DNA of 64,000 bases, taken from positions 114,128 to 178,127 of the forward strand of contig JAAVCK010000017.1 in the NCBI GenBank assembly GCA_014802325.1, in the 5' to 3' direction. The position numbers and the translations under genes are program-made. Below are positions 1 through 64,000 of the stretch, piece by piece. Each line of letters begins with the position of its first letter. The stretch's first letter is position 1. The notes under the pieces were generated by a model. That model was not told the DNA's origin. It saw nothing but the letters and a program-made list of their open reading frames with translations, and searched no databases. This stretch comes from Bacteroides sp. Lineage in GTDB: Bacteria; Bacteroidota; Bacteroidia; Bacteroidales; Muribaculaceae.

Positions 1-443
1 ATATCGTGGTGAAAAACTGCGTGTTTATCGGTACGGACGTGGGTCTGCGCTTCAAGTCAACCCGCGGCCGCGGAGGTGTGGTGGAAAACATCTATGTCGA
101 CAACGTGAAGATGAGCGACATACCCGGTGATGCTCTGATATTTGACCTCTACTACGGTATCAAGCCGGGTGCTCCCGTGCCTCCGGTGACAGAGGAGACT
201 CCTTCGTTTCGCAACATCTATATTAGCGATGTCACCTGCCGCAATGCAGTGCGCGCTGCCTTCTTCAACGGTCTGCCCGAGATGCCGATGAAAAATGTAG
301 TGATCAGCGATTCACGCTTCCGTGCATCCAACGGATTTACGCTCAATCATGTCGACGGCCTGACACTTCACAATGTCACTATCGACGTGCCCGGCGAGCA
401 GATCACTTACGGCGACGGTGTGGAAAATGTCAAGATAGACTGA
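1..443 (+). CDS. Glycoside hydrolase family 28 (polygalacturonase-like), C-terminal fragment cut by the window edge
   Basis: The reading frame is open from the left edge (first full codon at position 3) and stops with TGA at 441-443. The roughly 146 visible residues are the last turns of a pectinase beta-helix. The segment GLRFKSTRGRGG matches the substrate-binding R-I-K block of GH28 and aligns closely with GLRFKSGRDRGG in the next gene, so the two are tandem paralogues. GH28 enzymes hydrolyse polygalacturonan or rhamnogalacturonan backbones. The catalytic Asp residues lie upstream of the window. Only 3 bp separate it from the next gene, so co-transcription is likely. The family is certain; the substrate is not. 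Confidence 0.85.
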   Translation, partial: IVVKNCVFIGTDVGLRFKSTRGRGGVVENIYVDNVKMSDIPGDALIFDLYYGIKPGAPVPPVTEETPSFRNIYISDVTCRNAVRAAFFNGLPEMPMKNVVISDSRFRASNGFTLNHVDGLTLHNVTIDVPGEQITYGDGVENVKID

Positions 444-446
444 CGT

Positions 447-1898
447 ATGCTCTATCTACGCAATATCATAGCAGCGGTGCTTGCCATAGTGGCAGGCACC
501 GCTTACGCTTCAGACTACGGAGCGTATTACGATGATCTGCCGTTTAATGCTCCTGCAGTGAGCGCTCCTTCGATACCCGATCTGACAGTTCGACTGGCCG
601 ATTTTGGCGGAGTGGCCGACGGTATCACACTCAACACCGAGGCTATCGAACGCGCCATAGCTCATCTGTCAGCGCAGGGCGGTGGCCATCTGGTGCTCGA
701 CGAGGGTGTATGGTTGTCGGGCCCTATCACCATGAAGAGCAATATCGACCTGCATGTGACCCATAATGCCATACTGCTTTTCACCACCGATAAGAGCCGG
801 TATGCTATACTTGATCCCGACGAGGGCACGGCTACGTCGATGCGTCAGCCTCCCATCTATGCCCACCACATCTCCAACTTCTCCATTACCGGATCGGGCG
901 TGATCGACGGCAACGGCGAGGCTTGGCGTCCGGTGAAGCGCTTCAAGGTGAGCGATGCCGAGTGGAAGAAGATGCAGCGCCTGGGGCTTACGGAGTATAC
1001 CGAAGGCACGGCGACGGTGTATTATCCCACCATGGGCAATCCGACCGATAAGATTGAGACCAAGCGCGCCCGACTGATACGTATAGTGTGCTGCGAGAAC
1101 TTCATGGTGAAAGACGTGGTGATACAGAATTCGCCCAGTTTTCATCTTAATGTGGTGCTCAGCAGTCGCTTCGTGATCGACGGCGTGATGGTGCGCTGTC
1201 CCTGGAACGCTCAGAATGGCGACGGTATTGACCTGAGTTCTTGTACCGACGCGCTGATAGTAAATACATCGGTAGATGCCGGCGACGATGCGCTTTGCCT
1301 CAAAAGCGGTATAGGCGATGCCGGACGCAGGCGCGGTCCGTGTGAAAATATTGTGATTGACAACTGCACCGTGTTTCACGGCCACGGCGGTTTTGTGATC
1401 GGCAGCGACAATGCCGGCGGCATGCGCAATATCATGGTGCGTCGCTGCCGCTTCATCGACACTGACACCGGTCTGCGTTTCAAGAGCGGACGCGATCGCG
1501 GCGGACTGATGTGCGGTGTGTTTGTGCGCGACGTAGTGATGTGCGACATAGCTGGTGAGGCTATACTTTTTGACTCATATTACGAGGAAAAGGTGGGCGA
1601 CGGCGAAAATGTGAAACCCGAACCGGTCACGGCTGATACACCCGTGTTCCGCGGATTTTTCATAAGCGGTCTGGTGTGTCGCGATGCCGGGCGCGCAGTG
1701 GTGATGAAAGGTCTGCCCGAGATGCATATAGCCGACGTGAGCATCACAGACTGCACGTTTGTGGCCCGTCAAGGCATGGTGATAAACAATGCCGATGATA
1801 TAGAGCTGAAAAATGTAAGACTGCAACTCGCCGAAGGTCCCGTGCTGAAAGAGCACAATGCGAGTGTGAAGCAGATCAACGTGAGCGAGATTCGCTGA
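447..1898 (+). CDS. Glycoside hydrolase family 28 (polygalacturonase-like), secreted
   Basis: A 483-residue protein with an N-terminal signal peptide (hydrophobic stretch ending near GTAYA), so it probably acts in the periplasm or outside the cell. The pectate-lyase-like fold begins at LADFGGVADG. The GH28 catalytic blocks are present: NGDGIDLSSC and DAGDDALCLKSG (acidic residues), GHGGFVIGS (the conserved His loop) and GLRFKSGRDRGG (the R-I-K equivalent). It sits 3 bp downstream of a second GH28 gene, suggesting part of a pectin-use cluster extending left. Its 3' end overlaps the convergent ABC ATPase gene by 23 bp. It could be an exo-polygalacturonase or a rhamnogalacturonan hydrolase; the sequence does not settle this. 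Confidence 0.92.
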   Translation: MLYLRNIIAAVLAIVAGTAYASDYGAYYDDLPFNAPAVSAPSIPDLTVRLADFGGVADGITLNTEAIERAIAHLSAQGGGHLVLDEGVWLSGPITMKSNIDLHVTHNAILLFTTDKSRYAILDPDEGTATSMRQPPIYAHHISNFSITGSGVIDGNGEAWRPVKRFKVSDAEWKKMQRLGLTEYTEGTATVYYPTMGNPTDKIETKRARLIRIVCCENFMVKDVVIQNSPSFHLNVVLSSRFVIDGVMVRCPWNAQNGDGIDLSSCTDALIVNTSVDAGDDALCLKSGIGDAGRRRGPCENIVIDNCTVFHGHGGFVIGSDNAGGMRNIMVRRCRFIDTDTGLRFKSGRDRGGLMCGVFVRDVVMCDIAGEAILFDSYYEEKVGDGENVKPEPVTADTPVFRGFFISGLVCRDAGRAVVMKGLPEMHIADVSITDCTFVARQGMVINNADDIELKNVRLQLAEGPVLKEHNASVKQINVSEIR

Positions 1899-2868
1899 CA
1901 GCGCTCACAAGAGATTCTATCGAGGCGTATGTCTTCCCGTCGAAGACATACGCCTCGTCGGTTATCACTACGTCGGCTTCCGGCTCGGCAGTTCGTGTGG
2001 TGAATCCTGCACGGTTGAGAGCGCGGGCAGTCATAGCCGCACGCGGACCGCTGCCACTCACGCTCACTGACCCTATGCTCGGGAAGTCAACGCGAAACGA
2101 CCCTGTCGAGGTATCGAACCTCAGATTTTTTCCTGTGAAATATCGCCCGATACAGCCTTGGATTATAAGGTCTTCGGGTGAGCCGGCCATCAGGCCGTCA
2201 GTGCGGTTGAGGAGCCACAGTCGGTCGGACAGCAAGAGTGCCAGTTCGAGATCGTGGGTCGACAGCAGCACGCTCTTGCCCTCCTCGCGGCACAGACGCC
2301 GCAGCAGCATCATTATATCTACCTTGCCCGGATAGTCGAGAAAGGCCGTGGGTTCGTCGAGAAATATTACGGGTGTCTGCTGAGCCAGCGCCCGGGCTAT
2401 CATGGCTTTCTGCCTCTCGCCGTCGCTGAGAGTGGCTACGGTGCGGTCGGCCAGATGATTTATGCCTACCATTGTGATGGCATGATCCACTACGTTCAGA
2501 TCGTCGGCCGACAGTCGGCCGAAAAATCCGGTGTAGGGACTGCGTCCGAGTCCGACAAGGTCTTTTACCGTAAGATGCGTGGAGTCAATCCGCTCGGTGA
2601 GCACCACGCTCAGGCGCCGGGCAAGTTCGGCCGGAGTATATTCGGCAATATCTCGTCCCAATATCTGAAGTGAGCCGCCAAGCGGAGGGAGATTGCCTGA
2701 TATAGTGCGGATAAGCGTTGACTTTCCGGCACCGTTGGGTCCGAGAAGAGCCGTCAGGCATCCGGCGGGCAGCGTAGCGTCAATGCCGGATGTGATGACG
2801 ATGCTGTCGTCGCCTTTGGCAGTGTAGCCGGTGGTGAGATTTCTGAGCGTAACGGTATGGTTCGTCAT
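1876..2868 (-). CDS. ABC transporter ATP-binding protein, FecE/BtuD-like
   Basis: A 330-residue ATPase starting at MTNHTVTLRN. An upstream extension to 3117 would run through the MATE gene and is not credible. Walker A is GPNGAGKST, the signature is LSDGERQKA and Walker B is VIFLDEPTAFLD, followed by the STHD switch, as in iron-siderophore/haem/cobalamin uptake ATPases. About 85 residues follow the ATPase core and carry a small alpha/beta segment. No permease or binding protein is present nearby; it is the last gene of an operon with MATE (5-bp gap) and OPT transporters. Its partner permease must be encoded elsewhere, and its substrate is unknown. Confidence 0.85.
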   Translation of the reverse strand: MTNHTVTLRNLTTGYTAKGDDSIVITSGIDATLPAGCLTALLGPNGAGKSTLIRTISGNLPPLGGSLQILGRDIAEYTPAELARRLSVVLTERIDSTHLTVKDLVGLGRSPYTGFFGRLSADDLNVVDHAITMVGINHLADRTVATLSDGERQKAMIARALAQQTPVIFLDEPTAFLDYPGKVDIMMLLRRLCREEGKSVLLSTHDLELALLLSDRLWLLNRTDGLMAGSPEDLIIQGCIGRYFTGKNLRFDTSTGSFRVDFPSIGSVSVSGSGPRAAMTARALNRAGFTTRTAEPEADVVITDEAYVFDGKTYASIESLVSAVSESRSR

Positions 2869-2873
2869 GTAGG

Positions 2874-4187
2874 TTATAGTTTTAGTAGTCGGGGCGACAT
2901 CAGCCCGAGTACACCGCCACGTACAGCCAGATATAGCACGAAGGCGAGCCACAGAGCATGATTGCCCATGAAGGGAGTAAGTAGAAAGTATGCGGCGAAA
3001 TATGTAATCATGGCCGCGACCATCGATGTGAGCATGGCGCGTGTCATAGTGGCGCCGATAAATATGCCGTCGAATGTGAATGCGGCAAATCCGGCAAGCG
3101 GCACTGTAACTATCCATGCTATATATTCACGCGAGGCTTCGCGCACGGCAGTCTCGGAGGTCAGCAGATCTACGGCAACCGTGCCGGCCGCCATGTAGAC
3201 GATAGAAAACACCACGCCAAGCATCAGTCCCCAGCGGAGCAGAGCCTTGATGACGCTGCGCAATCCGTCGCGGTCATGCGCTCCGGTATATCGCCCTGTG
3301 AGTGCCTCGCCTGCAAACGCAAATCCGTCCATGAAATAAGAGAAGAAATAAAAAAACTGCATGAGCAGTGCATTCACAGCCAGCGTCACTGTTCCCGCCG
3401 AGGCTCCGGCCCTGGTGAACCATACGGTGACTCCTACCAGGCAGAGCGTACGCAGAAATATATCGGAGTTCACGCGGAAAAATTTCTTCATGGCCGCAGC
3501 ATCCCACACACGGCTGAGAGTGACAGAGGCCGGGCGGTGACGGCGCCATATTATGACTGCACCCATCAGACATCCTGTCCACTGGGCCACGAGAGTGCCG
3601 ACGGCAACTCCCTCGATTTTCATACCCAAACCTACCACGAGTGCAAACGATACGGCGATATTCACCACATTGATGGTGAGCGACATCCACATCGGACTGC
3701 GGGAGTCCTGCATGCCTATGAGCCATCCAGTGAACACGTAGGTGGCAAGTACGGCGGGAGCTCCGGCGCTGAGAATCAGGAAGTATCGCAGGGTAGATGC
3801 AGCCGTGTCGCCGTCTACATCCATTATGTCAAGTCCGGCTGCCGCTATAGGGTGGCGGAGCAGTATGATGATGAGTCCCGCTATGGCAGCAATGGCAAGA
3901 CCGCGAAGCAGTGAGGCGGTGACTTCCGCCCTGCCGTCGGAGCAGGAGCTTGTGGTGCTCCTGCCATAGGCCTGTGCGGTGATACCGCTCGTGCCCATGC
4001 GCAGAAATCCGAATATCCAGTATATCATATTGAAGATAGTGCCACCTACCGCGATAGCCGCGAGGTAGGTGGCACTTCCCATGTGTCCGGTAAAAGTGAC
4101 GTCCATAAGCGAGAGCAGGGGAGTGGTGATGTTAACCACTATCGAGGGCACTGCTATGCGCAGTATGGAGCGATCTATGCGGTTCAT
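2874..4187 (-). CDS. MATE family efflux transporter (DinF/NorM-like)
   Basis: A 437-residue membrane protein with about 12 predicted helices. The start MNRIDRSILRIAVPSIVVNITTP and the following LLSLMDVTFTGHMGS segment are typical of DinF-type MATE proteins, which export cationic compounds by Na+ or H+ antiport. The ATG overlaps the stop of the upstream OPT transporter gene (ATGA), indicating translational coupling. The downstream ABC ATPase begins 5 bp after its stop. The substrate cannot be read from the sequence. Confidence 0.9.
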   Translation of the reverse strand: MNRIDRSILRIAVPSIVVNITTPLLSLMDVTFTGHMGSATYLAAIAVGGTIFNMIYWIFGFLRMGTSGITAQAYGRSTTSSCSDGRAEVTASLLRGLAIAAIAGLIIILLRHPIAAAGLDIMDVDGDTAASTLRYFLILSAGAPAVLATYVFTGWLIGMQDSRSPMWMSLTINVVNIAVSFALVVGLGMKIEGVAVGTLVAQWTGCLMGAVIIWRRHRPASVTLSRVWDAAAMKKFFRVNSDIFLRTLCLVGVTVWFTRAGASAGTVTLAVNALLMQFFYFFSYFMDGFAFAGEALTGRYTGAHDRDGLRSVIKALLRWGLMLGVVFSIVYMAAGTVAVDLLTSETAVREASREYIAWIVTVPLAGFAAFTFDGIFIGATMTRAMLTSMVAAMITYFAAYFLLTPFMGNHALWLAFVLYLAVRGGVLGLMSPRLLKL

Positions 4188-6202
4188 TTCTTCTTGGCGC
4201 GCATGGAATCGGCGATGAGGTATATGATGAGGGCAGCATATACTCCCACACCCAGAATCTGCGAAGTGGAGAATGAAAGGGGATTGTCGTATTCAAATCC
4301 GAAGTATCGTGTCAGAGCTGCAAACACACCGAAAAGAGCGCCGCCGGCTATGAAGCCCGACGAGAGAAGTGTGCCTCGGTCGCGGCGGGCGTCGTTGACG
4401 GCCTGATCCTTTGAACGCGAACCCACAAACCATGATATGGCACCACCCACGAGCATGGGGGTGTTGAGGTTGAGCGGTATGAACATACCCAGACAGAAGG
4501 CCAGCGCGGGCACACCGAGCCAGTTGAGGAGCAGGGTGAGAATGGCACCGGTCATGTAGAGAATCCAGGGAGTGTCGCCACCCATCATCAGCGGCTCTAT
4601 AACCTTGGCCATGGCATTGGCCTGAGGTGCAGACAGAGCGTCGGGACCTGAGAAGTGATATACATTATTAAGAAGCAGTATCACACCGCCCACAGTGGCA
4701 GCCGATACGAGAGTGCCGAGAAATTTCCATGACTCCTGGGTGCGGGGAGTCGAGCCGAGCCAGTAGCCTATCTTGAGGTCGGTCACGAAGCCGCCGGCCA
4801 TGGAGAGGGCCGTGCATACCACGCCACCTATCACCATGGAGGCCACGATGCCCGAGGTGCCGCTGAGGCCTATGCCTACGAATATAGCAGAGGCTACAAT
4901 GAGGGTCATGAGTGTCATGCCCGATACGGGATTGCTGCCCACGATGGCTATGGCGTTGGCCGCCACGGTGGTGAAGAGAAACGAGATTACCGTAACCACT
5001 ACCCATGCTACGAGTGCCTGCCAGAAGGTGTGGATCACGCCTACCCAGAAGAATATAAGCACAGCCAGAAGGGCTATGGCGGTGAAGAATACGATGTGTT
5101 TCATCGATATATCGGTCTGCCAGCGCACCTCTTTCTTGGCCGATGACTTACCGCCGAGTTCGCGGGCGGCAAGGCCTACGGCATTGCGGATTATACCCCA
5201 CGACTTGATGATGCCTATCACACCGGCCATGGCTATACCGCCTATACCTATCATACGGGCATAGTTGCTGAATATGGCATTTGGATCCATGGCTGTGATC
5301 TCAGGTGCTCCGTAGGTACCCATGAGGGGAACTATCACCCACCACACGAATGCCGATCCGGCAAAGATGATGAATGCGTAGCGGAGTCCTACGATATATC
5401 CCAGACCGAGAAGAGCAGCTCCGGTGTTGCATGTGAATACCATCTTGAACTTTGCTGCGGCCGCTGTGCCCCACGATGTGGCTGTGGTGGTGATGACCTC
5501 GGCCCACCATCCGAATGTTGCCACGCAATAGTCATATATACCGCCTATGAGCGATGCTACCACAAGGGTCTTGGCCTGGCCGCTGCTACCTGATTTCTTG
5601 CCTAAGCTGCTGGCGAGTACCTGAGTGGTGGCCGTGGCCTCGGGGAATGGATACTTGCCGTGCATATCTTTTACGAAATACTTGCGGAAAGGAATGAAAA
5701 ACAGTATGCCGAGCACACCGCCAAGAAGCGAACTGAGGAATATCTGCACGAAGTTGACGGTGATTTCAGGATACGTAGCCTGAAGTATGAAGAGCGCAGG
5801 CAGGGTGAAAATGGCACCAGCCACTATCACGCCCGAGCATGCGCCGATGCTCTGGATGATGACGTTCTGTCCTAATGGATTCTTGACTTTAAGAGAGCTT
5901 GACAGACCCACGGCTATGATGGCGATGGGTATGGCGGCCTCAAATACCTGACCTACACGCAGACCCAGATAGGCTGCGGCGGCGCTGAACACCACGGCCA
6001 GCAATAGACCAAGACCTACCGAGTAGGGGGTGGCCTCGGCATAGTCACGTGCAGGATGCATCACCGGACGATAGTCTTCGTCGGCTGCAAGCTCGCGGAA
6101 CGCGCTCTCGGGCAGCTCCGCCGGGTCGGCGTCCATGATGAATTCTGAATCCGGAGCCTCCGTCGACGGAAGATGCGGATCGGTGGAATGATGTTTCGAC
6201 AT
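4184..6202 (-). CDS. OPT family oligopeptide/metal-chelate transporter
   Basis: A 672-residue polytopic inner-membrane protein with about 15-16 hydrophobic segments. It matches the bacterial OPT (oligopeptide transporter/YSL-like) family: an acidic soluble N-terminus of about 55 residues, then TPYSVGLGLLLAVVFSAAAAYLGLRVGQ, seen in pieces, and conserved NPLGQN and GLSGTSG segments. The family takes up peptides or metal chelates. It is the first gene of the OPT-MATE-ABC operon; a -7 box (TAACTTTG) lies 28 bp upstream of the start. No Shine-Dalgarno is visible, which is normal for Bacteroidota. Confidence 0.9.
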   Translation of the reverse strand: MSKHHSTDPHLPSTEAPDSEFIMDADPAELPESAFRELAADEDYRPVMHPARDYAEATPYSVGLGLLLAVVFSAAAAYLGLRVGQVFEAAIPIAIIAVGLSSSLKVKNPLGQNVIIQSIGACSGVIVAGAIFTLPALFILQATYPEITVNFVQIFLSSLLGGVLGILFFIPFRKYFVKDMHGKYPFPEATATTQVLASSLGKKSGSSGQAKTLVVASLIGGIYDYCVATFGWWAEVITTTATSWGTAAAAKFKMVFTCNTGAALLGLGYIVGLRYAFIIFAGSAFVWWVIVPLMGTYGAPEITAMDPNAIFSNYARMIGIGGIAMAGVIGIIKSWGIIRNAVGLAARELGGKSSAKKEVRWQTDISMKHIVFFTAIALLAVLIFFWVGVIHTFWQALVAWVVVTVISFLFTTVAANAIAIVGSNPVSGMTLMTLIVASAIFVGIGLSGTSGIVASMVIGGVVCTALSMAGGFVTDLKIGYWLGSTPRTQESWKFLGTLVSAATVGGVILLLNNVYHFSGPDALSAPQANAMAKVIEPLMMGGDTPWILYMTGAILTLLLNWLGVPALAFCLGMFIPLNLNTPMLVGGAISWFVGSRSKDQAVNDARRDRGTLLSSGFIAGGALFGVFAALTRYFGFEYDNPLSFSTSQILGVGVYAALIIYLIADSMRAKKK

Positions 6203-6230
6203 AAGCTTGAATGTAGATGAAATTATGATG

Positions 6231-6268
6231 CAAAGTTACGATAATTCGGCAATAATTGCGTATCTTTG
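6231..6268. promoter_or_regulatory. Divergent promoter pair for the OPT operon (-) and guaA (+)
   Basis: Two Bacteroidota -7 elements lie back to back: TAACTTTG on the minus strand (6231-6238), facing the OPT gene, and TATCTTTG on the plus strand (6261-6268), 29 bp before guaA. Neither has a clear -33 TTTG at the usual 19-21 bp spacing. The only 22 bp between the boxes means polymerase binding at the two sites would overlap. Confidence 0.6.
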
Positions 6269-6297
6269 CACCTTAATTATCCAACTTACCTCACAAA

Positions 6298-7821
6298 ATG
6301 CAGGAAAAAATTATAATTCTCGACTTCGGGTCGCAGACGACGCAGCTCATAGGACGTCGCGTCAGAGAACTCAACGAGTATTGTGAGATAGTGCCCTACA
6401 ATAAGTTTCCCTACGACGATCCGTCGGTTATAGGCGTTATACTTTCGGGTTCTCCTTTCTCGGTCTACGACGAAAAATCGTTTAAAATGGAAGTTGCGAA
6501 GCTCCGTGGCCGTCTGCCGGTGCTCGGTATCTGCTATGGCGCACAGTTTATAGCCTACGATGCCGGCGGCTCCGTTGAGCCGGCTGAATCGCGCGAATAC
6601 GGTCGTGCCAAGCTCGAATGGATCGACAGCACTGACGAACTCATGACCGATATAGCCGTGGGTTCGCAGGTGTGGATGAGTCATGGCGATACCATTACAT
6701 CCGTGCCCGCTTCGTTCAAGACCATAGCCTCGACTGCCGACGTGAAAAATGCCGCCTACCGTGTGGAAGGCGAGCAGACCTGGGGCGTACAGTTTCACCC
6801 CGAGGTGTTTCATTCGACATGCGGCACCCAGCTGCTGAAAAATTTTGTTGTCAACATATGTGGCGGCAAGCAGGACTGGGATGCGGCATCGTTTATCGAG
6901 TCTACCGTGGCCGCTCTCAAGGAGCAACTCGGCGACGATAAAGTGGTGCTGGGCCTGTCGGGCGGCGTGGACTCTTCAGTAGCCGCAGTGCTTCTCAATA
7001 AGGCTATAGGTAAAAATCTCACCTGTATATTCGTTGACCATGGCATGCTTCGTAAAAATGAGTTCCGCGATGTGCTTCATGATTACGAATGTCTTGGACT
7101 TAACGTGATAGGTGTAGATGCAAGCTCGAAATTCTTCAGCGAACTGGCCGGTGTGACCGATCCCGAACGCAAGCGCAAGATTATCGGCAAAGGCTTTATC
7201 GACGTATTCGACGAGGAAGCCCATAAGATCAAGGATGTGAAGTGGCTCGCCCAGGGCACTATCTATCCTGACTGCATAGAATCGCTATCCATCACCGGCA
7301 CCACTATAAAGAGTCATCACAACGTGGGCGGACTGCCCGAGAAGATGAATCTCAAGCTCTGTGAGCCGCTACGTCTGCTCTTCAAGGATGAAGTGCGCGC
7401 TGTGGGTCGAGCACTCGGCATGCCCGAGCATCTTATCAAGCGCCATCCGTTTCCCGGCCCCGGTCTGGCGGTGCGCATACTTGGCGACATCACTCCCGAA
7501 AAAGTGCGCATACTTCAGGATGCCGACGATATATTCATACGCGGTCTCCGCGAGTGGGGGCTGTATGACAACGTATGGCAGGCCGGCGCAATTCTTCTCC
7601 CCGTGCAGTCGGTAGGCGTGATGGGCGATGAGCGCACTTACGAACGCGCTATCGCACTCCGCGCCGTTACTTCGACCGACGCTATGACCGCCGACTGGGC
7701 CCACCTTCCCTACGACTTCATGGCCTCGGTAAGCAACGACATCATCAACAAAGTCCGTGGCGTAAACCGAGTATGCTACGACATCTCATCAAAGCCACCG
7801 GCAACGATTGAGTGGGAGTGA
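6298..7821 (+). CDS. guaA: GMP synthase (glutamine-hydrolysing)
   Basis: A 507-residue cytosolic enzyme that converts XMP, glutamine and ATP to GMP. The N-terminal class I glutamine amidotransferase has the nucleophile Cys in GICYGAQ (near residue 79) and the His-Glu pair in QFHPEV. The ATP-pyrophosphatase domain carries the P-loop LSGGVDSS, and the C-terminal dimerisation domain ends with KPPATIEWE, the family's usual ending. It is transcribed alone from the promoter at 6261 and is followed by a hairpin at 7888-7922. Confidence 0.98.
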
Positions 7822-7887
7822 GATGAAATTTTGAGTGTGTAATTATGGGCAGGCATAAGCCCCTTCCCAAGTTCCAAATTAATTTAC

Positions 7888-7922
7888 AATCCATGGCCGA
7901 CTCGGCGAGTCAGCCATGGATT
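7888..7922 (+). terminator. Hairpin downstream of guaA
   Basis: Arms AATCCATGGC and GCCATGGATT (10 bp, perfect) enclose an inner GACT/AGTC stem and a 5-nt loop. The following bases (AGTCTATTTA) form only a weak T-rich tract, so it is either a modest intrinsic terminator or an RNA 3'-end stabiliser. Confidence 0.6.
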
Positions 7923-8031
7923 AGTCTATTTAGCCGGCTTTAAGAGAATCGCCCGATATTTATGCCCGTTGGGAGAAAATGCCCCCGATCACTCCTTTTG
8001 ATAATAATATGGAGTGAATAATATGTTATGC

Positions 8032-8063
8032 TTGACAATATAAAAGAATATTTTGTATCTTTG
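8032..8063 (+). promoter_or_regulatory. Promoter of the small protein-GNAT pair
   Basis: TTG (8032-8034), a 21-bp spacer and TATCTTTG (8056-8063) match the Bacteroidota sigma-A-type consensus. The first usable start downstream is the ATG at 8095; the in-frame ATG at 8065 would lie ahead of the expected transcription start. Confidence 0.7.
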
Positions 8064-8094
8064 CATGAAAACAAATAAAGTTACAATTATATCT

Positions 8095-8253
8095 ATGGCA
8101 AGACCGATAAAAGAAACACCGATGCTGTTTGGCGCCGATGCCCGTAGATTTGAGGAGCGGATGAAGAATCCACCCAAAGTCTCGGCAGAGAAGCGTGCCC
8201 GAATCAGAGCTTCGTATGAGGCAGTAAAGAAGGCCTTACAAAATAATATATGA
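8095..8253 (+). CDS. Small charged protein upstream of a GNAT enzyme, putative antitoxin
   Basis: A 52-residue basic protein beginning MARPIKETPMLFGADARRF. In-frame codons continue back to 8053 but overlap the -7 box, so the ATG at 8095 is preferred. It ends with a helical, Lys/Arg-rich segment (SAEKRARIRASYEAVKKAL). Its stop overlaps the ATG of the acetyltransferase (ATGA at 8250-8253). Size, charge, order and coupling fit an antitoxin for a GNAT toxin, but no recognised DNA-binding domain can be named; the role is inferred from context. Confidence 0.7.
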   Translation: MARPIKETPMLFGADARRFEERMKNPPKVSAEKRARIRASYEAVKKALQNNI

Positions 8254-8798
8254 CTCGCGAAGAATTTTCATCAAGCGTAGCTGTGCTGCCGCTCTCTGAT
8301 TCATTTGATCTGAATGAATTTGATTGCGGAGATGAGGATCTCAATGACTTTCTTCATAATGAATCACGGCTTTATGAAGATGCTTTGATTGCTGCCACAT
8401 ATTTGGTAGTATCTCTGTCAACAAGAAAAGTGCTTGCTTATTTCAGTCTTGCAAACGATAAAATTTCTTTATCAGATTTTGAAAGTAAGACGGAATTCAA
8501 TCGATTCAGGAAACAAAAGTTTGTCAACGAAAAACGATTGCGAAGTTATCCTGCCTTAAAAATAGGCCGATTAGCGATAGATAAGTCTATGAGAAATCAA
8601 TCCATAGGTACATATCTGCTGGAGTATGTCAGCAGTATGATGGTTGATGAGCGAAAATCAGGTTGCAGGTTTGTGACGGTGGATGCATATGTGGATGCCA
8701 TACCGTTTTATATAAAGAACGATTATCAGTTTCTCAATAATGACGACGAGGACAAGAATACACGGGTAATGTACTTTGATCTCGTCTCGCTTTTATAA
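8250..8798 (+). CDS. GNAT family N-acetyltransferase, putative TacT/AtaT-like toxin
   Basis: A 182-residue GNAT-fold protein. ALKIGRLAIDKSMRNQSIGTYLLEY covers beta-4 and the acetyl-CoA loop, seen in pieces; the pyrophosphate loop RNQSIGT is a variant of R/Q-x-x-G-x-G with Ser at the first Gly. The ending (VDAYVDAIPFYIKNDYQFL) resembles the AVDALDEAAAAFYERFGF region of TacT/AtaT-type tRNA acetylating toxins. The gene is notably AT-richer than its neighbours and is coupled to a tiny upstream gene, which supports a transferred toxin-antitoxin module. It could also be a solitary housekeeping acetyltransferase. Confidence 0.85.
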   Translation: MTREEFSSSVAVLPLSDSFDLNEFDCGDEDLNDFLHNESRLYEDALIAATYLVVSLSTRKVLAYFSLANDKISLSDFESKTEFNRFRKQKFVNEKRLRSYPALKIGRLAIDKSMRNQSIGTYLLEYVSSMMVDERKSGCRFVTVDAYVDAIPFYIKNDYQFLNNDDEDKNTRVMYFDLVSLL

Positions 8799-8832
8799 AA
8801 TCAGGCATTGAAGTATTAATGAATGTGAAAAT

Positions 8833-8865
8833 TTTGGCAAAAGTCAAAATTAATTCTTAAATTTG
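8833..8865 (+). promoter_or_regulatory. rpmH promoter
   Basis: TTTG (8833-8836), a 21-bp spacer and TAAATTTG (8858-8865) give a full Bacteroidota promoter. The expected leader to the ATG at 8909 is about 40 nt. Confidence 0.8.
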
Positions 8866-8908
8866 CAGTCCGAATAATAGAATAAATAAAAAACAATAAT
8901 ATACGGCA

Positions 8909-9064
8909 ATGAAAAGAACATTTCAACCTTCTAACAGAAAGAGAGTTAACAAGCACGGCTTCCGTGCCCGCATGTCTACCCCCGATGGCCGCAAGGTGCT
9001 CGCACGTCGTCGTGCCAAGGGTCGTCTGCGTCTGACTGTTTCTGACTCTATCGCCAGCAAGTAA
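8909..9064 (+). CDS. rpmH: 50S ribosomal protein L34
   Basis: A 51-residue, very basic protein beginning [18 protein letters not shown] and containing [19 protein letters not shown], the highly conserved L34 core. It is a structural component of the large ribosomal subunit. The usual bacterial partner rnpA is not adjacent. It is transcribed alone from a strong promoter and followed by two hairpins. Confidence 0.97.
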
Positions 9065-9104
9065 TCACTCGCCGGAGGTATAGGCAGAGCATTACAGGCT
9101 TTGA

Positions 9105-9167
9105 CATACGCATCACGCTCGCCGCTTGTCGAGGTTATCCGACAAGCTGACGGGCGTGATGCGTGTG
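9105..9167 (+). other. Large imperfect stem-loop downstream of rpmH
   Basis: CGCATCACGC (9109-9118) pairs with GCGTGATGCG (9154-9163), extendable outward by four pairs including one G-T. Inside lies a second perfect stem, CTTGTCG (9125-9131) with CGACAAG (9140-9146), and an 8-nt loop. No T-run follows, so it is a structured 3' UTR or small RNA candidate rather than a classic terminator. Confidence 0.55.
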
Positions 9168-9192
9168 TGATTATCGATACGAATAATGTAGT

Positions 9193-9230
9193 CAGGACGA
9201 TTGAGCGATATGTTTTGCTCAATCGTCCTG
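9193..9230. terminator. Perfect 14-bp hairpin between convergent rpmH and the EFR1 gene
   Basis: CAGGACGATTGAGC (9193-9206) and GCTCAATCGTCCTG (9217-9230) are perfect complements around a 10-nt loop. It lies between the convergent ends of rpmH and the ferredoxin gene and probably acts as a shared terminator, although the flanking T-tracts are weak on both strands. Confidence 0.65.
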
Positions 9231-9253
9231 AATCTTATGGAGAGCGGTTGGTT

Positions 9254-9991
9254 TTAACGGTTCGGGTAATGGTATTGCCCTTTGTGACGGGTGGCTGAGC
9301 CACGGTTTATGGCGTGGGTGGGGCAGATGTGGTAACAGCCCAGACAGCCGGCGCAGTTGTCGCTCCACGATGGATGACCGTCGGTCAGCGTAATATTGTG
9401 CGTGGGGCATCCTCTGGCGCATATTCCACACGATATGCATGAATCGTTGACGGTAAACGACTTGGCCGATAGCGCATAGCGCTTAAATACCGGGTAGATC
9501 ACCGCAGATTTGAGGCCGGGAAATGCTCCACGCACCACATCATCGACACGCTCCTCGGCTTCGATACGTACGGCTATTTCGGCCACGCGCCCTGGCATTG
9601 CTGCGAGTTTGGCTTTTTCGACGTCAGCAGAATCGACGTCGAAAAATGGTAAAGATACATATGTGTTGGGCATCGTTACCGAATAAGCGGCTACGGCGTC
9701 ATGACCTTTTGCCTCTATGATTCGTCTCCACCGGCGGTGGGCATTGCCGAGATCGTCGCCGTGAGTGGCCACGAGATAGTGCTTTGAATGGCTGTGACAC
9801 TTAGCGCCGTTGATAGCCTCCACCACCACCGGAGGCAGCCCCCAGGAATAGATAGGGCATACCCATATCACGCGCTCCTCATCAGTAAGATCGAGAGCCG
9901 GCGAGATAAATTCAGTCTTCTCGCCGAGAGTATGTCCGAGGAGTTCGGCCACTGCCCGCGAATTGCCAGTGCCGCTGAAATATACAATCAT
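9254..9991 (-). CDS. EFR1 family ferredoxin (flavodoxin-like plus 2[4Fe-4S])
   Basis: A 245-residue soluble redox protein. The N-terminal flavodoxin-like domain starts with YFSGTGNSRAVAE (FMN phosphate loop), followed by CPIYSWGLPP and GDDLGN. The C-terminus has two [4Fe-4S] motifs, CISCGICARGCP and CAGCLGCYHICP. This combination defines the EFR1 family, whose electron partners are generally unknown. It is the last gene of the uvrA-Smr-EFR1 cluster, 17 bp after the Smr gene's stop, so it is probably co-transcribed. Confidence 0.92.
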   Translation of the reverse strand: MIVYFSGTGNSRAVAELLGHTLGEKTEFISPALDLTDEERVIWVCPIYSWGLPPVVVEAINGAKCHSHSKHYLVATHGDDLGNAHRRWRRIIEAKGHDAVAAYSVTMPNTYVSLPFFDVDSADVEKAKLAAMPGRVAEIAVRIEAEERVDDVVRGAFPGLKSAVIYPVFKRYALSAKSFTVNDSCISCGICARGCPTHNITLTDGHPSWSDNCAGCLGCYHICPTHAINRGSATRHKGQYHYPNR

Positions 9992-10008
9992 GATTATTAC
10001 CGTATAAT

Positions 10009-11079
10009 TCAGATTGTGACCTGGGTGGCACCGAAACCATACTCGCGGAAAGAGGCATCCTGCACGTCGTGACCCTTGTAGCGATGGTTGAGCTCTTTGA
10101 GAATAGCCTGACGGAGTACACCCTCACCTTTGCCGTGGATGAATACGATTTTCTGTCCCTTGTTACGGAGATTGGCGTCCATCACGCGACGAAACTCGTC
10201 GACCTGAAGATTGAGCATGTCGGCCGGTGATAGTCCGGCAGTATTGTCGACAAGTTCGTTGATGTGAAGGTCCACCTCGATTATTTCGCCTCGGCGCACG
10301 TCGGCTTTTTTGGCGCGGAGAGGGCGTACCGGGCGACGCCTGTCTACGGCTTTCTTCTCGCGGATGCTTTTCTCGATGCTCACGGCATCTACGGCAGCCG
10401 GCTTCACGGCGCGGTCGTCGCGCACGAGGTCTATGGCCAGCACCGGTTCATCGAAGTATATGCCGGTAGAGAAGCAGTGAAGCTTGAAAAACTTGCGGGT
10501 GTCGAGTTTCATCTCCACCGATACAGGAGCTTTGAGATCAAACTCCTTATCCTGCTTAAGCGCTATCATCTGCACCGCCACGCGATCCATCTGAGCGAGT
10601 TGAGTGCCCTCAAATTCCTCAAGCCAAATCTGAATGTTTGGCTCTACCACGCCGGCATATCGGGTGACCCATCCGTCGGTGCCGTCGGCTTTCGTGAGAT
10701 AAGAGAAGTAAAGATAATAATTAGAGTCGTTGACAAGATAGGTGTTGAATGTTGTAGTAGAAAGTTGCTTCACGTCCGCCGGCTCGTAGGCGAGCACCAC
10801 ATTGAGCTTATCGCCATCAGGAGTCTCTTCCACTACCACCGGCTCAGGCTGAGGCGCCGGCTGAGATGCCTTCGGAGTCGGTGGAGCCGATGCTCTGAAC
10901 TCGGGAGTGGCCTTGGGCTTTTCCTCTGCGGGAGCCTGTCCCACCACCACGCATTCGCGGAGCAACATCGGAGTCTCGAAACCATCGTCGTCGACATACG
11001 CTATATTACCTTCTATTCTTGTCACTACACCGCCTCCCACACTATTGAGGAAGCGTACTATGTCGCCAATTTTTGCCAT
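10009..11079 (-). CDS. DUF2027 and Smr domain protein
   Basis: A 356-residue protein. The N-terminus (MAKIGDIVRFLNSVGGGVV) is the DUF2027 module, with a small beta-rich fold, followed by a Pro/Glu-rich linker (residues about 50-85). A central beta domain of about 150 residues precedes the C-terminal Smr domain with DLHINEL and FIHGKGEGVLR, the motifs associated with nicking or ribosome-collision endonuclease activity in MutS2/SMR proteins. The MutS ATPase is absent. The gene sits 6 bp after uvrA, which hints at nucleic-acid repair or quality control; the exact target is unknown. Confidence 0.88.
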   Translation of the reverse strand: MAKIGDIVRFLNSVGGGVVTRIEGNIAYVDDDGFETPMLLRECVVVGQAPAEEKPKATPEFRASAPPTPKASQPAPQPEPVVVEETPDGDKLNVVLAYEPADVKQLSTTTFNTYLVNDSNYYLYFSYLTKADGTDGWVTRYAGVVEPNIQIWLEEFEGTQLAQMDRVAVQMIALKQDKEFDLKAPVSVEMKLDTRKFFKLHCFSTGIYFDEPVLAIDLVRDDRAVKPAAVDAVSIEKSIREKKAVDRRRPVRPLRAKKADVRRGEIIEVDLHINELVDNTAGLSPADMLNLQVDEFRRVMDANLRNKGQKIVFIHGKGEGVLRQAILKELNHRYKGHDVQDASFREYGFGATQVTI

Positions 11080-11085
11080 ATATGA

Positions 11086-13911
11086 TTAGAGTTTTAATTT
11101 TTCTTTCAGAAACTGTCCGGTATATGATTCCTTGCAAGACGCTACCTGCTCGGGTGTTCCGGCCACTACTACCGTACCGCCGTCGCGACCGCCTTCCGGA
11201 CCCATGTCTATCACATGGTCGGCACGTTTTATCACGTCGACGTTATGCTCGATAATCACCACGGTGTGTCCGGCTTCGATCAGTCGGTCAAATGACTTGA
11301 GCAGCAGTGCTATATCGTTGAAGTGCAGGCCGGTGGTAGGCTCGTCGAAAATATACATGGTGGGACGGGAATTTTCGTCGGCGAAAAACGACGCCAGTTT
11401 TACCCGCTGATTCTCACCGCCCGACAGCGACGAGCTGCTCTGGCCCACTTTGATGTAGCCCAGACCTACGTCCTGAAGCGGCTTGAGGCGCTTGACAATG
11501 CGTTTTTCGATAGTGCCCGGCTCTTCAGAGAAGAATTCGATAGCCTGATTGACCGTCATTTCCAGCACATCGTAGATCGACTTGCCGCGGTAGTGAACGT
11601 CGAGCACGTCGCGCGTATACCGCATGCCGTGGCAACTCTCGCATGGAATGGTGATGTCGGCCATAAACTGCATTTCGATAGTTATGTAGCCCTCGCCCTT
11701 ACACTCTTCGCATCGTCCACCCTCGGCGTTGAATGAGAAGTCGCCGGGAGTCAGTCCGAGCTGTACGGCTGCCTGCTGCGAGGCATAGAGCTTGCGGATT
11801 TCATCAAATGCCTTAAGATATGTGGCCGGATTGGAGCGCGAGGACTTGCCTATGGGGTTCTGATCGACAAACTCCACCGCCGAGATGCGCGACAGATCGC
11901 CCGAAAGCGAGCGGAACGCGCCGGGAGCATCCGAAGCCTCACCCAGATGGCGAAGCAGACCCCGATAAAGGATGTCGCGTACCAAGGTGGATTTGCCCGA
12001 ACCGCTGACGCCGCTCACCACCGTCATCACGCCCAGCGGAAAGTCTACGTCGATACCGCGCAGATTATTCTCGCGTGCACCTTTGATGGTGATTTTGTCG
12101 CGCCACTTGCGGCGCGCCTCAGGCAGAGGGATGGCAAGTTTTCCGGTAAGATATTTTGCTGTGTATCCGTCGCTTTCGGGTAGCAGATCGGGAGTGCCCT
12201 GAAATACTATCTTGCCGCCCAGACGACCGGCGTCGGGACCGACGTCGATTATATAATCGGCCGCGCGCATTATCTCCTCATCGTGTTCCACCACCACTAC
12301 GGTGTTGCCGGCGTCGCGCAGTTTGCGGAGTACGGATATGAGCCGGTCAGTATTGCGGGAGTGGAGTCCTATCGATGGCTCGTCGAGAATATAGAGCGAT
12401 CCCACCAGGCTGCTGCCGAGCGATGTAGCGAGATTGATGCGCTGACTCTCGCCGCCCGACAATGTCGATGACAGGCGGTCAAGGGTAAGGTAGCCCAGAC
12501 CTACTTCTACGAGATAGCCAAGACGGTTGCGGATTTCAGTGAGCAGACGCGCGGCAATCTTGCTGTCGTGGGCATCGAGTGTGAGAGCCTCAAACCACTG
12601 AAGCAGCTGATCCACGGGCATCTTAACGATTTCACCTATCGTGAGGCCGCCCACTTTCACGTATGAAGCCGCCTCTTTCAGTCGCGACCCGTGGCAGACG
12701 GGACATTCCGCCTTGCCTCGGTAGCGGGCATACATCACACGGTATTGTATCTTATATTGATTTTCCTCCACCATCCGGAAGAAGTTGTCGATGCAGGGAA
12801 ATGACTTTGTGCCATCGCCATGCCAGAGCAGGTCGATCTGCTGTGGTGTGAGATCGACATAGGCGGCATGGATGGGGAAATTTAGCGAAGAAGCCCGTGA
12901 GATGAAAGCGCGTTTCCACTCGCTCATCTTGTCGCCTTTCCAGCAAGCCACGGCGTCGTCGTAGACCGAGAGTGAGGGGTTGGGGACCACCAGACGCGGA
13001 TCTATGCCGAGCACTTTGCCAAATCCGCCGCAGGTGTCGCATGCACCTACGGGATTATTGAAGTTAAACATCATGTCGCTCGGCTCGCTGAACTTTATGC
13101 CGTCGGCCTCGAATTTCTTCGAGAATGGCGTCAGCACGGGTTGACCGTCGATCCAAGCTATGAGGTGCAATTCAGATGCACCCTCAAAGAAGGCGGCCTC
13201 GGCAGAGTCAGCCATACGGCTCACTTCGTCGGGTTCGTCGGTCACGGCCTGACGGTCGATAAGCAGGTCGTAGCCGTCGAGCGACTCTGGGAGGAGTGAA
13301 TCATCGGCCAGCATATCTTCTATATCAAGAAACTCGCCGTCTTTGATCAATCGCGAATATCCGGCCTTGAAATACACATCGAGCTGCGACCTCACTTTTC
13401 TGCCTTCCGGCAGCCGGGCGGGAGCAGCTATGGCTATACGTGTGCCCTCGGGGTAGGAGAGAGCTTTGGCTACTACGTCGTCTACCGTATGCTTTTTGAC
13501 TTCCTGTCCGCTCACGGGTGAGAAAGTGTGTCCCACTCGCCCGAAGAGCAGACGGATGTAATCGTATATCTCGGTAGATGTGCCTACGGTGCTTCGCGGA
13601 TTGCGCGTGTTGACTTTCTGTTCGATGGCTATGGCCGGCGGTAGTCCGGTGATAGAGCGGCACTCGGGCTTGTGCATCTTGCCCATAAACTGGCGTGCGT
13701 AGCTCGACAGGCTCTCGACATATCGGCGCTGACCCTCGGCGTAGAGCGTGTCAAATGCAAGCGATGACTTGCCCGAGCCGCTTACGCCGGTGATAACCAC
13801 AAATTTGCCACGGGGCACGGTGACGTCTACGTCTTTCAGATTGTTGACGGCTGCCCCGCTGATTATAATGTCACGGCTCACGGAGCCGTCGTGAATTTTT
13901 TTCTTACTCAT
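11086..13911 (-). CDS. uvrA: UvrABC excision nuclease subunit A
   Basis: A 941-residue DNA-damage recognition ATPase of nucleotide excision repair. Two ABC modules are visible: Walker A GVSGSGKSSLAFDTLYAEGQ and GVSGSGKSTLVRDILY, with signatures LSGGESQRINLATSLG and LSGGENQRVKLASFF. Zinc-binding cysteines occur in CDTCGGFG, CPVCHGSRL, CEECKGEG and CESCHG. A TTG nine bases upstream is also in frame, but the ATG at 13911 is preferred because it lies just after the -7 box. It heads the uvrA-Smr-EFR1 cluster. Confidence 0.98.
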   Translation of the reverse strand: MSKKKIHDGSVSRDIIISGAAVNNLKDVDVTVPRGKFVVITGVSGSGKSSLAFDTLYAEGQRRYVESLSSYARQFMGKMHKPECRSITGLPPAIAIEQKVNTRNPRSTVGTSTEIYDYIRLLFGRVGHTFSPVSGQEVKKHTVDDVVAKALSYPEGTRIAIAAPARLPEGRKVRSQLDVYFKAGYSRLIKDGEFLDIEDMLADDSLLPESLDGYDLLIDRQAVTDEPDEVSRMADSAEAAFFEGASELHLIAWIDGQPVLTPFSKKFEADGIKFSEPSDMMFNFNNPVGACDTCGGFGKVLGIDPRLVVPNPSLSVYDDAVACWKGDKMSEWKRAFISRASSLNFPIHAAYVDLTPQQIDLLWHGDGTKSFPCIDNFFRMVEENQYKIQYRVMYARYRGKAECPVCHGSRLKEAASYVKVGGLTIGEIVKMPVDQLLQWFEALTLDAHDSKIAARLLTEIRNRLGYLVEVGLGYLTLDRLSSTLSGGESQRINLATSLGSSLVGSLYILDEPSIGLHSRNTDRLISVLRKLRDAGNTVVVVEHDEEIMRAADYIIDVGPDAGRLGGKIVFQGTPDLLPESDGYTAKYLTGKLAIPLPEARRKWRDKITIKGARENNLRGIDVDFPLGVMTVVSGVSGSGKSTLVRDILYRGLLRHLGEASDAPGAFRSLSGDLSRISAVEFVDQNPIGKSSRSNPATYLKAFDEIRKLYASQQAAVQLGLTPGDFSFNAEGGRCEECKGEGYITIEMQFMADITIPCESCHGMRYTRDVLDVHYRGKSIYDVLEMTVNQAIEFFSEEPGTIEKRIVKRLKPLQDVGLGYIKVGQSSSSLSGGENQRVKLASFFADENSRPTMYIFDEPTTGLHFNDIALLLKSFDRLIEAGHTVVIIEHNVDVIKRADHVIDMGPEGGRDGGTVVVAGTPEQVASCKESYTGQFLKEKLKL

Positions 13912-13917
13912 AACTTG

Positions 13918-13925
13918 CAAAGTTA
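13918..13925 (-). promoter_or_regulatory. -7 element of uvrA, very close to the start codon
   Basis: TAACTTTG on the minus strand is followed after only 6 nt by the uvrA ATG. A transcript starting a few bases downstream of this box would have almost no leader. No clear -33 TTTG is visible upstream. Confidence 0.6.
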
Positions 13926-13994
13926 CGAAAAAATATAGAAAAATTTATTTAACGAAATGTTTATAAAACTTATAATATCGAAATCAAGAATTAT

Positions 13995-14025
13995 TTTGAA
14001 ATTACACCCGAAAACCGTATCTTTG
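13995..14025 (+). promoter_or_regulatory. dnaN promoter
   Basis: TTTG (13995-13998), a 19-bp spacer and TATCTTTG (14018-14025) match the Bacteroidota consensus exactly. The expected leader to the ATG at 14069 is about 40 nt. Confidence 0.85.
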
Positions 14026-14068
14026 TACATTAATATAAAAGCGAAAATAAATATAAAACCTATATAAC

Positions 14069-15199
14069 ATGAAATTTTCAGTACCGAGCAAGTCTCTTCA
14101 TAGCTATGCCTCGTCGGTGAGCAAGGTGATCAATGCCAAGAACGCACTGACGATACTTAATAACTTTCTCCTCGAAATCAGCGGCAATATGCTGACCATC
14201 ACAGCCTGCGACGGCGAGAATACGCTGTGTGCGCGAGTGCCCATTCTCGATGTGGAGGGTGAGGGTGAAATCTGTATCGACGCCCGCCGACTTGTTGACC
14301 TTCTCCGCGTGATGCCCGAGCAGGAGCTTCATTTCGACATCGACGACACTACACTGGCTGTGGAAATGAGTCATCCCAACGGATCGTATAAGTTCGTGGG
14401 TACTCCCGGCGTGGAATATCCACGCTTCAAGCGTGCAGCTTCGGAGGAGGATATGAAATTCAACGTTCCCTCCGAAAAGATTCTCCGCGGTCTGGAATAT
14501 ACCGGATTTGCTGCCGGTACCGATACGCTGCGTCCGCAGATGATGGGTGTGTATTGGGACGTAATGCCCGATGCGCTTATATTCGTAGCCACCGACACCC
14601 ACAAACTCGTCAAGTATAAAGACTCTTCGATCGTGTCGGGTATCAAAGGCTCATTCATCCTGCCCAATAAGTCGACCAACGTGTTCAAGAGCGTATTTAC
14701 CAAAGACGAATCGCTCACAGTCACCATCCGTCCGCAGCAGGGTGTGACATTCGAGACTGATACGTTTACATTCGACAGCCGAATTGTCAAGGGTTCGTTC
14801 CCCGACTATAACCGTGTCATACCTACTTCCAACCCCTACGTGATGACCGTTGACCGCCAACTCTTCTCTACGGCAGTGAAGCGTGTCAGTCTGTTTGTGG
14901 ATGAAGGTCACGGCCTTCTCAAATTCAAGGTGCAGCCCGAGAGCGTGATAATCAAGGCCTCTGACAACGAGTACAATACCTCGGGTGAGGAAAAACTGAC
15001 ATGCGACTTCACCGGCAACAATATCGTGATAGGATTCAGCTCCACATATCTGAGCGACCTGGTGGGAGTGCTGTGGACGGATGAGATACTGTTTAAACTC
15101 GCCGATCCTTCACGTCCGGCCGTCATCGTACCCTCGGAAGACAAGCCTGATACCGAGCTGACCATGCTCCTGATGCCCATGAATGTGACCGACTTCTAA
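14069..15199 (+). CDS. dnaN: DNA polymerase III sliding clamp (beta subunit)
   Basis: A 376-residue three-domain clamp that tethers replicative polymerase to DNA. It starts MKFSVPSKSLHSY and carries the clamp repeats (for example NFLLEISGNMLTITACDGENT) and the usual C-terminal LLMPMN hydrophobic ending, part of the ligand-binding pocket. It is not adjacent to dnaA, which is about 14 kb away on the same strand. It is followed 30 bp later by a proofreading-type exonuclease, giving a small replication cluster. Confidence 0.97.
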   Translation: MKFSVPSKSLHSYASSVSKVINAKNALTILNNFLLEISGNMLTITACDGENTLCARVPILDVEGEGEICIDARRLVDLLRVMPEQELHFDIDDTTLAVEMSHPNGSYKFVGTPGVEYPRFKRAASEEDMKFNVPSEKILRGLEYTGFAAGTDTLRPQMMGVYWDVMPDALIFVATDTHKLVKYKDSSIVSGIKGSFILPNKSTNVFKSVFTKDESLTVTIRPQQGVTFETDTFTFDSRIVKGSFPDYNRVIPTSNPYVMTVDRQLFSTAVKRVSLFVDEGHGLLKFKVQPESVIIKASDNEYNTSGEEKLTCDFTGNNIVIGFSSTYLSDLVGVLWTDEILFKLADPSRPAVIVPSEDKPDTELTMLLMPMNVTDF

Positions 15200-15229
15200 G
15201 ACACGAATTATCACGAATCTATCAGCTGA

Positions 15230-15991
15230 ATGGAACTCAATCTAAAGAAGCCTATCATATTCTTCGATCTCGAAACCACGGGTACCAACATCACCTCCGA
15301 CCGCATAGTGGAAATATCGCTCATCAAAGTGATGCCAAACGGCGAGGAAATCGAACGCACCCGTCGCATTAATCCCACCATACCGATCCCCGCCGAGGCT
15401 ACCGCCGTGCATCATATCTCGGATGCCGATGTAGCCAATGAACCTACTTTCAAGCAGGTGGCCCGCTCGCTGGCCGAACTGTTTGCCGGATGCGACATTG
15501 CCGGATTCAACTCCAACCGCTTCGACGTGCCGATGCTCGACGAGGAGTTTCGCAGAGCCGGCGTGAAATTTGACTTTTCAAAGGCCCGCTTCATCGACGT
15601 GCAGACAATATTTCACAAGAAAGAGCAGCGCACGCTCGTGGCCGCCTACAGATTTTACTGCGATAAGGATCTTGAAGCCGCACACTCGGCCAATGCCGAT
15701 ACACGTGCCACTTATGAAGTGCTCAAAGCACAGCTCGACCGCTATGCCGATCTGCCCAACGATGTAGACGCGCTGAGCGATTATTCGTCGCAAAACAATA
15801 ATGTGGATCTTATAGGCCGCCTGGTCTATAACGAGAAGCGCCAGCCCGTCATCAACTTCGGTAAGTATCGCGGACGTCTGGCCGAAGAGGTACTTCGCCG
15901 CGACCCTGGTTATTACTCCTGGATATTGCAGGGCGATTTCCCTCAGAACACCAAGGATGCATTTACAGCTATCAAGCTGAGTCTAAAGTGA
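15230..15991 (+). CDS. DEDDh 3'-5' exonuclease, DnaQ (epsilon)-like
   Basis: A 253-residue nuclease. Exo I is FFDLETTGTNITSDRIVEIS (Asp and Glu ligands), Exo II lies in AGFNSNRFDVPML, and Exo III is HSANADTR with the general-base His. The last 70 residues (FGKYRGRLAEEVLRRDPGYYSWIL) form the small GK(Y/H)xG module often appended to DnaQ-like proteins in Bacteroidota. Lying directly after dnaN, it is the best candidate here for the replicative proofreader, but Bacteroidota often carry several such paralogues, so the epsilon assignment is tentative. Confidence 0.9.
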   Translation: MELNLKKPIIFFDLETTGTNITSDRIVEISLIKVMPNGEEIERTRRINPTIPIPAEATAVHHISDADVANEPTFKQVARSLAELFAGCDIAGFNSNRFDVPMLDEEFRRAGVKFDFSKARFIDVQTIFHKKEQRTLVAAYRFYCDKDLEAAHSANADTRATYEVLKAQLDRYADLPNDVDALSDYSSQNNNVDLIGRLVYNEKRQPVINFGKYRGRLAEEVLRRDPGYYSWILQGDFPQNTKDAFTAIKLSLK

Positions 15992-16001
15992 TTAAAGTGT
16001 C

Positions 16002-17210
16002 ATGCTGAAAGGTAAACATATCATACTCGGCATCACCGGCGGCATCGCCGCCTATAAGTCGGTGTCGCTGCTGCGTCTGCTCGTAAAGGCAGGAGCTGAA
16101 GTGCAGGTGGTAATCACCCCTGCAGGAAAGGAGTTCATCACTCCCGTCACACTTTCGGCGCTGAGCGGCAAACCGGTGGTAAGCGAGTTTTTTACCGCCA
16201 ATACAGGTGAGTGGCACTCACACGTTGACCTCGGATTATGGGCCGACTGTATGGTCATAGCTCCGGCTACGGCGTCGTCCATAGCCAAGATGGCCAACGG
16301 TGTGGCCGACAATATGCTTATCACCACCTATCTGTCGGCCAAGTCGCCCGTATTCATAGCCCCGGCCATGGATCTCGATATGATGGCACATCCATCCACA
16401 CGCCGCAATATCGAGGCTCTGCGCAGCTACGGCAACCATATCATAGAGCCTGAATCGGGATTTCTGGCGAGCGGACTTATTGGCAAAGGCCGCATGGAAG
16501 AGCCCGAGAAAATAGTGGAAGTGCTCGACCGCTTTTTTGAAAAAATTGAAAATCAGAGTCTGGCGGGTAAAAAGGTGTTAATAACGGCCGGTCCTACATA
16601 CGAAGCCATAGATCCGGTGCGTTTTATCGGAAACTATTCGTCAGGAAAGATGGGTTATGCACTTGCTGCGGAGGCAGCCCGGCGTGGTGCCGAAGTGGTG
16701 CTGGTGAGCGGTCCTGTGTCGCTTCCCGCTCCTGAAGGCAATGTGACCCGCGTGGATGTCACTTCGGCCCGTGAGATGCTGACGGCATGCGAGAAGGTGT
16801 TTGATGAGGCCGATGTGGCGATATTCTGTGCCGCCGTGGCCGACTATGCTCCCGAGCATGTGGCTGATCACAAGATCAAGCGCGGCGACATGCCTGAAAT
16901 GACACTGAAACTGGTGAGAAATCCCGATATTGCAGCCACTCTCGGAGCCCGCAGGCATGGCGGCCAGACTCTCGTAGGGTTTGCACTTGAGACCGACGAC
17001 GAGATGGTCAACGGCCGCTCGAAACTCGAACGCAAGCACCTCGACATGGTGGTGATAAATTCCATGCGCGATGCCGGCGCCGGTTTTTCAGGCGACACCA
17101 ACAAGATTACCGTGGTCACGGCAGCCGGTGATGAAAAGTCATTTCCCCTCAAGTCAAAGACTGAGGTAGCAGCCGATATAATCGACTGCATAGAAAATAT
17201 TTCACGCTGA
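16002..17210 (+). CDS. coaBC: Bifunctional phosphopantothenoylcysteine decarboxylase / phosphopantothenate-cysteine ligase
   Basis: A 402-residue coenzyme A biosynthesis enzyme. The N-terminal FMN-dependent CoaC half contains GITGGIAAYKS, the active-site His region EWHSHVDL and PAMDLDMMAHP. The C-terminal CoaB half begins VLITAGPTYEAIDPVRF and contains YSSGKMGYALA and AAVADYAPEHVADHKIKR. It starts 10 bp after the exonuclease gene and is followed by DUF4835 and recN, a gene order common in Bacteroidota. Confidence 0.97.
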   Translation: MLKGKHIILGITGGIAAYKSVSLLRLLVKAGAEVQVVITPAGKEFITPVTLSALSGKPVVSEFFTANTGEWHSHVDLGLWADCMVIAPATASSIAKMANGVADNMLITTYLSAKSPVFIAPAMDLDMMAHPSTRRNIEALRSYGNHIIEPESGFLASGLIGKGRMEEPEKIVEVLDRFFEKIENQSLAGKKVLITAGPTYEAIDPVRFIGNYSSGKMGYALAAEAARRGAEVVLVSGPVSLPAPEGNVTRVDVTSAREMLTACEKVFDEADVAIFCAAVADYAPEHVADHKIKRGDMPEMTLKLVRNPDIAATLGARRHGGQTLVGFALETDDEMVNGRSKLERKHLDMVVINSMRDAGAGFSGDTNKITVVTAAGDEKSFPLKSKTEVAADIIDCIENISR

Positions 17211-17247
17211 CCATTATCCCTTTTTCCTGTGCCAACTTATTTCAGCC

Positions 17248-18177
17248 ATGACAGCAAACAGACTACTCTCACTCTTGCTCACACTCGCAGCCATGATGGC
17301 GGCGGGTGCAGATATGCTTGCTCAGGAACTTAACTGTAGAGTGGAGGTTAACTCCGATCAGATACAGGGTACCAACAAGCAGGTATTCGCCACACTTCAG
17401 TCGGCGCTCAATGATTATGTCAACACCACCCGCTGGACTAATGCCTCATTTTCGCCCAACGAGAAAATAGAGTGCACCATATTCCTCACAGTAAAGGAAT
17501 ATGACGAAGGCTCCAATCTGATAAAAGGTGACCTGCAGGTGCAGGCCGTGCGTCCGGTCTACAACAGCTCCTACCTTACCACTCTGCTTAATTTCAAGGA
17601 TACGCGAGTGGAGTTTACATATCAGGAAAACGAACCGCTCATATACTCGGAGACCACGATGGAGAGTAATCTGACGGCGCTTTTCAACTACTACGTGTAT
17701 CTCATCCTCGCCATAGATTTCGACAGTTTCCAGCTCCGTGGCGGCGACCCGTACTGGGAGAAAGTAGCGTCGATAGTGCAGATGGGACAGTCGTCGGGCG
17801 AGACGGGCTGGAAAGCATTTGAGGATACTAAAAACCGTGCCGCCGTGCTGGCCGCATATACCGATCCGGCCACGTCGGTGCTCCGCGACCTTAACTACGA
17901 ATTTCATCTCAAGGGGCTTGACCAGATGTCGGTGAGTCCCGATAAAGGACGACAGACCATCACGCAGACCCTCGACAATCTGACCGCAGTGTATAAGGCT
18001 AATCCTATGTCGGTGGGCCTGTCGATGTTTCGCGATGCCAAGCTCGACGAACTCGTCAACATCTATTCCAAAGCACCCTCCGACGAACGCGAGACAGCCT
18101 ATAAAATACTCCAGCCTCTTTATCCTACTGATCAGGACCGACTTGAAAAAATCAAGCGCGGCGACGAAACCAACTGA
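17248..18177 (+). CDS. DUF4835 (PorD-like) secreted protein
   Basis: A 309-residue protein with a signal peptide (MTANRLLSLLLTLAAMMAAGADMLA). The body (LNCRVEVNSDQIQGTNKQVFATLQSALNDYVNTTRW, seen in pieces) is characteristic of the DUF4835 family, which has been linked to the type IX secretion protein PorD in some Bacteroidota. The family assignment is strong; a secretion role in this organism is not shown by anything else in the window. It lies between coaBC and recN and is probably co-transcribed with them. Confidence 0.88.
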   Translation: MTANRLLSLLLTLAAMMAAGADMLAQELNCRVEVNSDQIQGTNKQVFATLQSALNDYVNTTRWTNASFSPNEKIECTIFLTVKEYDEGSNLIKGDLQVQAVRPVYNSSYLTTLLNFKDTRVEFTYQENEPLIYSETTMESNLTALFNYYVYLILAIDFDSFQLRGGDPYWEKVASIVQMGQSSGETGWKAFEDTKNRAAVLAAYTDPATSVLRDLNYEFHLKGLDQMSVSPDKGRQTITQTLDNLTAVYKANPMSVGLSMFRDAKLDELVNIYSKAPSDERETAYKILQPLYPTDQDRLEKIKRGDETN

Positions 18178-18186
18178 TAATATACC

Positions 18187-19875
18187 ATGCTCCGCTCACT
18201 CCATATCTCCAATTATGCCCTCATATCGGGCGTCGACATCGAGTTCTATCCCGGATTCAATGTGATCACGGGTGAGACAGGTGCCGGAAAGTCGATCATA
18301 CTCGGTGCGCTGTCGCTCATACTGGGCGGCCGCGCCGATACGCGCGTGGTGACCGATCCATCGGCCAAGACGGTAATAGAAGCCCAGTTTGACATTACCG
18401 GCTACGATGCGCTCAAGCAATATTGCATCGACTCCGATATAGAATGGGACGACAATACCTGCATACTCCGCCGCGAGATAGCACCGGCCGGACGTTCGCG
18501 CGCCTTTGTCAATGATTCGCCCGTGCCGGTAGCAAAGTTGCGCGAGGTGGCGATGTTTCTCGTCGACATTCATTCGCAGCATCAGAATCAACTTTTGTCC
18601 ACGCCTGAATTTCAGTTGCGTGTTATCGACACTCTGGCCGGAAACGGCCGGAAACTCACCGAATATACGGCGCGATACAATGCCTATCGCGATGCGGTGA
18701 AGAAGCTGCGCGCTGCCAGGGCTGAAGTGGAGCGCAGCCGTCAGGATGAAGAGTATACCAGTTTTCAGCTTGAGCAGATCGAAGCTCTCGGGCTGGTGGA
18801 GGGCGAGCAGGAGCGGCTGGAACATGACCGTGAGGTGCTCGAAAATATGTCGAATATCAAGGCGTCGCTTGCCGCGGCTATTGCAGCGCTCAACGGTAAC
18901 GACGGTTCGGCTCTCGAACTCATCGACTCGGCGGCTGCCGAGTGTCGGCGCCTCGAAGGAGTACTTGACCGCACCGATGATATTCCCGCCCGTCTTGAAA
19001 GCGTAAGCATAGAGGTGGCCGACGTGAGCCGGACACTTGAGTCGCTCGACGAGTCGCTCGAAGGCGACGGTGGTTCGCTCGAAGCTATCGAAGACCGCCT
19101 CAACAGTATATACTCGCTCTGCCACCGACATCATGTGGCTTCGGGTGATGAGCTGATAGCCATGCGCGACACACTGCGCGCGCGGCTCGACAATCTCGAT
19201 AATTCCGAGGAATTTCTCCACGAACTTGAGCGCAAGGCCCGACGCCTGAGAGCTCTTGCACGCGAGACGGCACAGGAACTTTCTGAGAGCCGTCGCCGCG
19301 AGGCCGAGCGCTTTGCCCGCCAGTTGCGCGAGGCTGCCATGCCCCTGGGTATGAAAAATCTTCAGGTACAGGTGAGTGTGGAGCAGGTGGATATGAACGC
19401 CACCGGTATCGACGAGGTGAAATTCCTTACGGCATTCAATAAAAATCAGCCGCTCATGCCTGTGGGCAACGGTGCATCGGGCGGTGAAATTTCCCGACTG
19501 ATGCTTTCGGTCAAGAGCATTATCGCGTCGAAGATGCAGCTCCCGTCTATCATATTCGACGAGATAGATACAGGCGTGTCGGGCGAAGTGGCCGACAGTA
19601 TGGGGCGCATGATGCTCCGCATAGCCGAGACTATACAGGTAATCACCATCACCCATCTGCCGCAGGTAGCGGCCAAGGCGTCACATCACTACAAGGTATA
19701 TAAAGAAGATGCCGCCGACCGCACTCTGACCCACATCTCACTCCTCGATACCGACGAGCGCGTAGCCGCTATCGCCACCATGCTTTCGGGCAATTCCGTG
19801 GACGAAGCTGCTATGAATAATGCCCGCTCGCTACTTACAAACGTTAATCCCAATCTGTTTAATGGAACCGTCTGA
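18187..19875 (+). CDS. recN: DNA repair protein RecN
   Basis: A 562-residue SMC-like ATPase for double-strand break repair. It has an N-terminal Walker A (VITGETGAGKSIILGALSLI), a long alpha-helical coiled coil (about residues 160-380, rich in Glu/Arg), then the signature NGASGGEISRLMLSVK and Walker B IIFDEIDTGVSGE. Length and layout are normal. The rlmB start codon lies inside its last codons (14-bp overlap), implying coupled expression. Confidence 0.97.
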   Translation: MLRSLHISNYALISGVDIEFYPGFNVITGETGAGKSIILGALSLILGGRADTRVVTDPSAKTVIEAQFDITGYDALKQYCIDSDIEWDDNTCILRREIAPAGRSRAFVNDSPVPVAKLREVAMFLVDIHSQHQNQLLSTPEFQLRVIDTLAGNGRKLTEYTARYNAYRDAVKKLRAARAEVERSRQDEEYTSFQLEQIEALGLVEGEQERLEHDREVLENMSNIKASLAAAIAALNGNDGSALELIDSAAAECRRLEGVLDRTDDIPARLESVSIEVADVSRTLESLDESLEGDGGSLEAIEDRLNSIYSLCHRHHVASGDELIAMRDTLRARLDNLDNSEEFLHELERKARRLRALARETAQELSESRRREAERFARQLREAAMPLGMKNLQVQVSVEQVDMNATGIDEVKFLTAFNKNQPLMPVGNGASGGEISRLMLSVKSIIASKMQLPSIIFDEIDTGVSGEVADSMGRMMLRIAETIQVITITHLPQVAAKASHHYKVYKEDAADRTLTHISLLDTDERVAAIATMLSGNSVDEAAMNNARSLLTNVNPNLFNGTV

Positions 19876-20617
19876 CTACATTTTCGGCATACGTGCCGTG
19901 ATAGAGGCTATTGAGGCCGGTAAAGAAATCGACAAAATATTTATTGCCAAGGATCTGCAAGGCCCGCTGGCACAGGAGCTTATTGACGTGGCCCGCCGAT
20001 CACGCGTAGTGATGCAGCGTGTGCCGGTAGAACGTATCAACCGCATCACGCGCAAGAATCATCAAGGTGTGCTGGCCATGATGTCGGCCATCACTTATTA
20101 CCGCCTTGACCATCTCGTGCCCGAGCTTTATGAAGCCGGTCTGTTACCTTTCGTGGTAGTGCTCGACGGTATTACCGATGTGAGAAACTTCGGAGCTATA
20201 GCCCGCACGTGTGAGTGTGCCGGTGTCGATGCTATCGTTATACCTCAGCACGGCAGTGTGAGCGTGGGTGGCGATGCCGTAAAGACTTCAGCCGGAGCTT
20301 TGCTTCATCTCCCCGTGGCGCGTGTGAGCAACACGGTGCAGGCTGTACGTTTTCTCAAAGATAACGGCTATCAGATTGTGGCCGTGACCGAGAAAAGCGA
20401 TATGAACTACACACAGGGTAGCTACACTGATCCCGTGGCCTTGGTGATGGGTGCTGAAGATACCGGCATCTCTCCCGAAGTCATGAAGCTGTGTGATACC
20501 CGCGTGGGTATTCCTATGTTTGGCAAGATAGGTTCGCTAAACGTATCGGTGGCCGCCGGTGTGATGATATACGAAGTTGTGCGCCAGCGCTTCAATGCTA
20601 ATCTGGAAGTAATCTGA
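19862..20617 (+). CDS. rlmB: 23S rRNA (guanosine-2'-O-)-methyltransferase, RlmB/TrmH family
   Basis: A 251-residue SpoU-fold enzyme. The start MEPSDYIFGIRAVIEAI gives the N-terminal substrate-binding domain (L30e-like), while codons back to 19820 only read through recN. The SPOUT motifs are VVLDGITDVRNFGAIARTCECAG (N-F-G-A motif 1), VMGAEDTGISPE (motif 2) and IPMFGKIGSLNVSVAAG (motif 3). It overlaps recN by 14 bp at its 5' end and the convergent phosphatase gene by 20 bp at its 3' end. Confidence 0.93.
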   Translation: MEPSDYIFGIRAVIEAIEAGKEIDKIFIAKDLQGPLAQELIDVARRSRVVMQRVPVERINRITRKNHQGVLAMMSAITYYRLDHLVPELYEAGLLPFVVVLDGITDVRNFGAIARTCECAGVDAIVIPQHGSVSVGGDAVKTSAGALLHLPVARVSNTVQAVRFLKDNGYQIVAVTEKSDMNYTQGSYTDPVALVMGAEDTGISPEVMKLCDTRVGIPMFGKIGSLNVSVAAGVMIYEVVRQRFNANLEVI

Positions 20618-21344
20618 GCAGTTCGGTAAGCGAATTGATGGTGTAATACGAACCATTGTACGACACGGGCAGCTCAGAGTTGCGGTCGAAATATACGGCT
20701 GTCCAACCGGCATTTACGGCGCCGGCTATGTCGGTAGACAGATTATCGCCGACAAGCAGGTGCCTCCCCGGATTGAGCTGACCGGTCAGCTCAATTGCAT
20801 GGCGGTATATGCCCAAAGCCGGCTTGTTGATGCCTATATGGTCGCTCAATACGGTAATGTCGATATAGGAGCTTATACCGGCTGTGTCCATCTTGCGGTA
20901 TTGCACTTGCTCGAATCCGTTGGATAGAATGCCAGTGCGGTAATTGCGTTCGCGCAGCCCGGCAAGCAGATCCATCGCTCCGGGCATAAGCTGTTTCTGC
21001 CGGGCCATGAGGTCGAGATACAGAGGATCAACACTGTCGGCAAGAGAGTGCAGTTCGTCGGCCGAACCGGTGAAATACGGGCGAAGGGGCGCACTCATGC
21101 GCTCGATTCTGAGATATTCACGAGTCACTTCGCCAAGCGCATATCGTCGCCAAAGATCGGTATTGGAGGCAACGTAATCTTTCACCCAAGTGTCTTCAGA
21201 GGGAATCCATCTGTCGAGCGATGCTTCATTATATAGCAGCCGCAGGGCTATCAGCGATATGGCGTGGAAGTCGATAAGCGTATCGTCAAGGTCAAGCCAC
21301 ACCACCGACGGGCGGACTGAAAGGGCTATATCGTCAGATTTCAT
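20598..21344 (-). CDS. HAD-superfamily phosphatase, YjjG-like noncanonical pyrimidine nucleotidase
   Basis: A 248-residue HAD hydrolase. Motif I is WLDLDDTLIDF (nucleophile and general acid Asp), motif II is TGILSNGFEQVQ, the Lys is in GINKPALGIY, and motif IV is LLVGDNLSTDIAGAVNAGW. The helical cap follows motif I, as in YjjG, which removes phosphate from pyrimidine nucleotides including damaged ones. It overlaps the following VUT transporter gene by 11 bp (21334-21344) and converges with rlmB. Confidence 0.88.
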   Translation of the reverse strand: MKSDDIALSVRPSVVWLDLDDTLIDFHAISLIALRLLYNEASLDRWIPSEDTWVKDYVASNTDLWRRYALGEVTREYLRIERMSAPLRPYFTGSADELHSLADSVDPLYLDLMARQKQLMPGAMDLLAGLRERNYRTGILSNGFEQVQYRKMDTAGISSYIDITVLSDHIGINKPALGIYRHAIELTGQLNPGRHLLVGDNLSTDIAGAVNAGWTAVYFDRNSELPVSYNGSYYTINSLTELLRLLPD

Positions 21345-22050
21345 TGATTTTCCACCATTTGTATGACATGCCGGGGTCGTCGGTTACGTCGTGGCCCTCG
21401 ATGGAGCGCAGCCAGCGCACCACTCTCACCGTGACAGGAAGTATTATAATCTCATAGAATGTCTTGAGAAATGTCTGAGTCACTATCAGCATGAATATTT
21501 CAGTCCATGAAAGTATGCCACCGAATGCTATCGGGAAAAATATCACCGAGTCGACACCCTCGCCGAAGAGCGACGAGAGAATCGCGCGCACTGAGAAGCC
21601 CTTGCCTTTATGAGCGATCTTCATGCGCGACATTACATAGGCATTTACCATCGAGCCGCTGAGAAATGCAATGAAACTTGCGGCAAACACTCGCGGCACG
21701 GCGCCGAATATCGTCTGCATAGCGTCCTGATGAGCCCAGGAGTCAGCACCGGGCAAAAGAAGCCCGAGCTGCAGCAGAAGGGCCACAAGCAGAGCCATGC
21801 CGAAGCCGAGCCATATCACCAGGCGCGCCTTTGAGAAGCCGTACACCTCCACTATGCAGTCGTTGATGATATATGAAATGGGAAATACCACCACGCCTGC
21901 GGTAATAGTGAAGAATCCTACATCCACGGTCTTTATCTCCATGAGATTGCTCACTATCAGGCATGTGCAGAATATCACCGCGAGTATCATGAAAGTCACC
22001 GAGACTTCCGGTCGACGCGGATAGGAAAGGTTGTCAGAATTCTGAATCAT
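21334..22050 (-). CDS. Queuosine precursor transporter (VUT family, YhhQ-like)
   Basis: A 238-residue membrane protein with 6-7 hydrophobic segments. The block VGFFTITAGVVVFPISYIINDCIVEVYGF, seen in pieces, and FLSGSMVNAYVMSRMKI are typical of YhhQ/VUT transporters that import preQ0/preQ1 or queuine. The start chosen is MIQNSDNLSYP (22050), overlapping the preceding gene by 17 bp; an alternative ATG at 22080 would overlap by 47 bp. No queuosine biosynthesis genes are nearby. Confidence 0.88.
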   Translation of the reverse strand: MIQNSDNLSYPRRPEVSVTFMILAVIFCTCLIVSNLMEIKTVDVGFFTITAGVVVFPISYIINDCIVEVYGFSKARLVIWLGFGMALLVALLLQLGLLLPGADSWAHQDAMQTIFGAVPRVFAASFIAFLSGSMVNAYVMSRMKIAHKGKGFSVRAILSSLFGEGVDSVIFFPIAFGGILSWTEIFMLIVTQTFLKTFYEIIILPVTVRVVRWLRSIEGHDVTDDPGMSYKWWKINEI

Positions 22051-23068
22051 CGATGAAGGTATTGGCAAATTCGCGGACACATCCCTGTCCGCCGTTGAGA
22101 GTCATGATTTTTATTTCGGGAACGGCCTTGACCTGCGGCATAGCATCGGCCGGACATGCAGGATGACCAACTGCGCGGAGCAGTTGCAGGCAGTTGACAT
22201 CGTCGCCTATGTAGGCCACGTCGGCAAGATCTACGCCCAGTTGGGCGCAAATGGCATTGACGGCTTCGAGTTTTCCGCCGAATCGCTTGCCCTGCACAAG
22301 AAAGTCCACGCCCAATTTTTGAGCGCGGCGTTCCACTATTGTAGTGTTTTCGCTGGTAACAATGCCGACCTTCACCCCCTGCCGCTGCAAGAGCTGAAGA
22401 CCCATGCCGTCGCGAGTGTTGAAGCGCTTCATGTAGTCGCCATCGGCTGTATAATACATTCCGCCGTCGGTAAGCGTACCGTCCACGTCGGTAAGAAATA
22501 TCTTGATTGATTCCATATGTTTAATAACGGAAATGGTCATTGGATATTGTTGAGCATGATAACTGCGCTGCACTTTGCTGCGCGCGCACCGAAGTCCCGG
22601 CGATAGTGTCTGCAATGAAAGCATGTCGATATGCCGGCTTAGCTCCGCTATCAGTTCCGGGTAGTGGCGGCACATTTTGGCGGCGGTGTAGAGGCAGAAA
22701 CATCTTACAGCATACGGCTCGCACTCGGCATTGATACGCGACAGGCAGAAGTAGAGGAAGTCAGTGCGGATATTATCAGGCTCATATTCCATGTGGCGCA
22801 GAATCTGGAGAAACATTCTTTTTCGCGAAATATCGGTGGCCGAAAGCAATCTGTCGATAAATATACTCTGCTTTTCTTGCAGCCATGAGGCATTGCAGTC
22901 GGGCAGATGTGTGATACACCACAAAGCGTTGCTGTTGACCCGCCCAGCCCCCGACAAGGCAAGCGCGAGAAGTGTGTCGCGATTCACACCATCGCCTGAC
23001 GCCCACTCAACTACATCCTTGACGTCGGGCATATTAATCCGCCCGGATAGTTTGGTCTCGAGATTCAC
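22034..23068 (-). CDS. Fusion: HEAT-like domain plus KdsC-like HAD phosphatase
   Basis: A 344-residue protein in one frame. Residues about 1-170 are all-helical and resemble a HEAT-like Bacteroidota family sometimes mislabelled adenylosuccinate lyase. Residues 185-344 are a KdsC-type phosphatase (3-deoxy-D-manno-octulosonate 8-phosphate phosphatase, LPS Kdo synthesis) with IFLTDVDGTLTDGG, GIVTSENTTIVERRA and YIGDDVNCLQLL. KdsC proteins normally stand alone at about 165-175 residues. The linker just before Met185 is encoded by AT-rich sequence resembling an intergenic spacer, so an independent start at 22516 is possible. Confidence 0.85.
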   Translation of the reverse strand: MNLETKLSGRINMPDVKDVVEWASGDGVNRDTLLALALSGAGRVNSNALWCITHLPDCNASWLQEKQSIFIDRLLSATDISRKRMFLQILRHMEYEPDNIRTDFLYFCLSRINAECEPYAVRCFCLYTAAKMCRHYPELIAELSRHIDMLSLQTLSPGLRCARSKVQRSYHAQQYPMTISVIKHMESIKIFLTDVDGTLTDGGMYYTADGDYMKRFNTRDGMGLQLLQRQGVKVGIVTSENTTIVERRAQKLGVDFLVQGKRFGGKLEAVNAICAQLGVDLADVAYIGDDVNCLQLLRAVGHPACPADAMPQVKAVPEIKIMTLNGGQGCVREFANTFIDDSEF

Positions 23069-23093
23069 GGTTTGTAGATTGGGAAGATTATAT

Positions 23094-23101
23094 CAAAAAT
23101 A
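23094..23101 (-). promoter_or_regulatory. -7 element ahead of the HEAT-KdsC fusion gene
   Basis: TATTTTTG on the minus strand lies 25 bp before the ATG at 23068. It matches TAnnTTTG; no convincing -33 element was seen. Confidence 0.5.
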
Positions 23102-23156
23102 CGAATTATAACTTGCTGACATATCTTCGGCGAAGTTAATAATAATTAATACGCGC

Positions 23157-23194
23157 AAAAAATCGCCTCCGGCTCGGGTGAGTCGGAGGCGATT
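23157..23194 (-). terminator. groEL intrinsic terminator
   Basis: AATCGCCTCCG (23161-23171) and CGGAGGCGATT (23184-23194) form a perfect 11-bp stem with a 12-nt loop. Read on the minus strand it ends in a run of T (A-run at 23157-23162 on the plus strand), a classical Rho-independent terminator just after groEL. Confidence 0.9.
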
Positions 23195-23219
23195 GGTATG
23201 AGGAATGATGAGTTTTTGA

Positions 23220-24869
<1,650 letters not shown>

Positions 24870-24923
24870 TTAATAAGAGTTGATTGATGAAAATAATTTT
24901 TTGGAAAAGACCGGAGGTATCTA

Positions 24924-25196
24924 TCAGCCGAGGATAGCGAGAATGTCGCTCTGACGCATGATGAGATACTTGGTGCCTTCGAGTTCGATTTCAGTGCCGG
25001 CATACTTGCCATAGAGCACGTTGTCGCCTTTCTTGACTACCATTTCTTCGTCTTTTGTGCCGTTGCCGGTGGCGAGCACAGTGCCGCGGAGGGGTTTCTC
25101 TTTAGCGGAATCGGGAATGATGATGCCCGACATTGTCACTTCTTCAACGGGAGTAGGCTCGATGAGCACACGGTCAGCTAAGGGTTGAATATTCAT
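24924..25196 (-). CDS. groES: Co-chaperonin GroES
   Basis: A 90-residue lid protein for GroEL. It begins [19 protein letters not shown] and contains the mobile-loop segment [14 protein letters not shown] and the [15 protein letters not shown] strand. It is the first gene of the groES-groEL operon. Its only recognisable promoter is a sigma-54-type site at 25258-25273. Confidence 0.99.
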
Positions 25197-25257
25197 GATA
25201 GATTATGTATTGATGTTATAATTATATTATGTATATGTTAGTTCTGTAAAAAGTCTC

Positions 25258-25273
25258 TGCACAAATCGTGCCA
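25258..25273 (-). promoter_or_regulatory. Sigma-54 (-24/-12) promoter candidate for groES-groEL
   Basis: On the minus strand the site reads TGGCACGATTTGTGCA, one base from the sigma-54 consensus TGGCACG-N4-TTGCA, with the invariant GG and GC exactly 10 bp apart. A start about 12 nt downstream would give a leader of about 50 nt. No TAnnTTTG element or CIRCE repeat was found in the groES upstream region. The octamer CAGAGACT occurs both just upstream and just downstream. Confidence 0.6.
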
Positions 25274-25277
25274 GTGT

Positions 25278-25290
25278 GGCAGTCTCTGCC
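25278..25290. repeat. Short palindrome upstream of the groES promoter
   Basis: GGCAG-TCT-CTGCC is a 5-bp inverted repeat beginning 5 bp upstream of the -24 element. Part of it (AGTCTCTGC) recurs at 25252-25260 overlapping the -12 region, so it may be an operator; it could also be chance. Confidence 0.35.
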
Positions 25291-25322
25291 TTTTTGTCAG
25301 TAATCAAACGCCTCGCGAGGGC

Positions 25323-26051
25323 TTATTGTTCAGCCGGTGGCAGGGCGCTTTCCACTACGCGGTGGGCTTCTTCCATCACACGGGTTATGTCGTGCTCATC
25401 GGTCGGCGGGGCTATAGGCTTGTGGATGGTGAGGTGTATGTGGCCCGGATTGCAGAGCTTGCGGAAGCGGGGCTGGATGGGGAATGCGCCGTCGATAGTC
25501 ACCGGCACGATCGGCAGACCGAACTCCATGGCCAGCTTGAACGCTCCTTTCTTGAAGCGGCGCATGCGGCCGTCCCATGTGCGGGCTCCTTCGGGAAACA
25601 CCACGAGCGACATGCCTCCGCGGAGTCGGCTTTCGGCTTCGGCCATGGTGTGGCGTGTGGCGCTTACCGACGAATTGTCGACGAATATCTGGCCTGAGCG
25701 CTCGCAGGCCCAGCCCACTATTGGAAGTTTGCGCAACTCCTGCTTCATCATCCATCTGAATTCATGGCCGAGGTAGCCGTAGATCGAGAATATGTCGTAG
25801 GCGCTCTGGTGATTGGGAGTGAATACGTAGGAGGTGTCGGGGTCGATGTTGTCATGACCTTCGGAGGTGACTCTGACGAATGCGAGCCAGCAGAACATCC
25901 TTCCCCAGAGTATCTCGGGATAATAACCCATGACGCGGCCGAAGCCAAGTGCGCATCCCGTCACTGTGATGACGGCTGTGATTACCGTGAACACTATGAG
26001 CAGCGGCCACATGATAAGTATCTGATATATTCGGTAAAGGGCGGTGAGCAT
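25323..26051 (-). CDS. 1-acyl-sn-glycerol-3-phosphate acyltransferase (PlsC-like)
   Basis: A 242-residue membrane-associated acyltransferase for phosphatidic acid synthesis. The start MLTALYRIYQ precedes a membrane helix; codons further upstream overlap the preceding gene. The family motifs are NHQSAYD (catalytic His-x4-Asp), GQIFVDNS, VFPEGART and VPVTIDGAF. It is downstream of the DoxX gene on the same strand with a 38-bp gap, so it is probably the last gene of the DUF1599-DoxX-PlsC unit. Confidence 0.92.
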   Translation of the reverse strand: MLTALYRIYQILIMWPLLIVFTVITAVITVTGCALGFGRVMGYYPEILWGRMFCWLAFVRVTSEGHDNIDPDTSYVFTPNHQSAYDIFSIYGYLGHEFRWMMKQELRKLPIVGWACERSGQIFVDNSSVSATRHTMAEAESRLRGGMSLVVFPEGARTWDGRMRRFKKGAFKLAMEFGLPIVPVTIDGAFPIQPRFRKLCNPGHIHLTIHKPIAPPTDEHDITRVMEEAHRVVESALPPAEQ

Positions 26052-26089
26052 ATTGTGTGAGGTGTGGTATATAGGTTGTGAAGTGATGA

Positions 26090-27424
26090 TTATTTGTCTG
26101 TTGATTCGGTGGATGAGACGGGGGAGGCCGATGGACCCGACGGTGATGTGGCAGTGGCCTTTTCGCGTGGCAGCAGCAGGTCGAAAAGCCAAATGAGGAG
26201 AAGCAGCCCGGCCAATGACCAGTTGATATACCGGAGCATTTTGCCCGGAGCGGGGTCAAGGGTCTCGTCAAGGCGCGAAGCCGCATGTCGGCCGGTCTCG
26301 GCCGGATCTATCGACGAAAGCGTTCGCTTCCATACCACAGTGCCCTCGCGCAGATACACGAGTGCCGATGTGCCGCGGGCAAGCTCTTTAATGAGATTAG
26401 GCTCTACGCGATATATGTCATACGAGGCCATTGATATGTCCATCCAGCGGTCGATTGCGGCCGAGTCACCGGCTATGAATGCCGTGAGTGTGCCACCGCG
26501 CTCGGCTATGTAGTCGTTGAGGTCGTTGATGAGGTTGGTGAACGAGAGATCCACGTCGTAGGGCTGCGGGATGGTCACTATAAACTGTTCGGCCAGTGGC
26601 GTGTCGCCGTCGGGCATAAGTATGTCGGGGAGTATGTCTTCACCATCCACGGTTACAGTCAGGCCGTCGTCGATATTCTCTGATCCGCTTTCGAGTTTGC
26701 GCTCCACGAAAGTCCATGTGGAGTCGGGCAGTTGATCGGCAGTGAAACTGCGGGTCAGTCCGTCGCGAGTGTAGATAAATGAATACACGGCCTCGGCCTC
26801 GTCGTCACCTTCTTCACCCTCGCTTTCATCAGTGAGGAGCGATGTGCCCGGGCTGAACCGGCGGAAATCTACGAGCGGCTGTATGTTGTAGCCTATGAGA
26901 GCTATAAGCAGTATATAAAATGTGAGCACTCCGCCTACTATCCACTGAGTGTGGGTGGTGTAGAGCTGACGCACGCGGGTATTGTGGGCAAGCAGATAGA
27001 TGAGTGCGGCGGTGATAATGACGTTTTTGATAAATGTGCCGGTGTTTGACACGATGAGCAGATCGCCGAAGCACCCGCAGTCGGCCACCGGTGAGGCTAT
27101 GGCTATGTAGAGCGACAGGGGTAACATGCCCGCCATGCACAGAAGCAGCGATATGACCGACACTCGCCTGTAGGTGCCGGCAAGAAGCAGGGCGCCCCAC
27201 ACAAACTCCCAGGCCGAGAGCAGAAAGGTGAAGCTTGTGACGAGTGCGCGCGGAACATCCATATCCCACACGTCGAGATATTCGGTGATTTTATAGACGG
27301 TGCCCCACGGGTCGATTGCTTTGGCCCAGCCCGAGAGGATGAATGTGGCGCCGATGACTATGCGGAGTATCACCACGGCGGCAGTGGTGAGGCGTCGGCG
27401 CAGAGTGGTGTTACTCTTCTCCAT
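26090..27424 (-). CDS. DoxX-like membrane protein with extracytoplasmic domain
   Basis: A 444-residue protein. The first about 190 residues hold four or five membrane helices of the DoxX/MauE type (RIVIGATFILSGWAKAIDPWGT, ADCGCFGD with a CxC-like pair). A soluble region of about 200 residues follows, then a C-terminal helix and a Ser/Thr/Pro tail. The segment WMDISMASYDIYRVEPNLIKELARGTSALVYLREG, seen in pieces, resembles a thioredoxin-like reporter fold. The start MEKSNTT overlaps the DUF1599 gene by 14 bp. A thiol or quinone redox role is inferred from the family only. Confidence 0.85.
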   Translation of the reverse strand: MEKSNTTLRRRLTTAAVVILRIVIGATFILSGWAKAIDPWGTVYKITEYLDVWDMDVPRALVTSFTFLLSAWEFVWGALLLAGTYRRVSVISLLLCMAGMLPLSLYIAIASPVADCGCFGDLLIVSNTGTFIKNVIITAALIYLLAHNTRVRQLYTTHTQWIVGGVLTFYILLIALIGYNIQPLVDFRRFSPGTSLLTDESEGEEGDDEAEAVYSFIYTRDGLTRSFTADQLPDSTWTFVERKLESGSENIDDGLTVTVDGEDILPDILMPDGDTPLAEQFIVTIPQPYDVDLSFTNLINDLNDYIAERGGTLTAFIAGDSAAIDRWMDISMASYDIYRVEPNLIKELARGTSALVYLREGTVVWKRTLSSIDPAETGRHAASRLDETLDPAPGKMLRYINWSLAGLLLLIWLFDLLLPREKATATSPSGPSASPVSSTESTDK

Positions 27425-27959
27425 CGTTGAGTTTGATGATGGCGAATAGGGCATAATTGATTATATCCATCAGATTGGAGTCAATGCCTTCGGATATCAG
27501 GGTTTCGCCGTCGTTATTCTCTATCTGCTTTATGCGCTGAATCTTGGTGAGGATAATGTCGGTAAACGATACCACCCTCATGTCGCGCCAGGCGTCGCCG
27601 TAGTCGTGCGTTTTGGCTGTCATGAGATCGAGAGTCTCCCGCACATAATTGTCATAGAGCGCAAGGGCCTTTTCGGGTGATATATCGGCGCAGTCGGCAT
27701 ATCCGAGGTCGAGCTGTATCAGTCCGATTATACTATAATTGACCAGTGCCATGAACTCGGGCAGTATACCTTCATCCACCATAGCGGTGTCGGTTTCGAG
27801 TGTACGTATTCGCTTGGCTTTGATGAAAAGCTGGTCGGTAATCGACATGGGGCGCATGATACGCCATGAAGCGCCGTAGTCGGTGAGTTTTTTTGCAAAG
27901 ATGTTGCGGCACTGCGCGAGCGCGCGCGTAGCGTGTGATATGGTGTAGGATTCCTGCAT
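27411..27959 (-). CDS. DUF1599 domain protein
   Basis: A 182-residue soluble protein with two related repeats: NIFAKKLTDYGASWRIMRPMS near residue 20 and TAKTHDYGDAWRDMRVVSF near residue 118. These are the nucleotide-modification-associated DUF1599 units (Asp-Tyr-Gly ... Trp). The repeat IxxKxxRIxxLE and IQRIKQIEN helices follow each. The next gene is DoxX, as often in Bacteroidales, but the tpiA gene frequently found further on is replaced here by plsC. The biochemical function is unknown. Confidence 0.88.
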   Translation of the reverse strand: MQESYTISHATRALAQCRNIFAKKLTDYGASWRIMRPMSITDQLFIKAKRIRTLETDTAMVDEGILPEFMALVNYSIIGLIQLDLGYADCADISPEKALALYDNYVRETLDLMTAKTHDYGDAWRDMRVVSFTDIILTKIQRIKQIENNDGETLISEGIDSNLMDIINYALFAIIKLNDGEE

Positions 27960-28005
27960 GACTTGATGATGATATGGCGGGGAGAGACACTTCTTTTTTC
28001 AGTCA

Positions 28006-28036
28006 CAAAATTAACAAAAACACACGGATTAGACAA
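28006..28036 (-). promoter_or_regulatory. Promoter of the DUF1599-DoxX-PlsC unit
   Basis: On the minus strand TTG (28034-28036), a 20-bp spacer and TAATTTTG (28006-28013) match the Bacteroidota consensus; the leader to the ATG at 27959 is about 40 nt. Confidence 0.65.
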
Positions 28037-28055
28037 GTGCGTCGCCTTCTTCTGG

Positions 28056-28080
28056 CTTATTCGGACTCAGTCCGAATAAG
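28056..28080. repeat. 25-bp perfect palindrome in the dnaA upstream region
   Basis: CTTATTCGGACT and AGTCCGAATAAG are perfect 12-bp arms around a single central C. It lies about 20 bp upstream of the DUF1599 -33 element and 306 bp before dnaA. ATTCGGAC recurs at 28141-28148. It is too compact for a terminator (1-nt loop) and more like a binding site for a dimeric protein. Confidence 0.6.
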
Positions 28081-28385
28081 CTCATCGTGCTACTTTTCTT
28101 TTCTGCTCTTACATAAAGAGGGTGAATAATAGGGTGTTAGATTCGGACGACTATGCAGGTCGTATTTAAACCGCAACTTTAACCGCTATATATAAAATAA
28201 TGATAATTAATAAGATGTATGATACTTAATAAAGTGATACTTTAACCGAGTGTTAATAACTTAACAAGTGGCTGATATTCAATATCGTATATAAAACTTG
28301 TCAAATGCAAATAAATAACCGCTTTATTTTTAGAAAAAAAAATATGAATTTTGCAACGAAAAGAAATGAATGTATATACCCTAAA
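28081..28385 (+). other. AT-rich dnaA upstream region, possible origin or regulatory region
   Basis: About 300 bp without a gene. It holds a direct repeat ACTTTAACCG (28176-28185 and 28239-28248), a DnaA-box-like TGTTAATAA (28251-28259, complement TTATTAACA) and a very AT-rich tract from 28186 to 28380 including an A9 run near 28334. No cluster of perfect TTATCCACA boxes was found, so calling it oriC is speculative; autoregulation of dnaA is equally possible. Confidence 0.4.
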
Positions 28386-29771
28386 ATGAACAATGAATAC
28401 TCCCATAAATGGGATCAATGTCAGCAATTCATTGCCGACAATCTATCGCCAGAGCTGTATAATGCGTGGTTTAAACCCCTGACATTTCACAGCTTCGACA
28501 ACGGAAAATTGGTCATCAATATTCCGTCGCCCTACTTTTACGAGCAGCTTGAGGAGCGATTTCTCAAACTGATCGTAGCCGCGCTCACCAAAGTTTTCGG
28601 TCGCGGCACGCAGCTGTTTTACCACTACAATCAGATCAACAACGAGCCTACCACGGCTGTCACTATGGAGACGTCGCGGCAGTCTACAGCGGTGCGTCCA
28701 CCTCAGGGAGCTACTGCCAATCCCTTTCATCAGGAGCCGCTTCATGATGTGGACTCGCAGCTTAATCCGTCGTATAATTTCGAGAACTACTGCAAGAGCG
28801 AGAGCAACAAAGTGGCCGTGTCGATAGGCGAGGCGATAGCCGACAATCCGAGACTGAAGACATTCAATCCTCTCTTTGTGTGCGGTCCGTGCGGAGTGGG
28901 CAAGACTCATCTCATCCAGGCCATAGGTGTGCGCATTAAGGAGCATAATCCTCAGGCGCGCGTTCTATATATTACCTCCCGACTCTTCCAGAGCCAGTAT
29001 ACCACCGCCGAACATCAGGGTAAGATCAACGATTTCATCACATTTTATCAGGGTATCGACGTGCTGATTATCGACGATATTCAGGACCTTATAGGCAAGA
29101 CCAAGACTCAGAATACATTCTTCCATATATTCAATCACCTCAAGCAGAATCAGAAGCAGCTCATACTTTCGAGCGACTGTCCGCCGGCTCTGATGAAGGG
29201 AATGGAGGAGCGCCTGCTCTCGCGATTCAAGGGTGGCACTACGGTGATGATAGAGCGCCCTGACTACGAGCTGCGTAAAGACGTGCTCAATATGCGTGCA
29301 AGTCAGGACGGACTGAGTATACCACGTGAGGTGATGGACTTCATAGCCTCAAACGTCACCGAAAGCATTCGCGAACTGGAGGGTATAGTGGCGTCGCTTT
29401 TGGCTCACGCCACATTCCTCAATCGCGACATCAACATCGACCTTGCCCGCAATGTGCTGGCCAATGCTGTGAAGATCAACAAGCGTACGCTTAACTTCGA
29501 GGATATCACCCGCCATGTGAGCGACTTCTACAATATCAACCCCGACGATATATTTACCAAGTCGCGCAAACGCGAGATTTCCGATGCCCGTCAGATGGTG
29601 ATGTTTCTCGTGAAAAAGCACACCAAGATGCCCCTCAAGGCAATTGGCGCACGCCTGTCACGCACCCACGCCACTGTGCTCTATGCCTGCAACTCTATAG
29701 AGGAGCGCATACCCATCGACAAAAAACTTCAGGAAGATATAGCTGCTATCGAAAAGGCGATGAAAGAGTGA
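28386..29771 (+). CDS. dnaA: Chromosomal replication initiator DnaA
   Basis: A 461-residue AAA+ initiator. The start MNNEYSHKWDQCQQFIADNL opens domain I; in-frame codons back to 28305 encode a low-complexity AT-rich stretch and are disregarded. After a linker (about residues 90-125), the AAA+ domain carries Walker A CGPCGVGKTH, Walker B VLIIDDIQDL and sensor LSSDCPP. Domain IV has the DNA-binding helix-turn-helix with AIGARLSRTHATVLYACN, a slight variant of the DnaA signature. It is not next to dnaN, as in many Bacteroidota. Confidence 0.97.
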   Translation: MNNEYSHKWDQCQQFIADNLSPELYNAWFKPLTFHSFDNGKLVINIPSPYFYEQLEERFLKLIVAALTKVFGRGTQLFYHYNQINNEPTTAVTMETSRQSTAVRPPQGATANPFHQEPLHDVDSQLNPSYNFENYCKSESNKVAVSIGEAIADNPRLKTFNPLFVCGPCGVGKTHLIQAIGVRIKEHNPQARVLYITSRLFQSQYTTAEHQGKINDFITFYQGIDVLIIDDIQDLIGKTKTQNTFFHIFNHLKQNQKQLILSSDCPPALMKGMEERLLSRFKGGTTVMIERPDYELRKDVLNMRASQDGLSIPREVMDFIASNVTESIRELEGIVASLLAHATFLNRDINIDLARNVLANAVKINKRTLNFEDITRHVSDFYNINPDDIFTKSRKREISDARQMVMFLVKKHTKMPLKAIGARLSRTHATVLYACNSIEERIPIDKKLQEDIAAIEKAMKE

Positions 29772-29802
29772 TGCCATCCTTTCTCTGACTGAGTAGGACG
29801 GC

Positions 29803-29838
29803 AAAAAAAATACCGGGAGCGGTACGGCACCGCCCCCG
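29803..29838 (-). terminator. Terminator of the oxalate operon (after the AEC permease)
   Basis: A 10-bp stem (one A-C mismatch) pairs 29814-29823 with 29829-29838 around a 5-nt loop. On the minus strand it is followed by eight T (A-run 29803-29810). It lies between the convergent dnaA and AEC permease genes and terminates the minus-strand operon; it could also partly stop dnaA transcripts. Confidence 0.85.
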
Positions 29839-29896
29839 ATAAAATCAACGTCAAAACTATTGTTATTTTCGAGCCGTAAAGTATAGCGATAGTTCG

Positions 29897-30883
29897 TTAT
29901 GCGAATGCGTGGATCGCAACATCGGTGAGCCATATCCACAGCGGGCAGAAGCCTACGAAGAGAATCACACTGAGGGTCAGCGATGAAGTACCGGTGGCAA
30001 CGTAAGTATTGTATTCGTCGGCGATGATAATGCCCGAGAAAGCAGGGGGAAGAGCGGCTGCTACTACAAGCATGCGGAGGTTGGGCTCATCCATGTGGAA
30101 GAGAAGACCGAGTGCGAGTACCACTGCGGGCATAACCACCATTTTCATAATCGAGCCGAGGATAGCCTGCCAGTTGAGGGTGACCTTGATTGACGACAGG
30201 GTGATACCGGCCGAGAATACGGCCATTGAAGCGTTGGCTTTGGCGATGAGGTCAAATGAAGGGCTGAGTTTAGCTGACCAAGGTATACCTACGAGTACCC
30301 ATACCACTGCAAGGATAGGAGCCCATGCAACAGGCTGCTTGAGGGCATTCCATACAGGCTTCCAAGCGCTCTGCTTGGCTGCATTGGGATTCTGCTTGGC
30401 AAGGGAGGCATTCATCAGTGAGAGACCTACAGGGATACCGATAGCATTTACCACGATACCTACGATTGCAACCACAAGGGCGACAGCGGTAATGTTGTAT
30501 TCATAAGGTGAAGCGAGGAAGATAGGTTCCAGCACGGCAAATCCGAGGAAGCCGATAGTAGGCGAACCGCTGATAAGGGCTGAAATGGCGGCGTCAGCGC
30601 CGGTATTTTTCTTAAAGCAATACTTGAATACGAAATATACAAGCATGAAGCAGGCCATGATACCGATAGTGGAAACTATAGTAAGCTTGAGGTCTTTCAC
30701 GAGATCCTCGCGCGAAGCCTGTACGATTGATACGAAAAGGGCTGCAGGAAGTGCGAAGTCAAGCACGACCTTATTGAATTTCTTGGCATCGTCACCGGAA
30801 AAAGCACCTTTCTTTCCGGCAATGAAACCGGCAAGCATCACCACGATAATCGGGACGATCGCATATAATATCACATGTTCCAT
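29897..30883 (-). CDS. AEC (auxin efflux carrier) family transporter, candidate oxalate/formate exchanger
   Basis: A 328-residue inner-membrane protein with about ten helices in two inverted halves. The N-terminal half has VPIIVVMLAGFIAGKKG and VLDFALPAALFVSI, including the AEC-typical Asn/Pro breaks. The SGSPTIGFLGFAVLEP segment lies near residue 110, and VVAAALPPAFSGIIIADEYN in the second half is the conserved unwound helix region. AEC proteins move small dicarboxylates such as malate or malonate. It directly follows oxc (85-bp gap) and shares its terminator, so oxalate uptake with formate export is a reasonable inference; the classical antiporter OxlT (an MFS protein) is absent here. Confidence 0.88.
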   Translation of the reverse strand: MEHVILYAIVPIIVVMLAGFIAGKKGAFSGDDAKKFNKVVLDFALPAALFVSIVQASREDLVKDLKLTIVSTIGIMACFMLVYFVFKYCFKKNTGADAAISALISGSPTIGFLGFAVLEPIFLASPYEYNITAVALVVAIVGIVVNAIGIPVGLSLMNASLAKQNPNAAKQSAWKPVWNALKQPVAWAPILAVVWVLVGIPWSAKLSPSFDLIAKANASMAVFSAGITLSSIKVTLNWQAILGSIMKMVVMPAVVLALGLLFHMDEPNLRMLVVAAALPPAFSGIIIADEYNTYVATGTSSLTLSVILFVGFCPLWIWLTDVAIHAFA

Positions 30884-30968
30884 AAAAACGGGAATTAATA
30901 GTTAAAATTACGAGGTAATCTGCCGGGCCGGGAGGCCCGGCAGGGATATTAATGATTAAGCCTGATTA

Positions 30969-32717
30969 TCAGACGGTGTAATCGATAAGAGGTGCGGGGT
31001 TGAGGTAGCCGATGTGGCCTGATTCTTTACCCGAGTCAGCAGCGAGCTGCACATTGATGATGGCAGGAGCCTTGGATGCGATAGCTTCCTTGAGGGCTGC
31101 GTCGAGTTCGTCGGTAGTCGATACGTAGTATCCCTTGCCTCCGAATGTCTCGGCGATCTTCTCGTAGCGTGCGTTGATATCGAGGGTGGTAGGAGCGGGG
31201 GCATCCTTACCTGAGGGATCGACACCGATACCGTTGTAGATACCGCCGTTGTTGAAGATCACTACGGTCACAGGGAGCTTGTAGCGGCAGATTGTTGCGA
31301 CATCCATGCCTGAGAATCCGAATGCCGAGTCACCCATCACGGCTACTACGCTCTTGCCGGTAGATACGGCTGCACCGATGGTAGAACCAATACCCATACC
31401 CATGATTGACCAAGATGCGCAGTCTACGCGGTGGCGGGGAAGCGACATATTTACAGTATCGCGGGTATCATCAAGGGTATTTGCGCCTTCGTTGATGAGG
31501 ATAATATCGGGGTTGGATTCGAGGATAGGTTTGACCACGCTCAGTGCACTCCAGTGGGTCATAGGCTGAAGTTTGGCAGCGTCGGCAAGACGGGCTGCGA
31601 ACTTGGCGTTTTTCTCCTTAGCCTCGGCCTGAAGCGAGGGTACCCAAGTGGGATCAGCCTGAGTCTTGGTCTTTGCAAGACCTTCGAGGATAGCGTCGAG
31701 AGAGAGGTTCATATCACCGACTACAGGCGCGGCGATAGGCACGTTGCGGTCGATTTCGGTGGGCTCAACATCGAGCTGCACGAATTTCATGTCGGGATTC
31801 CACTTGCCACGACCAAATGAGAGCATCCAATTGATACGGGCACCGATCACGATAGTCACGTCGGCCTGCTCCATGATAGTGCTTCTGCAGGAGAGGGCGC
31901 TGAGTTCACCATCATCGGGAAGCACACCCTTGGCCATTGACATGGCGAGGTAAGGAATCTTGTAGGTCTCAACGAGTGTCTTGATCTTGTCTTCGGCCTG
32001 CGCGTAGGCTGCACCCTTACCGAGAAGAATGGCGGGACGCTTGGCATTGGCGATGATTTCCACGGCGCGGGCCACGGAGTCAGCGTTGGGGGCTACGGGC
32101 GAAGCGATGTCGACGGGTTCGTAGAAAAGTTTTTCAGCATCTTCGCGGTTCATGATTTCACCGAGAGCGGGGGTGGTCATGTCGATATATACGCCACCGG
32201 GACGGCCGCTGACAGCTGCGCGATAAGCGCGGGCTACGGCTGCAGGGATATCTTTAGCGTAAGAGCAGCGGAATACTGCTTTCACGAGAGGTCGGGCTGT
32301 GTTAAGCTGGTCAAGCTGCTCGTAAGTGCCTACGTTCATGTCTACCATTGTAGGATCGGAAGCACCCGAAATCTGAATCATAGGATAGCAGTTGACAGTT
32401 GCGTTGGTAGTTGCGGTAAGACCGTTGAGGAAGCCGAGCGAAGATACGGTAAGAAGCACACCCGGAGTCTTGGTGAGATAGCCGTGGGTGGCTGCGGCCA
32501 TACCGGCCTGCTGCTCGAAACGGAAACCGTAATAGTTGATGCCTACTTTCTGCATGGCGTAAGCGGCTTCGGTCACAGGAATACCTACGAGACCATATAC
32601 GTCCATAAGATTGAGTCGGCGGAGAGATTCTGCCAGAATATACATACCGGTCACCTGCTCGGGGAACTGAGGTTTTGCGGCAGGAGTAGCGGCGGGTGTT
32701 GTTGTAGCTGTTGCCAT
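30969..32717 (-). CDS. oxc: Oxalyl-CoA decarboxylase
   Basis: A 582-residue thiamine-diphosphate enzyme converting oxalyl-CoA to formyl-CoA and CO2, consuming a proton. The catalytic Glu is in FRFEQQAG (near residue 68), Tyr-Glu in GTYEQLDQ and Tyr in NNGGIYNG, with the lid Ser in ESGHIGYLN; all match the Oxalobacter formigenes enzyme. The ThDP-Mg motif is GDSAFGFSG...NNGG. LLGKGAAYAQAEDKI and IAAPVVGD are near-identical family blocks. About 20 extra N-terminal residues rich in Ala, Thr and Pro precede the catalytic core. It lies between frc and the AEC permease. Confidence 0.96.
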   Translation of the reverse strand: MATATTTPAATPAAKPQFPEQVTGMYILAESLRRLNLMDVYGLVGIPVTEAAYAMQKVGINYYGFRFEQQAGMAAATHGYLTKTPGVLLTVSSLGFLNGLTATTNATVNCYPMIQISGASDPTMVDMNVGTYEQLDQLNTARPLVKAVFRCSYAKDIPAAVARAYRAAVSGRPGGVYIDMTTPALGEIMNREDAEKLFYEPVDIASPVAPNADSVARAVEIIANAKRPAILLGKGAAYAQAEDKIKTLVETYKIPYLAMSMAKGVLPDDGELSALSCRSTIMEQADVTIVIGARINWMLSFGRGKWNPDMKFVQLDVEPTEIDRNVPIAAPVVGDMNLSLDAILEGLAKTKTQADPTWVPSLQAEAKEKNAKFAARLADAAKLQPMTHWSALSVVKPILESNPDIILINEGANTLDDTRDTVNMSLPRHRVDCASWSIMGMGIGSTIGAAVSTGKSVVAVMGDSAFGFSGMDVATICRYKLPVTVVIFNNGGIYNGIGVDPSGKDAPAPTTLDINARYEKIAETFGGKGYYVSTTDELDAALKEAIASKAPAIINVQLAADSGKESGHIGYLNPAPLIDYTV

Positions 32718-32764
32718 AATAGTTTGTTTTTTTTGTTCTTGTAAGTTGAAGTGAGTTATATTTT

Positions 32765-32772
32765 CAAATATA
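32765..32772 (-). promoter_or_regulatory. -7 element candidate upstream of oxc
   Basis: TATATTTG on the minus strand lies 47 bp before the oxc ATG, directly after the frc-oxc hairpin, which suggests that oxc and the permease can be transcribed separately from frc. No clear -33 TTTG was seen. Confidence 0.45.
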
Positions 32773-32773
32773 A

Positions 32774-32809
32774 AGCGGCTTGCGAGAATGCTTTCAGTCG
32801 CAAGCCGCT
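32774..32809 (-). terminator. Hairpin between frc and oxc, attenuator or terminator
   Basis: AGCGGCTTGCGA (32774-32785) and TCGCAAGCCGCT (32798-32809) form a perfect 12-bp stem with a 12-nt loop. On the minus strand it is followed by TTATATTTG, a weak T-tract that doubles as a possible -7 element. It could trim transcription after frc. Confidence 0.65.
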
Positions 32810-32839
32810 CTGTGTGTTCCGATAGTTAACGGAAAGGAA

Positions 32840-34150
32840 TTACATCGTGCCGTTGGCAAGGGGTTCGGTAGTACCGTTCTTGGCCATCTCAGCCTGCTGT
32901 TCGGCGGTGTAACCGAGGGCGGTAAGCACTTCTGCGGTATTTTCACCGAGGGCAGGTGCAGGACCGTAGGTAGGCTGATAGTTAGACATTGTGAAAGGAC
33001 ATCCTACAGTGACAAATTCACCGATTTCGCCACCCTGATTGATGCGGACGAGGGTATTGCCGTCGTAGAGCGATTCATCGGTCATGATTTCCTTGGTAGA
33101 GAGCACAGGACCTACAGGAACGCCTGCCTTGCCGAGGATATCGGTAACCTCAAATTTGGTCTTGTCGGCAGTCCACTGACCGATACGGGCGTAGATTTCC
33201 TGTTTGTGGCGGTCACGGGCGTCGGCGGTGTTGAAGTCGGGGTTGGTAAGCCAATCCTGGAAACCGACTGCGTTGCAGAAGAGCTCGAAGTCTTTGGCAC
33301 CACGCTGAAGGATGATGTATACGTAGTTGTTAGCGTCAACTTCTGTATCGTAGCCACCGGCAGGCTTACATTTATAAGTCCATCCGAGCACGCCACCACC
33401 TTCGATGTTACCGGCGCGGGGCACACAGTCGCCAAACTTACCGTCAGGATACTGAGGGAACTGAGTAAGATAACCGATCTTATCGAGCGTGAGCTGGTCA
33501 CGGGTCTTGATACGGCAGAGGTTAAGACATGCGTTGTGCATTGACTGATATACATATACGCCTTCACCTGTCTTTTCACGCTGCATAAGTGCTGCAAGAA
33601 GACCGATCAGAAGGTGCATACCGGTATTTGAGTCACCGAGAGCCGCACCGCTCTGAGTAGGAATGTTGGCGGGACCTTCGTACATACCTGTGGTGGAAGC
33701 CGCAGCTGCAGTCACCTGTGCTACAGGTTCGTAAGCCTTGAGGTTAGCGTATTTTGAAGATACAGGGAAGCCCTTGATTGTACCGTAGATACAGCGGGGG
33801 TTGAGAGCGTGAACAGCCTCCCAGCTGAATCCGAGCTTATCCATAGCTCCGGGATGAAGGTTTTCTACGAAGATATCGGCTTCCTTGATAAGTTTTGTGA
33901 GCACTTCCTTGCCGTCGGGAGTCTTGGCGTCAAGTGTAAGTGATTTTTTGTCGGAATTAAGCTGAAGGTAATAGTAGCTGGGCAGATCAGGATTAAACTG
34001 AAGTTCTTTACGGGTGGCGTCGCCTACGCCGGGACGCTCTATCTTGATCACATCTGCGCCCAGCCATGCGAGCATCTGGGTACATGAAGGTCCAGACTGT
34101 ACTTCAGTGAAGTCTACTACTTTAATTCCTTGTAACGGTGCGGTGTTCAT
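32840..34150 (-). CDS. frc: Formyl-CoA:oxalate CoA-transferase (class III CoA-transferase)
   Basis: A 436-residue interlocked-dimer CoA-transferase that activates oxalate to oxalyl-CoA. The start MNTAPLQGIKVVDF is preferred over upstream codons, which are AT-rich leader. The catalytic Asp is in GAALGDSNTGMH (residue 173), and Gln18 and the VIKIERPGVGDATR block match the O. formigenes enzyme. Two loops differ: the position of Trp48 in that enzyme is Glu49 here (TRKELQ), and the glycine loop reads EGGGVLG instead of GGGGQPG. CoA-donor preference may therefore differ. Pairing with oxc makes an oxalate role very likely. Confidence 0.9.
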   Translation of the reverse strand: MNTAPLQGIKVVDFTEVQSGPSCTQMLAWLGADVIKIERPGVGDATRKELQFNPDLPSYYYLQLNSDKKSLTLDAKTPDGKEVLTKLIKEADIFVENLHPGAMDKLGFSWEAVHALNPRCIYGTIKGFPVSSKYANLKAYEPVAQVTAAAASTTGMYEGPANIPTQSGAALGDSNTGMHLLIGLLAALMQREKTGEGVYVYQSMHNACLNLCRIKTRDQLTLDKIGYLTQFPQYPDGKFGDCVPRAGNIEGGGVLGWTYKCKPAGGYDTEVDANNYVYIILQRGAKDFELFCNAVGFQDWLTNPDFNTADARDRHKQEIYARIGQWTADKTKFEVTDILGKAGVPVGPVLSTKEIMTDESLYDGNTLVRINQGGEIGEFVTVGCPFTMSNYQPTYGPAPALGENTAEVLTALGYTAEQQAEMAKNGTTEPLANGTM

Positions 34151-34233
34151 AACTTGTTTGTTTTTTGTTAGTTTTTGATGTTGTTTGTAAATAAAACACA
34201 TCTCGGCGGGAAATGGTTAATTAAAATAATGTT

Positions 34234-34272
34234 AAAAAACACCAGACGCGTTGCATAGCTGCAACGCGTCTG
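34234..34272 (-). terminator. mutB intrinsic terminator
   Basis: CAGACGCGTTGCA (34243-34255) and TGCAACGCGTCTG (34260-34272) form a perfect 13-bp stem with a 4-nt loop. On the minus strand it is followed by GGTGTTTTTTAA. It separates the mutase operon from frc. Confidence 0.92.
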
Positions 34273-34308
34273 TATATTAAAAATGTATAGCAGAGATAAG
34301 CGGAGTGC

Positions 34309-36444
34309 TTACTCGGCGTCGTTAAGAATCTCAAGCATCTTGATGGCCGAGGTGGGGATGCGGGTACCGGGGCCGAAGATAGCTGCTACGCCTGCACGAT
34401 AGAGGAAGTCGTAGTCCTGCGCGGGAATCACACCGCCGGCAGTAACGAGTATATCCTCGCGGCCGAGCTTCTTAAGCTCGTCGATAACCTGCGGGATGAG
34501 GGTCTTGTGTCCGGCAGCGAGCGATGATACGCCGAGTATATCCACGTCGTTTTCCATAGCCATGCGGGCTGCCTCGGCAGGAGTCTGGAAGAGCGGTCCC
34601 ATATCTACGTCAAATCCGCAGTCGGCATAGCCGGTAGCTACAACCTTAGCGCCGCGGTCGTGGCCGTCCTGGCCCATCTTGGCAATCATGATACGGGGCT
34701 GGCGACCTTCGCGCTTGGCGAATTCTTCGGTCATTTCGCGGGCTTTGAGGAAGTCGGGGTCCTTCTTGGTTTCTTCGGAATACACGCCTGAGATAGTTTT
34801 GATTACTGCTTTATAACGTCCTACTACTTCTTCGCAGGCATCGGAGATCTCGCCCAGAGTGGCGCGGACGCCGGCTGCCTTCACTGCAAGGTCGAGGAGG
34901 TTGCCTTCGCCTGTGCGCACACATTCGGTGATGGCCTTGAGGGCTTCCTTGACGGCATTTTCGTCGCGGTGAGCTTTAAGGTCTACAAGGCGAGCCACCT
35001 GGTCCTTGCGCACTTCGGTATTGTCGATTTCGAGGATGTCGATAGGATCTTCGTGGTCGAGACGATATTTGTTAATACCCACGATGGTCTGACGGCCTGA
35101 GTCGATACGGGCCTGGGTGCGAGCGGATGCTTCTTCGATACGCATCTTGGGCAGACCTGACTCGATGGCCTTGGCCATACCGCCGAGTTTCTCGATTTCC
35201 TGAATGTGATCCCATGCGCGGCGGGCTATCTCATCGGTGAGAGCTTCCACGTAGTACGATCCACCCCAGGGGTCAACCTGCTTGGTGACCATGGTCTCTT
35301 CCTGGATATAGATCTGAGTGTTGCGGGCAATACGGGCAGAGAAGTCGGTGGGGAGGGCGATGGCTTCGTCGAGAGCGTTGGTGTGGAGCGACTGAGTGTG
35401 ACCCAGAGCTGCTCCCATAGCCTCGATACAGGTACGGCCTACGTTGTTGAAGGGATCCTGCTCGGTGAGCGACCATCCTGAAGTCTGCGAGTGGGTGCGG
35501 AGGGCGAGCGATTTGGGGTTCTTGGGGTTGAACTGCTTCACGATCTTGGCCCAGAGCAGACGGGCGGCACGCATCTTGGCTACTTCCATGAAGTAGTTCA
35601 TGCCGATAGCCCAGAAGAACGACAAGCGGGGAGCGAAAGCGTCGATGTCGATACCGGCGTTGATACCTGCGCGGAGATATTCAAGACCATCGGCCAGAGT
35701 GTAGGCCAGCTCGATGTCGCAGGTTGCGCCTGCTTCCTGCATGTGGTAGCCCGAGATGGAGATAGAGTTGAACTTGGGCATATTCTGCGAGGTATACTCG
35801 AATATGTCGGCGATAATTCGCATCGAGAATTCAGGCGGATATATATATGTGTTGCGCACCATGAATTCCTTGAGAATATCGTTCTGGATGGTACCGGCCA
35901 TTTCTTCGAGCTTGGCACCCTGTTCGAGACCGGCATTGATATAGAAGGCGAGCACGGGGAGCACGGCGCCGTTCATGGTCATTGATACCGACATCTTGTT
36001 CAAGGGTATACCCTCAAAGAGCACTTTCATGTCTTCGAGCGAGCAGATCGACACACCTGCTTTACCCACGTCGCCTACCACGCGCTCGTGGTCAGCGTCG
36101 TAGCCGCGGTGTGTGGCAAGGTCAAATGCTACAGACAGACCCTTCTGACCCGACGCGAGGTTGCGGCGGTAGAAGGCGTTGGACTCGGCTGCAGTGGAGA
36201 ATCCGGCATACTGGCGGATGGTCCAGGGACGCAGAGGATACATGGCGCTGTACGGGCCACGCAGGAAGGGAGGAATACCTGACACATAGTTGAGATGCTC
36301 AAGTCCTTCGAGATCTTCCTTGGTATATACGGGTTTAACGGGGATGCGCTCGGGGGTGAGCCATTCTTCCCCGGCAGCCTGGGGTGCCTTGAAGTCACCG
36401 AATGCGTCTTTGACTATATCGATATGTTTAAAATCGGGTTTCAT
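34309..36444 (-). CDS. mutB: Methylmalonyl-CoA mutase large (alpha) subunit
   Basis: A 711-residue adenosylcobalamin enzyme interconverting succinyl-CoA and methylmalonyl-CoA, a step to propionate in Bacteroidota. The N-terminal TIM barrel has [21 protein letters not shown] and [17 protein letters not shown]; the C-terminal about 130 residues are the B12-binding domain with [12 protein letters not shown] (the cobalt-ligating His) and GVSSLAAGH. It follows mutA with a 24-bp gap and ends at a strong terminator. No epimerase, decarboxylase or meaB chaperone lies in the window. Confidence 0.98.
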
Positions 36445-36468
36445 GTTCTTTCTTAGGGATGAATGGGA

Positions 36469-38328
36469 TTACTTAAGAAGTTTGGCGTTGAATGCCTTGA
36501 GGGTGTCAAGCACGTTGCAGCGAACGTGGATGAAGTCGTTGATGCCGATGGTCTTAAGGTCGTCCATGCAAGCGGGAGCACCGGCTACTACAAATTCGGC
36601 ACGACCGTCGAGATACTTGAATGCTGCGGGAGCGAGTTCGGCATATTCGTCGTCGCTTGAGCAGAGCACTACTATGTCGGCACCCTTGGCGAGAGCTTCG
36701 TCCACACCCTTCTCTACGGTCTCGAAGCCGAGATTGTCGATGATCTCGTAGCCGGCGCAACCGAAGAAGTTGCTTGAGAACTGGGCACGGGCCAGACGCA
36801 TGGCGAGATTGCCGATGGTGAGCATGAATACTTTCGGACGGTTGGATGCTGCCTCGGTGGCCAGACGGAGAGCCTCGAAGTCGCTTGCGGCACGCTTGGT
36901 GGGCAGACCGGCTGCAGGCTCTTCCTCACCGGCGCCGTGTGAGCATGCGCAGGGGAGGGCACCGTTGAGTTCCACGATCTTTTCAGCGGCCATCTCGTTG
37001 ATATTGGGATACTGGTTGGTACCGAGCAGTATCTCCTTGCGGCGGGCCACGTCGGTATGGCGGCGTTCAGAGGTCTCGCGCACTGCTGCCTGTACAGAGC
37101 CGTCGTTGACGCAGGCGAGGAATCCGCCCTTGTCTTCCACGTCGAGGAAGAGTTTCCAGGCTTCCTGACCGAGCGATACGGTGAGGGTCTCCACGTAGTA
37201 TGAACCACCGGCGGGGTCAACCACTTTGTCGAGGTGGCTTTCTTCCTTGAGGAGGAACTGCTGGTTGCGTGCGATGCGTTCCGAGAAGTCGTCGGGCATC
37301 TTATAAGTTACGTCAAACGGGGTAGAGGTGATCGAGTCTACACCGGCAAGAGCGGCCGACATAGCTTCGGTCTGCGAGCGGAGCAGATTGACGTGGGCGT
37401 CATAAACCGTCATGTTGAAGCGCGAGGTGGCGGCGTGGGCCATCATCTTGCAGCTGTCGAGGCTTTCGGGGTTGTATTGATCCACGATCTGCGCCCAAAG
37501 CATGCGGGCGGCGCGGAATTTGGCCAGCTCCATGAAGAAGTTTGACGAAATATTCATGTTGAACTTAATGCGGCGGGCCACTTCGTCGACGGGGCGTCCG
37601 GCCTCGGTGAGAAGATTGAGCCACATATTGCCCCAGGCCATTGCGTAGCCGAGTTCCTGATAGATATAGCAGCCGGCGTTGCTGAGCATTACAGAGTCAA
37701 CGGCAAGCACGCGGAGATTGTCTACGTCTTTCACGGCATCGAGCAGCTTGCATGCCATTTCGGTGATGTTGCCGGGGAAGGGCTGGCCGTGGCGGAGCGG
37801 ACGGCGGAGGGGATTGAAGTTGATCGAGCCGCGGAATGTCTTTTCTGCACCGGCAGCCTTGATATAGGCCACGAGGGCTTCGGCAAGAGGGAGGGCTTTT
37901 TTCTGACAAGAGGTGAAATTGATTTCTACCTTGGCCAGATCGATGCCTTCGAGCAGTGTGGCTACGGTCTCAGCCGAGGGATCTTCTACCTTGAAGCCGA
38001 GTGAGGTGATGCCTTTGGTGAGAACCTCGCGGGCTTTGGCGTTGGCTTCGGCGGGAGTGGCGGCCACGATTTCCTGACGGGTGAGCCAGTCGTTGTTGTC
38101 GCGCGTACCGCGCACGTAAGGATATTCGCCGGGAAGCGAGTTGAGGGTCTTGAAGTCTTCAATATCCTCTAAGCGATACATAGGCTGGACGTTGAAGCCT
38201 TCGTTGGTGCGCCAGACCAGTTTTTTGTCAAACGGAGCGCCCTTGAGGTCGGCCTCCACTTTGGCTTTCCACTCGGCGGTTGACACCGGGGGGAACTGGT
38301 CAAACAATTTTTCTTTCTTTTCTGCCAT
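36469..38328 (-). CDS. mutA: Methylmalonyl-CoA mutase small (beta) subunit
   Basis: A 619-residue non-catalytic partner of MutB. It has the paralogous barrel (FNVQPMYRLEDIEDF, NNDWLTRQEI, KVVDPAGGSYYVETLT) and a degenerate C-terminal domain lacking the DxHxxG cobalamin motif, as expected for MutA. The C-terminal end still shows a Rossmann-like VEKGVDEALAKGADIVVLCSSDDEY, seen in pieces. It is the first gene of the mutA-mutB operon. No cobalamin riboswitch was recognised in its leader of about 90 nt. Confidence 0.96.
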   Translation of the reverse strand: MAEKKEKLFDQFPPVSTAEWKAKVEADLKGAPFDKKLVWRTNEGFNVQPMYRLEDIEDFKTLNSLPGEYPYVRGTRDNNDWLTRQEIVAATPAEANAKAREVLTKGITSLGFKVEDPSAETVATLLEGIDLAKVEINFTSCQKKALPLAEALVAYIKAAGAEKTFRGSINFNPLRRPLRHGQPFPGNITEMACKLLDAVKDVDNLRVLAVDSVMLSNAGCYIYQELGYAMAWGNMWLNLLTEAGRPVDEVARRIKFNMNISSNFFMELAKFRAARMLWAQIVDQYNPESLDSCKMMAHAATSRFNMTVYDAHVNLLRSQTEAMSAALAGVDSITSTPFDVTYKMPDDFSERIARNQQFLLKEESHLDKVVDPAGGSYYVETLTVSLGQEAWKLFLDVEDKGGFLACVNDGSVQAAVRETSERRHTDVARRKEILLGTNQYPNINEMAAEKIVELNGALPCACSHGAGEEEPAAGLPTKRAASDFEALRLATEAASNRPKVFMLTIGNLAMRLARAQFSSNFFGCAGYEIIDNLGFETVEKGVDEALAKGADIVVLCSSDDEYAELAPAAFKYLDGRAEFVVAGAPACMDDLKTIGINDFIHVRCNVLDTLKAFNAKLLK

Positions 38329-38423
38329 GATTTTGGTATAATATTTAAAGTTTTTTCTTGCTGAAAGAATGATAGATTTTCGGTTAAAGATATGTAAGCC
38401 GTTGAGCGGCCGTATATACTATG

Positions 38424-38431
38424 CAAAAGTA
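38424..38431 (-). promoter_or_regulatory. -7 element candidate for mutA-mutB
   Basis: TACTTTTG on the minus strand lies 95 bp upstream of the mutA ATG; a TTTG lies 22 bp further upstream (38454-38457), slightly longer than the usual spacing. Confidence 0.5.
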
Positions 38432-38528
38432 ATAAAAATATAAGAGAAATACCCAAATTTCAGGTCGAAAACTCGTCGGAAAGTCGCAATTTTAATGTAA
38501 TTTCGCATAGTAAAATATCTTTTGTCCG

Positions 38529-40337
38529 ATGAAGCGTATTATGAATTTTCTTTTTGGTGCCGATCTGTGGAGGTCACGTCTCGGTGTGATGCTGCTCGTG
38601 ACGTGGCTGTCGCTGATGTGGTATGTGGTCGACTGGTGTGCGTTCACCACGTTTCGCGCCATGAGTGACTGGATGCTTTATGTCAGCAATATTCTCGCGG
38701 CCATGCTTCTTACGTTGCCCTTTCTGTTATCGCGCCGCATGTGGTTGCAGATTGCCGTGGTGGTTTTGACTGATGCCCTGCTTGTAGCCAACATAATGTA
38801 TTGCCGCACATATTTCACCGATATACCTCTCGAAAGTTTTGCGCTTGCCGGTAACTTGTCGGACTTCACGGCAAGCATCTACAGTTCGCTTAATATCCTT
38901 GACATAGGTTTTGTGGTGATACTCGTGGTCGGGGTAGTGTGGGCCGGCCGTGTAGTTCCCGATAAGGCTCATCGCCGCGTGATGCGTTATATGTCGTGCA
39001 CGGCGCTTCTCGCGGTGATATTCGGCTGCGGCTTAATGACCCGCGGCGGATTCTACAAGGAATATGACAGGCTGAAGGAATCATGCTACTTCAGCACGTG
39101 CGGCTCTCCCACCTATACGTTTGCCGGACATGTAGCTTACAGTCTTATGGACTGCTCACGCAACAGCAGTGCCGAGATGGCTCCGGCTGTTGAAGCATGG
39201 CTCGCCGATCATAAATCGCTCATGCCTTCGCCGGGACTGCCCGACAGCATACGGCCGCGTAAAAATCTTGTGATAATACTTTGCGAATCGCTCGAAAGCT
39301 GGCTGATAGGAAAGGAAATTGACGGTAAACCCATCACTCCTTTCCTTAACTCACTCGTAGCCGACTCCACTACGCTTTTCGCTCCCGATATGCTTACTCA
39401 GGTTGGGCCGGGCCGCTCGATCGACTGCCAGCTTATGATTACAGCCGGACTGCTGCCCATGAACGGCTCGGTCTACTCCATGAAATTTCCTCAGTCGACA
39501 TACCTTACTCTCAATAAGGCTCTGCGCGAAGACCGTGGTACGCGGAGCACCATCCTCACATGCGACAAGCCTATCACGTGGAATCAGGAAGTTATAAGCC
39601 GCTCATTTGGCTACGATACGCTCATCGACAGGCGCGCGTGGGTTATCGATGAATTGGTGGGAAATCCCGGCAAGCTCTCCGACGGCTCTTTCTTCCGTCA
39701 GGCTGTTGACAAACTCAAGAGCGGCGAAATATGGCCCGAAGGAGAGCCCGGCATGCTCACTTTTGTCACGTATTCAGGTCATAATCCTTTCCGTCTTCCC
39801 GATGCCCTGAAAGACCCCGATTTTGATGTGTCAGGTTCAAAACTTACCCCCCCCGTTTTAGACTATATTACTATAAATCACTATGTTGACTCGCAGTTGC
39901 GAACCATAGTCGACTATCTGCGCAGCCGTTCTGACTGGGATGAAACACTTGTGGTGATCACAGGCGATCACGAGGGGCTGGCATCGTGGAGGAGTGAGAT
40001 ACGTTCGTCATCGCCGGCGGCGGCCGAACTTGTCGACGAGCGTCAGTTGACGCCTTTCATAGTACTCAACTCGCCCGTGGGCGGACGGCATGATGGAATC
40101 GTAGGGCAGATAGACATGTATCCAACGCTGCTCGATTTGCTCGGACTTAATGACTATGAGTGGCGTGGACTTGGTCAGAGTATTCTTGCGCCCGACTATC
40201 ATGCTACGGCCATATCATCCATGACGCTCCAACACCTTGGCGACACTACGGCACTTTCGCCCGAACTTCTCGACCATCTCCGGAAGGCCCGCGGGGTTTC
40301 CGACGCTATCATCCGCTATGATCTGCTGAACGAATAA
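38529..40337 (+). CDS. LtaS-like membrane phosphotransferase/sulfatase (alkaline phosphatase superfamily)
   Basis: A 602-residue protein with five N-terminal membrane helices (to about residue 165) and a periplasmic alkaline-phosphatase-fold domain. VIILCESLESWLIGK starts the catalytic domain, NSLVADSTTLFAPDML follows, and VVITGDHEGLA supplies metal ligands. Proteins of this type transfer phosphoglycerol or phosphoethanolamine to envelope glycans. The start ATG is 4 nt after a TCTTTTG element, suggesting a near-leaderless mRNA. A run of eight C at 39847-39854 (around residue 441) lies before the metal motif and could slip. The substrate is unknown. Confidence 0.85.
   Translation: MKRIMNFLFGADLWRSRLGVMLLVTWLSLMWYVVDWCAFTTFRAMSDWMLYVSNILAAMLLTLPFLLSRRMWLQIAVVVLTDALLVANIMYCRTYFTDIPLESFALAGNLSDFTASIYSSLNILDIGFVVILVVGVVWAGRVVPDKAHRRVMRYMSCTALLAVIFGCGLMTRGGFYKEYDRLKESCYFSTCGSPTYTFAGHVAYSLMDCSRNSSAEMAPAVEAWLADHKSLMPSPGLPDSIRPRKNLVIILCESLESWLIGKEIDGKPITPFLNSLVADSTTLFAPDMLTQVGPGRSIDCQLMITAGLLPMNGSVYSMKFPQSTYLTLNKALREDRGTRSTILTCDKPITWNQEVISRSFGYDTLIDRRAWVIDELVGNPGKLSDGSFFRQAVDKLKSGEIWPEGEPGMLTFVTYSGHNPFRLPDALKDPDFDVSGSKLTPPVLDYITINHYVDSQLRTIVDYLRSRSDWDETLVVITGDHEGLASWRSEIRSSSPAAAELVDERQLTPFIVLNSPVGGRHDGIVGQIDMYPTLLDLLGLNDYEWRGLGQSILAPDYHATAISSMTLQHLGDTTALSPELLDHLRKARGVSDAIIRYDLLNE
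39847..39854 (+). repeat. C8 homopolymer inside the LtaS-like gene
   Basis: Eight consecutive C encode part of a Thr-Pro-Pro. Losing one C puts a TAG two codons later, and gaining one leads to a TGA about twelve codons on, both before the GDHEG metal-binding motif. It is the longest C or G run I noticed in a coding region of the window. Confidence 0.85.
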
Positions 40338-40338
40338 G

Positions 40339-40629
40339 TTAGAGGAAATGCGGCAGCAAAAACAGTAGAGTCGTGGCGCTGCTTATTACTATGATGTAGT
40401 CGAATCGGATGTAAGTGGTAAGCCATGCCCTGAATTTGCTTGAGAACGGAAACACGAAAAGCATTACCGTGTCCCACGCGAAACACACGGGCCATAGAAT
40501 CCAACGGTATACATCTGTACTTCCCCCGAAAAGATAAGGAAGGAGTATGAAAATGTAAAACAGTGCTAACAGTGCATTATTAAACACGAGCACCGGCTTT
40601 AGTAACTTATAGTTCGGCTCGGAAAGCAT
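40339..40629 (-). CDS. Small hypothetical membrane protein
   Basis: A 96-residue protein with three hydrophobic segments (near residues 15-35, 42-60 and 77-95) separated by short charged loops (SSKFRAWLTTYIRFD). I do not recognise a family. It lies 2 bp from the convergent end of the LtaS-like gene and beyond the rnf terminator, so it is not simply the next rnf gene; it has none of the features of RnfA, RnfD or RnfE. It may need its own promoter. Confidence 0.6.
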   Translation of the reverse strand: MLSEPNYKLLKPVLVFNNALLALFYIFILLPYLFGGSTDVYRWILWPVCFAWDTVMLFVFPFSSKFRAWLTTYIRFDYIIVISSATTLLFLLPHFL

Positions 40630-40655
40630 TGCTTAGTGAGATTGAGGATTTATAG

Positions 40656-40685
40656 TAAAAAAGGTCACCGGTAGGCCGGTGACCT
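40656..40685 (-). terminator. Terminator after rnfC
   Basis: AGGTCACCGG (40662-40671) and CCGGTGACCT (40676-40685) form a perfect 10-bp stem with a 4-nt loop, followed on the minus strand by TTTTA. It closes the rseC-rnfB-rnfC unit directly after rnfC. Confidence 0.92.
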
Positions 40686-40709
40686 CATAAAGATATAACG
40701 GTTGATCGA

Positions 40710-42059
40710 TTATTTCTTAGCAGCAGCGGCGCGGGCGCGGATGATGCCCATTCCGGCCGACTTGCCTATGCGGATATAGTCGAGGATAGGACGGTTGGCG
40801 GGGCAAGAGAACGAGCAGCAGCCACATTCTATACAGTTGACCACCTTCTCATCAAGCGCGCTTTCAAAATCTTTCAGGCGCGAAAGAGTGGAGAGCAGGA
40901 ATGGTTCGAGACCCATCGGGCAGGCTTCGACGCACTTTCCGCAGCGGATACAGGGTTCGGGCTCAAGGCGCGAAGCCTGGTTCTCGTCGAGCAGCAGTAT
41001 GCCTGAAGTGCCTTTGATCACGGGCGACTGTAGTGATATGCCGGGGCGACCCATCATGGGGCCACCGAGTATTATTTTGGCAGGAAGTGCGGCGTCTTCG
41101 GCAAGAAGCGATGCCATGGGAGTACCTACGGCCACGAGATAATTTTCGGCAGTGCCGTCAGCTGTATTGATAAGGGTAAGCATGCGCTCAATCAGCGGTT
41201 CGTCGTAGATCACCGCGCGGGCTACTGCCGAAGCGGTGGCTACATTCTGCACGATAGCGCCTGTGGCTATGGGCAGACCTCCAGAGGGAACTTCCTTGCC
41301 GATGGTGGCTTCGATGAGCTGCTTTTCAGAGCCCTGAGGATACTTCATCTTCATGGTCATCACCTCTACGCCGGGCATATCCTTGGCGGCTTCCGAAATG
41401 ATGGCGATGGCCTCGGGCTTGTTTTCCTCGATGGCAATTATGGCGCGATTTACGTTGGCGGCGCGCATGAGGAGGTTGACACCCGTAAGCACTTCCTCGG
41501 CACGCTCGCGCATGAGCATATCGTCGCACGACAGATAAGGCTCACACTCTACGGCATTGATGATGAGCACCTCGGCTACGTTACCCGGAGGGGGGCAGAG
41601 CTTGACGTGAGTGGGGAAGGTGGCACCACCCATACCTACTATACCGGCGCCCTTGATGATGTCGACTATCTCTTTGGCTCCGAGAGCGTCAACATCGGCT
41701 TTAGTGCGCTTCACTTCAGGGTTGGCGCGCTTTTCGGTGTCAGCGGCATGGTCAGCTTCGTCGGCCTTTATGAAAATAGCGTCGGCTGGCAGACCCTGAG
41801 GAGTCTTGTATTTGTCGATCTTGACTACAGTGCCCGAGATGGGAGCGTGTACGTTGGCCGATACGAAGCCGCCGGCCTCGGCTATGATCTGACCGCGCTC
41901 TACGTGGTCGCCTTTAGCTACCTTAGCCACGGCGGGAGCGCCGATGTGCTGCGAAAGGGGTACTACTACTTCGAGAGGGAGATCTATTGTCTTCACGGCC
42001 TTACCGGCTGCGGGTTTGAACTCGCCCGGATGGATACCGCCTATTTTGAAAGTCTTCAT
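40710..42059 (-). CDS. rnfC: Electron transport complex subunit RnfC/RsxC
   Basis: A 449-residue membrane-associated subunit that carries electrons between NADH and the RnfB ferredoxin clusters. The N-terminal barrel-sandwich segment is HIGAPAVAKVAKGDHVERGQ, the FMN/NADH (Nuo51-like) domain holds GMGGATFPTHVKL and NAVECEPYLSCDD, and two [4Fe-4S] motifs are CIRCGKCVEACP and CIECGCCSFSCP. The length is typical. It lies 18 bp after rnfB and is followed by a terminator rather than by rnfD. Confidence 0.95.
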   Translation of the reverse strand: MKTFKIGGIHPGEFKPAAGKAVKTIDLPLEVVVPLSQHIGAPAVAKVAKGDHVERGQIIAEAGGFVSANVHAPISGTVVKIDKYKTPQGLPADAIFIKADEADHAADTEKRANPEVKRTKADVDALGAKEIVDIIKGAGIVGMGGATFPTHVKLCPPPGNVAEVLIINAVECEPYLSCDDMLMRERAEEVLTGVNLLMRAANVNRAIIAIEENKPEAIAIISEAAKDMPGVEVMTMKMKYPQGSEKQLIEATIGKEVPSGGLPIATGAIVQNVATASAVARAVIYDEPLIERMLTLINTADGTAENYLVAVGTPMASLLAEDAALPAKIILGGPMMGRPGISLQSPVIKGTSGILLLDENQASRLEPEPCIRCGKCVEACPMGLEPFLLSTLSRLKDFESALDEKVVNCIECGCCSFSCPANRPILDYIRIGKSAGMGIIRARAAAAKK

Positions 42060-42077
42060 GATGGGAGTTGAGGGTGA

Positions 42078-42944
42078 TTAAGCGTTAACGTTAGCAGCCG
42101 CGGTTTCGGCAGCGGGAGCCGGTTTCTTCACGGGGAAGTTGGCTGTCAGAATAGCGTGGGTGGGACATACGTCTACACACTTGCGGCAGAGTTTGCACTT
42201 GGTAAAGTCGATGTAAGAGAGATTGTTGTTGACGGTGATGGCTTCGTGGGTGCAGACCTTCACGCACTTCGAGCAGCCGATACAAGCGGCCTTGCATTCC
42301 TTGGCGGCTACGCCACCCTTTTCAGTATTGGAGCAAGCAACCCATACACGCATGCCGCGGGGACCCTTGTCGCGGAGTTCGATGATGTGACGGGGGCAAG
42401 CCTTTACGCATGCGCCGCAGCCCACACACTTTTCGTCGTCAAATTCAGCCAGACCGGTCTCGGGATTGATGCGGACGGCGTCGTAGTTACAAGCCACTAC
42501 GCAGTCGCCACAGCCGAGACAGCCGAAGGGGCATGAGCCTTCACCGGTGCCGGCCATAGCCAGCACGGCGCATGACTGGGCACCGTCGTAGCGAGCCACG
42601 CGGGGACGTACGTCGCATGTACCGTTACACTTGAGCACGGCTACTTTGGGTTTGGCCTCGGAAGCGACCAGGCCTACTATCTCGCCTATACGGGCCATAA
42701 CCGAGCTGCCCGAAGCGGGGCATACGAGGCCTTCAAGCGAGTCTGCGCCCACGCAGGCTACTGCAAAGTCGTGGCAACCGCTGCGGCCGCAGCCACCGCA
42801 GTTGGCGCCGGGCAGGAGTTCTTCCACCTGACCGATGCGGGGATCTTCCACCACATTGAAGCGGCGGGAAATAAAATAGAGCAGGATAGCGGCTATCACG
42901 CCGATGCCGCCGAGCACAAGGATTGAAATTAGAAACAGGTTCAT
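42078..42944 (-). CDS. rnfB: Electron transport complex subunit RnfB/RsxB
   Basis: A 288-residue iron-sulfur protein. One N-terminal membrane anchor (FLISILVLGGIGVIAAILLYF) is followed by the Fe-S domain LLPGANCGGCGRSGC, then ferredoxin pairs CPFGCLGCGDCVVAC, CVGCGACVKACP, CIGCSKCVKVC and CKLCRKCVDVCP. The C-terminal Lys/Pro/Ala tail is short. It lies between rseC (14-bp gap) and rnfC. It would pass electrons between ferredoxin and the membrane part of Rnf, whose genes are not in this window. Confidence 0.95.
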   Translation of the reverse strand: MNLFLISILVLGGIGVIAAILLYFISRRFNVVEDPRIGQVEELLPGANCGGCGRSGCHDFAVACVGADSLEGLVCPASGSSVMARIGEIVGLVASEAKPKVAVLKCNGTCDVRPRVARYDGAQSCAVLAMAGTGEGSCPFGCLGCGDCVVACNYDAVRINPETGLAEFDDEKCVGCGACVKACPRHIIELRDKGPRGMRVWVACSNTEKGGVAAKECKAACIGCSKCVKVCTHEAITVNNNLSYIDFTKCKLCRKCVDVCPTHAILTANFPVKKPAPAAETAAANVNA

Positions 42945-42958
42945 AATTTAGAGTGAGG

Positions 42959-43396
42959 TTAACAGTGTCTTATTTGCCAGTTGACAGACATGGCAAGATC
43001 TTTACGGAATAAATATAAAATCAGTTCGTAGACGGCAACGGCGCCGGCGGCAATAGCAGCCGTCAGCAGTCCGTTGAGGTCGGGGAGATAACTTTGCAGC
43101 AGCAATACTGCCGCGAGAAGTATCACGGTGGGGAGGATGAACGCCCAAAGCGAAGCCTTGAGCTTTGAACCCGGCGCGGCTTCGAGTTTTACTCGGTCGC
43201 CGGGTCGGAAACTGTCGCGCTCGGCACCTCGTGGACGAGGAACGTTGATGATATCGGCCTCGTTTTCACTTTTACCCATGCACACGATAGCTATAGAGCA
43301 GCCCTCGCATTGACAGGGCTCCTCTACCGATACGGCGATATTATTGAAGCTAACTTCTTTAATTACACCGATATGTTCTATATGGTCACTGTGCAT
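42959..43396 (-). CDS. rseC: RseC/MucC family protein (SoxR-reducing/Rnf-associated)
   Basis: A 145-residue protein with an N-terminal Cys-rich head (EEPCQCEGCSIAIVCMG) and two C-terminal membrane helices (SLWAFILPTVILLAAVLLL and AIAAGAVAVYELILYLF). This is the RseC/MucC layout; in Bacteroidota it regularly precedes rnfB. It is the first gene of the reduced rnf unit, about 40 bp after a TAACTTTG element. Confidence 0.88.
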   Translation of the reverse strand: MHSDHIEHIGVIKEVSFNNIAVSVEEPCQCEGCSIAIVCMGKSENEADIINVPRPRGAERDSFRPGDRVKLEAAPGSKLKASLWAFILPTVILLAAVLLLQSYLPDLNGLLTAAIAAGAVAVYELILYLFRKDLAMSVNWQIRHC

Positions 43397-43436
43397 CCGG
43401 TATGAGATGGTTTTTCAGGTCGATTGTTTCAATGTG

Positions 43437-43519
43437 CAAAGTTAAGATTTTTTTTGGATACGGGGTGAATATATATATAATTTTTTTCTTGCGGTTGATG
43501 AAATTATTGAGTAACTTTG
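43437..43519. promoter_or_regulatory. Divergent promoters for rseC-rnfBC (-) and the RsmI-like gene (+)
   Basis: A minus-strand -7 box TAACTTTG (43437-43444) faces rseC. A plus-strand promoter consists of TTG (43489-43491), 20 bp and TAACTTTG (43512-43519), facing the methyltransferase gene whose ATG begins only 5 nt after the box. The intervening sequence is AT-rich with a T9 run. Confidence 0.7.
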
Positions 43520-43524
43520 CGGAT

Positions 43525-44292
43525 ATGCAACAGAGAAGCGAAATATCAGGTGATGACGTACAGACCCGCACAGATGTATCGGGTGAGCTGCGTCCCGCTC
43601 TCTACCTCATACCGTCGGCCATGAGCGACGGTCCGCTCGGAGCCGTCATACCTCCGGCCAATCTTGATATCATACGCCATATCAAGCACTTCGTGGTGGA
43701 GAATGTGCGTACCACGCGACGTTTTCTCAAGCGGTGCGACCCGTCGATTGACATCAATGCCCTTTCGTTCACCGTGCTCGACGAGCATACTCCGGCTGCT
43801 GACGTGTCCGCTATGACCGAGCCTCTTGCCGCTGGTGAGCCTATAGGGGTGATATCCGAGGCCGGGTGTCCGGCCGTGGCCGATCCGGGTGCCGATCTGG
43901 TGGCGGTAGCACAGAAAAAAGGCTATGAAGTGGTGCCCCTTGTAGGACCGTCGAGCATACTGCTGTCGCTGATGGCTTCGGGATTTAACGGACAGTCGTT
44001 TGCATTTCTCGGTTATCTCCCGTATGACGACCGTGCGCGTGCCGCACGTTTCCGCGAAATGGAGCGCCGCATCAATACCGAGCGGCAGACTCAGATATTC
44101 ATAGAGACACCCTATCGCAACACCCGGCTGATAGCCGAGCTGACCAGGCATTTCGGCGGGAAGATGCTGCTCTGCGTGGCCACCGATATTACCGGCCCGC
44201 GCCAGAGCATAGTCACCCGTCCACTTGAGTGGTGGAAATCGCATCTGCCCCGGATAGATAAGATACCGTCAATATTCCTATTATTCAACTGA
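43525..44292 (+). CDS. RsmI-like SAM-dependent methyltransferase (tetrapyrrole methylase fold)
   Basis: A 255-residue protein. The ATG at 43525 is chosen because the promoter occupies the preceding bases. After about 28 extra residues, the methylase fold begins ALYLIPSAMSDGPLG, then VISEAGCPAVADPGADLVAVAQKKGYEVVPLVGPSSI, seen in pieces, and FLGYLP. This resembles RsmI, which 2'-O-methylates C1402 of 16S rRNA, but Bacteroidota often have a divergent shorter paralogue like this one, so the exact target is uncertain. The next gene starts 5 bp later. Confidence 0.85.
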   Translation: MQQRSEISGDDVQTRTDVSGELRPALYLIPSAMSDGPLGAVIPPANLDIIRHIKHFVVENVRTTRRFLKRCDPSIDINALSFTVLDEHTPAADVSAMTEPLAAGEPIGVISEAGCPAVADPGADLVAVAQKKGYEVVPLVGPSSILLSLMASGFNGQSFAFLGYLPYDDRARAARFREMERRINTERQTQIFIETPYRNTRLIAELTRHFGGKMLLCVATDITGPRQSIVTRPLEWWKSHLPRIDKIPSIFLLFN

Positions 44293-44297
44293 TCACG

Positions 44298-45323
44298 ATG
44301 GCACGAAAGAAAATTACACCACGGCCCGCAATGCCAGGCCTCTTTGATGTCATCGAGAACTTCCAGGAGCGCATGGATGGTGATTTCAGCATCATACCCC
44401 CCGATGATATGGAGCGCATAGCCCGACGCCATAGCACCGTGTCGGCCGGTAACAGCATCGACAGCAGCGAACCGCTCGAAATGGTGAAGAAGCCCGTGTT
44501 CATGAGTTTCGGAAGCGGCAGCAGCGGTAATTGCTATTATGTAGGCACCGCCGACGAAGGCATACTCGTAGATGCCGGTGTGGATTTCAATATGATGGCG
44601 CGTGCCATGCACGACAACGGACTGTCGTTTGCCAACGTGCGCGGCATAATCCTCACCCACGACCACGGCGACCATATACGCTATGCCTACGGTATGCTCC
44701 GTAAATATAAGAACATAGGGCTATACTGTACGCCGCGTGTGCTCAACGGCATATTGCGCCGCCACAACGTGTCGCGCCGTATCAAGGATTATCATCATCC
44801 TATCTACAAGGAGTTTACGTTTACACTCGCCGGCATGCAGATAACCCCGTTTGAGGTGAAGCACGACGGCTCTGACAACTCGGGATTCTATATAGATTTC
44901 GGCTCCACATCGCTCACTATCGCCACTGACCTCGGCGTGATTTCCGATCGTCCTGCCCACTACCTGCGTCAGTCGCAGTCGATAGTGATAGAGTCAAACT
45001 ACGATCGCACTATGCTTGACCAGGGGCCGTATCCCGCTTATCTGAAATCGCGCATCATATCGGAGACAGGCCATCTTGACAATCAGGTGACGGCCGACTT
45101 TGTGGCCGGAATGTATACCGACCGCTTGCGCCACGTATTTCTGTGTCATCTCAGTCATGAAAACAATACCCCCGAGATAGCAGTGGAGACCATGACCCGA
45201 GCCCTTGCCTCGGTAGGGGTGACCCGACTTGGCGACGGGCTTAATCCTCTTACCGAGCGCGATGTGCAGCTGAGTCTCGTGGCTCTCCCGCGCACCGAAC
45301 CTACTCCTTTATATCTTCTTTGA
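44298..45323 (+). CDS. MBL-fold metallohydrolase, WalJ/YycJ-like
   Basis: A 341-residue protein. About 65 N-terminal residues have no recognised domain; then the beta-lactamase fold begins KPVFMSFGSGSSGNCYYVG with the zinc motif THDHGDH, further ligands in TATDLG and LCHLSHENN. This is the WalJ/YycJ type, thought to act as a 5'-3' nuclease in DNA metabolism. It is 5 bp downstream of the RsmI-like gene and overlaps convergent lpxB by 23 bp. Confidence 0.88.
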   Translation: MARKKITPRPAMPGLFDVIENFQERMDGDFSIIPPDDMERIARRHSTVSAGNSIDSSEPLEMVKKPVFMSFGSGSSGNCYYVGTADEGILVDAGVDFNMMARAMHDNGLSFANVRGIILTHDHGDHIRYAYGMLRKYKNIGLYCTPRVLNGILRRHNVSRRIKDYHHPIYKEFTFTLAGMQITPFEVKHDGSDNSGFYIDFGSTSLTIATDLGVISDRPAHYLRQSQSIVIESNYDRTMLDQGPYPAYLKSRIISETGHLDNQVTADFVAGMYTDRLRHVFLCHLSHENNTPEIAVETMTRALASVGVTRLGDGLNPLTERDVQLSLVALPRTEPTPLYLL

Positions 45324-46512
45324 CTCCGCAGCCGGCCTGAGCAGCCACATCGTAGATAATCCGGGCGGCATTGCGGGCCGCCCTTTCACCCGTGGCCAGT
45401 CGCGCGCGCATTTCTGCGTAGCCGCGCAGCTGCTTTTCTGCTCCCGGTGTGCCCGGAAGTATGGCTGTGAGTGCAGCGTCGACCTCGTCGGCATTGCAGT
45501 GGTGTACGAGCAGTTCGGGTATGATGGCACCTCGCGGCTCGTTGCGTTTCGAGTTCTCGCGCTTGCGCGCCTCCGCGTCTACCGGCCCGGCTATAAGATT
45601 GGGCAGGGATACATAAGGGATTTTAAGAATGTGAGTGAACAGATCGTGAGCCCATTTCCAGCCTACCGAGCGGTAACATACCACCTGCGGGGTGGCAGCG
45701 AGAGCACATTCGAGCGAGGCTGTGCCTGAGGTGACCAGCGCCACATCGCTCTGAGCCATCAGGCTGAGTGTAGTGCCTTCTATCATTGGCAGGCGCGTGT
45801 ATTTTTTATATAGGTCAGGGCTTATGCCGGGAGCACCGGCCACTACCGCCTGAAGCTCCGGGTGACGGCCGGCCACGGCATCCATCACCGGCAGGTTAGC
45901 CGCTATCTCACCCTTGCGGCTGCCCGGCACAAGTGCGAGCAGCGGGCGGCTGTCGAGACCGTGGCGTAGCCTGAACTCTTCAGGACTTTCCTTCACGGCA
46001 AGAGCGCGATCCATCTCTTCGACCGAGGGATTGCCCACGTAATCCACATTCAATCCGCGCGACCCGAACCACTTCGGCTCGAATGGCAGGATTGACAGCA
46101 GGCGGTCAGTGACGCGGGCGAGTGTCTTGACGCGATATTCTTTCCACGCCCACACTTTGGGCGCAATGTAGTATACCGTTTTCAATCCGAGCGATCGGGC
46201 ATAATCGGCCAGCTTGAGGTTGAATCCCGGATAGTCTACGAGCACCACCACGTCGGGGCGCTCCGACTTTATGGCACCGCGCGCCACGCGCATGTTGCGG
46301 AATATTTCGGGCAGATGCTTGATTACCTCCGTGAATCCCATGAATGCCATGTCGCGGTAATGGATCAGAGGCTCACACCCGGCCTCACGGGCCATCATGT
46401 CGCCTCCGAGAAATGTGAAGTGCGCGTCAGCGTCGAGCTTGCGGAGCGCTGCTATGACCTGCGCCGCATGAAGATCGCCTGATGCCTCGCCTGCTGAAAA
46501 AAAATAGTTCAT
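45301..46512 (-). CDS. lpxB: Lipid-A-disaccharide synthase
   Basis: A 403-residue peripheral membrane glycosyltransferase (GT19) that joins UDP-diacylglucosamine and lipid X in lipid A synthesis. It starts MNYFFSAGEASGDLHAAQ; further blocks are DVVVLVDYPGFNLKLADYAR, YYIAPKVWAWKEYR and the donor-site LVTSGTASLECALAATPQVVCYR. The length is normal. A TACTTTTG element sits 7 nt before the ATG, so its mRNA may be nearly leaderless. Confidence 0.96.
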   Translation of the reverse strand: MNYFFSAGEASGDLHAAQVIAALRKLDADAHFTFLGGDMMAREAGCEPLIHYRDMAFMGFTEVIKHLPEIFRNMRVARGAIKSERPDVVVLVDYPGFNLKLADYARSLGLKTVYYIAPKVWAWKEYRVKTLARVTDRLLSILPFEPKWFGSRGLNVDYVGNPSVEEMDRALAVKESPEEFRLRHGLDSRPLLALVPGSRKGEIAANLPVMDAVAGRHPELQAVVAGAPGISPDLYKKYTRLPMIEGTTLSLMAQSDVALVTSGTASLECALAATPQVVCYRSVGWKWAHDLFTHILKIPYVSLPNLIAGPVDAEARKRENSKRNEPRGAIIPELLVHHCNADEVDAALTAILPGTPGAEKQLRGYAEMRARLATGERAARNAARIIYDVAAQAGCGVKEDIKE

Positions 46513-46519
46513 AATGACG

Positions 46520-46557
46520 CAAAAGTAAGCATTTTTCCCTGAAATGTGTTATATTTG
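46520..46557. promoter_or_regulatory. Divergent -7 elements for lpxB (-) and the DEAD-box helicase gene (+)
   Basis: Minus-strand TACTTTTG (46520-46527) is 7 nt from the lpxB ATG, and plus-strand TATATTTG (46550-46557) is 4 nt from the helicase ATG at 46562. The whole intergenic space is 49 bp. Neither has a clear -33 TTTG. Confidence 0.55.
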
Positions 46558-46561
46558 TATT

Positions 46562-47875
46562 ATGAAAAATCAGGAAATAATCCAAAATATCCGGCAGCGT
46601 CTCGGCATAACCGAGCTTAACGATATGCAGCGCAGGATGGCTGCGCTCGACACCACGGGAGTGGTGACGCTTGCCGCCCCCACCGGTTCGGGTAAGACCA
46701 TAGCATTCTCCATCCCGTTTATCCGCAGCCTCGGCAGTCCTGACGGCCATACGCGCGGAGTGGTGATAGCTCCGTCGCGCGAGCTGGTGCTTCAGATAGT
46801 GGAGGTGATACGCACTATTGCCACAGATTTCCGCACGCTTGCTCTCTATGGCGGTCACTCGGTGGATGATGAAGTGAAATCACTTTCGGTGACACCCGAC
46901 ATAATCGTGGCTACCCCGGGCCGACTGCTCGACCATGTGAAGCGAGGTAATGTGTCGCTTGCCGATGTGGTGACGGTGGTGCTCGACGAGTATGACAAGT
47001 CACTCGAACTCGGATTTGCCGACGAGATGAAACGTCTGGTCAAGCGGATGACACGCGCGCGTCTATATATCCTTACGTCGGCTACTCCGATGACCGAACT
47101 GCCCGAATATTTCCCGCGCCTCAAGCGCACCGATATAGAAGTGGGCGGTAAGGAGAAGAGCGGCAATGTGATGAAATTTCGTGTGGTAAGTCCGTCGCGC
47201 GACAAACTTGATACTCTTGTGGAACTGCTTCGCGGCATGGACGATACTACGGCCATAGTATTTGTGAATCACCGCGAGAGTGCAGAGAGAGTTTACGAGC
47301 GTCTGCGCCGCGAGAAGCTCCCGGTAGGACTATATCACGGCGGTCTTCAGCAAAACGAGCGCGAGAATGCCCTTGAGATGCTTGCCAACGGCACCACACC
47401 GATTCTCGTGTCGACCGACCTGGCGGCACGCGGCATAGACATTCCCGTGCTCGGGGCTGTGGTGCATTATCATCTGCCCGTCAATGAGGCTACGTGGACC
47501 CACCGCAACGGGCGCACCGGTAGGCAGGATGCCGACGGACTGGTGTATATACTCGCCACCGACGATGATACCATGCCCGACTTCGTGGAGTGGGACAAGG
47601 AGATTTATCCCTCACGCCCGTCGTCAAATCCCATCACGTCGTCGCGCGCCACTATCTATATCAATGCCGGCAAGAAAGAGAAAATATCGCGCGGCGATAT
47701 CGTGGGCTTTCTCGTGGCTCAGGGAGGTCTCGAAGCCTCGGAGATAGGCCGCATCAGCGTGCGTGACCACTCGGCACTCGTGGCCATACCGCGCGACAAG
47801 GCAGCCGCCGTTCTCGCACGTATCGCTCCTCAGAAAATCAAGAATACCCGGGTAAAATTCTCGTTGCTAAAATAA
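46562..47875 (+). CDS. DEAD/DEAH-box RNA helicase-like ATPase
   Basis: A 437-residue superfamily 2 helicase. Q-motif region TELNDMQRRM, Walker A AAPTGSGKT, motif Ia APSRELV, motif III SATP, motif V STDLAARGIDIP and motif VI HRNGRTGRQ are present. Motif II reads DEYD rather than DEAD (VVLDEYDKSLELGF). The C-terminal about 70 residues form a small RNA-binding-like tail (FSLLK end) similar to DbpA/CsdA-type endings. An in-frame ATG at 46544 lies ahead of the -7 box and is rejected. The DUF4435 gene follows 9 bp after it. Confidence 0.9.
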   Translation: MKNQEIIQNIRQRLGITELNDMQRRMAALDTTGVVTLAAPTGSGKTIAFSIPFIRSLGSPDGHTRGVVIAPSRELVLQIVEVIRTIATDFRTLALYGGHSVDDEVKSLSVTPDIIVATPGRLLDHVKRGNVSLADVVTVVLDEYDKSLELGFADEMKRLVKRMTRARLYILTSATPMTELPEYFPRLKRTDIEVGGKEKSGNVMKFRVVSPSRDKLDTLVELLRGMDDTTAIVFVNHRESAERVYERLRREKLPVGLYHGGLQQNERENALEMLANGTTPILVSTDLAARGIDIPVLGAVVHYHLPVNEATWTHRNGRTGRQDADGLVYILATDDDTMPDFVEWDKEIYPSRPSSNPITSSRATIYINAGKKEKISRGDIVGFLVAQGGLEASEIGRISVRDHSALVAIPRDKAAAVLARIAPQKIKNTRVKFSLLK

Positions 47876-47884
47876 AATTTCCCC

Positions 47885-49477
47885 ATGAACATCATCCTCC
47901 CTCCCCGCGCTCAAGGCGCGCCGCTCACCATCGACACTGACCGTTATCGCCAGATAGTAGTAATAGGAGCCAACGGCGCAGGAAAGACACGGTTCGCCCG
48001 ACGCCTCGGGGCAGGATTGGGCGACAGAGTTTTCCGCATGTCAGCTCTGAAAGCGGCATACGACAGGGAGAACGAGGATACGTCGCCTACGTCGGTCGAC
48101 GCCCAATACCGGGCCATGACATCGGCCTCAGGTATAATACGCAATGATATTCGCGGCGAACTTGAGCGCATCATAGCCATGATGATAAATGAGGAGATGA
48201 TGAGGCTGCTGTCGCAGAAATATCTCGGCGAGGATGCCCCACGCTCAGACAAGCCCACACGACTCGACAGACTTATAGAGACGTGGACAGAAATATTTCC
48301 CGACAACCGCATACTCGTGGAGCGTGGCAAGCTGCTCATCGGAGCTACCGGCTCTGACGATATTTACTCCTCGGCCCAGCTGTCGACGGGCGAGAGCGCG
48401 GTGATGTATTATATTGGTGCGGCGCTCTACGCTCCGCGCGGAGGTGTGGTGATAGTGGAGTCGCCGGAATCATTTCTCCATCCGTCGACCATGCAGCATG
48501 TGTGGGATAAGGTGGAGCGCCTGCGCCCTGACTGCACTTTCGTCTACGTGACCCACGACATCAGTTTCGCCACCACCCGTGGTGAGGGAGTGATAGTGTG
48601 GGTGAAAAGTTGCAGTCCCGAGTCTGACTCGTGGGACTACGAGCAGATCCGAGGCACTGATGGCATATCAGAGGAGATGATGATGGCTATACTGGGCGAG
48701 CGTAAGCCTGTGATGTTCATCGAGGGCGACGGAGTCAATTCGATCGACGCCAAGCTCTATCCCATGATCTTCGACCGCTTTACGGTGAAGTCGCTCGGCA
48801 GTTGCGACCGAGTCATCGAAGCCACGCGCACATTCAACTCCATCAAGGGGCTTCACAATCTTGAGGCCGTGGGCATAGTCGATCGCGACCGCCGTAGCCC
48901 CGAGGAGGTGAGCTATCTGCGCGGCCGGCGCATATTCGTGCCATCGGTGGCGGAGATAGAAAATATCTTCATGCTCGAAGAGGTGGTCAGGGCTGTGGCC
49001 GTACACTACCGCCGCAACGAGGACGAGGCTTTCCGCACCGTGAGCCGCCGCATAGTCAAACTGTTTGAGGGCGATCTGCGTCAGCAGGCTCTCCAGCACA
49101 CGCGCCACCGCGTGAAAAAGACGGTGGAACACCGCATCGACGGCCGCTTCGCCAACATCAATATGCTCGAAGAGCACATCACCGATCTGGCTCAGGCCAT
49201 CAATCCCCGGGGCATGTATGAGGAGATATGCCGCGAGTTTCGCCGCTATGTGCAGCATGGCGACTACGCCTCGATACTGCGCGTCTATAATCGCAAGTCG
49301 ATGCTCTCCGAGAGCCATGTGGCTCGCGCATGCGGCCTGCGCAGCGACGACAAGCAGGAGTATATACGCGCCATACTCAATATACTTAAAGACAATAAGG
49401 CCGAAGCCCGCCGCATACGAGCGGCCATCTACGACTGCTTCGGACTGGATATGAACCATAACGACCTATCAGTATGA
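47885..49477 (+). CDS. AAA (ABC-type) ATPase fused to DUF4435 TOPRIM-like domain
   Basis: A 530-residue two-domain protein. Residues about 20-240 are an ABC/AAA15-type ATPase: Walker A GANGAGKT (28-35), signature-like LSTGES (166-171), a degenerate Walker B VVIVESPESFLHP where the usual Asp-Glu is Glu-Ser (192-193), and the H-loop THD (223-225). Residues about 270-520 match DUF4435, with TOPRIM-like FIEGDG (Glu280, Asp282) and VDRDR (Asp333, Asp335). The same two parts form the AriA-AriB PARIS defence system and OLD-type nucleases. Flanking genes are core genes and it overlaps menA by 4 bp, so it may equally be a core Bacteroidota protein. The function is unproven. Confidence 0.85.
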   Translation: MNIILPPRAQGAPLTIDTDRYRQIVVIGANGAGKTRFARRLGAGLGDRVFRMSALKAAYDRENEDTSPTSVDAQYRAMTSASGIIRNDIRGELERIIAMMINEEMMRLLSQKYLGEDAPRSDKPTRLDRLIETWTEIFPDNRILVERGKLLIGATGSDDIYSSAQLSTGESAVMYYIGAALYAPRGGVVIVESPESFLHPSTMQHVWDKVERLRPDCTFVYVTHDISFATTRGEGVIVWVKSCSPESDSWDYEQIRGTDGISEEMMMAILGERKPVMFIEGDGVNSIDAKLYPMIFDRFTVKSLGSCDRVIEATRTFNSIKGLHNLEAVGIVDRDRRSPEEVSYLRGRRIFVPSVAEIENIFMLEEVVRAVAVHYRRNEDEAFRTVSRRIVKLFEGDLRQQALQHTRHRVKKTVEHRIDGRFANINMLEEHITDLAQAINPRGMYEEICREFRRYVQHGDYASILRVYNRKSMLSESHVARACGLRSDDKQEYIRAILNILKDNKAEARRIRAAIYDCFGLDMNHNDLSV

Positions 49478-50340
49478 AAACTGTCAAGGCATGGATCGAA
49501 GCCATGCGTCTGCGCACACTCCCGGTCTCGCTGGCCGGAGTGATATTCGCGTTAGGTATCACCGTTAAAGCCGACTGCTTCGCTTGGCCGCAGGCACTGC
49601 TATGTCTGGTGTTCGCGCTCCTGGCACAGATAGCATCCAATTTTGCCAACGAGTATTACGACTATCGCGACGGACTCGATCTCCGTGGACGCGAAGGCCC
49701 GCGCCGAGGAGTCACCGAAGGCGACATCACTCCGCGAGCCATGCTCATAGCCACATTTCTCACCCTCGGTGTGGCATGCGCGGCCGGTGTGATGCTCGTG
49801 GCACTTTACGGCAGGTGGTGGATGTATGTGGCCGGTGTGGTGACGGCGCTCGGTGTGGTGGCTTATAGCTCAGGACCGTGGCCGCTATCACGCATTGGGC
49901 TGGGCGAAGTGGCCGTAGTGGTGTTTTTCGGTGTGGTACCCGTCACACTTACATGTATGCTCATGATGCCGTCTGTAAATATGATCATTGTATCTGCATC
50001 TTTAGGTGTCGGGCTTATGGGGGCGAATGTGCTGATAGTGAATAACTATCGTGATGCCGACGACGACACTACGGTGGGTAAGCGCACACTCGCCGTGCGC
50101 TTCGGCCGACGCTTCGTTTCGCGCCTGTATCTGATCAACGGCTTCGCAGCCGTAATCCTCACATTCGGGCTTTGGCTTGCGCTACCCATCGCATCATGGA
50201 TAGTACCGATAGCCTATCTGGTGATTCACACGCTGCTCTACCGCGCTCTCATAACCCGTCAAGGACGCGCGCTCAATCCTCTACTGGGCATGACCGCCAC
50301 CCTCATGCTCGCATATGCTGTCGGATACCTGATAGCGTAA
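49474..50340 (+). CDS. menA: 1,4-dihydroxy-2-naphthoate octaprenyltransferase
   Basis: A 288-residue UbiA-family prenyltransferase of menaquinone synthesis with about eight membrane helices. The prenyl-diphosphate/Mg motifs are NEYYDYRDGLD and NNYRDADDDTTVGKRTL. The ATG overlaps the stop of the upstream DUF4435 gene (ATGA). It is last on the plus strand before convergent DUF4421. No other men genes are in the window. Confidence 0.95.
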   Translation: MKTVKAWIEAMRLRTLPVSLAGVIFALGITVKADCFAWPQALLCLVFALLAQIASNFANEYYDYRDGLDLRGREGPRRGVTEGDITPRAMLIATFLTLGVACAAGVMLVALYGRWWMYVAGVVTALGVVAYSSGPWPLSRIGLGEVAVVVFFGVVPVTLTCMLMMPSVNMIIVSASLGVGLMGANVLIVNNYRDADDDTTVGKRTLAVRFGRRFVSRLYLINGFAAVILTFGLWLALPIASWIVPIAYLVIHTLLYRALITRQGRALNPLLGMTATLMLAYAVGYLIA

Positions 50341-50440
50341 TGGTATAACAAGATAAGTAGCTGCGTGGAGCGATGATGGATGGAGTGCTTCATACCATAC
50401 ATCGCTTCAACGCGGTTCATGGATTAACGATTTTCTATAG

Positions 50441-51616
50441 TCAGAAGCGGACGCCGGCGGTGGCGGTGAGGCGTAGATAGGAGGTAAAGTTAGTGAATTT
50501 GGCCGTGTAGTAGAGGTAGCCGTTGAAGCGGTTGGAGAGCGATGCGAAAAAATTACGGTGATTGTAGAGCAGCGCGGCTACGGCTGTTATGTCACTTGCC
50601 AGCATGTCGTGGCGATTATTGACCTCTCCCTCAAACACATGTCTGTAGCCGAGCGATATGCGGGCACCTACATTGAGCAGCCAGCGGCCGGGACGTATCA
50701 CATAGTTGTAGCTATAGCCACCGAGCAGTGTGTAGTCCTTGTAGCGAAACGTATAGTCGGTGCGACCCTCGGGGAGGGTAGACTGATACAAGTCGTCAAG
50801 CCCTGAAAAATCCATGCTCACCGACTGATGCGTAAACGAAAGTCCGGCCACAAATGAGCCTGCGCTACGCTGCTGGATTTTAGAGAAGCTGTAGGCTGCC
50901 GCCCGTGAATATCGGAGATGATTGAAGATATAAAATAGCTCAGCGCTGAGCGAGGAAATCGACATGTCTTCAAACGGTATGGCGTCGCGCATGCCGAGAT
51001 CATGCTCGCCTATGCGGGTGATGTGCATGCCGCCGCGCGTTGAGGTGGAGGTGAGGTTGCCCGACAGTCGCGAGGTAGTGAAGTCGAAGTTAAACGAGTG
51101 GCGGGTCACGGGGCGACCCACAAGCTTGTTGACGTTGACCGACGCTCCTACGCTCAGACACAGGAAACTGATCGACACTGACAGGTCGGAATATGGACGG
51201 GAGAGTATATTTATTTCGTAGTCGGAATGAGGGAAGTCGAGGTTTGACGACGTGATCTGATTGGTACTGTTGACGGTGGCTTTCCAGTTTCCGGGCGCCG
51301 AGGTGACGTAGAGAGTGTCGTAGGTATTGAAAGTATTGTTGGCCCAGTTGTAGATGTTGACCACGGCTCTTGGAAAGCGCGGATAGTCGATGCCAGGGGC
51401 GTTGAGGTCAAAATTGCGTGAGATGAGCTGACCTATCCATCGGGTGGACGAGCGGGAGTCGGCGCGCTGTATCGCTTTGACTTTCAGAGAGTCAGCGCGT
51501 TGCATGATTTTGGCTTTAAGAGAGTCGGCATCGACTCGGAGCGAGTCGATGTCGAAGTGTGAGGCCGAGAGGCACGCGGGAATGAGGATGAGCAGGCAGG
51601 CGAGTAGACGCTTCAT
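50441..51616 (-). CDS. DUF4421 family secreted/outer-membrane protein
   Basis: A 391-residue protein with a signal peptide ([19 protein letters not shown]). After a short Lys/Asp-rich helical stretch, the rest is aromatic-rich alternating beta segments ending in [28 protein letters not shown], seen in pieces, with a terminal Phe as in outer-membrane beta-barrels. It matches DUF4421, found in Bacteroidota with unknown function. Its ATG overlaps the lptB stop by 4 bp, so it may be linked to envelope assembly. Confidence 0.82.
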
Positions 51617-52395
51617 TCAAACTTCTTACGGTGGAATATGAAGCTTCGTCCGAGGTATTTCTCGCGTACCACGGGATTTTCGGCAAGTTCTTCCGAAGTG
51701 CCTTGAAAGAGGATCTTACCCTCGAAGAGAAGGTAGGCGCGGTCAGTGATCGAAAGAGTCTCGGGGGCGTTGTGGTCAGTGATGAGGATACCGATATTTT
51801 TCTCCTTGAGTTTATATACGATCGACTGGATGTCTTCTACCGCTATAGGGTCAACGCCGGCGAAAGGCTCGTCGAGCATGATGAACTTGGGGTTGATGGC
51901 CAGACAGCGGGCTATCTCGGTGCGACGGCGTTCGCCGCCCGATAACTGGTCGCCCAGATTGTGGCGCACTTTCTCAAGACGAAACTCGGCTATAAGACTT
52001 TCGAGCTGGTCGCGCTGCTGCTCCTTGGAAGTGTCGTTCATTTCGAGCACGGCGCGGATATTGTCTTCCACCGTGAGCTTGCGAAACACACTTGCCTCCT
52101 GGGCCAGATAGCCTATGCCGTGCTTGGCACGACGGTAGACGGGATATTTCGTAATGTCGAGATCGTTGAGAAATATTCGGCCCTCGTTGGGAGTGATCAG
52201 TCCCACGGTCATGTAGAATGTAGTGGTCTTTCCGGCTCCGTTGGGGCCGAGCAGACCTACGATTTCACCCTGCTTCACGTTGATCGACACGTGGTTTACC
52301 ACGGTGCGCTGCTTGTATTTCTTTACAAGATCCTCTGTGCGGAGCACCATCGAGTCGGCCGAAAATTCGGGGATAGCGTTTTCGGGAGTATTCAT
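51613..52395 (-). CDS. lptB: LPS export ABC transporter ATP-binding protein
   Basis: A 260-residue cytosolic ATPase powering LPS extraction by LptFG. Motifs: Walker [11 protein letters not shown]-loop VGLITPNEG, signature [15 protein letters not shown], Walker [14 protein letters not shown], switch TDHN. The [19 protein letters not shown] segment is the LptB-typical coupling region. It overlaps udk by one base and DUF4421 by four, forming a udk-lptB-DUF4421 unit. Confidence 0.95.
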
Positions 52396-53021
52396 TACGG
52401 ATTGAGGTGCGATTTGCGCAGACGGGCTTCAATGTAATCCGTCAGCAGATTGATGGCCACGATATTGTTGCCGCCCTGAGGCACAATCAGGTCAGCAAAC
52501 CGCTTTGACGGCTCGATATACATCTCGTGCATGGGCTTGAGAACTTCCTGATAGCGGTTGATCACCATGAGGGGAGTGCGTCCGCGCTCCACGCAGTCGC
52601 GTGAAATCACACGGATAAGGCGGTCGTCGGCATCAGCGTCGACAAATACTTTCACATCCATCATCTTGCGTAGCACCGGATCTGTAAGCACAAGTATGCC
52701 TTCCACTATCACCACCTCGCGCGGCTGCACGTGTATGGTCTCGGGCTGACGGGTGCAGGTGAGATAGCTGTAGGTGGGCATTTCGATAGATTTGCCGCCG
52801 CGGAGCTGCTGTATATGATCCACCAGAAGGCTCCACTCTATGGCCGCAGGTTCGTCAAAATTTATCTTGCTGCGCTCTTCTACCGGCACGTGGCTGGAGT
52901 CTTTGTAGTAAGAGTCCTGCGGCAGTACTGCCACTTCGCCCGGGGGGAGAGCGTTGATTATCTTGTTGACGACGGTGGTCTTACCTGAACCTGTACCGCC
53001 TGCTATGCCTATGATTAACAT
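52395..53021 (-). CDS. udk: Uridine kinase
   Basis: A 208-residue pyrimidine salvage kinase (uridine/cytidine to UMP/CMP). P-loop [12 protein letters not shown], then [19 protein letters not shown] and the nucleoside-binding [15 protein letters not shown]. The length is typical. It is first in the udk-lptB-DUF4421 unit and has a full consensus promoter. Confidence 0.97.
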
Positions 53022-53052
53022 ATAATGGATGATTTAGATGAGGAATATGTGG

Positions 53053-53084
53053 CAAAGTTATGAATTATATCTTAGAAAAGCAAA
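53053..53084 (-). promoter_or_regulatory. udk promoter
   Basis: On the minus strand TTTG (53081-53084), a 20-bp spacer and TAACTTTG (53053-53060) match the consensus fully. The -33 element directly follows the fabF terminator stem. Confidence 0.82.
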
Positions 53085-53115
53085 CTCCCCGGGCCGACAG
53101 TGACGGCGCGGGGAG
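53085..53115 (-). terminator. fabF terminator
   Basis: CTCCCCG (53085-53091) pairs with CGGGGAG (53109-53115), with a further inner CCG/CGG stem; on the minus strand it is followed by TTTGCTTTTC. It ends fabF transcription just before the udk promoter. Confidence 0.75.
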
Positions 53116-53146
53116 CATCTATATAATATTAAACGTTGAGGCTGTA

Positions 53147-54412
53147 TTATTCCTCGTAGCGCTTGAGGATTACGGTGGCGTTGTGACCGCCGAAGCCAAA
53201 CGAGTTGGAGAGCGCTGCACGTACTTCGCGCTTCTGAGCCTTGTTGAAGGTGAAGTTGAGCGAGTAGTCGATGTTTTCGTCTTCGTCGCCTTCCTCATGG
53301 TTGATGGTGGGGGGGACGATGCCGTCCTTGATGGCGAGGATAGAGAACATGGCTTCCATAGCTCCGGTGGCGCCGAGCAGGTGACCGGTCATGGACTTGG
53401 TCGACGAGATGTTGAGCTTGTGAGCCTGATCGCCGAATACTTCCACGATAGCCTTTACTTCAGAGATGTCACCCACGGGGGTGGAAGTGCCGTGAACGTT
53501 GATATAGTCGATATCCTCGGGCTTCATGCCGGCATCTTCGAGGGCATTGTTCATCGAGAGGATTGCGCCCAGACCTTCGGGGTGAGTTGCGGTGATGTGG
53601 TGAGCGTCGGCGCTCATGCCGCCGCCGGCCACTTCGGCATAGATCTTGGCACCGCGTGCTTTGGCGTGTTCGAGTTCTTCAAGGATGAGCACTACCGAAC
53701 CTTCGCCTATCACGAAGCCGTCGCGCGAGGCGCTGAACGGACGAGATGCGGTCTCGGGAGAGTCATTGCGGGTTGAGAGAGCGTGCATGGAGTTGAAGCC
53801 TCCCACGCCTGCGGGGAAGATGGCAGCTTCGGCACCACCGGTCACGATGGCGTCAGCCTTACCGAGGCGGATGAGATTGAAGGCGTCGATGATAGCGTTG
53901 TTGGATGAGGCGCAGGCAGAAACCACACCGTAGTTGGGACCGTGGAAATGATATTCCATTGACACGTGACCCGAAGCGATGTCGGCGATCATCTTGGGGA
54001 TGAAGAAGGGATTGTACATGGGGCCGCGCTCTTCGTTTTTGGCATAATATCCGGCCTCTTCCTCGAAAGTGTGGAGACCGCCGATGCCGGCAGCTACTAT
54101 GACGCCCACGCGGTTGCGGTCGAGATTTTCAGCTGATTCCAGACCTGAATCGGCCACTGCCTGACGGGCTGCTACGAGTGCATACTGTGCATAGAGGTCA
54201 AGCTGACGCGCTTTTTTGCGGTCGAAGTGATCGTTGGGGTTATAACCCTTTACTTCGCATGCAAACTGAGTCTTGAATTTCGAGGCGTCGAAATGGGTGA
54301 TGGGACCGGCTCCGCTTTTACCTTCTACAGCGGCAGCCCAAGTGGTGTCAACATCATTGCCGAGGGGGGTGATTGCACCGAGACCGGTGACTACTACTCG
54401 CTTTAATTCCAT
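53147..54412 (-). CDS. fabF: Beta-ketoacyl-ACP synthase II
   Basis: A 421-residue condensing enzyme of type II fatty acid synthesis. The Cys-His-His triad lies in VSACASSNNAI, VHGTSTPVGD and KSMTGHLLGATG; the ending SFGFGGHNATVILKRY is typical. It follows acpP but is separated by 192 bp with a hairpin. The rnc gene that often follows fabF in Bacteroidales is not here. Confidence 0.98.
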   Translation of the reverse strand: MELKRVVVTGLGAITPLGNDVDTTWAAAVEGKSGAGPITHFDASKFKTQFACEVKGYNPNDHFDRKKARQLDLYAQYALVAARQAVADSGLESAENLDRNRVGVIVAAGIGGLHTFEEEAGYYAKNEERGPMYNPFFIPKMIADIASGHVSMEYHFHGPNYGVVSACASSNNAIIDAFNLIRLGKADAIVTGGAEAAIFPAGVGGFNSMHALSTRNDSPETASRPFSASRDGFVIGEGSVVLILEELEHAKARGAKIYAEVAGGGMSADAHHITATHPEGLGAILSMNNALEDAGMKPEDIDYINVHGTSTPVGDISEVKAIVEVFGDQAHKLNISSTKSMTGHLLGATGAMEAMFSILAIKDGIVPPTINHEEGDEDENIDYSLNFTFNKAQKREVRAALSNSFGFGGHNATVILKRYEE

Positions 54413-54548
54413 ATTATTAGTGTAATGTTTTTAAGGTTCCGGCTGCCGGGAGTGAGTGTTGATATTGCTTGCGCAGCCGAGAGGGGGTGAGGGGAGGGGT
54501 GTTGATATGGGCGCTCCGATAAATGAGAACCCTTTATAATAAAGAAGA

Positions 54549-54579
54549 GGCTCCACCCGCTCTATAGTGGGGAGGAGCC
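54549..54579 (-). terminator. Hairpin between acpP and fabF
   Basis: GGCTCC (54549-54554) pairs with GGAGCC (54574-54579), with an inner CCC/GGG stem. On the minus strand it is followed by TCTTCTTTATT. It may terminate or attenuate, giving more acpP than fabF message. Confidence 0.65.
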
Positions 54580-54604
54580 GGGAAATTTCTTTTCAGGATG
54601 ATGA

Positions 54605-54841
54605 TTACTTCGTTGCTTCAACGATGTAGTCGATAGCGTTCTGAACAGTCTTGATGTTTTCAGCCTGATCATCGGGAATCTTAACGCCGAATTCCTTCTC
54701 AAATTCCATAATAAGTTCTACAGTGTCGAGGCTGTCTGCACCAAGATCCTTGGTGAATTCTGCTTCGTTGGTTACTTCGTTCTCATCACGGCTGAGTTTG
54801 TCAGCGATAATAGCCTTAACGCGAGATTCGATTTCTGACAT
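54605..54841 (-). CDS. acpP: Acyl carrier protein
   Basis: A 78-residue acidic four-helix protein that carries growing acyl chains on phosphopantetheine. The attachment Ser is in [17 protein letters not shown]. It is upstream of fabF and has its own promoter. Confidence 0.98.
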
Positions 54842-54885
54842 GGTTGTGTTGATTTGTAAGATTAATAAAATTCGATTTTGCGGTG

Positions 54886-54916
54886 CAAAGTAAGTAAATT
54901 TTAATCAATTTCGCAA
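54886..54916 (-). promoter_or_regulatory. acpP promoter
   Basis: On the minus strand TTG (54914-54916), a 20-bp spacer and TTACTTTG (54886-54893), one base from TAnnTTTG. The leader is about 40 nt. Confidence 0.6.
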
Positions 54917-55053
54917 TTTTTGTCGTCTTAAAGTTATTAAAAGATGCTTTTTTTCCGTCATTTTGGCTTGAATTTCTTCTTTTTTGCCTTGCTGTCCGGT
55001 GATAAGGGGTGCAATTTTAACATTTAGCAACCTTTTTGCGTCGCTAAAGTTAG

Positions 55054-55061
55054 TAACTTTG
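55054..55061 (+). promoter_or_regulatory. -7 element of the lipoprotein-YfhO-xerD operon
   Basis: TAACTTTG lies 53 bp before the ATG at 55115; no -33 TTTG at a normal distance was found. It is the only promoter-like element seen ahead of this four-gene unit. Confidence 0.55.
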
Positions 55062-55114
55062 CACGACTCACGCGCGGGCGTGAACAGATTATTATACTTA
55101 TTCCACTCATAAAG

Positions 55115-55660
55115 ATGAATAAAAAGACTATATATGCGGTCGGCATAGCGGCCGTGACTCTCGCTGCGGTGGCATGTGGGGGTAAAGACAAGGCCGAGGC
55201 TGTGCCTCAGGAAGTGGCTACCACTATCACTACTCACGACTCGCATCTTGCCGATGCAATTAACTCGGGCAACATGGCTCATGCCTCGCAGATGGCCGAC
55301 TCGATGGCGCTGATGGTGGATGATCTCACCCCGGGGCAGAGTGTGAATGTGCTGGCTACATTTGTGGGTGTGATTGACGGCGATCTTGCCGGACACCGCA
55401 CCCGTAAGGCCATGGAGACTATGCGCAAGTATGTAGATGTATATGATATAGCCCTGAGTATTAATCCGAAGGATATGCGCAAGGCTCTCAATGCCGATCA
55501 CCGCTATAACTTCGACTCTCTTGCCACGGCCTACCGCTCACGTCTGGCCGATTATGCCTATATGGGCACCGAGAGTGCTGTCCCCGCCAAGGCCGACACC
55601 GTAGCCGAAGAGGCTGATGACGAACCCTCACTTCCCGTTAACCTCCGTCCTGCCGAATGA
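55115..55660 (+). CDS. Hypothetical lipoprotein
   Basis: A 181-residue protein. The N-terminus MNKKTIYAVGIAAVTLAAVACGG is a lipoprotein signal with the lipobox AAVAC and a Gly-Gly after the Cys, compatible with surface or outer-membrane sorting. The mature part is helical and acidic, ending in a low-complexity tail (EEADDEPSLPVNLRPAE). No family is recognised. It overlaps the YfhO gene by 4 bp (ATGA) and is the first gene of the operon. Confidence 0.8.
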   Translation: MNKKTIYAVGIAAVTLAAVACGGKDKAEAVPQEVATTITTHDSHLADAINSGNMAHASQMADSMALMVDDLTPGQSVNVLATFVGVIDGDLAGHRTRKAMETMRKYVDVYDIALSINPKDMRKALNADHRYNFDSLATAYRSRLADYAYMGTESAVPAKADTVAEEADDEPSLPVNLRPAE

Positions 55661-58221
55661 ATATGAAAGAGACTGTTTGGAATACTATAAGCCGTCACCT
55701 GCTTTCGCGTAGAGTGATGCAGTTTGTGGGATGTCTCGCCGTGGTGCTTGTGGTGGCGGGTGCTTTTTTCTATCCCGATGCGTTTGAAGGCAACACACTC
55801 AGCCAGCATGATATGCAACAGGGTATAGCCAACGGTCAGGAAGCCGCGGCCTATCATGAGGCCACGGGCGACGTGACCCGCTGGACCAACTCGCTTTTCT
55901 CCGGAATGCCTACATTTCAGATCTCGCCCTCTTATCCGTCTATGCATCTTTTCGGCTGGGTCAACGCCGTGATGGGGCTCGGCTTGCCGTCACCGGCCAA
56001 TCTGCTGGCCATGATGATGGTGGGATTCCTTATATTAATGTGGGTGATGAAGATGCGATGGCCTGTGGCGCTCACCGGCGCCATAGCCTACGGTCTGTCA
56101 AGCTACTTCATTATCATAATCGGGGCAGGCCATATCTGGAAATTCCTTACGCTTACCTACGTGCCTCCCACCATAGCCGGTATAATACTCTGCTACCGAG
56201 GTCGCTATCTTGCCGGCAGTGCGCTGGCGGCATTCTTCGCCATGATGCAGATAGCGCAGAATCATGTGCAGATGACATATTACTTCCTCTTTGTCATAGC
56301 CGGACTGGTGATAGCATATCTCGTCAAAGCCCTGAGAGAAAAAGGTATGCGCCGGTGGTGCATAGCCACCGCTTCGCTTGCAGTTGCCGGTGCTCTTGCG
56401 GTAGCGGCCAATATGCCGAGCCTGTATAATACGTATGAATACTCCAAGGAGACCATGCGCGGCAGTCACTCTCTGCTCAGTCAGCCGGGCGCCTCGGAGG
56501 CACAGGGCGGCCTCGACAAAGATTATATCACGCAATACAGTTATCAGCCGTCGGAGACATTCTCGTTGCTGATACCCAATATCAAGGGTGGAGCATCGGC
56601 TCGTCCTGAAAAAGGCAGACTCGTAGCTACCTCACTCACCGATCTCGACGACGCTCGGCAGCTTGGTGAGGCCGAAAAGCAGTATGTGCAGTATCTCAGT
56701 CAGTATTTCGGCGATCCTGAAGGCACCAACGGCCCCGTGTATGTGGGGGCGCTCATATTTGCGTTTTTCCTTCTCGGAGCAGTGATAGTGCGCGGTCCGC
56801 TGAAGTGGGCGCTCGTGGTGCTTACGATCTTCTCCATCGTACTTGCGTGGGGACGCCATGCCATGATGTTTACCGACATTATGCTTGCTGCCGTGCCGAT
56901 GTACGGTAAGTTCCGCACCGTGGAGAGCATACTCGTCATAGCCGAGTTCACCATGCCTCTGCTCGCAGCCATGGGCTTGCAGAAAATCTTTACGGCCGAT
57001 GCCGAGCAACGACGCAAATATATCCGTCCGGCTATGTGGTGTATAGGCATTCCGGCGGCGATATGTCTTCTCGCCCTGGTGTTTCCCGGCATGTTCGGAA
57101 GCCTGATTTCCGACAACGACCGACTGATTGACGGCTATCTCACCGAAGCTCTCATGTCGCAGGGCTATCCGCGTGCAAGTGTGATGCGTGAGTTCAGTCT
57201 TGAAGCACCGGCTATTTACGAGGCCGTGACTGATCTCCGCAGTTCGCTTGTGACAGCCGACGCCATGCGCAGCCTCTTCATCCTGCTGCTCGGCGGTGCG
57301 CTGCTCTACATGTATCTGCGCGGTCTTATCTCGTGGGTGGTAGCGGCATGCGGTGTCGGACTGGTGGTGCTCGGTGACCTCTATATGGTCAATAAGCGAT
57401 ACTTGTCACACGACTCGTTCGTGCCTGCATATGCATCCGCCGGCAAACCGGTTATAGCCAAGACGCCCGTTGACGATATGATACTCGCCGACACTACGGC
57501 CAACTACCGCGTGATGGATATACCGCGCTTTAATTCAGCAGCTCCGTCGTATTATCATAAAGCCATAGGAGGCTACCATGCGGCCAAACTGACCCGCTAT
57601 CAGGATCTGATTGACCGTCATCTGTCGCATTTCCTTGACGGACGTGAGACAGATGCTGACTGGAATGTGCTCAACATGCTCAACGCCCGTTATATTATAG
57701 GCCTCGACGGCCAGCCGCTGCTTAATACCGAAGCGCAGGGCAACGCATGGCTTGTAAGCAACGTGCGCTATGTAGATAATCCCGATGATGAGATGGGCGC
57801 ACTTTCTCACCTCGACCTCCTCACAGAGGCTGTGGCCGACAAGAGTTTCCACGATATTCTCGCCGGCGCATCAGCCGCCGCTCCCGGCGATACGATCTAT
57901 GAAACTTCCTACTCGCCCAACCGTCTGACCTATCATGCGAGTCTTTCCGCCCCGGCCGTAGCAGTGTTCTCTGAGGTATATTTCCCCTGGGGATGGACCG
58001 CGACAGTGGACGGCGCACCTGCCGACATAGCTCGTGTCAACTACGTGCTCCGCGCCATCAAGCTCCCCGCGGGCAATCATACTGTAGTGATGACTTTTGA
58101 CCCCAAGTCGATCCATACCACCGACACCGTTGCTACGATAGCAATCATACTGATTTATATCGCCCTTGCCGCAGCAGTGGTGATATGGTTCCGACGACCT
58201 GCTCCCGCCACCGAGGAATGA
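55657..58221 (+). CDS. YfhO-like large membrane protein (GT-C fold)
   Basis: An 854-residue protein with about 12-14 membrane helices over the first 600 residues and a periplasmic beta domain of about 200 residues, ending in one C-terminal helix. The N-terminal loop TLSQHDMQQGIANGQE and the FSGMPTFQIS segment are typical of the Bacteroidota YfhO family, GT-C-like proteins linked in Firmicutes to lipoteichoic acid glycosylation. The donor and acceptor here are unknown. It is coupled to its neighbours by 4-bp overlaps on both sides. Confidence 0.85.
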   Translation: MNMKETVWNTISRHLLSRRVMQFVGCLAVVLVVAGAFFYPDAFEGNTLSQHDMQQGIANGQEAAAYHEATGDVTRWTNSLFSGMPTFQISPSYPSMHLFGWVNAVMGLGLPSPANLLAMMMVGFLILMWVMKMRWPVALTGAIAYGLSSYFIIIIGAGHIWKFLTLTYVPPTIAGIILCYRGRYLAGSALAAFFAMMQIAQNHVQMTYYFLFVIAGLVIAYLVKALREKGMRRWCIATASLAVAGALAVAANMPSLYNTYEYSKETMRGSHSLLSQPGASEAQGGLDKDYITQYSYQPSETFSLLIPNIKGGASARPEKGRLVATSLTDLDDARQLGEAEKQYVQYLSQYFGDPEGTNGPVYVGALIFAFFLLGAVIVRGPLKWALVVLTIFSIVLAWGRHAMMFTDIMLAAVPMYGKFRTVESILVIAEFTMPLLAAMGLQKIFTADAEQRRKYIRPAMWCIGIPAAICLLALVFPGMFGSLISDNDRLIDGYLTEALMSQGYPRASVMREFSLEAPAIYEAVTDLRSSLVTADAMRSLFILLLGGALLYMYLRGLISWVVAACGVGLVVLGDLYMVNKRYLSHDSFVPAYASAGKPVIAKTPVDDMILADTTANYRVMDIPRFNSAAPSYYHKAIGGYHAAKLTRYQDLIDRHLSHFLDGRETDADWNVLNMLNARYIIGLDGQPLLNTEAQGNAWLVSNVRYVDNPDDEMGALSHLDLLTEAVADKSFHDILAGASAAAPGDTIYETSYSPNRLTYHASLSAPAVAVFSEVYFPWGWTATVDGAPADIARVNYVLRAIKLPAGNHTVVMTFDPKSIHTTDTVATIAIILIYIALAAAVVIWFRRPAPATEE

Positions 58222-58748
58222 ACCCGCTGAAACTTATAGGCGATGCCGTGATTCGCTACAGGCGCACCCGAGGGTTCGGCGTGCACAGTCCGTTTGCCTA
58301 CGGATTTATCACGCAGGTGCTCGGTAGCCGATACCCGTTTTACTGTTGGGATAAGCTTGAGGCCGAAGTGCGCCACGACTCAAAGATGCGCTGGAGCGAT
58401 GCCCGCGCGCTATTCCGCACCCTAAATCAATTTGCTCCCGGTAAGGTATATTCCGCGCCCGACGACCGGCATGGAGCTATGCGCATTGTGAGGGCATGGA
58501 GCAATAGTTGTGAGATTTCTGCTGACCCGGTCGAGTGCCCGTTTCTGATAGTGGGTGACGACGAGCCCGAGGATGCCACGGCTATAATTGCCGGAGAGAA
58601 AACGGTGTTTTTCACTTCCGTACGTAATCCGCTGTGGACACGCCTTGTCGCCGATATGGAACGTGGACAATCATTTACCAACTCCGTGACAGGAATTGCC
58701 GTATGCAATCCCAAGCTGCCGCGGCATCATTTCAAAATATCATACTGA
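58218..58748 (+). CDS. Conserved hypothetical protein, possibly a reduced SAM methyltransferase homologue
   Basis: A 176-residue protein beginning MNPLKLIGDAVIRYRRTRGFGVHSPFAYGFI; the GxGVHSPFAY box is characteristic of a Bacteroidota family usually annotated as class I SAM-dependent methyltransferases of 210-260 residues. No glycine-rich SAM loop is visible and the protein is short, so it is either a divergent or a degenerate member. It overlaps YfhO by 4 bp and its TGA overlaps the xerD ATG (TGATG). Confidence 0.65.
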   Translation: MNPLKLIGDAVIRYRRTRGFGVHSPFAYGFITQVLGSRYPFYCWDKLEAEVRHDSKMRWSDARALFRTLNQFAPGKVYSAPDDRHGAMRIVRAWSNSCEISADPVECPFLIVGDDEPEDATAIIAGEKTVFFTSVRNPLWTRLVADMERGQSFTNSVTGIAVCNPKLPRHHFKISY

Positions 58749-59665
58749 TGCGCACTCTACCGTCGCGTGAACGGCTTACTCAACTGTTTGACGGGTATGT
58801 GAGGCTTGAAAGAGGCCTTGCCGAAAACTCCGTCGTAAGCTATCTGATGGATGTGGACAAACTGCTTGACTATCTTGATCAGGAGTCTACGTCACTCACC
58901 GAAGTCACGCTCGACACTTTGCGCGAATTTATAGGAGCGCTCCACGAGATGGGTATAGCCGAGCGTTCGCAAGCGAGGATGATAGCCGGCCTCCGCGCCT
59001 TCTTCAAGTTTCTGACTATGGAGGAATTTATAGAGGCAGACCCGTCCGCGCTGCTCGAATCGCCACGCACAGGTTTTCATCTGCCCGAAGTGCTTTCGGT
59101 GGAGGAAATTGATGATATGATAGCCGCCATCGATACCTCTGATACGCTGGGTATACGCAACAGAGCCATCATGGAGACACTCTACGGCTCCGGCTTGCGA
59201 GTGAGCGAACTTATAGGTGTGGAAATATCGCGTCTGTATCTTGACGAGGGGTATATCATCGTCAGGGGTAAGGGCGATAAAGAGCGAGTGGCGCCTCTGT
59301 CGCCGGTGGCAGCCGACGCTATCGCCGACTGGCTCGCCGTAAGAGATGAATTTGATCCGGTGGGAACCGATGCCAACATATTGTTTCTCAATCGCTCGGG
59401 CAGACAACTCACACGTCAGATGATATTTACTATCGTGAGGCGTCTGGCCGATGCGGCTGGAATCACCAAAACGATCTCGCCCCACACGCTGCGCCACTCC
59501 TTTGCCACACATTTGCTCGAAGGCGGGGCCAATCTGCGTGCCATACAGATGATGCTCGGCCACGAGTCCATCACCACTACCCAGATCTACCTGCACATTG
59601 ACCGTGCCTCGCTCCGTGAAGCCATCCTCACCTTCCACCCACGCGCCGGGATTCATAATACATAG
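58748..59665 (+). CDS. xerD: Tyrosine recombinase XerD
   Basis: A 305-residue site-specific recombinase for resolving chromosome dimers at dif with XerC/FtsK. The start MRTLPSRERLTQLFDGY is preferred since upstream codons read through the previous gene. The N-terminal SAM-like domain is followed by the catalytic core: Arg in YGSGLRVSEL, Lys in VRGKGDKER, His-x-x-Arg in HTLRHSFATHLLEGG, His in GHESITTTQIY with the nucleophile Tyr. The length is normal. Being the last gene of a coupled envelope-gene operon is unusual. Confidence 0.95.
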   Translation: MRTLPSRERLTQLFDGYVRLERGLAENSVVSYLMDVDKLLDYLDQESTSLTEVTLDTLREFIGALHEMGIAERSQARMIAGLRAFFKFLTMEEFIEADPSALLESPRTGFHLPEVLSVEEIDDMIAAIDTSDTLGIRNRAIMETLYGSGLRVSELIGVEISRLYLDEGYIIVRGKGDKERVAPLSPVAADAIADWLAVRDEFDPVGTDANILFLNRSGRQLTRQMIFTIVRRLADAAGITKTISPHTLRHSFATHLLEGGANLRAIQMMLGHESITTTQIYLHIDRASLREAILTFHPRAGIHNT

Positions 59666-59742
59666 TTTGCTATCGAATGAACTGTGTGACGTGAAAATTG
59701 TTTAAAATACCGGCGGAGCGTGGCTTTGTCGCAAATTATTCG

Positions 59743-59750
59743 TAAATTTG
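59743..59750 (+). promoter_or_regulatory. -7 element upstream of rsfS
   Basis: TAAATTTG lies 47 bp before the ATG at 59798. A TTTG at 59725 is only 14 bp upstream, too short for a regular -33, so only the -7 box is supported. Confidence 0.5.
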
Positions 59751-59797
59751 CAAATTACATCACATTAATTAAAAGTATAGATTTTTTATTTCCTTAT

Positions 59798-60163
59798 ATG
59801 AATCAACCAGAAACAAAAGATACTCTTGAAATGATCATCGAGGGACTTCGTGACCGCAAAGGACGCGACATCACCATCCTCGATCTTAATGACGTGGATT
59901 CGGCTCCGGCACGCACTTTCGTCATTGCCTCGGGCACATCCACCATGCACGTGTCGTCGCTTGCCGACAATGTGCGCGAGCATCTGCTTGAAGAGGTTCG
60001 CGTGAAGCCTTATAATTACGACGGCTACGGCGCATCGTCGTGGATCGTGATAGACTATGGCGAGATCATGGTGCACGTGTTTCTTCCCGAGACCCGTATG
60101 CGCTATGACCTTGAGTCGCTGTGGAGCGATGCGCGCATTACCCGTCTGCCCGACGAATTGTAA
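59798..60163 (+). CDS. rsfS: Ribosome silencing factor RsfS
   Basis: A 121-residue protein that binds uL14 and prevents subunit joining when nutrients are low. The start MNQPETKDTLEMI follows the -7 box at 59743; in-frame codons upstream overlap the promoter. Diagnostic segments are ILDLNDVDSAPARTFVIASGTSTMHVSSLADNV, seen in pieces, and WIVIDYGEIMVHVFLPETR with the RsfS/Iojap core. It is followed by ftsH 45 bp later, the common Bacteroidota order. Confidence 0.95.
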   Translation: MNQPETKDTLEMIIEGLRDRKGRDITILDLNDVDSAPARTFVIASGTSTMHVSSLADNVREHLLEEVRVKPYNYDGYGASSWIVIDYGEIMVHVFLPETRMRYDLESLWSDARITRLPDEL

Positions 60164-60208
60164 TTCTTCCTGCACTTAACCCCTGACCCCGAAAACAAAA
60201 CATAAGAT

Positions 60209-62290
60209 ATGCCAGTACCCCCCAATTCGCCCGGATCTCCCAAAAAGGGCGGCATTAAGTTCAATATGTATTGGGCTTATGCGATAATCGTCGTGTTTCT
60301 GATCACGATGCTGTATCTTGACGACAATTCGATGACTAAGGATGTGAGCTACACCAAGTTTGAAGAACTTGTATCGTCGGGCGGCGTAAAAAAGATAACC
60401 GTTTTCTCCAATACCAACAAGGCCGAGGCTTTTCTCTCCGACTCGCTTGCACAGGAGGTATTCAAGCCCCAGTTTGAGGCCGGTAAAAGCATGACAGCCT
60501 CGATAATGACCGATATCCCGTCGGCCGACAAGCTCCAGGAGTCGATCGACAAGTGGCGCGAAGAAGGTAAATTCAGCGGAGAGGTCAATTATGAAAAGTC
60601 GGCCGATTATACTTCGCTGCTATGGTCGTTCGGCCCGATTGTACTTCTCGTGGTGTTCTGGCTCTTTATGATGAGACGCATGTCAGGTCGTGACGGAGGC
60701 GGAGCCGGGGGTGTGTTCAATGTTGGTAAATCCAAAGCTCAGATAATAGATAAAGGTGAAGGCACCAACGTGACATTCAAGGACGTTGCCGGACTTACCG
60801 AAGCCAAGACAGAGATACAGGAGATAGTGGAGTTTCTGCGTAATCCCGCCCGTTATACCGATCTTGGCGGCAAGATACCCAAGGGTGCGCTTCTTGTAGG
60901 CCCTCCCGGAACAGGTAAGACCCTTTTGGCCAAGGCTGTGGCCGGTGAGGCAAACGTGCCGTTTTTCTCCATGTCGGGTTCCGACTTCGTGGAAATGTTT
61001 GTGGGTGTGGGTGCATCGCGTGTACGCGATCTGTTCCGACAGGCTAAAGAGAAAGCTCCGTGTATAGTGTTTATCGACGAGATCGATGCCGTGGGACGTG
61101 CCCGTGGCAAGAATCCCAACATGGGTGCCAATGATGAGCGCGAGAATACCCTCAACCAGCTCCTTACCGAGATGGACGGCTTCGGCTCAAACTCGGGTGT
61201 CATAATCCTCGCCGCTACCAACCGCGCCGATATTCTCGATAAGGCTCTCATGCGTGCCGGCCGTTTTGACCGTCAGATCACTGTGGATCTGCCCGAACTT
61301 AAAGACCGTGTGGAAGTATTTAAGGTGCATCTGCGCAAGATCAAGACCGACGATTCGATCGACATTGATATCATGGCACGTCAGACTGCCGGATTCTCAG
61401 GCGCCGACATTGCCAACGTGTGCAACGAGGCTGCGCTCATAGCTGCCCGAAATAATAAGAAAGCCGTTGACCGCGACAGTTTCAACGCTGCTATCGACCG
61501 TATTATCTGCGGTCTGGAGCACTCGTCGAAAATTATATCTGACGACGAGAAGCGCGCCATCGCTATCCATGAGGCCGGACATGCTACCGTGTCGTGGTTC
61601 CTGGAATATTCCAATGAGATGGTGAAAGTGTCGATCGTGCCGCGAGGCATGGCCCTCGGAGCTGCGTGGTATATGCCTGAAGAGCGTCAGATCACTCCCG
61701 TGCAGGCCCTGCTCGACCAGATGTGTATGACTCTGGGCGGTCGCGCAGCCGAAGAACTCATACTCGGCACCGTGTCGACCGGTGCGCTCAACGACCTTGA
61801 GAAAGTGACAAAACTCGCTTACGCGATTGTGGTATACTATGGTATGAGCGACAAACTGCCCAACGTAAGCTACTACGACTCCACCGGTCGCGAATACGGA
61901 TTCTCAAAGCCTTACGGCGACGAGCGAGCCAAGATTATTGATCAGGAAGTGTCGCGCATCATAGCCGAGCAGTATGAACGTGCCAAGTCGATACTCCGCG
62001 AACAGGCTGCCGGCCACGCCAAACTTGCCGAGACTCTGCTTACCCGCGAGGTGATGTATGCCGAAGACCTTATCAAGATATTCGGTCCGCGCAAATGGAA
62101 ATCGCGCACGCAGGAAATCCTCGATCTTCAGGCCGAGCGCGATGCAAAGCGACTGGCCGATAGCGAAAAAGAAGCAGCCGGCGCCCCCGAAATCATCGAT
62201 GTGGAGTCGACTGATGTGGAAGAGCCCGAACTTCCTGCTCCTACAGCCGACGACGAGACTCCCGTCATTCCTCCGCCTTACAAGAAATAA
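60209..62290 (+). CDS. ftsH: ATP-dependent zinc metalloprotease FtsH
   Basis: A 693-residue membrane-anchored AAA+ protease that degrades misfolded membrane and regulatory proteins. Two membrane helices ([17 protein letters not shown] and [15 protein letters not shown]) flank a periplasmic domain. The AAA module has [18 protein letters not shown] and the SRH ending RAGRFDRQ; the protease has HEAGH with the third zinc ligand in the [14 protein letters not shown] region. The C-terminus is acidic and Pro-rich. It ends before a double hairpin region. Confidence 0.98.
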
Positions 62291-62334
62291 GGCTCATTAC
62301 TGTCGACGATAAAAAACTGATAATGATAAAAATG

Positions 62335-62372
62335 ATAAGGACGGTCAGGGTAACCACCCCGGCCGTCCTTAT
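62335..62372 (+). terminator. ftsH hairpin terminator
   Basis: ATAAGGACGG (62335-62344) pairs with CCGTCCTTAT (62363-62372), with an inner GGGT/ACCC stem in the loop. No long T-run follows, but it sits 44 bp after the ftsH stop and just before the large inverted repeat. Confidence 0.7.
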
Positions 62373-62376
62373 TGTT

Positions 62377-62448
62377 AAGACCCCGTTCCCCAATATTTGT
62401 TAACGCTTGGGCGCCTCAGCGTTAACAAATATTGGGGAACGGGATCTT
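62377..62448. repeat. Large inverted repeat, 26-bp perfect arms
   Basis: The arms at 62382-62407 and 62418-62443 are perfect complements around a 10-nt loop (TGGGCGCCTC). After one mismatch four more base pairs extend it to 62377 and 62448. It fills the gap between convergent ftsH and the regulator gene, ending exactly at the regulator stop codon. It can serve as a bidirectional terminator but is far longer than the other terminators here (10-14 bp). Confidence 0.85.
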
Positions 62449-64000
62449 CATTCCGGTTTGCGGCTTTCAAGATATTGAGTGGGAGTCATACCCATCTCGG
62501 CCTTGAAGCATCGCGAGAAGTATTTAGGATCGGTGAATCCGACTCGGTAGGCCACTTCGGTAATCGACACACCGCCCTGATCGAGAATCTTCATGGCACG
62601 CTTTATGCGCATCTGCTTGATGAAGTCGACGGGCGACAGTCCGGTTATCTCCTTCATGCGGTTGAAGTAGGCCGTGCGGCTCATAGCGGCGTTTCGGGCC
62701 AGATCTTCCACTACGAGGGCAGGATTGTCAAGATTATCATTGAGATAATTTACGGAGGTTTCGATAAACTGCTTGCGGCGGCTATCTTCATCATCAGCGG
62801 TCAGGGTGGCATCTTCCTGATAAGAATTGCTAAGATTGTCCACCGTCATAAGCAGCGAATATTTCTTCTGGATTTCGTTGCGCATGCGCTTGAAGTAGAG
62901 AGCGGCGTAGATTATAGATAGTACGGCGGCAGCTATGAGCAGGCTTGTGAGTATGCGGAACCATGCTGTCTCCGTAAGGCGGGGCTCGGCATACAGATGT
63001 ATCATGCGAGAGTCGCGCTGCCACGAGCCGTCGGCCGACGAACTTTCGATAACGAGCGTGAAGTTACCCGGCTTCAGATTATTGTAGGTGATTTCGGGAT
63101 GCGATTCCGAGGCGTAGTTCCAGCCGTGGTCATATCCCTCTATCATATAGCGGAAGCGTGTGTTGTGTTCCGCACCGAATTTCATGGGCGAGATATACAG
63201 CGAGAAGCTGCGTCGTTCGGCCGAGAGGGTGATAGTGTCAGCATCGTTGAGCGGGTGAATCTCCATGTCGTTCTGATACCGGATACCGGTGATCGAGATG
63301 TGATGGCGGTGGGCGGTATCGGTGTGCATCATGGCCGGAGAGAAGTTACTCACTCCGTCGGACGTACCGAGCAAAATTTTTCCGCCGGCAGCAGCGGGAG
63401 CAGCTTCCGACAGACTGTAGCGTCCCATGAAGTAATCGCTCGGATAGAGCGTGTAGAGCTTGGAGTGGGGCGAGAAGCGGTTGATGGATTTTTCGGATAT
63501 GACCCATATGCCATCGTCGCCGGCAATGGCTGTTTTGATCTGCCCGGCGCTGGCCGATGACGGTATGACGTAATTGGTGAAAAGCAGCGAGTCGCTGAGC
63601 AGATCATCAGAATCTATGCGGCTCAGACCCGATCCGAACACGCAGGCATACACGTGGCCGTCATATCCTACCACGCGCATCACATCGTTGCCTTTCAGTC
63701 CGCGCTCGTCGGCGCGATAGCGGTTTATGAAAAAGCGGGGCGACGTCGGGTCTGCAACGTCGGCAGTGACAAGTCCGTCGGCCGTGCCGATTATCAGCTT
63801 TCCATCGCCGGCATCGAATATCGACCTTATCTTCATTCCGGCCGGCTGACCCGGCACATGGGTGAAACTATAGGTGCCATTGCCGTCGGCCACGCCCGTG
63901 ATAAGTCCGTTGCCGTAAGAACCGAGCCACAAGCGGCCGTCTGAGAGTGTGATATCATAGATGGTGTCGGTAGGTATGCGCAGAGATTTATCGGAAGCAC
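62448..64000 (-). CDS. Membrane-tethered AraC-type regulator with propeller and Y_Y_Y domains (5' end beyond the window)
   Basis: An open frame runs from the right edge to a TGA at 62448-62450; the visible about 516 residues are the C-terminal part. They hold two-component-type propeller repeats (DGRLWLGSYGNG, GDGKLIIGTADGLV, AGDDGIWVISEK, AGGKILLGTSDGV), a Y_Y_Y domain (RFRYMIEGYDHGWNYAS), one membrane helix (ILTSLLIAAAVLSIIYAALYF) and a C-terminal AraC helix-turn-helix (DLARNAAMSRTAYFNRMKEITG, VAYRVGFTDPKYFSRCFK). No histidine kinase or receiver domain lies between the helix and the HTH. It probably senses a glycan breakdown product and controls nearby genes to the right. Confidence 0.88.
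   Translation of the reverse strand, partial: ASDKSLRIPTDTIYDITLSDGRLWLGSYGNGLITGVADGNGTYSFTHVPGQPAGMKIRSIFDAGDGKLIIGTADGLVTADVADPTSPRFFINRYRADERGLKGNDVMRVVGYDGHVYACVFGSGLSRIDSDDLLSDSLLFTNYVIPSSASAGQIKTAIAGDDGIWVISEKSINRFSPHSKLYTLYPSDYFMGRYSLSEAAPAAAGGKILLGTSDGVSNFSPAMMHTDTAHRHHISITGIRYQNDMEIHPLNDADTITLSAERRSFSLYISPMKFGAEHNTRFRYMIEGYDHGWNYASESHPEITYNNLKPGNFTLVIESSSADGSWQRDSRMIHLYAEPRLTETAWFRILTSLLIAAAVLSIIYAALYFKRMRNEIQKKYSLLMTVDNLSNSYQEDATLTADDEDSRRKQFIETSVNYLNDNLDNPALVVEDLARNAAMSRTAYFNRMKEITGLSPVDFIKQMRIKRAMKILDQGGVSITEVAYRVGFTDPKYFSRCFKAEMGMTPTQYLESRKPE

Follow-up and report, generated by a model that had tools for sequence, protein, structure and literature searches.

A frc-oxc locus for probable oxalate degradation with a YfdV-like AEC-family carrier in the Muribaculaceae

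The DNA analysed here (referred to as the window) is a stretch of 64,000 nucleotides from an assembly of 2.34 Mb that is 91% complete. Reading of its open reading frames places three intact genes consecutively on the minus strand, encoding a formyl-CoA:oxalate CoA-transferase (frc), an oxalyl-CoA decarboxylase (oxc) and a carrier of the AEC family, in agreement with an initial annotation of this DNA. From upstream to downstream, the features of the locus are as follows.

34272-34243, minus strand: terminator-like site that follows the methylmalonyl-CoA mutase genes and precedes frc, a 13-pair stem with a T-run
34150-32840, minus strand: frc, formyl-CoA:oxalate CoA-transferase, 436 aa (TIGR03253, identity to the E. 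coli enzyme, catalytic Asp)
about 32811-32772, minus strand: hairpin lying between frc and oxc, with z = -6.3 relative to 100 dinucleotide-shuffled sequences
32765-32772, minus strand: TATATTTG, directly after the frc-oxc hairpin, a match to what we take to be the Bacteroides -7 consensus
32717-30969, minus strand: oxc, oxalyl-CoA decarboxylase, a TPP enzyme of 582 aa (NF006721, active-site residues)
about 30943-30920, minus strand: hairpin of 10 bp in the oxc-AEC spacer, with no T-run; z = -3.4 for the spacer
30883-29897, minus strand: AEC-family carrier, YfdV-like, 328 aa (PF03547, NF007384, identity to E. coli YfdV)
29841-29811, minus strand: terminator-like site after the AEC gene that closes the module, a 14-pair stem with a T-run

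A scan of positions 29700-34500 returned five terminator-like sites compared with 3.5 (sd 1.8) in shuffles, an overall yield that does not exceed the shuffled sequences; weight is therefore given only to the long stems at gene ends (34272-34243 and 29841-29811). The first of these separates the methylmalonyl-CoA mutase genes upstream from the oxalate module, whilst a DnaA-like gene lies beyond the AEC gene. No equivalent of yfdX or yfdE was found beside the trio, and no Rfam RNA family was matched in 29700-34400. The nearest named record, a metagenome-assembled genome of Duncaniella (L066), encodes an AEC protein identical to that of the window and shares 92% identity with its DNA over 5.6 kb; it is collinear with the window from its own contig end to position 29803, just beyond the terminator, where the similarity stops. 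Duncaniella is a member of the Muribaculaceae and, from its placement, the genomes counted below as belonging to the same family are inferred to be Muribaculaceae.

The transferase scores 576 bits with TIGR03253, passing the cut-off of 504, and is 54.6% identical to E. coli Frc (YfdW), which is also its best solved relative. Its D173, which we take to be equivalent to the catalytic Asp169, is aspartate in all 90 aligned rows. The glycine loop GGGGQP of the E. coli and O. formigenes structures and of 3ubm (presumably the A. aceti enzyme) is absent from the window protein, which reads EGGGVL. At this place EG(G/S)GVL is found in 89 of 89 Muribaculaceae rows, with E, V and L invariant, and all 87 rows with a residue at the position of Trp48 in Oxalobacter and Gln48 in E. 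coli (numbers that we assume) have a glutamate there; the alignment was built from the 61 of 69 genome-contig hits and the 27 panel hits that passed length and no-stop filters. Other accepted transferases also vary at the glycine loop, four plasmid-borne ones having SGGGQP, and the alteration is read as variation within the family because the curated TIGR03253 score was passed. Together with the glutamate, the altered loop marks a gut subgroup of Frc, possibly one with different donor use or kinetics, and kinetic values are therefore not transferable from the E. coli or Oxalobacter enzymes.

The decarboxylase exceeds the cut-off of NF006721 (763 bits against 557) and falls just below that of TIGR03254 (722.5 against 739.4), and its best solved relative is an oxalyl-CoA decarboxylase. 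Across 100 rows, every resolved residue is kept at E56, Y120, E121, Y483 and S553, presumed to form the active site in the numbering of the Oxalobacter enzyme, with a single X at each of E56 and Y120. A further presumed active-site residue of Oxalobacter Oxc, R555, is replaced by histidine in the window, as in E. coli.

The carrier matches PF03547 over residues 5-317 with 175 bits (gathering cut-off 25.7), its sole Pfam match, and is 48% identical to E. coli YfdV; the assembly contains no second AEC match. The best NCBIfam model for the carrier is 'transporter YfdV' (NF007384), for which it scores 296 bits against a cut-off of 404 that is passed in 0 of 198 family genomes; on these scores it would be classed as YfdV-like and not as a YfdV equivalog. 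An alignment of 49 of 52 family proteins with those of the window and E. coli has 95 invariant columns. A structure prediction from 14 sequences, 82-95% identical to that of the window, reached a pLDDT of 43.7, so that no binding-site argument is drawn from it. The literature searched, outside whose scope most subscription papers lay, yielded no transport assay for YfdV or any other member of this AEC subgroup; the accessible text of one article describes E. coli YfdV as uncharacterized as of 2024 (PMC10971958), and that of a paper on L. paragasseri holds nothing on the carrier.

The distribution of the three genes was followed in a panel of 198 family genomes drawn evenly from a larger group. 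In these, frc (at an E threshold of 1e-100) occurs in 118, oxc in at least 120 and a YfdV-like AEC gene in 122, with all three in 118 genomes, none in 76 and an incomplete set in 4. The figure for oxc comprises listed matches of at least 225 bits; full-length TPP enzymes that score about 219 bits or less are taken as acetolactate-synthase-like and are excluded. Amongst the incomplete sets, G047 and G134 have the AEC gene alone, in each case as an incomplete match, which in one lies at the very start of a contig and in the other belongs to a genome that is 56% complete; G067 (71% complete) and G174 (oxc cut at the contig start) have oxc and AEC without frc. Co-occurrence of the trio spans 18 of the 30 genera sampled. 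The order frc-oxc-AEC, for which the initial annotation had proposed a search in other Muribaculaceae, is indeed found there, on one strand and one contig in 111 of the 118 trio genomes, the other seven having one gene on a different contig. In a further collection, some of whose genomes are also in the panel, the full order was present at 69 of 80 AEC loci, the remaining 11 having frc and/or oxc missing or truncated at a contig end. Of the 69 loci, 44 extend 1500 nt or more upstream of frc, and a mutB gene precedes frc only in L066; of the 80, 70 extend 1800 nt or more past the AEC gene, and DnaA is found after it in none, L066 included. A constant trio with changing outer neighbours implies that the three genes are kept and lost as a block. 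The linkage is beyond chance and supports the view of the AEC protein as a putative dedicated oxalate carrier.

The main part of this pattern, the trio with its adjacent transporter in the Muribaculaceae, has been known since 2016. In the available sections of Ormerod et al. 2016 (PMC4936053), frc and oxc are reported in 19 of 30 genomes of the family (S24-7, 'Ca. Homeothermaceae'), with a permease beside oxc in 19 of 19 and absent where frc and oxc are absent; in those sections, the permease is not called AEC or YfdV-like and an exchange hypothesis is not made. The same sections consider that these bacteria are likely to need another carbon source, so that, unlike Oxalobacter formigenes, the Muribaculaceae are not expected to grow on oxalate alone (PMC4936053). 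The accessible text of Lagkouvardos 2019 describes oxc as widespread in the family and both enzymes, an uncharacterized K07088 and a formate transporter as family-specific (PMC6381624). Frc and Oxc from Bacteroidetes are recorded in a mouse faecal metaproteome (PMC5348496) and Muribaculaceae oxc in human metagenomes (PMC8062136), in both cases according to the portions of these reports that are available. The present analysis extends the known pattern to 198 family genomes. New details are the plasmid-borne gene order of Cetobacterium described below and, probably, the altered Frc active-site loop; K07088 is presumably the AEC permease.

Amongst 395 sampled Bacteroidota genomes, frc was found only in that of the window; itemisation extends to 21 of these genomes, none of them another family member, and not to the 374 that lack a match. 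The nearest Frc among plasmid records is that of Cetobacterium somerae, in which frc, oxc and an AEC gene stand in the same order on two plasmids (128 and 137 kb), with identities to the window proteins of 62% (Frc), 50% (Oxc) and 52% (AEC), and with the Frc loop EGGQVLGW where Muribaculaceae have EG(G/S)GVLGW. In a tree of 26 Frc rows the Muribaculaceae form one clade (100/100), which is joined by Cetobacterium (100/100) and then by E. coli; in the Oxc tree the Muribaculaceae also group together (100/100), but the branching of Cetobacterium relative to E. coli is not resolved. A donor cannot be named, as the comparison set consists of E. coli and plasmid-borne genes only. The operon of E. coli K-12 is yfdX-frc-oxc-yfdV-yfdE, with the trio in the order of the window and identities of 55, 50 and 48% for Frc, Oxc and AEC, respectively; the window locus differs in its longer, hairpin-bearing spacers, its altered Frc loop and the lack of neighbouring yfdX and yfdE. 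On a plasmid of Acetobacter pomorum, frc-oxc-yfdE is preceded at a distance of about 4.7 kb by an AEC gene, a transposase being encoded in the gap, and on a Streptomyces plasmid an OFA-family MFS carrier, instead of an AEC protein, is encoded near frc. At the loci of Azospirillum, Ancylobacter and Methylobacterium, neither type of carrier is annotated within about 5 kb of frc, and the Cupriavidus frc locus has no annotation. The Frc-Oxc-OxlT system of Oxalobacter formigenes shares both enzymes and the pathway with the window, but its carrier, OxlT, belongs to the MFS/OFA group whereas that of the window is of the AEC family.

The reading that best accommodates these observations, to which we assign a probability of about 0.8, is that of a complete CoA-dependent module for oxalate degradation into which the AEC carrier brings oxalate. 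The YfdV-like carrier would take oxalate across the inner membrane, Frc would transfer CoA from formyl-CoA to oxalate to yield oxalyl-CoA, and Oxc would convert oxalyl-CoA to formyl-CoA and CO2 with the consumption of one proton; formate would then leave through the AEC carrier, by exchange, and/or through a separate FNT channel. The identities of the genes, a full pathway, their close linkage and the lack of a detectable OxlT are established from the sequences, whereas what the carrier transports, and in which direction, is inferred: judged from its sequence and context, it is most likely an oxalate transporter, and import of oxalate by it in some form, one-way or by exchange, is a good deal more probable than its opposite. 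The proposal of the initial annotation that an AEC protein takes the place of OxlT in an oxalate-to-formate module has held up, in that the AEC gene accompanies frc and oxc almost always and the OxlT homologue elsewhere that the annotation named as one counter-case was not found in the 91%-complete assembly. The OxlT model TIGR04259, which hits in 14 of 14 control genomes, has no match in the assembly at E<=0.001, nor does the OFA family model TIGR00890 at E<=1e-20; across the 198 family genomes no OFA match exceeds the cut-off, and the five weak ones (about 80 bits) lie outside the genome of the window.

The genome of the window has a gene for an FNT formate channel, located on a different contig from the trio (C14 and C17, respectively). 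Such genes occur in 78 of 118 trio genomes compared with 24 of 76 without the trio (Fisher test, p = 4e-6, uncorrected for relatedness). A strong FNT match (at least 140 bits) is missing from 40 of the 118. Of these 40, 16 have a completeness of 95% or more and lack any FNT-like match, and in 3 of the 16 (G086, G100 and G159) there is an OFA-like protein with a weak score of about 80 bits. With so many trio genomes lacking it, FNT was rejected as an obligate partner of the trio.

Under one reading of the carrier, whose chance falls a little short of even, the AEC protein would be a one-way importer of oxalate, either a uniporter or H+-coupled, with formate leaving through FNT or by diffusion, and the module would serve detoxification or acid tolerance and not energy conservation. 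The FNT gene in the genome of the window and the positive association of FNT with the trio argue for this, as does E. coli, where the yfdXWUVE genes are described in the accessible text as controlled by EvgA and as supporting oxalate-induced acid tolerance, with a secondary role for YfdV (PMC3720670). Against it stand the many trio genomes without FNT, the location of the FNT gene of the window away from the trio and the presence of FNT in trio-free genomes also.

A true exchanger of oxalate2- for formate1-, which would replace OxlT and allow the module to generate proton motive force, is a more doubtful proposition, and oxalate/formate exchange with a gain of energy, which the initial annotation termed oxalate-respiring-like, is possible but conjectural. 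It would be consistent with the failure to find OxlT or OFA in the assembly under the search thresholds given above, with the linkage of the AEC carrier to frc and oxc, with the 16 near-complete trio genomes devoid of FNT-like matches, in which another exit for formate would be needed, and with the absence of a formate-THF ligase match from the 91%-complete assembly of the window. However, FNT is present in most trio genomes, that of the window included, and is commoner there than where the trio is lacking, three of the 16 FNT-free genomes hold the weak OFA-like protein, and formic acid can also diffuse. Furthermore, oxalate/formate antiport is stated in the available part of the E. coli study to have been undetected in that organism, which has the same W-U-V genes (PMC3720670).

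That the AEC protein carries another acid, such as malonate or malate, in or out, and stands beside oxc incidentally is improbable: members of the AEC family are known for several substrates and the protein does not reach the cut-off of the YfdV model in any of the 122 genomes with a match, but the near-perfect co-occurrence and adjacency over 18 of 30 genera whilst outer neighbours change, and the same gene order in E. coli and Cetobacterium, speak against it.

For the module as read here, with an AEC carrier that would import oxalate, the all-or-none linkage of three genes in 118 genomes predicts a substrate for YfdV-type AEC proteins, which are orphan transporters. Since the rodent gut is rich in Muribaculaceae and most kidney stones are calcium oxalate, the carrier feeding this pathway matters for the oxalate balance of the host. 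A bolder scenario, which we regard as distinctly unlikely, is that YfdV-like AEC proteins are exchangers that evolved independently of OxlT, that Muribaculaceae free of FNT and OFA draw on dietary oxalate for proton motive force, and that the Frc loop is tuned to a gut cycle shared with Fusobacteria on plasmids.

The spacers between the genes bear on their joint expression. They measure 122 nt (frc-oxc) and 85 nt (oxc-AEC), and because each carries a hairpin, the status of the trio as one unit is not proved. The initial annotation had described such a unit, with oxc and the AEC gene sharing a terminator; a terminator-like site does follow the AEC gene (29841-29811), and the hairpin at about 30943-30920 had gone unreported. 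The hairpin and -7 box that it placed between frc and oxc fared differently from one another. Folds with z <= -2 recur in 26 of 29 family frc-oxc spacers of mostly unrelated sequence, and a structured element after frc, conserved in position, is thus a recurrent trait of the locus; the three exceptions are the shortest spacers (58, 38 and 28 nt). This panel comprised the locus of the window and the 30 best-scoring oxc loci (31 in all), 2 of which were dropped as their frc lay on another contig. The box TATATTTG was rejected as a conserved promoter: TAnnTTTG occurs in 3 of the 29 spacers at unrelated positions, no TTTG or TTG that might act as a -33 element lies 15-29 nt upstream of TATATTTG, and mononucleotide shuffling of the spacer yields a -7-type match in 2.3% of cases. 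Uneven expression of frc relative to oxc and the AEC gene, as the initial annotation had suggested, accordingly remains plausible through the hairpin and not through the box; most simply, the stem would be a leaky terminator or an mRNA-stabilising element that sets frc against oxc-AEC. All of these fold counts are relative to shuffled sequence and not to spacers of other operons in the same genomes. A fold is also present in the oxc-AEC spacer at 17 of the 30 loci that this panel supplies and 29 of 52 in all, with spacers below 25 nt scored as hairpin-free and 1 of 53 loci lost, and in the 120 nt after the AEC gene at 43 of 52 loci.

The active site of the formyl-CoA:oxalate CoA-transferase (Frc) carries a substitution seen in every Muribaculaceae sequence aligned, located at the following position:

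33406-33380, minus strand: glycine loop of the Frc active site (Frc residues 249-257)

In all 89 of the 89 Muribaculaceae rows of the alignment, EG(G/S)GVL replaces the GGGGQP of the E. coli, Acetobacter and Oxalobacter enzymes, and residue 49 of this Frc, at the position of Oxalobacter Trp48 or E. coli Gln48, is glutamate in 87 of the 87 Muribaculaceae rows that have a residue there.

The frc-oxc spacers of nine loci (L016, L019, L021, L025, L030 and L031; L018, L022 and L023) contain long palindromes that are alike between genomes, one type being AGTTTTTAGTTGTT...AACAACTAAAAACT, alongside a second type. By eye, these common palindromes look like a dispersed element inserted into the spacer. 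Downstream, collinearity with the nearest named relative, a Duncaniella MAG with 92% identity across 5.6 kb, ends at window position 29803, slightly beyond the terminator of the module. The DnaA-like gene that comes next in the window was found in none of 80 genome-contig loci, 70 of which have at least 1800 nt there.

Formate-THF ligase (PF01268) had no match in the window's assembly, which is 91% complete, and the formate channel gene lies on a separate contig from the oxalate genes:

Contig C14 of the window's assembly, 89697-90437: FNT-family formate channel (L064), single copy in the assembly

Its neighbours look, by eye, like purine-biosynthesis and phospholipid genes.

Three records, L113, L117 and L122, are titled as Lachnospiraceae, Pseudoflavonifractor and Clostridiales, despite AEC proteins 83-84% identical to that of the window. 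At least L117 looks mislabelled, since its contig corresponds, in length and in the position of the AEC match, to a contig of a genome assigned to the window's family (G010). The window's frc-oxc-AEC order is matched on two Cetobacterium somerae plasmids of 128 and 137 kb (L147 and L148), where the genes ahead of the trio encode a cupin and a two-component system; their host is a fish-associated Fusobacterium.
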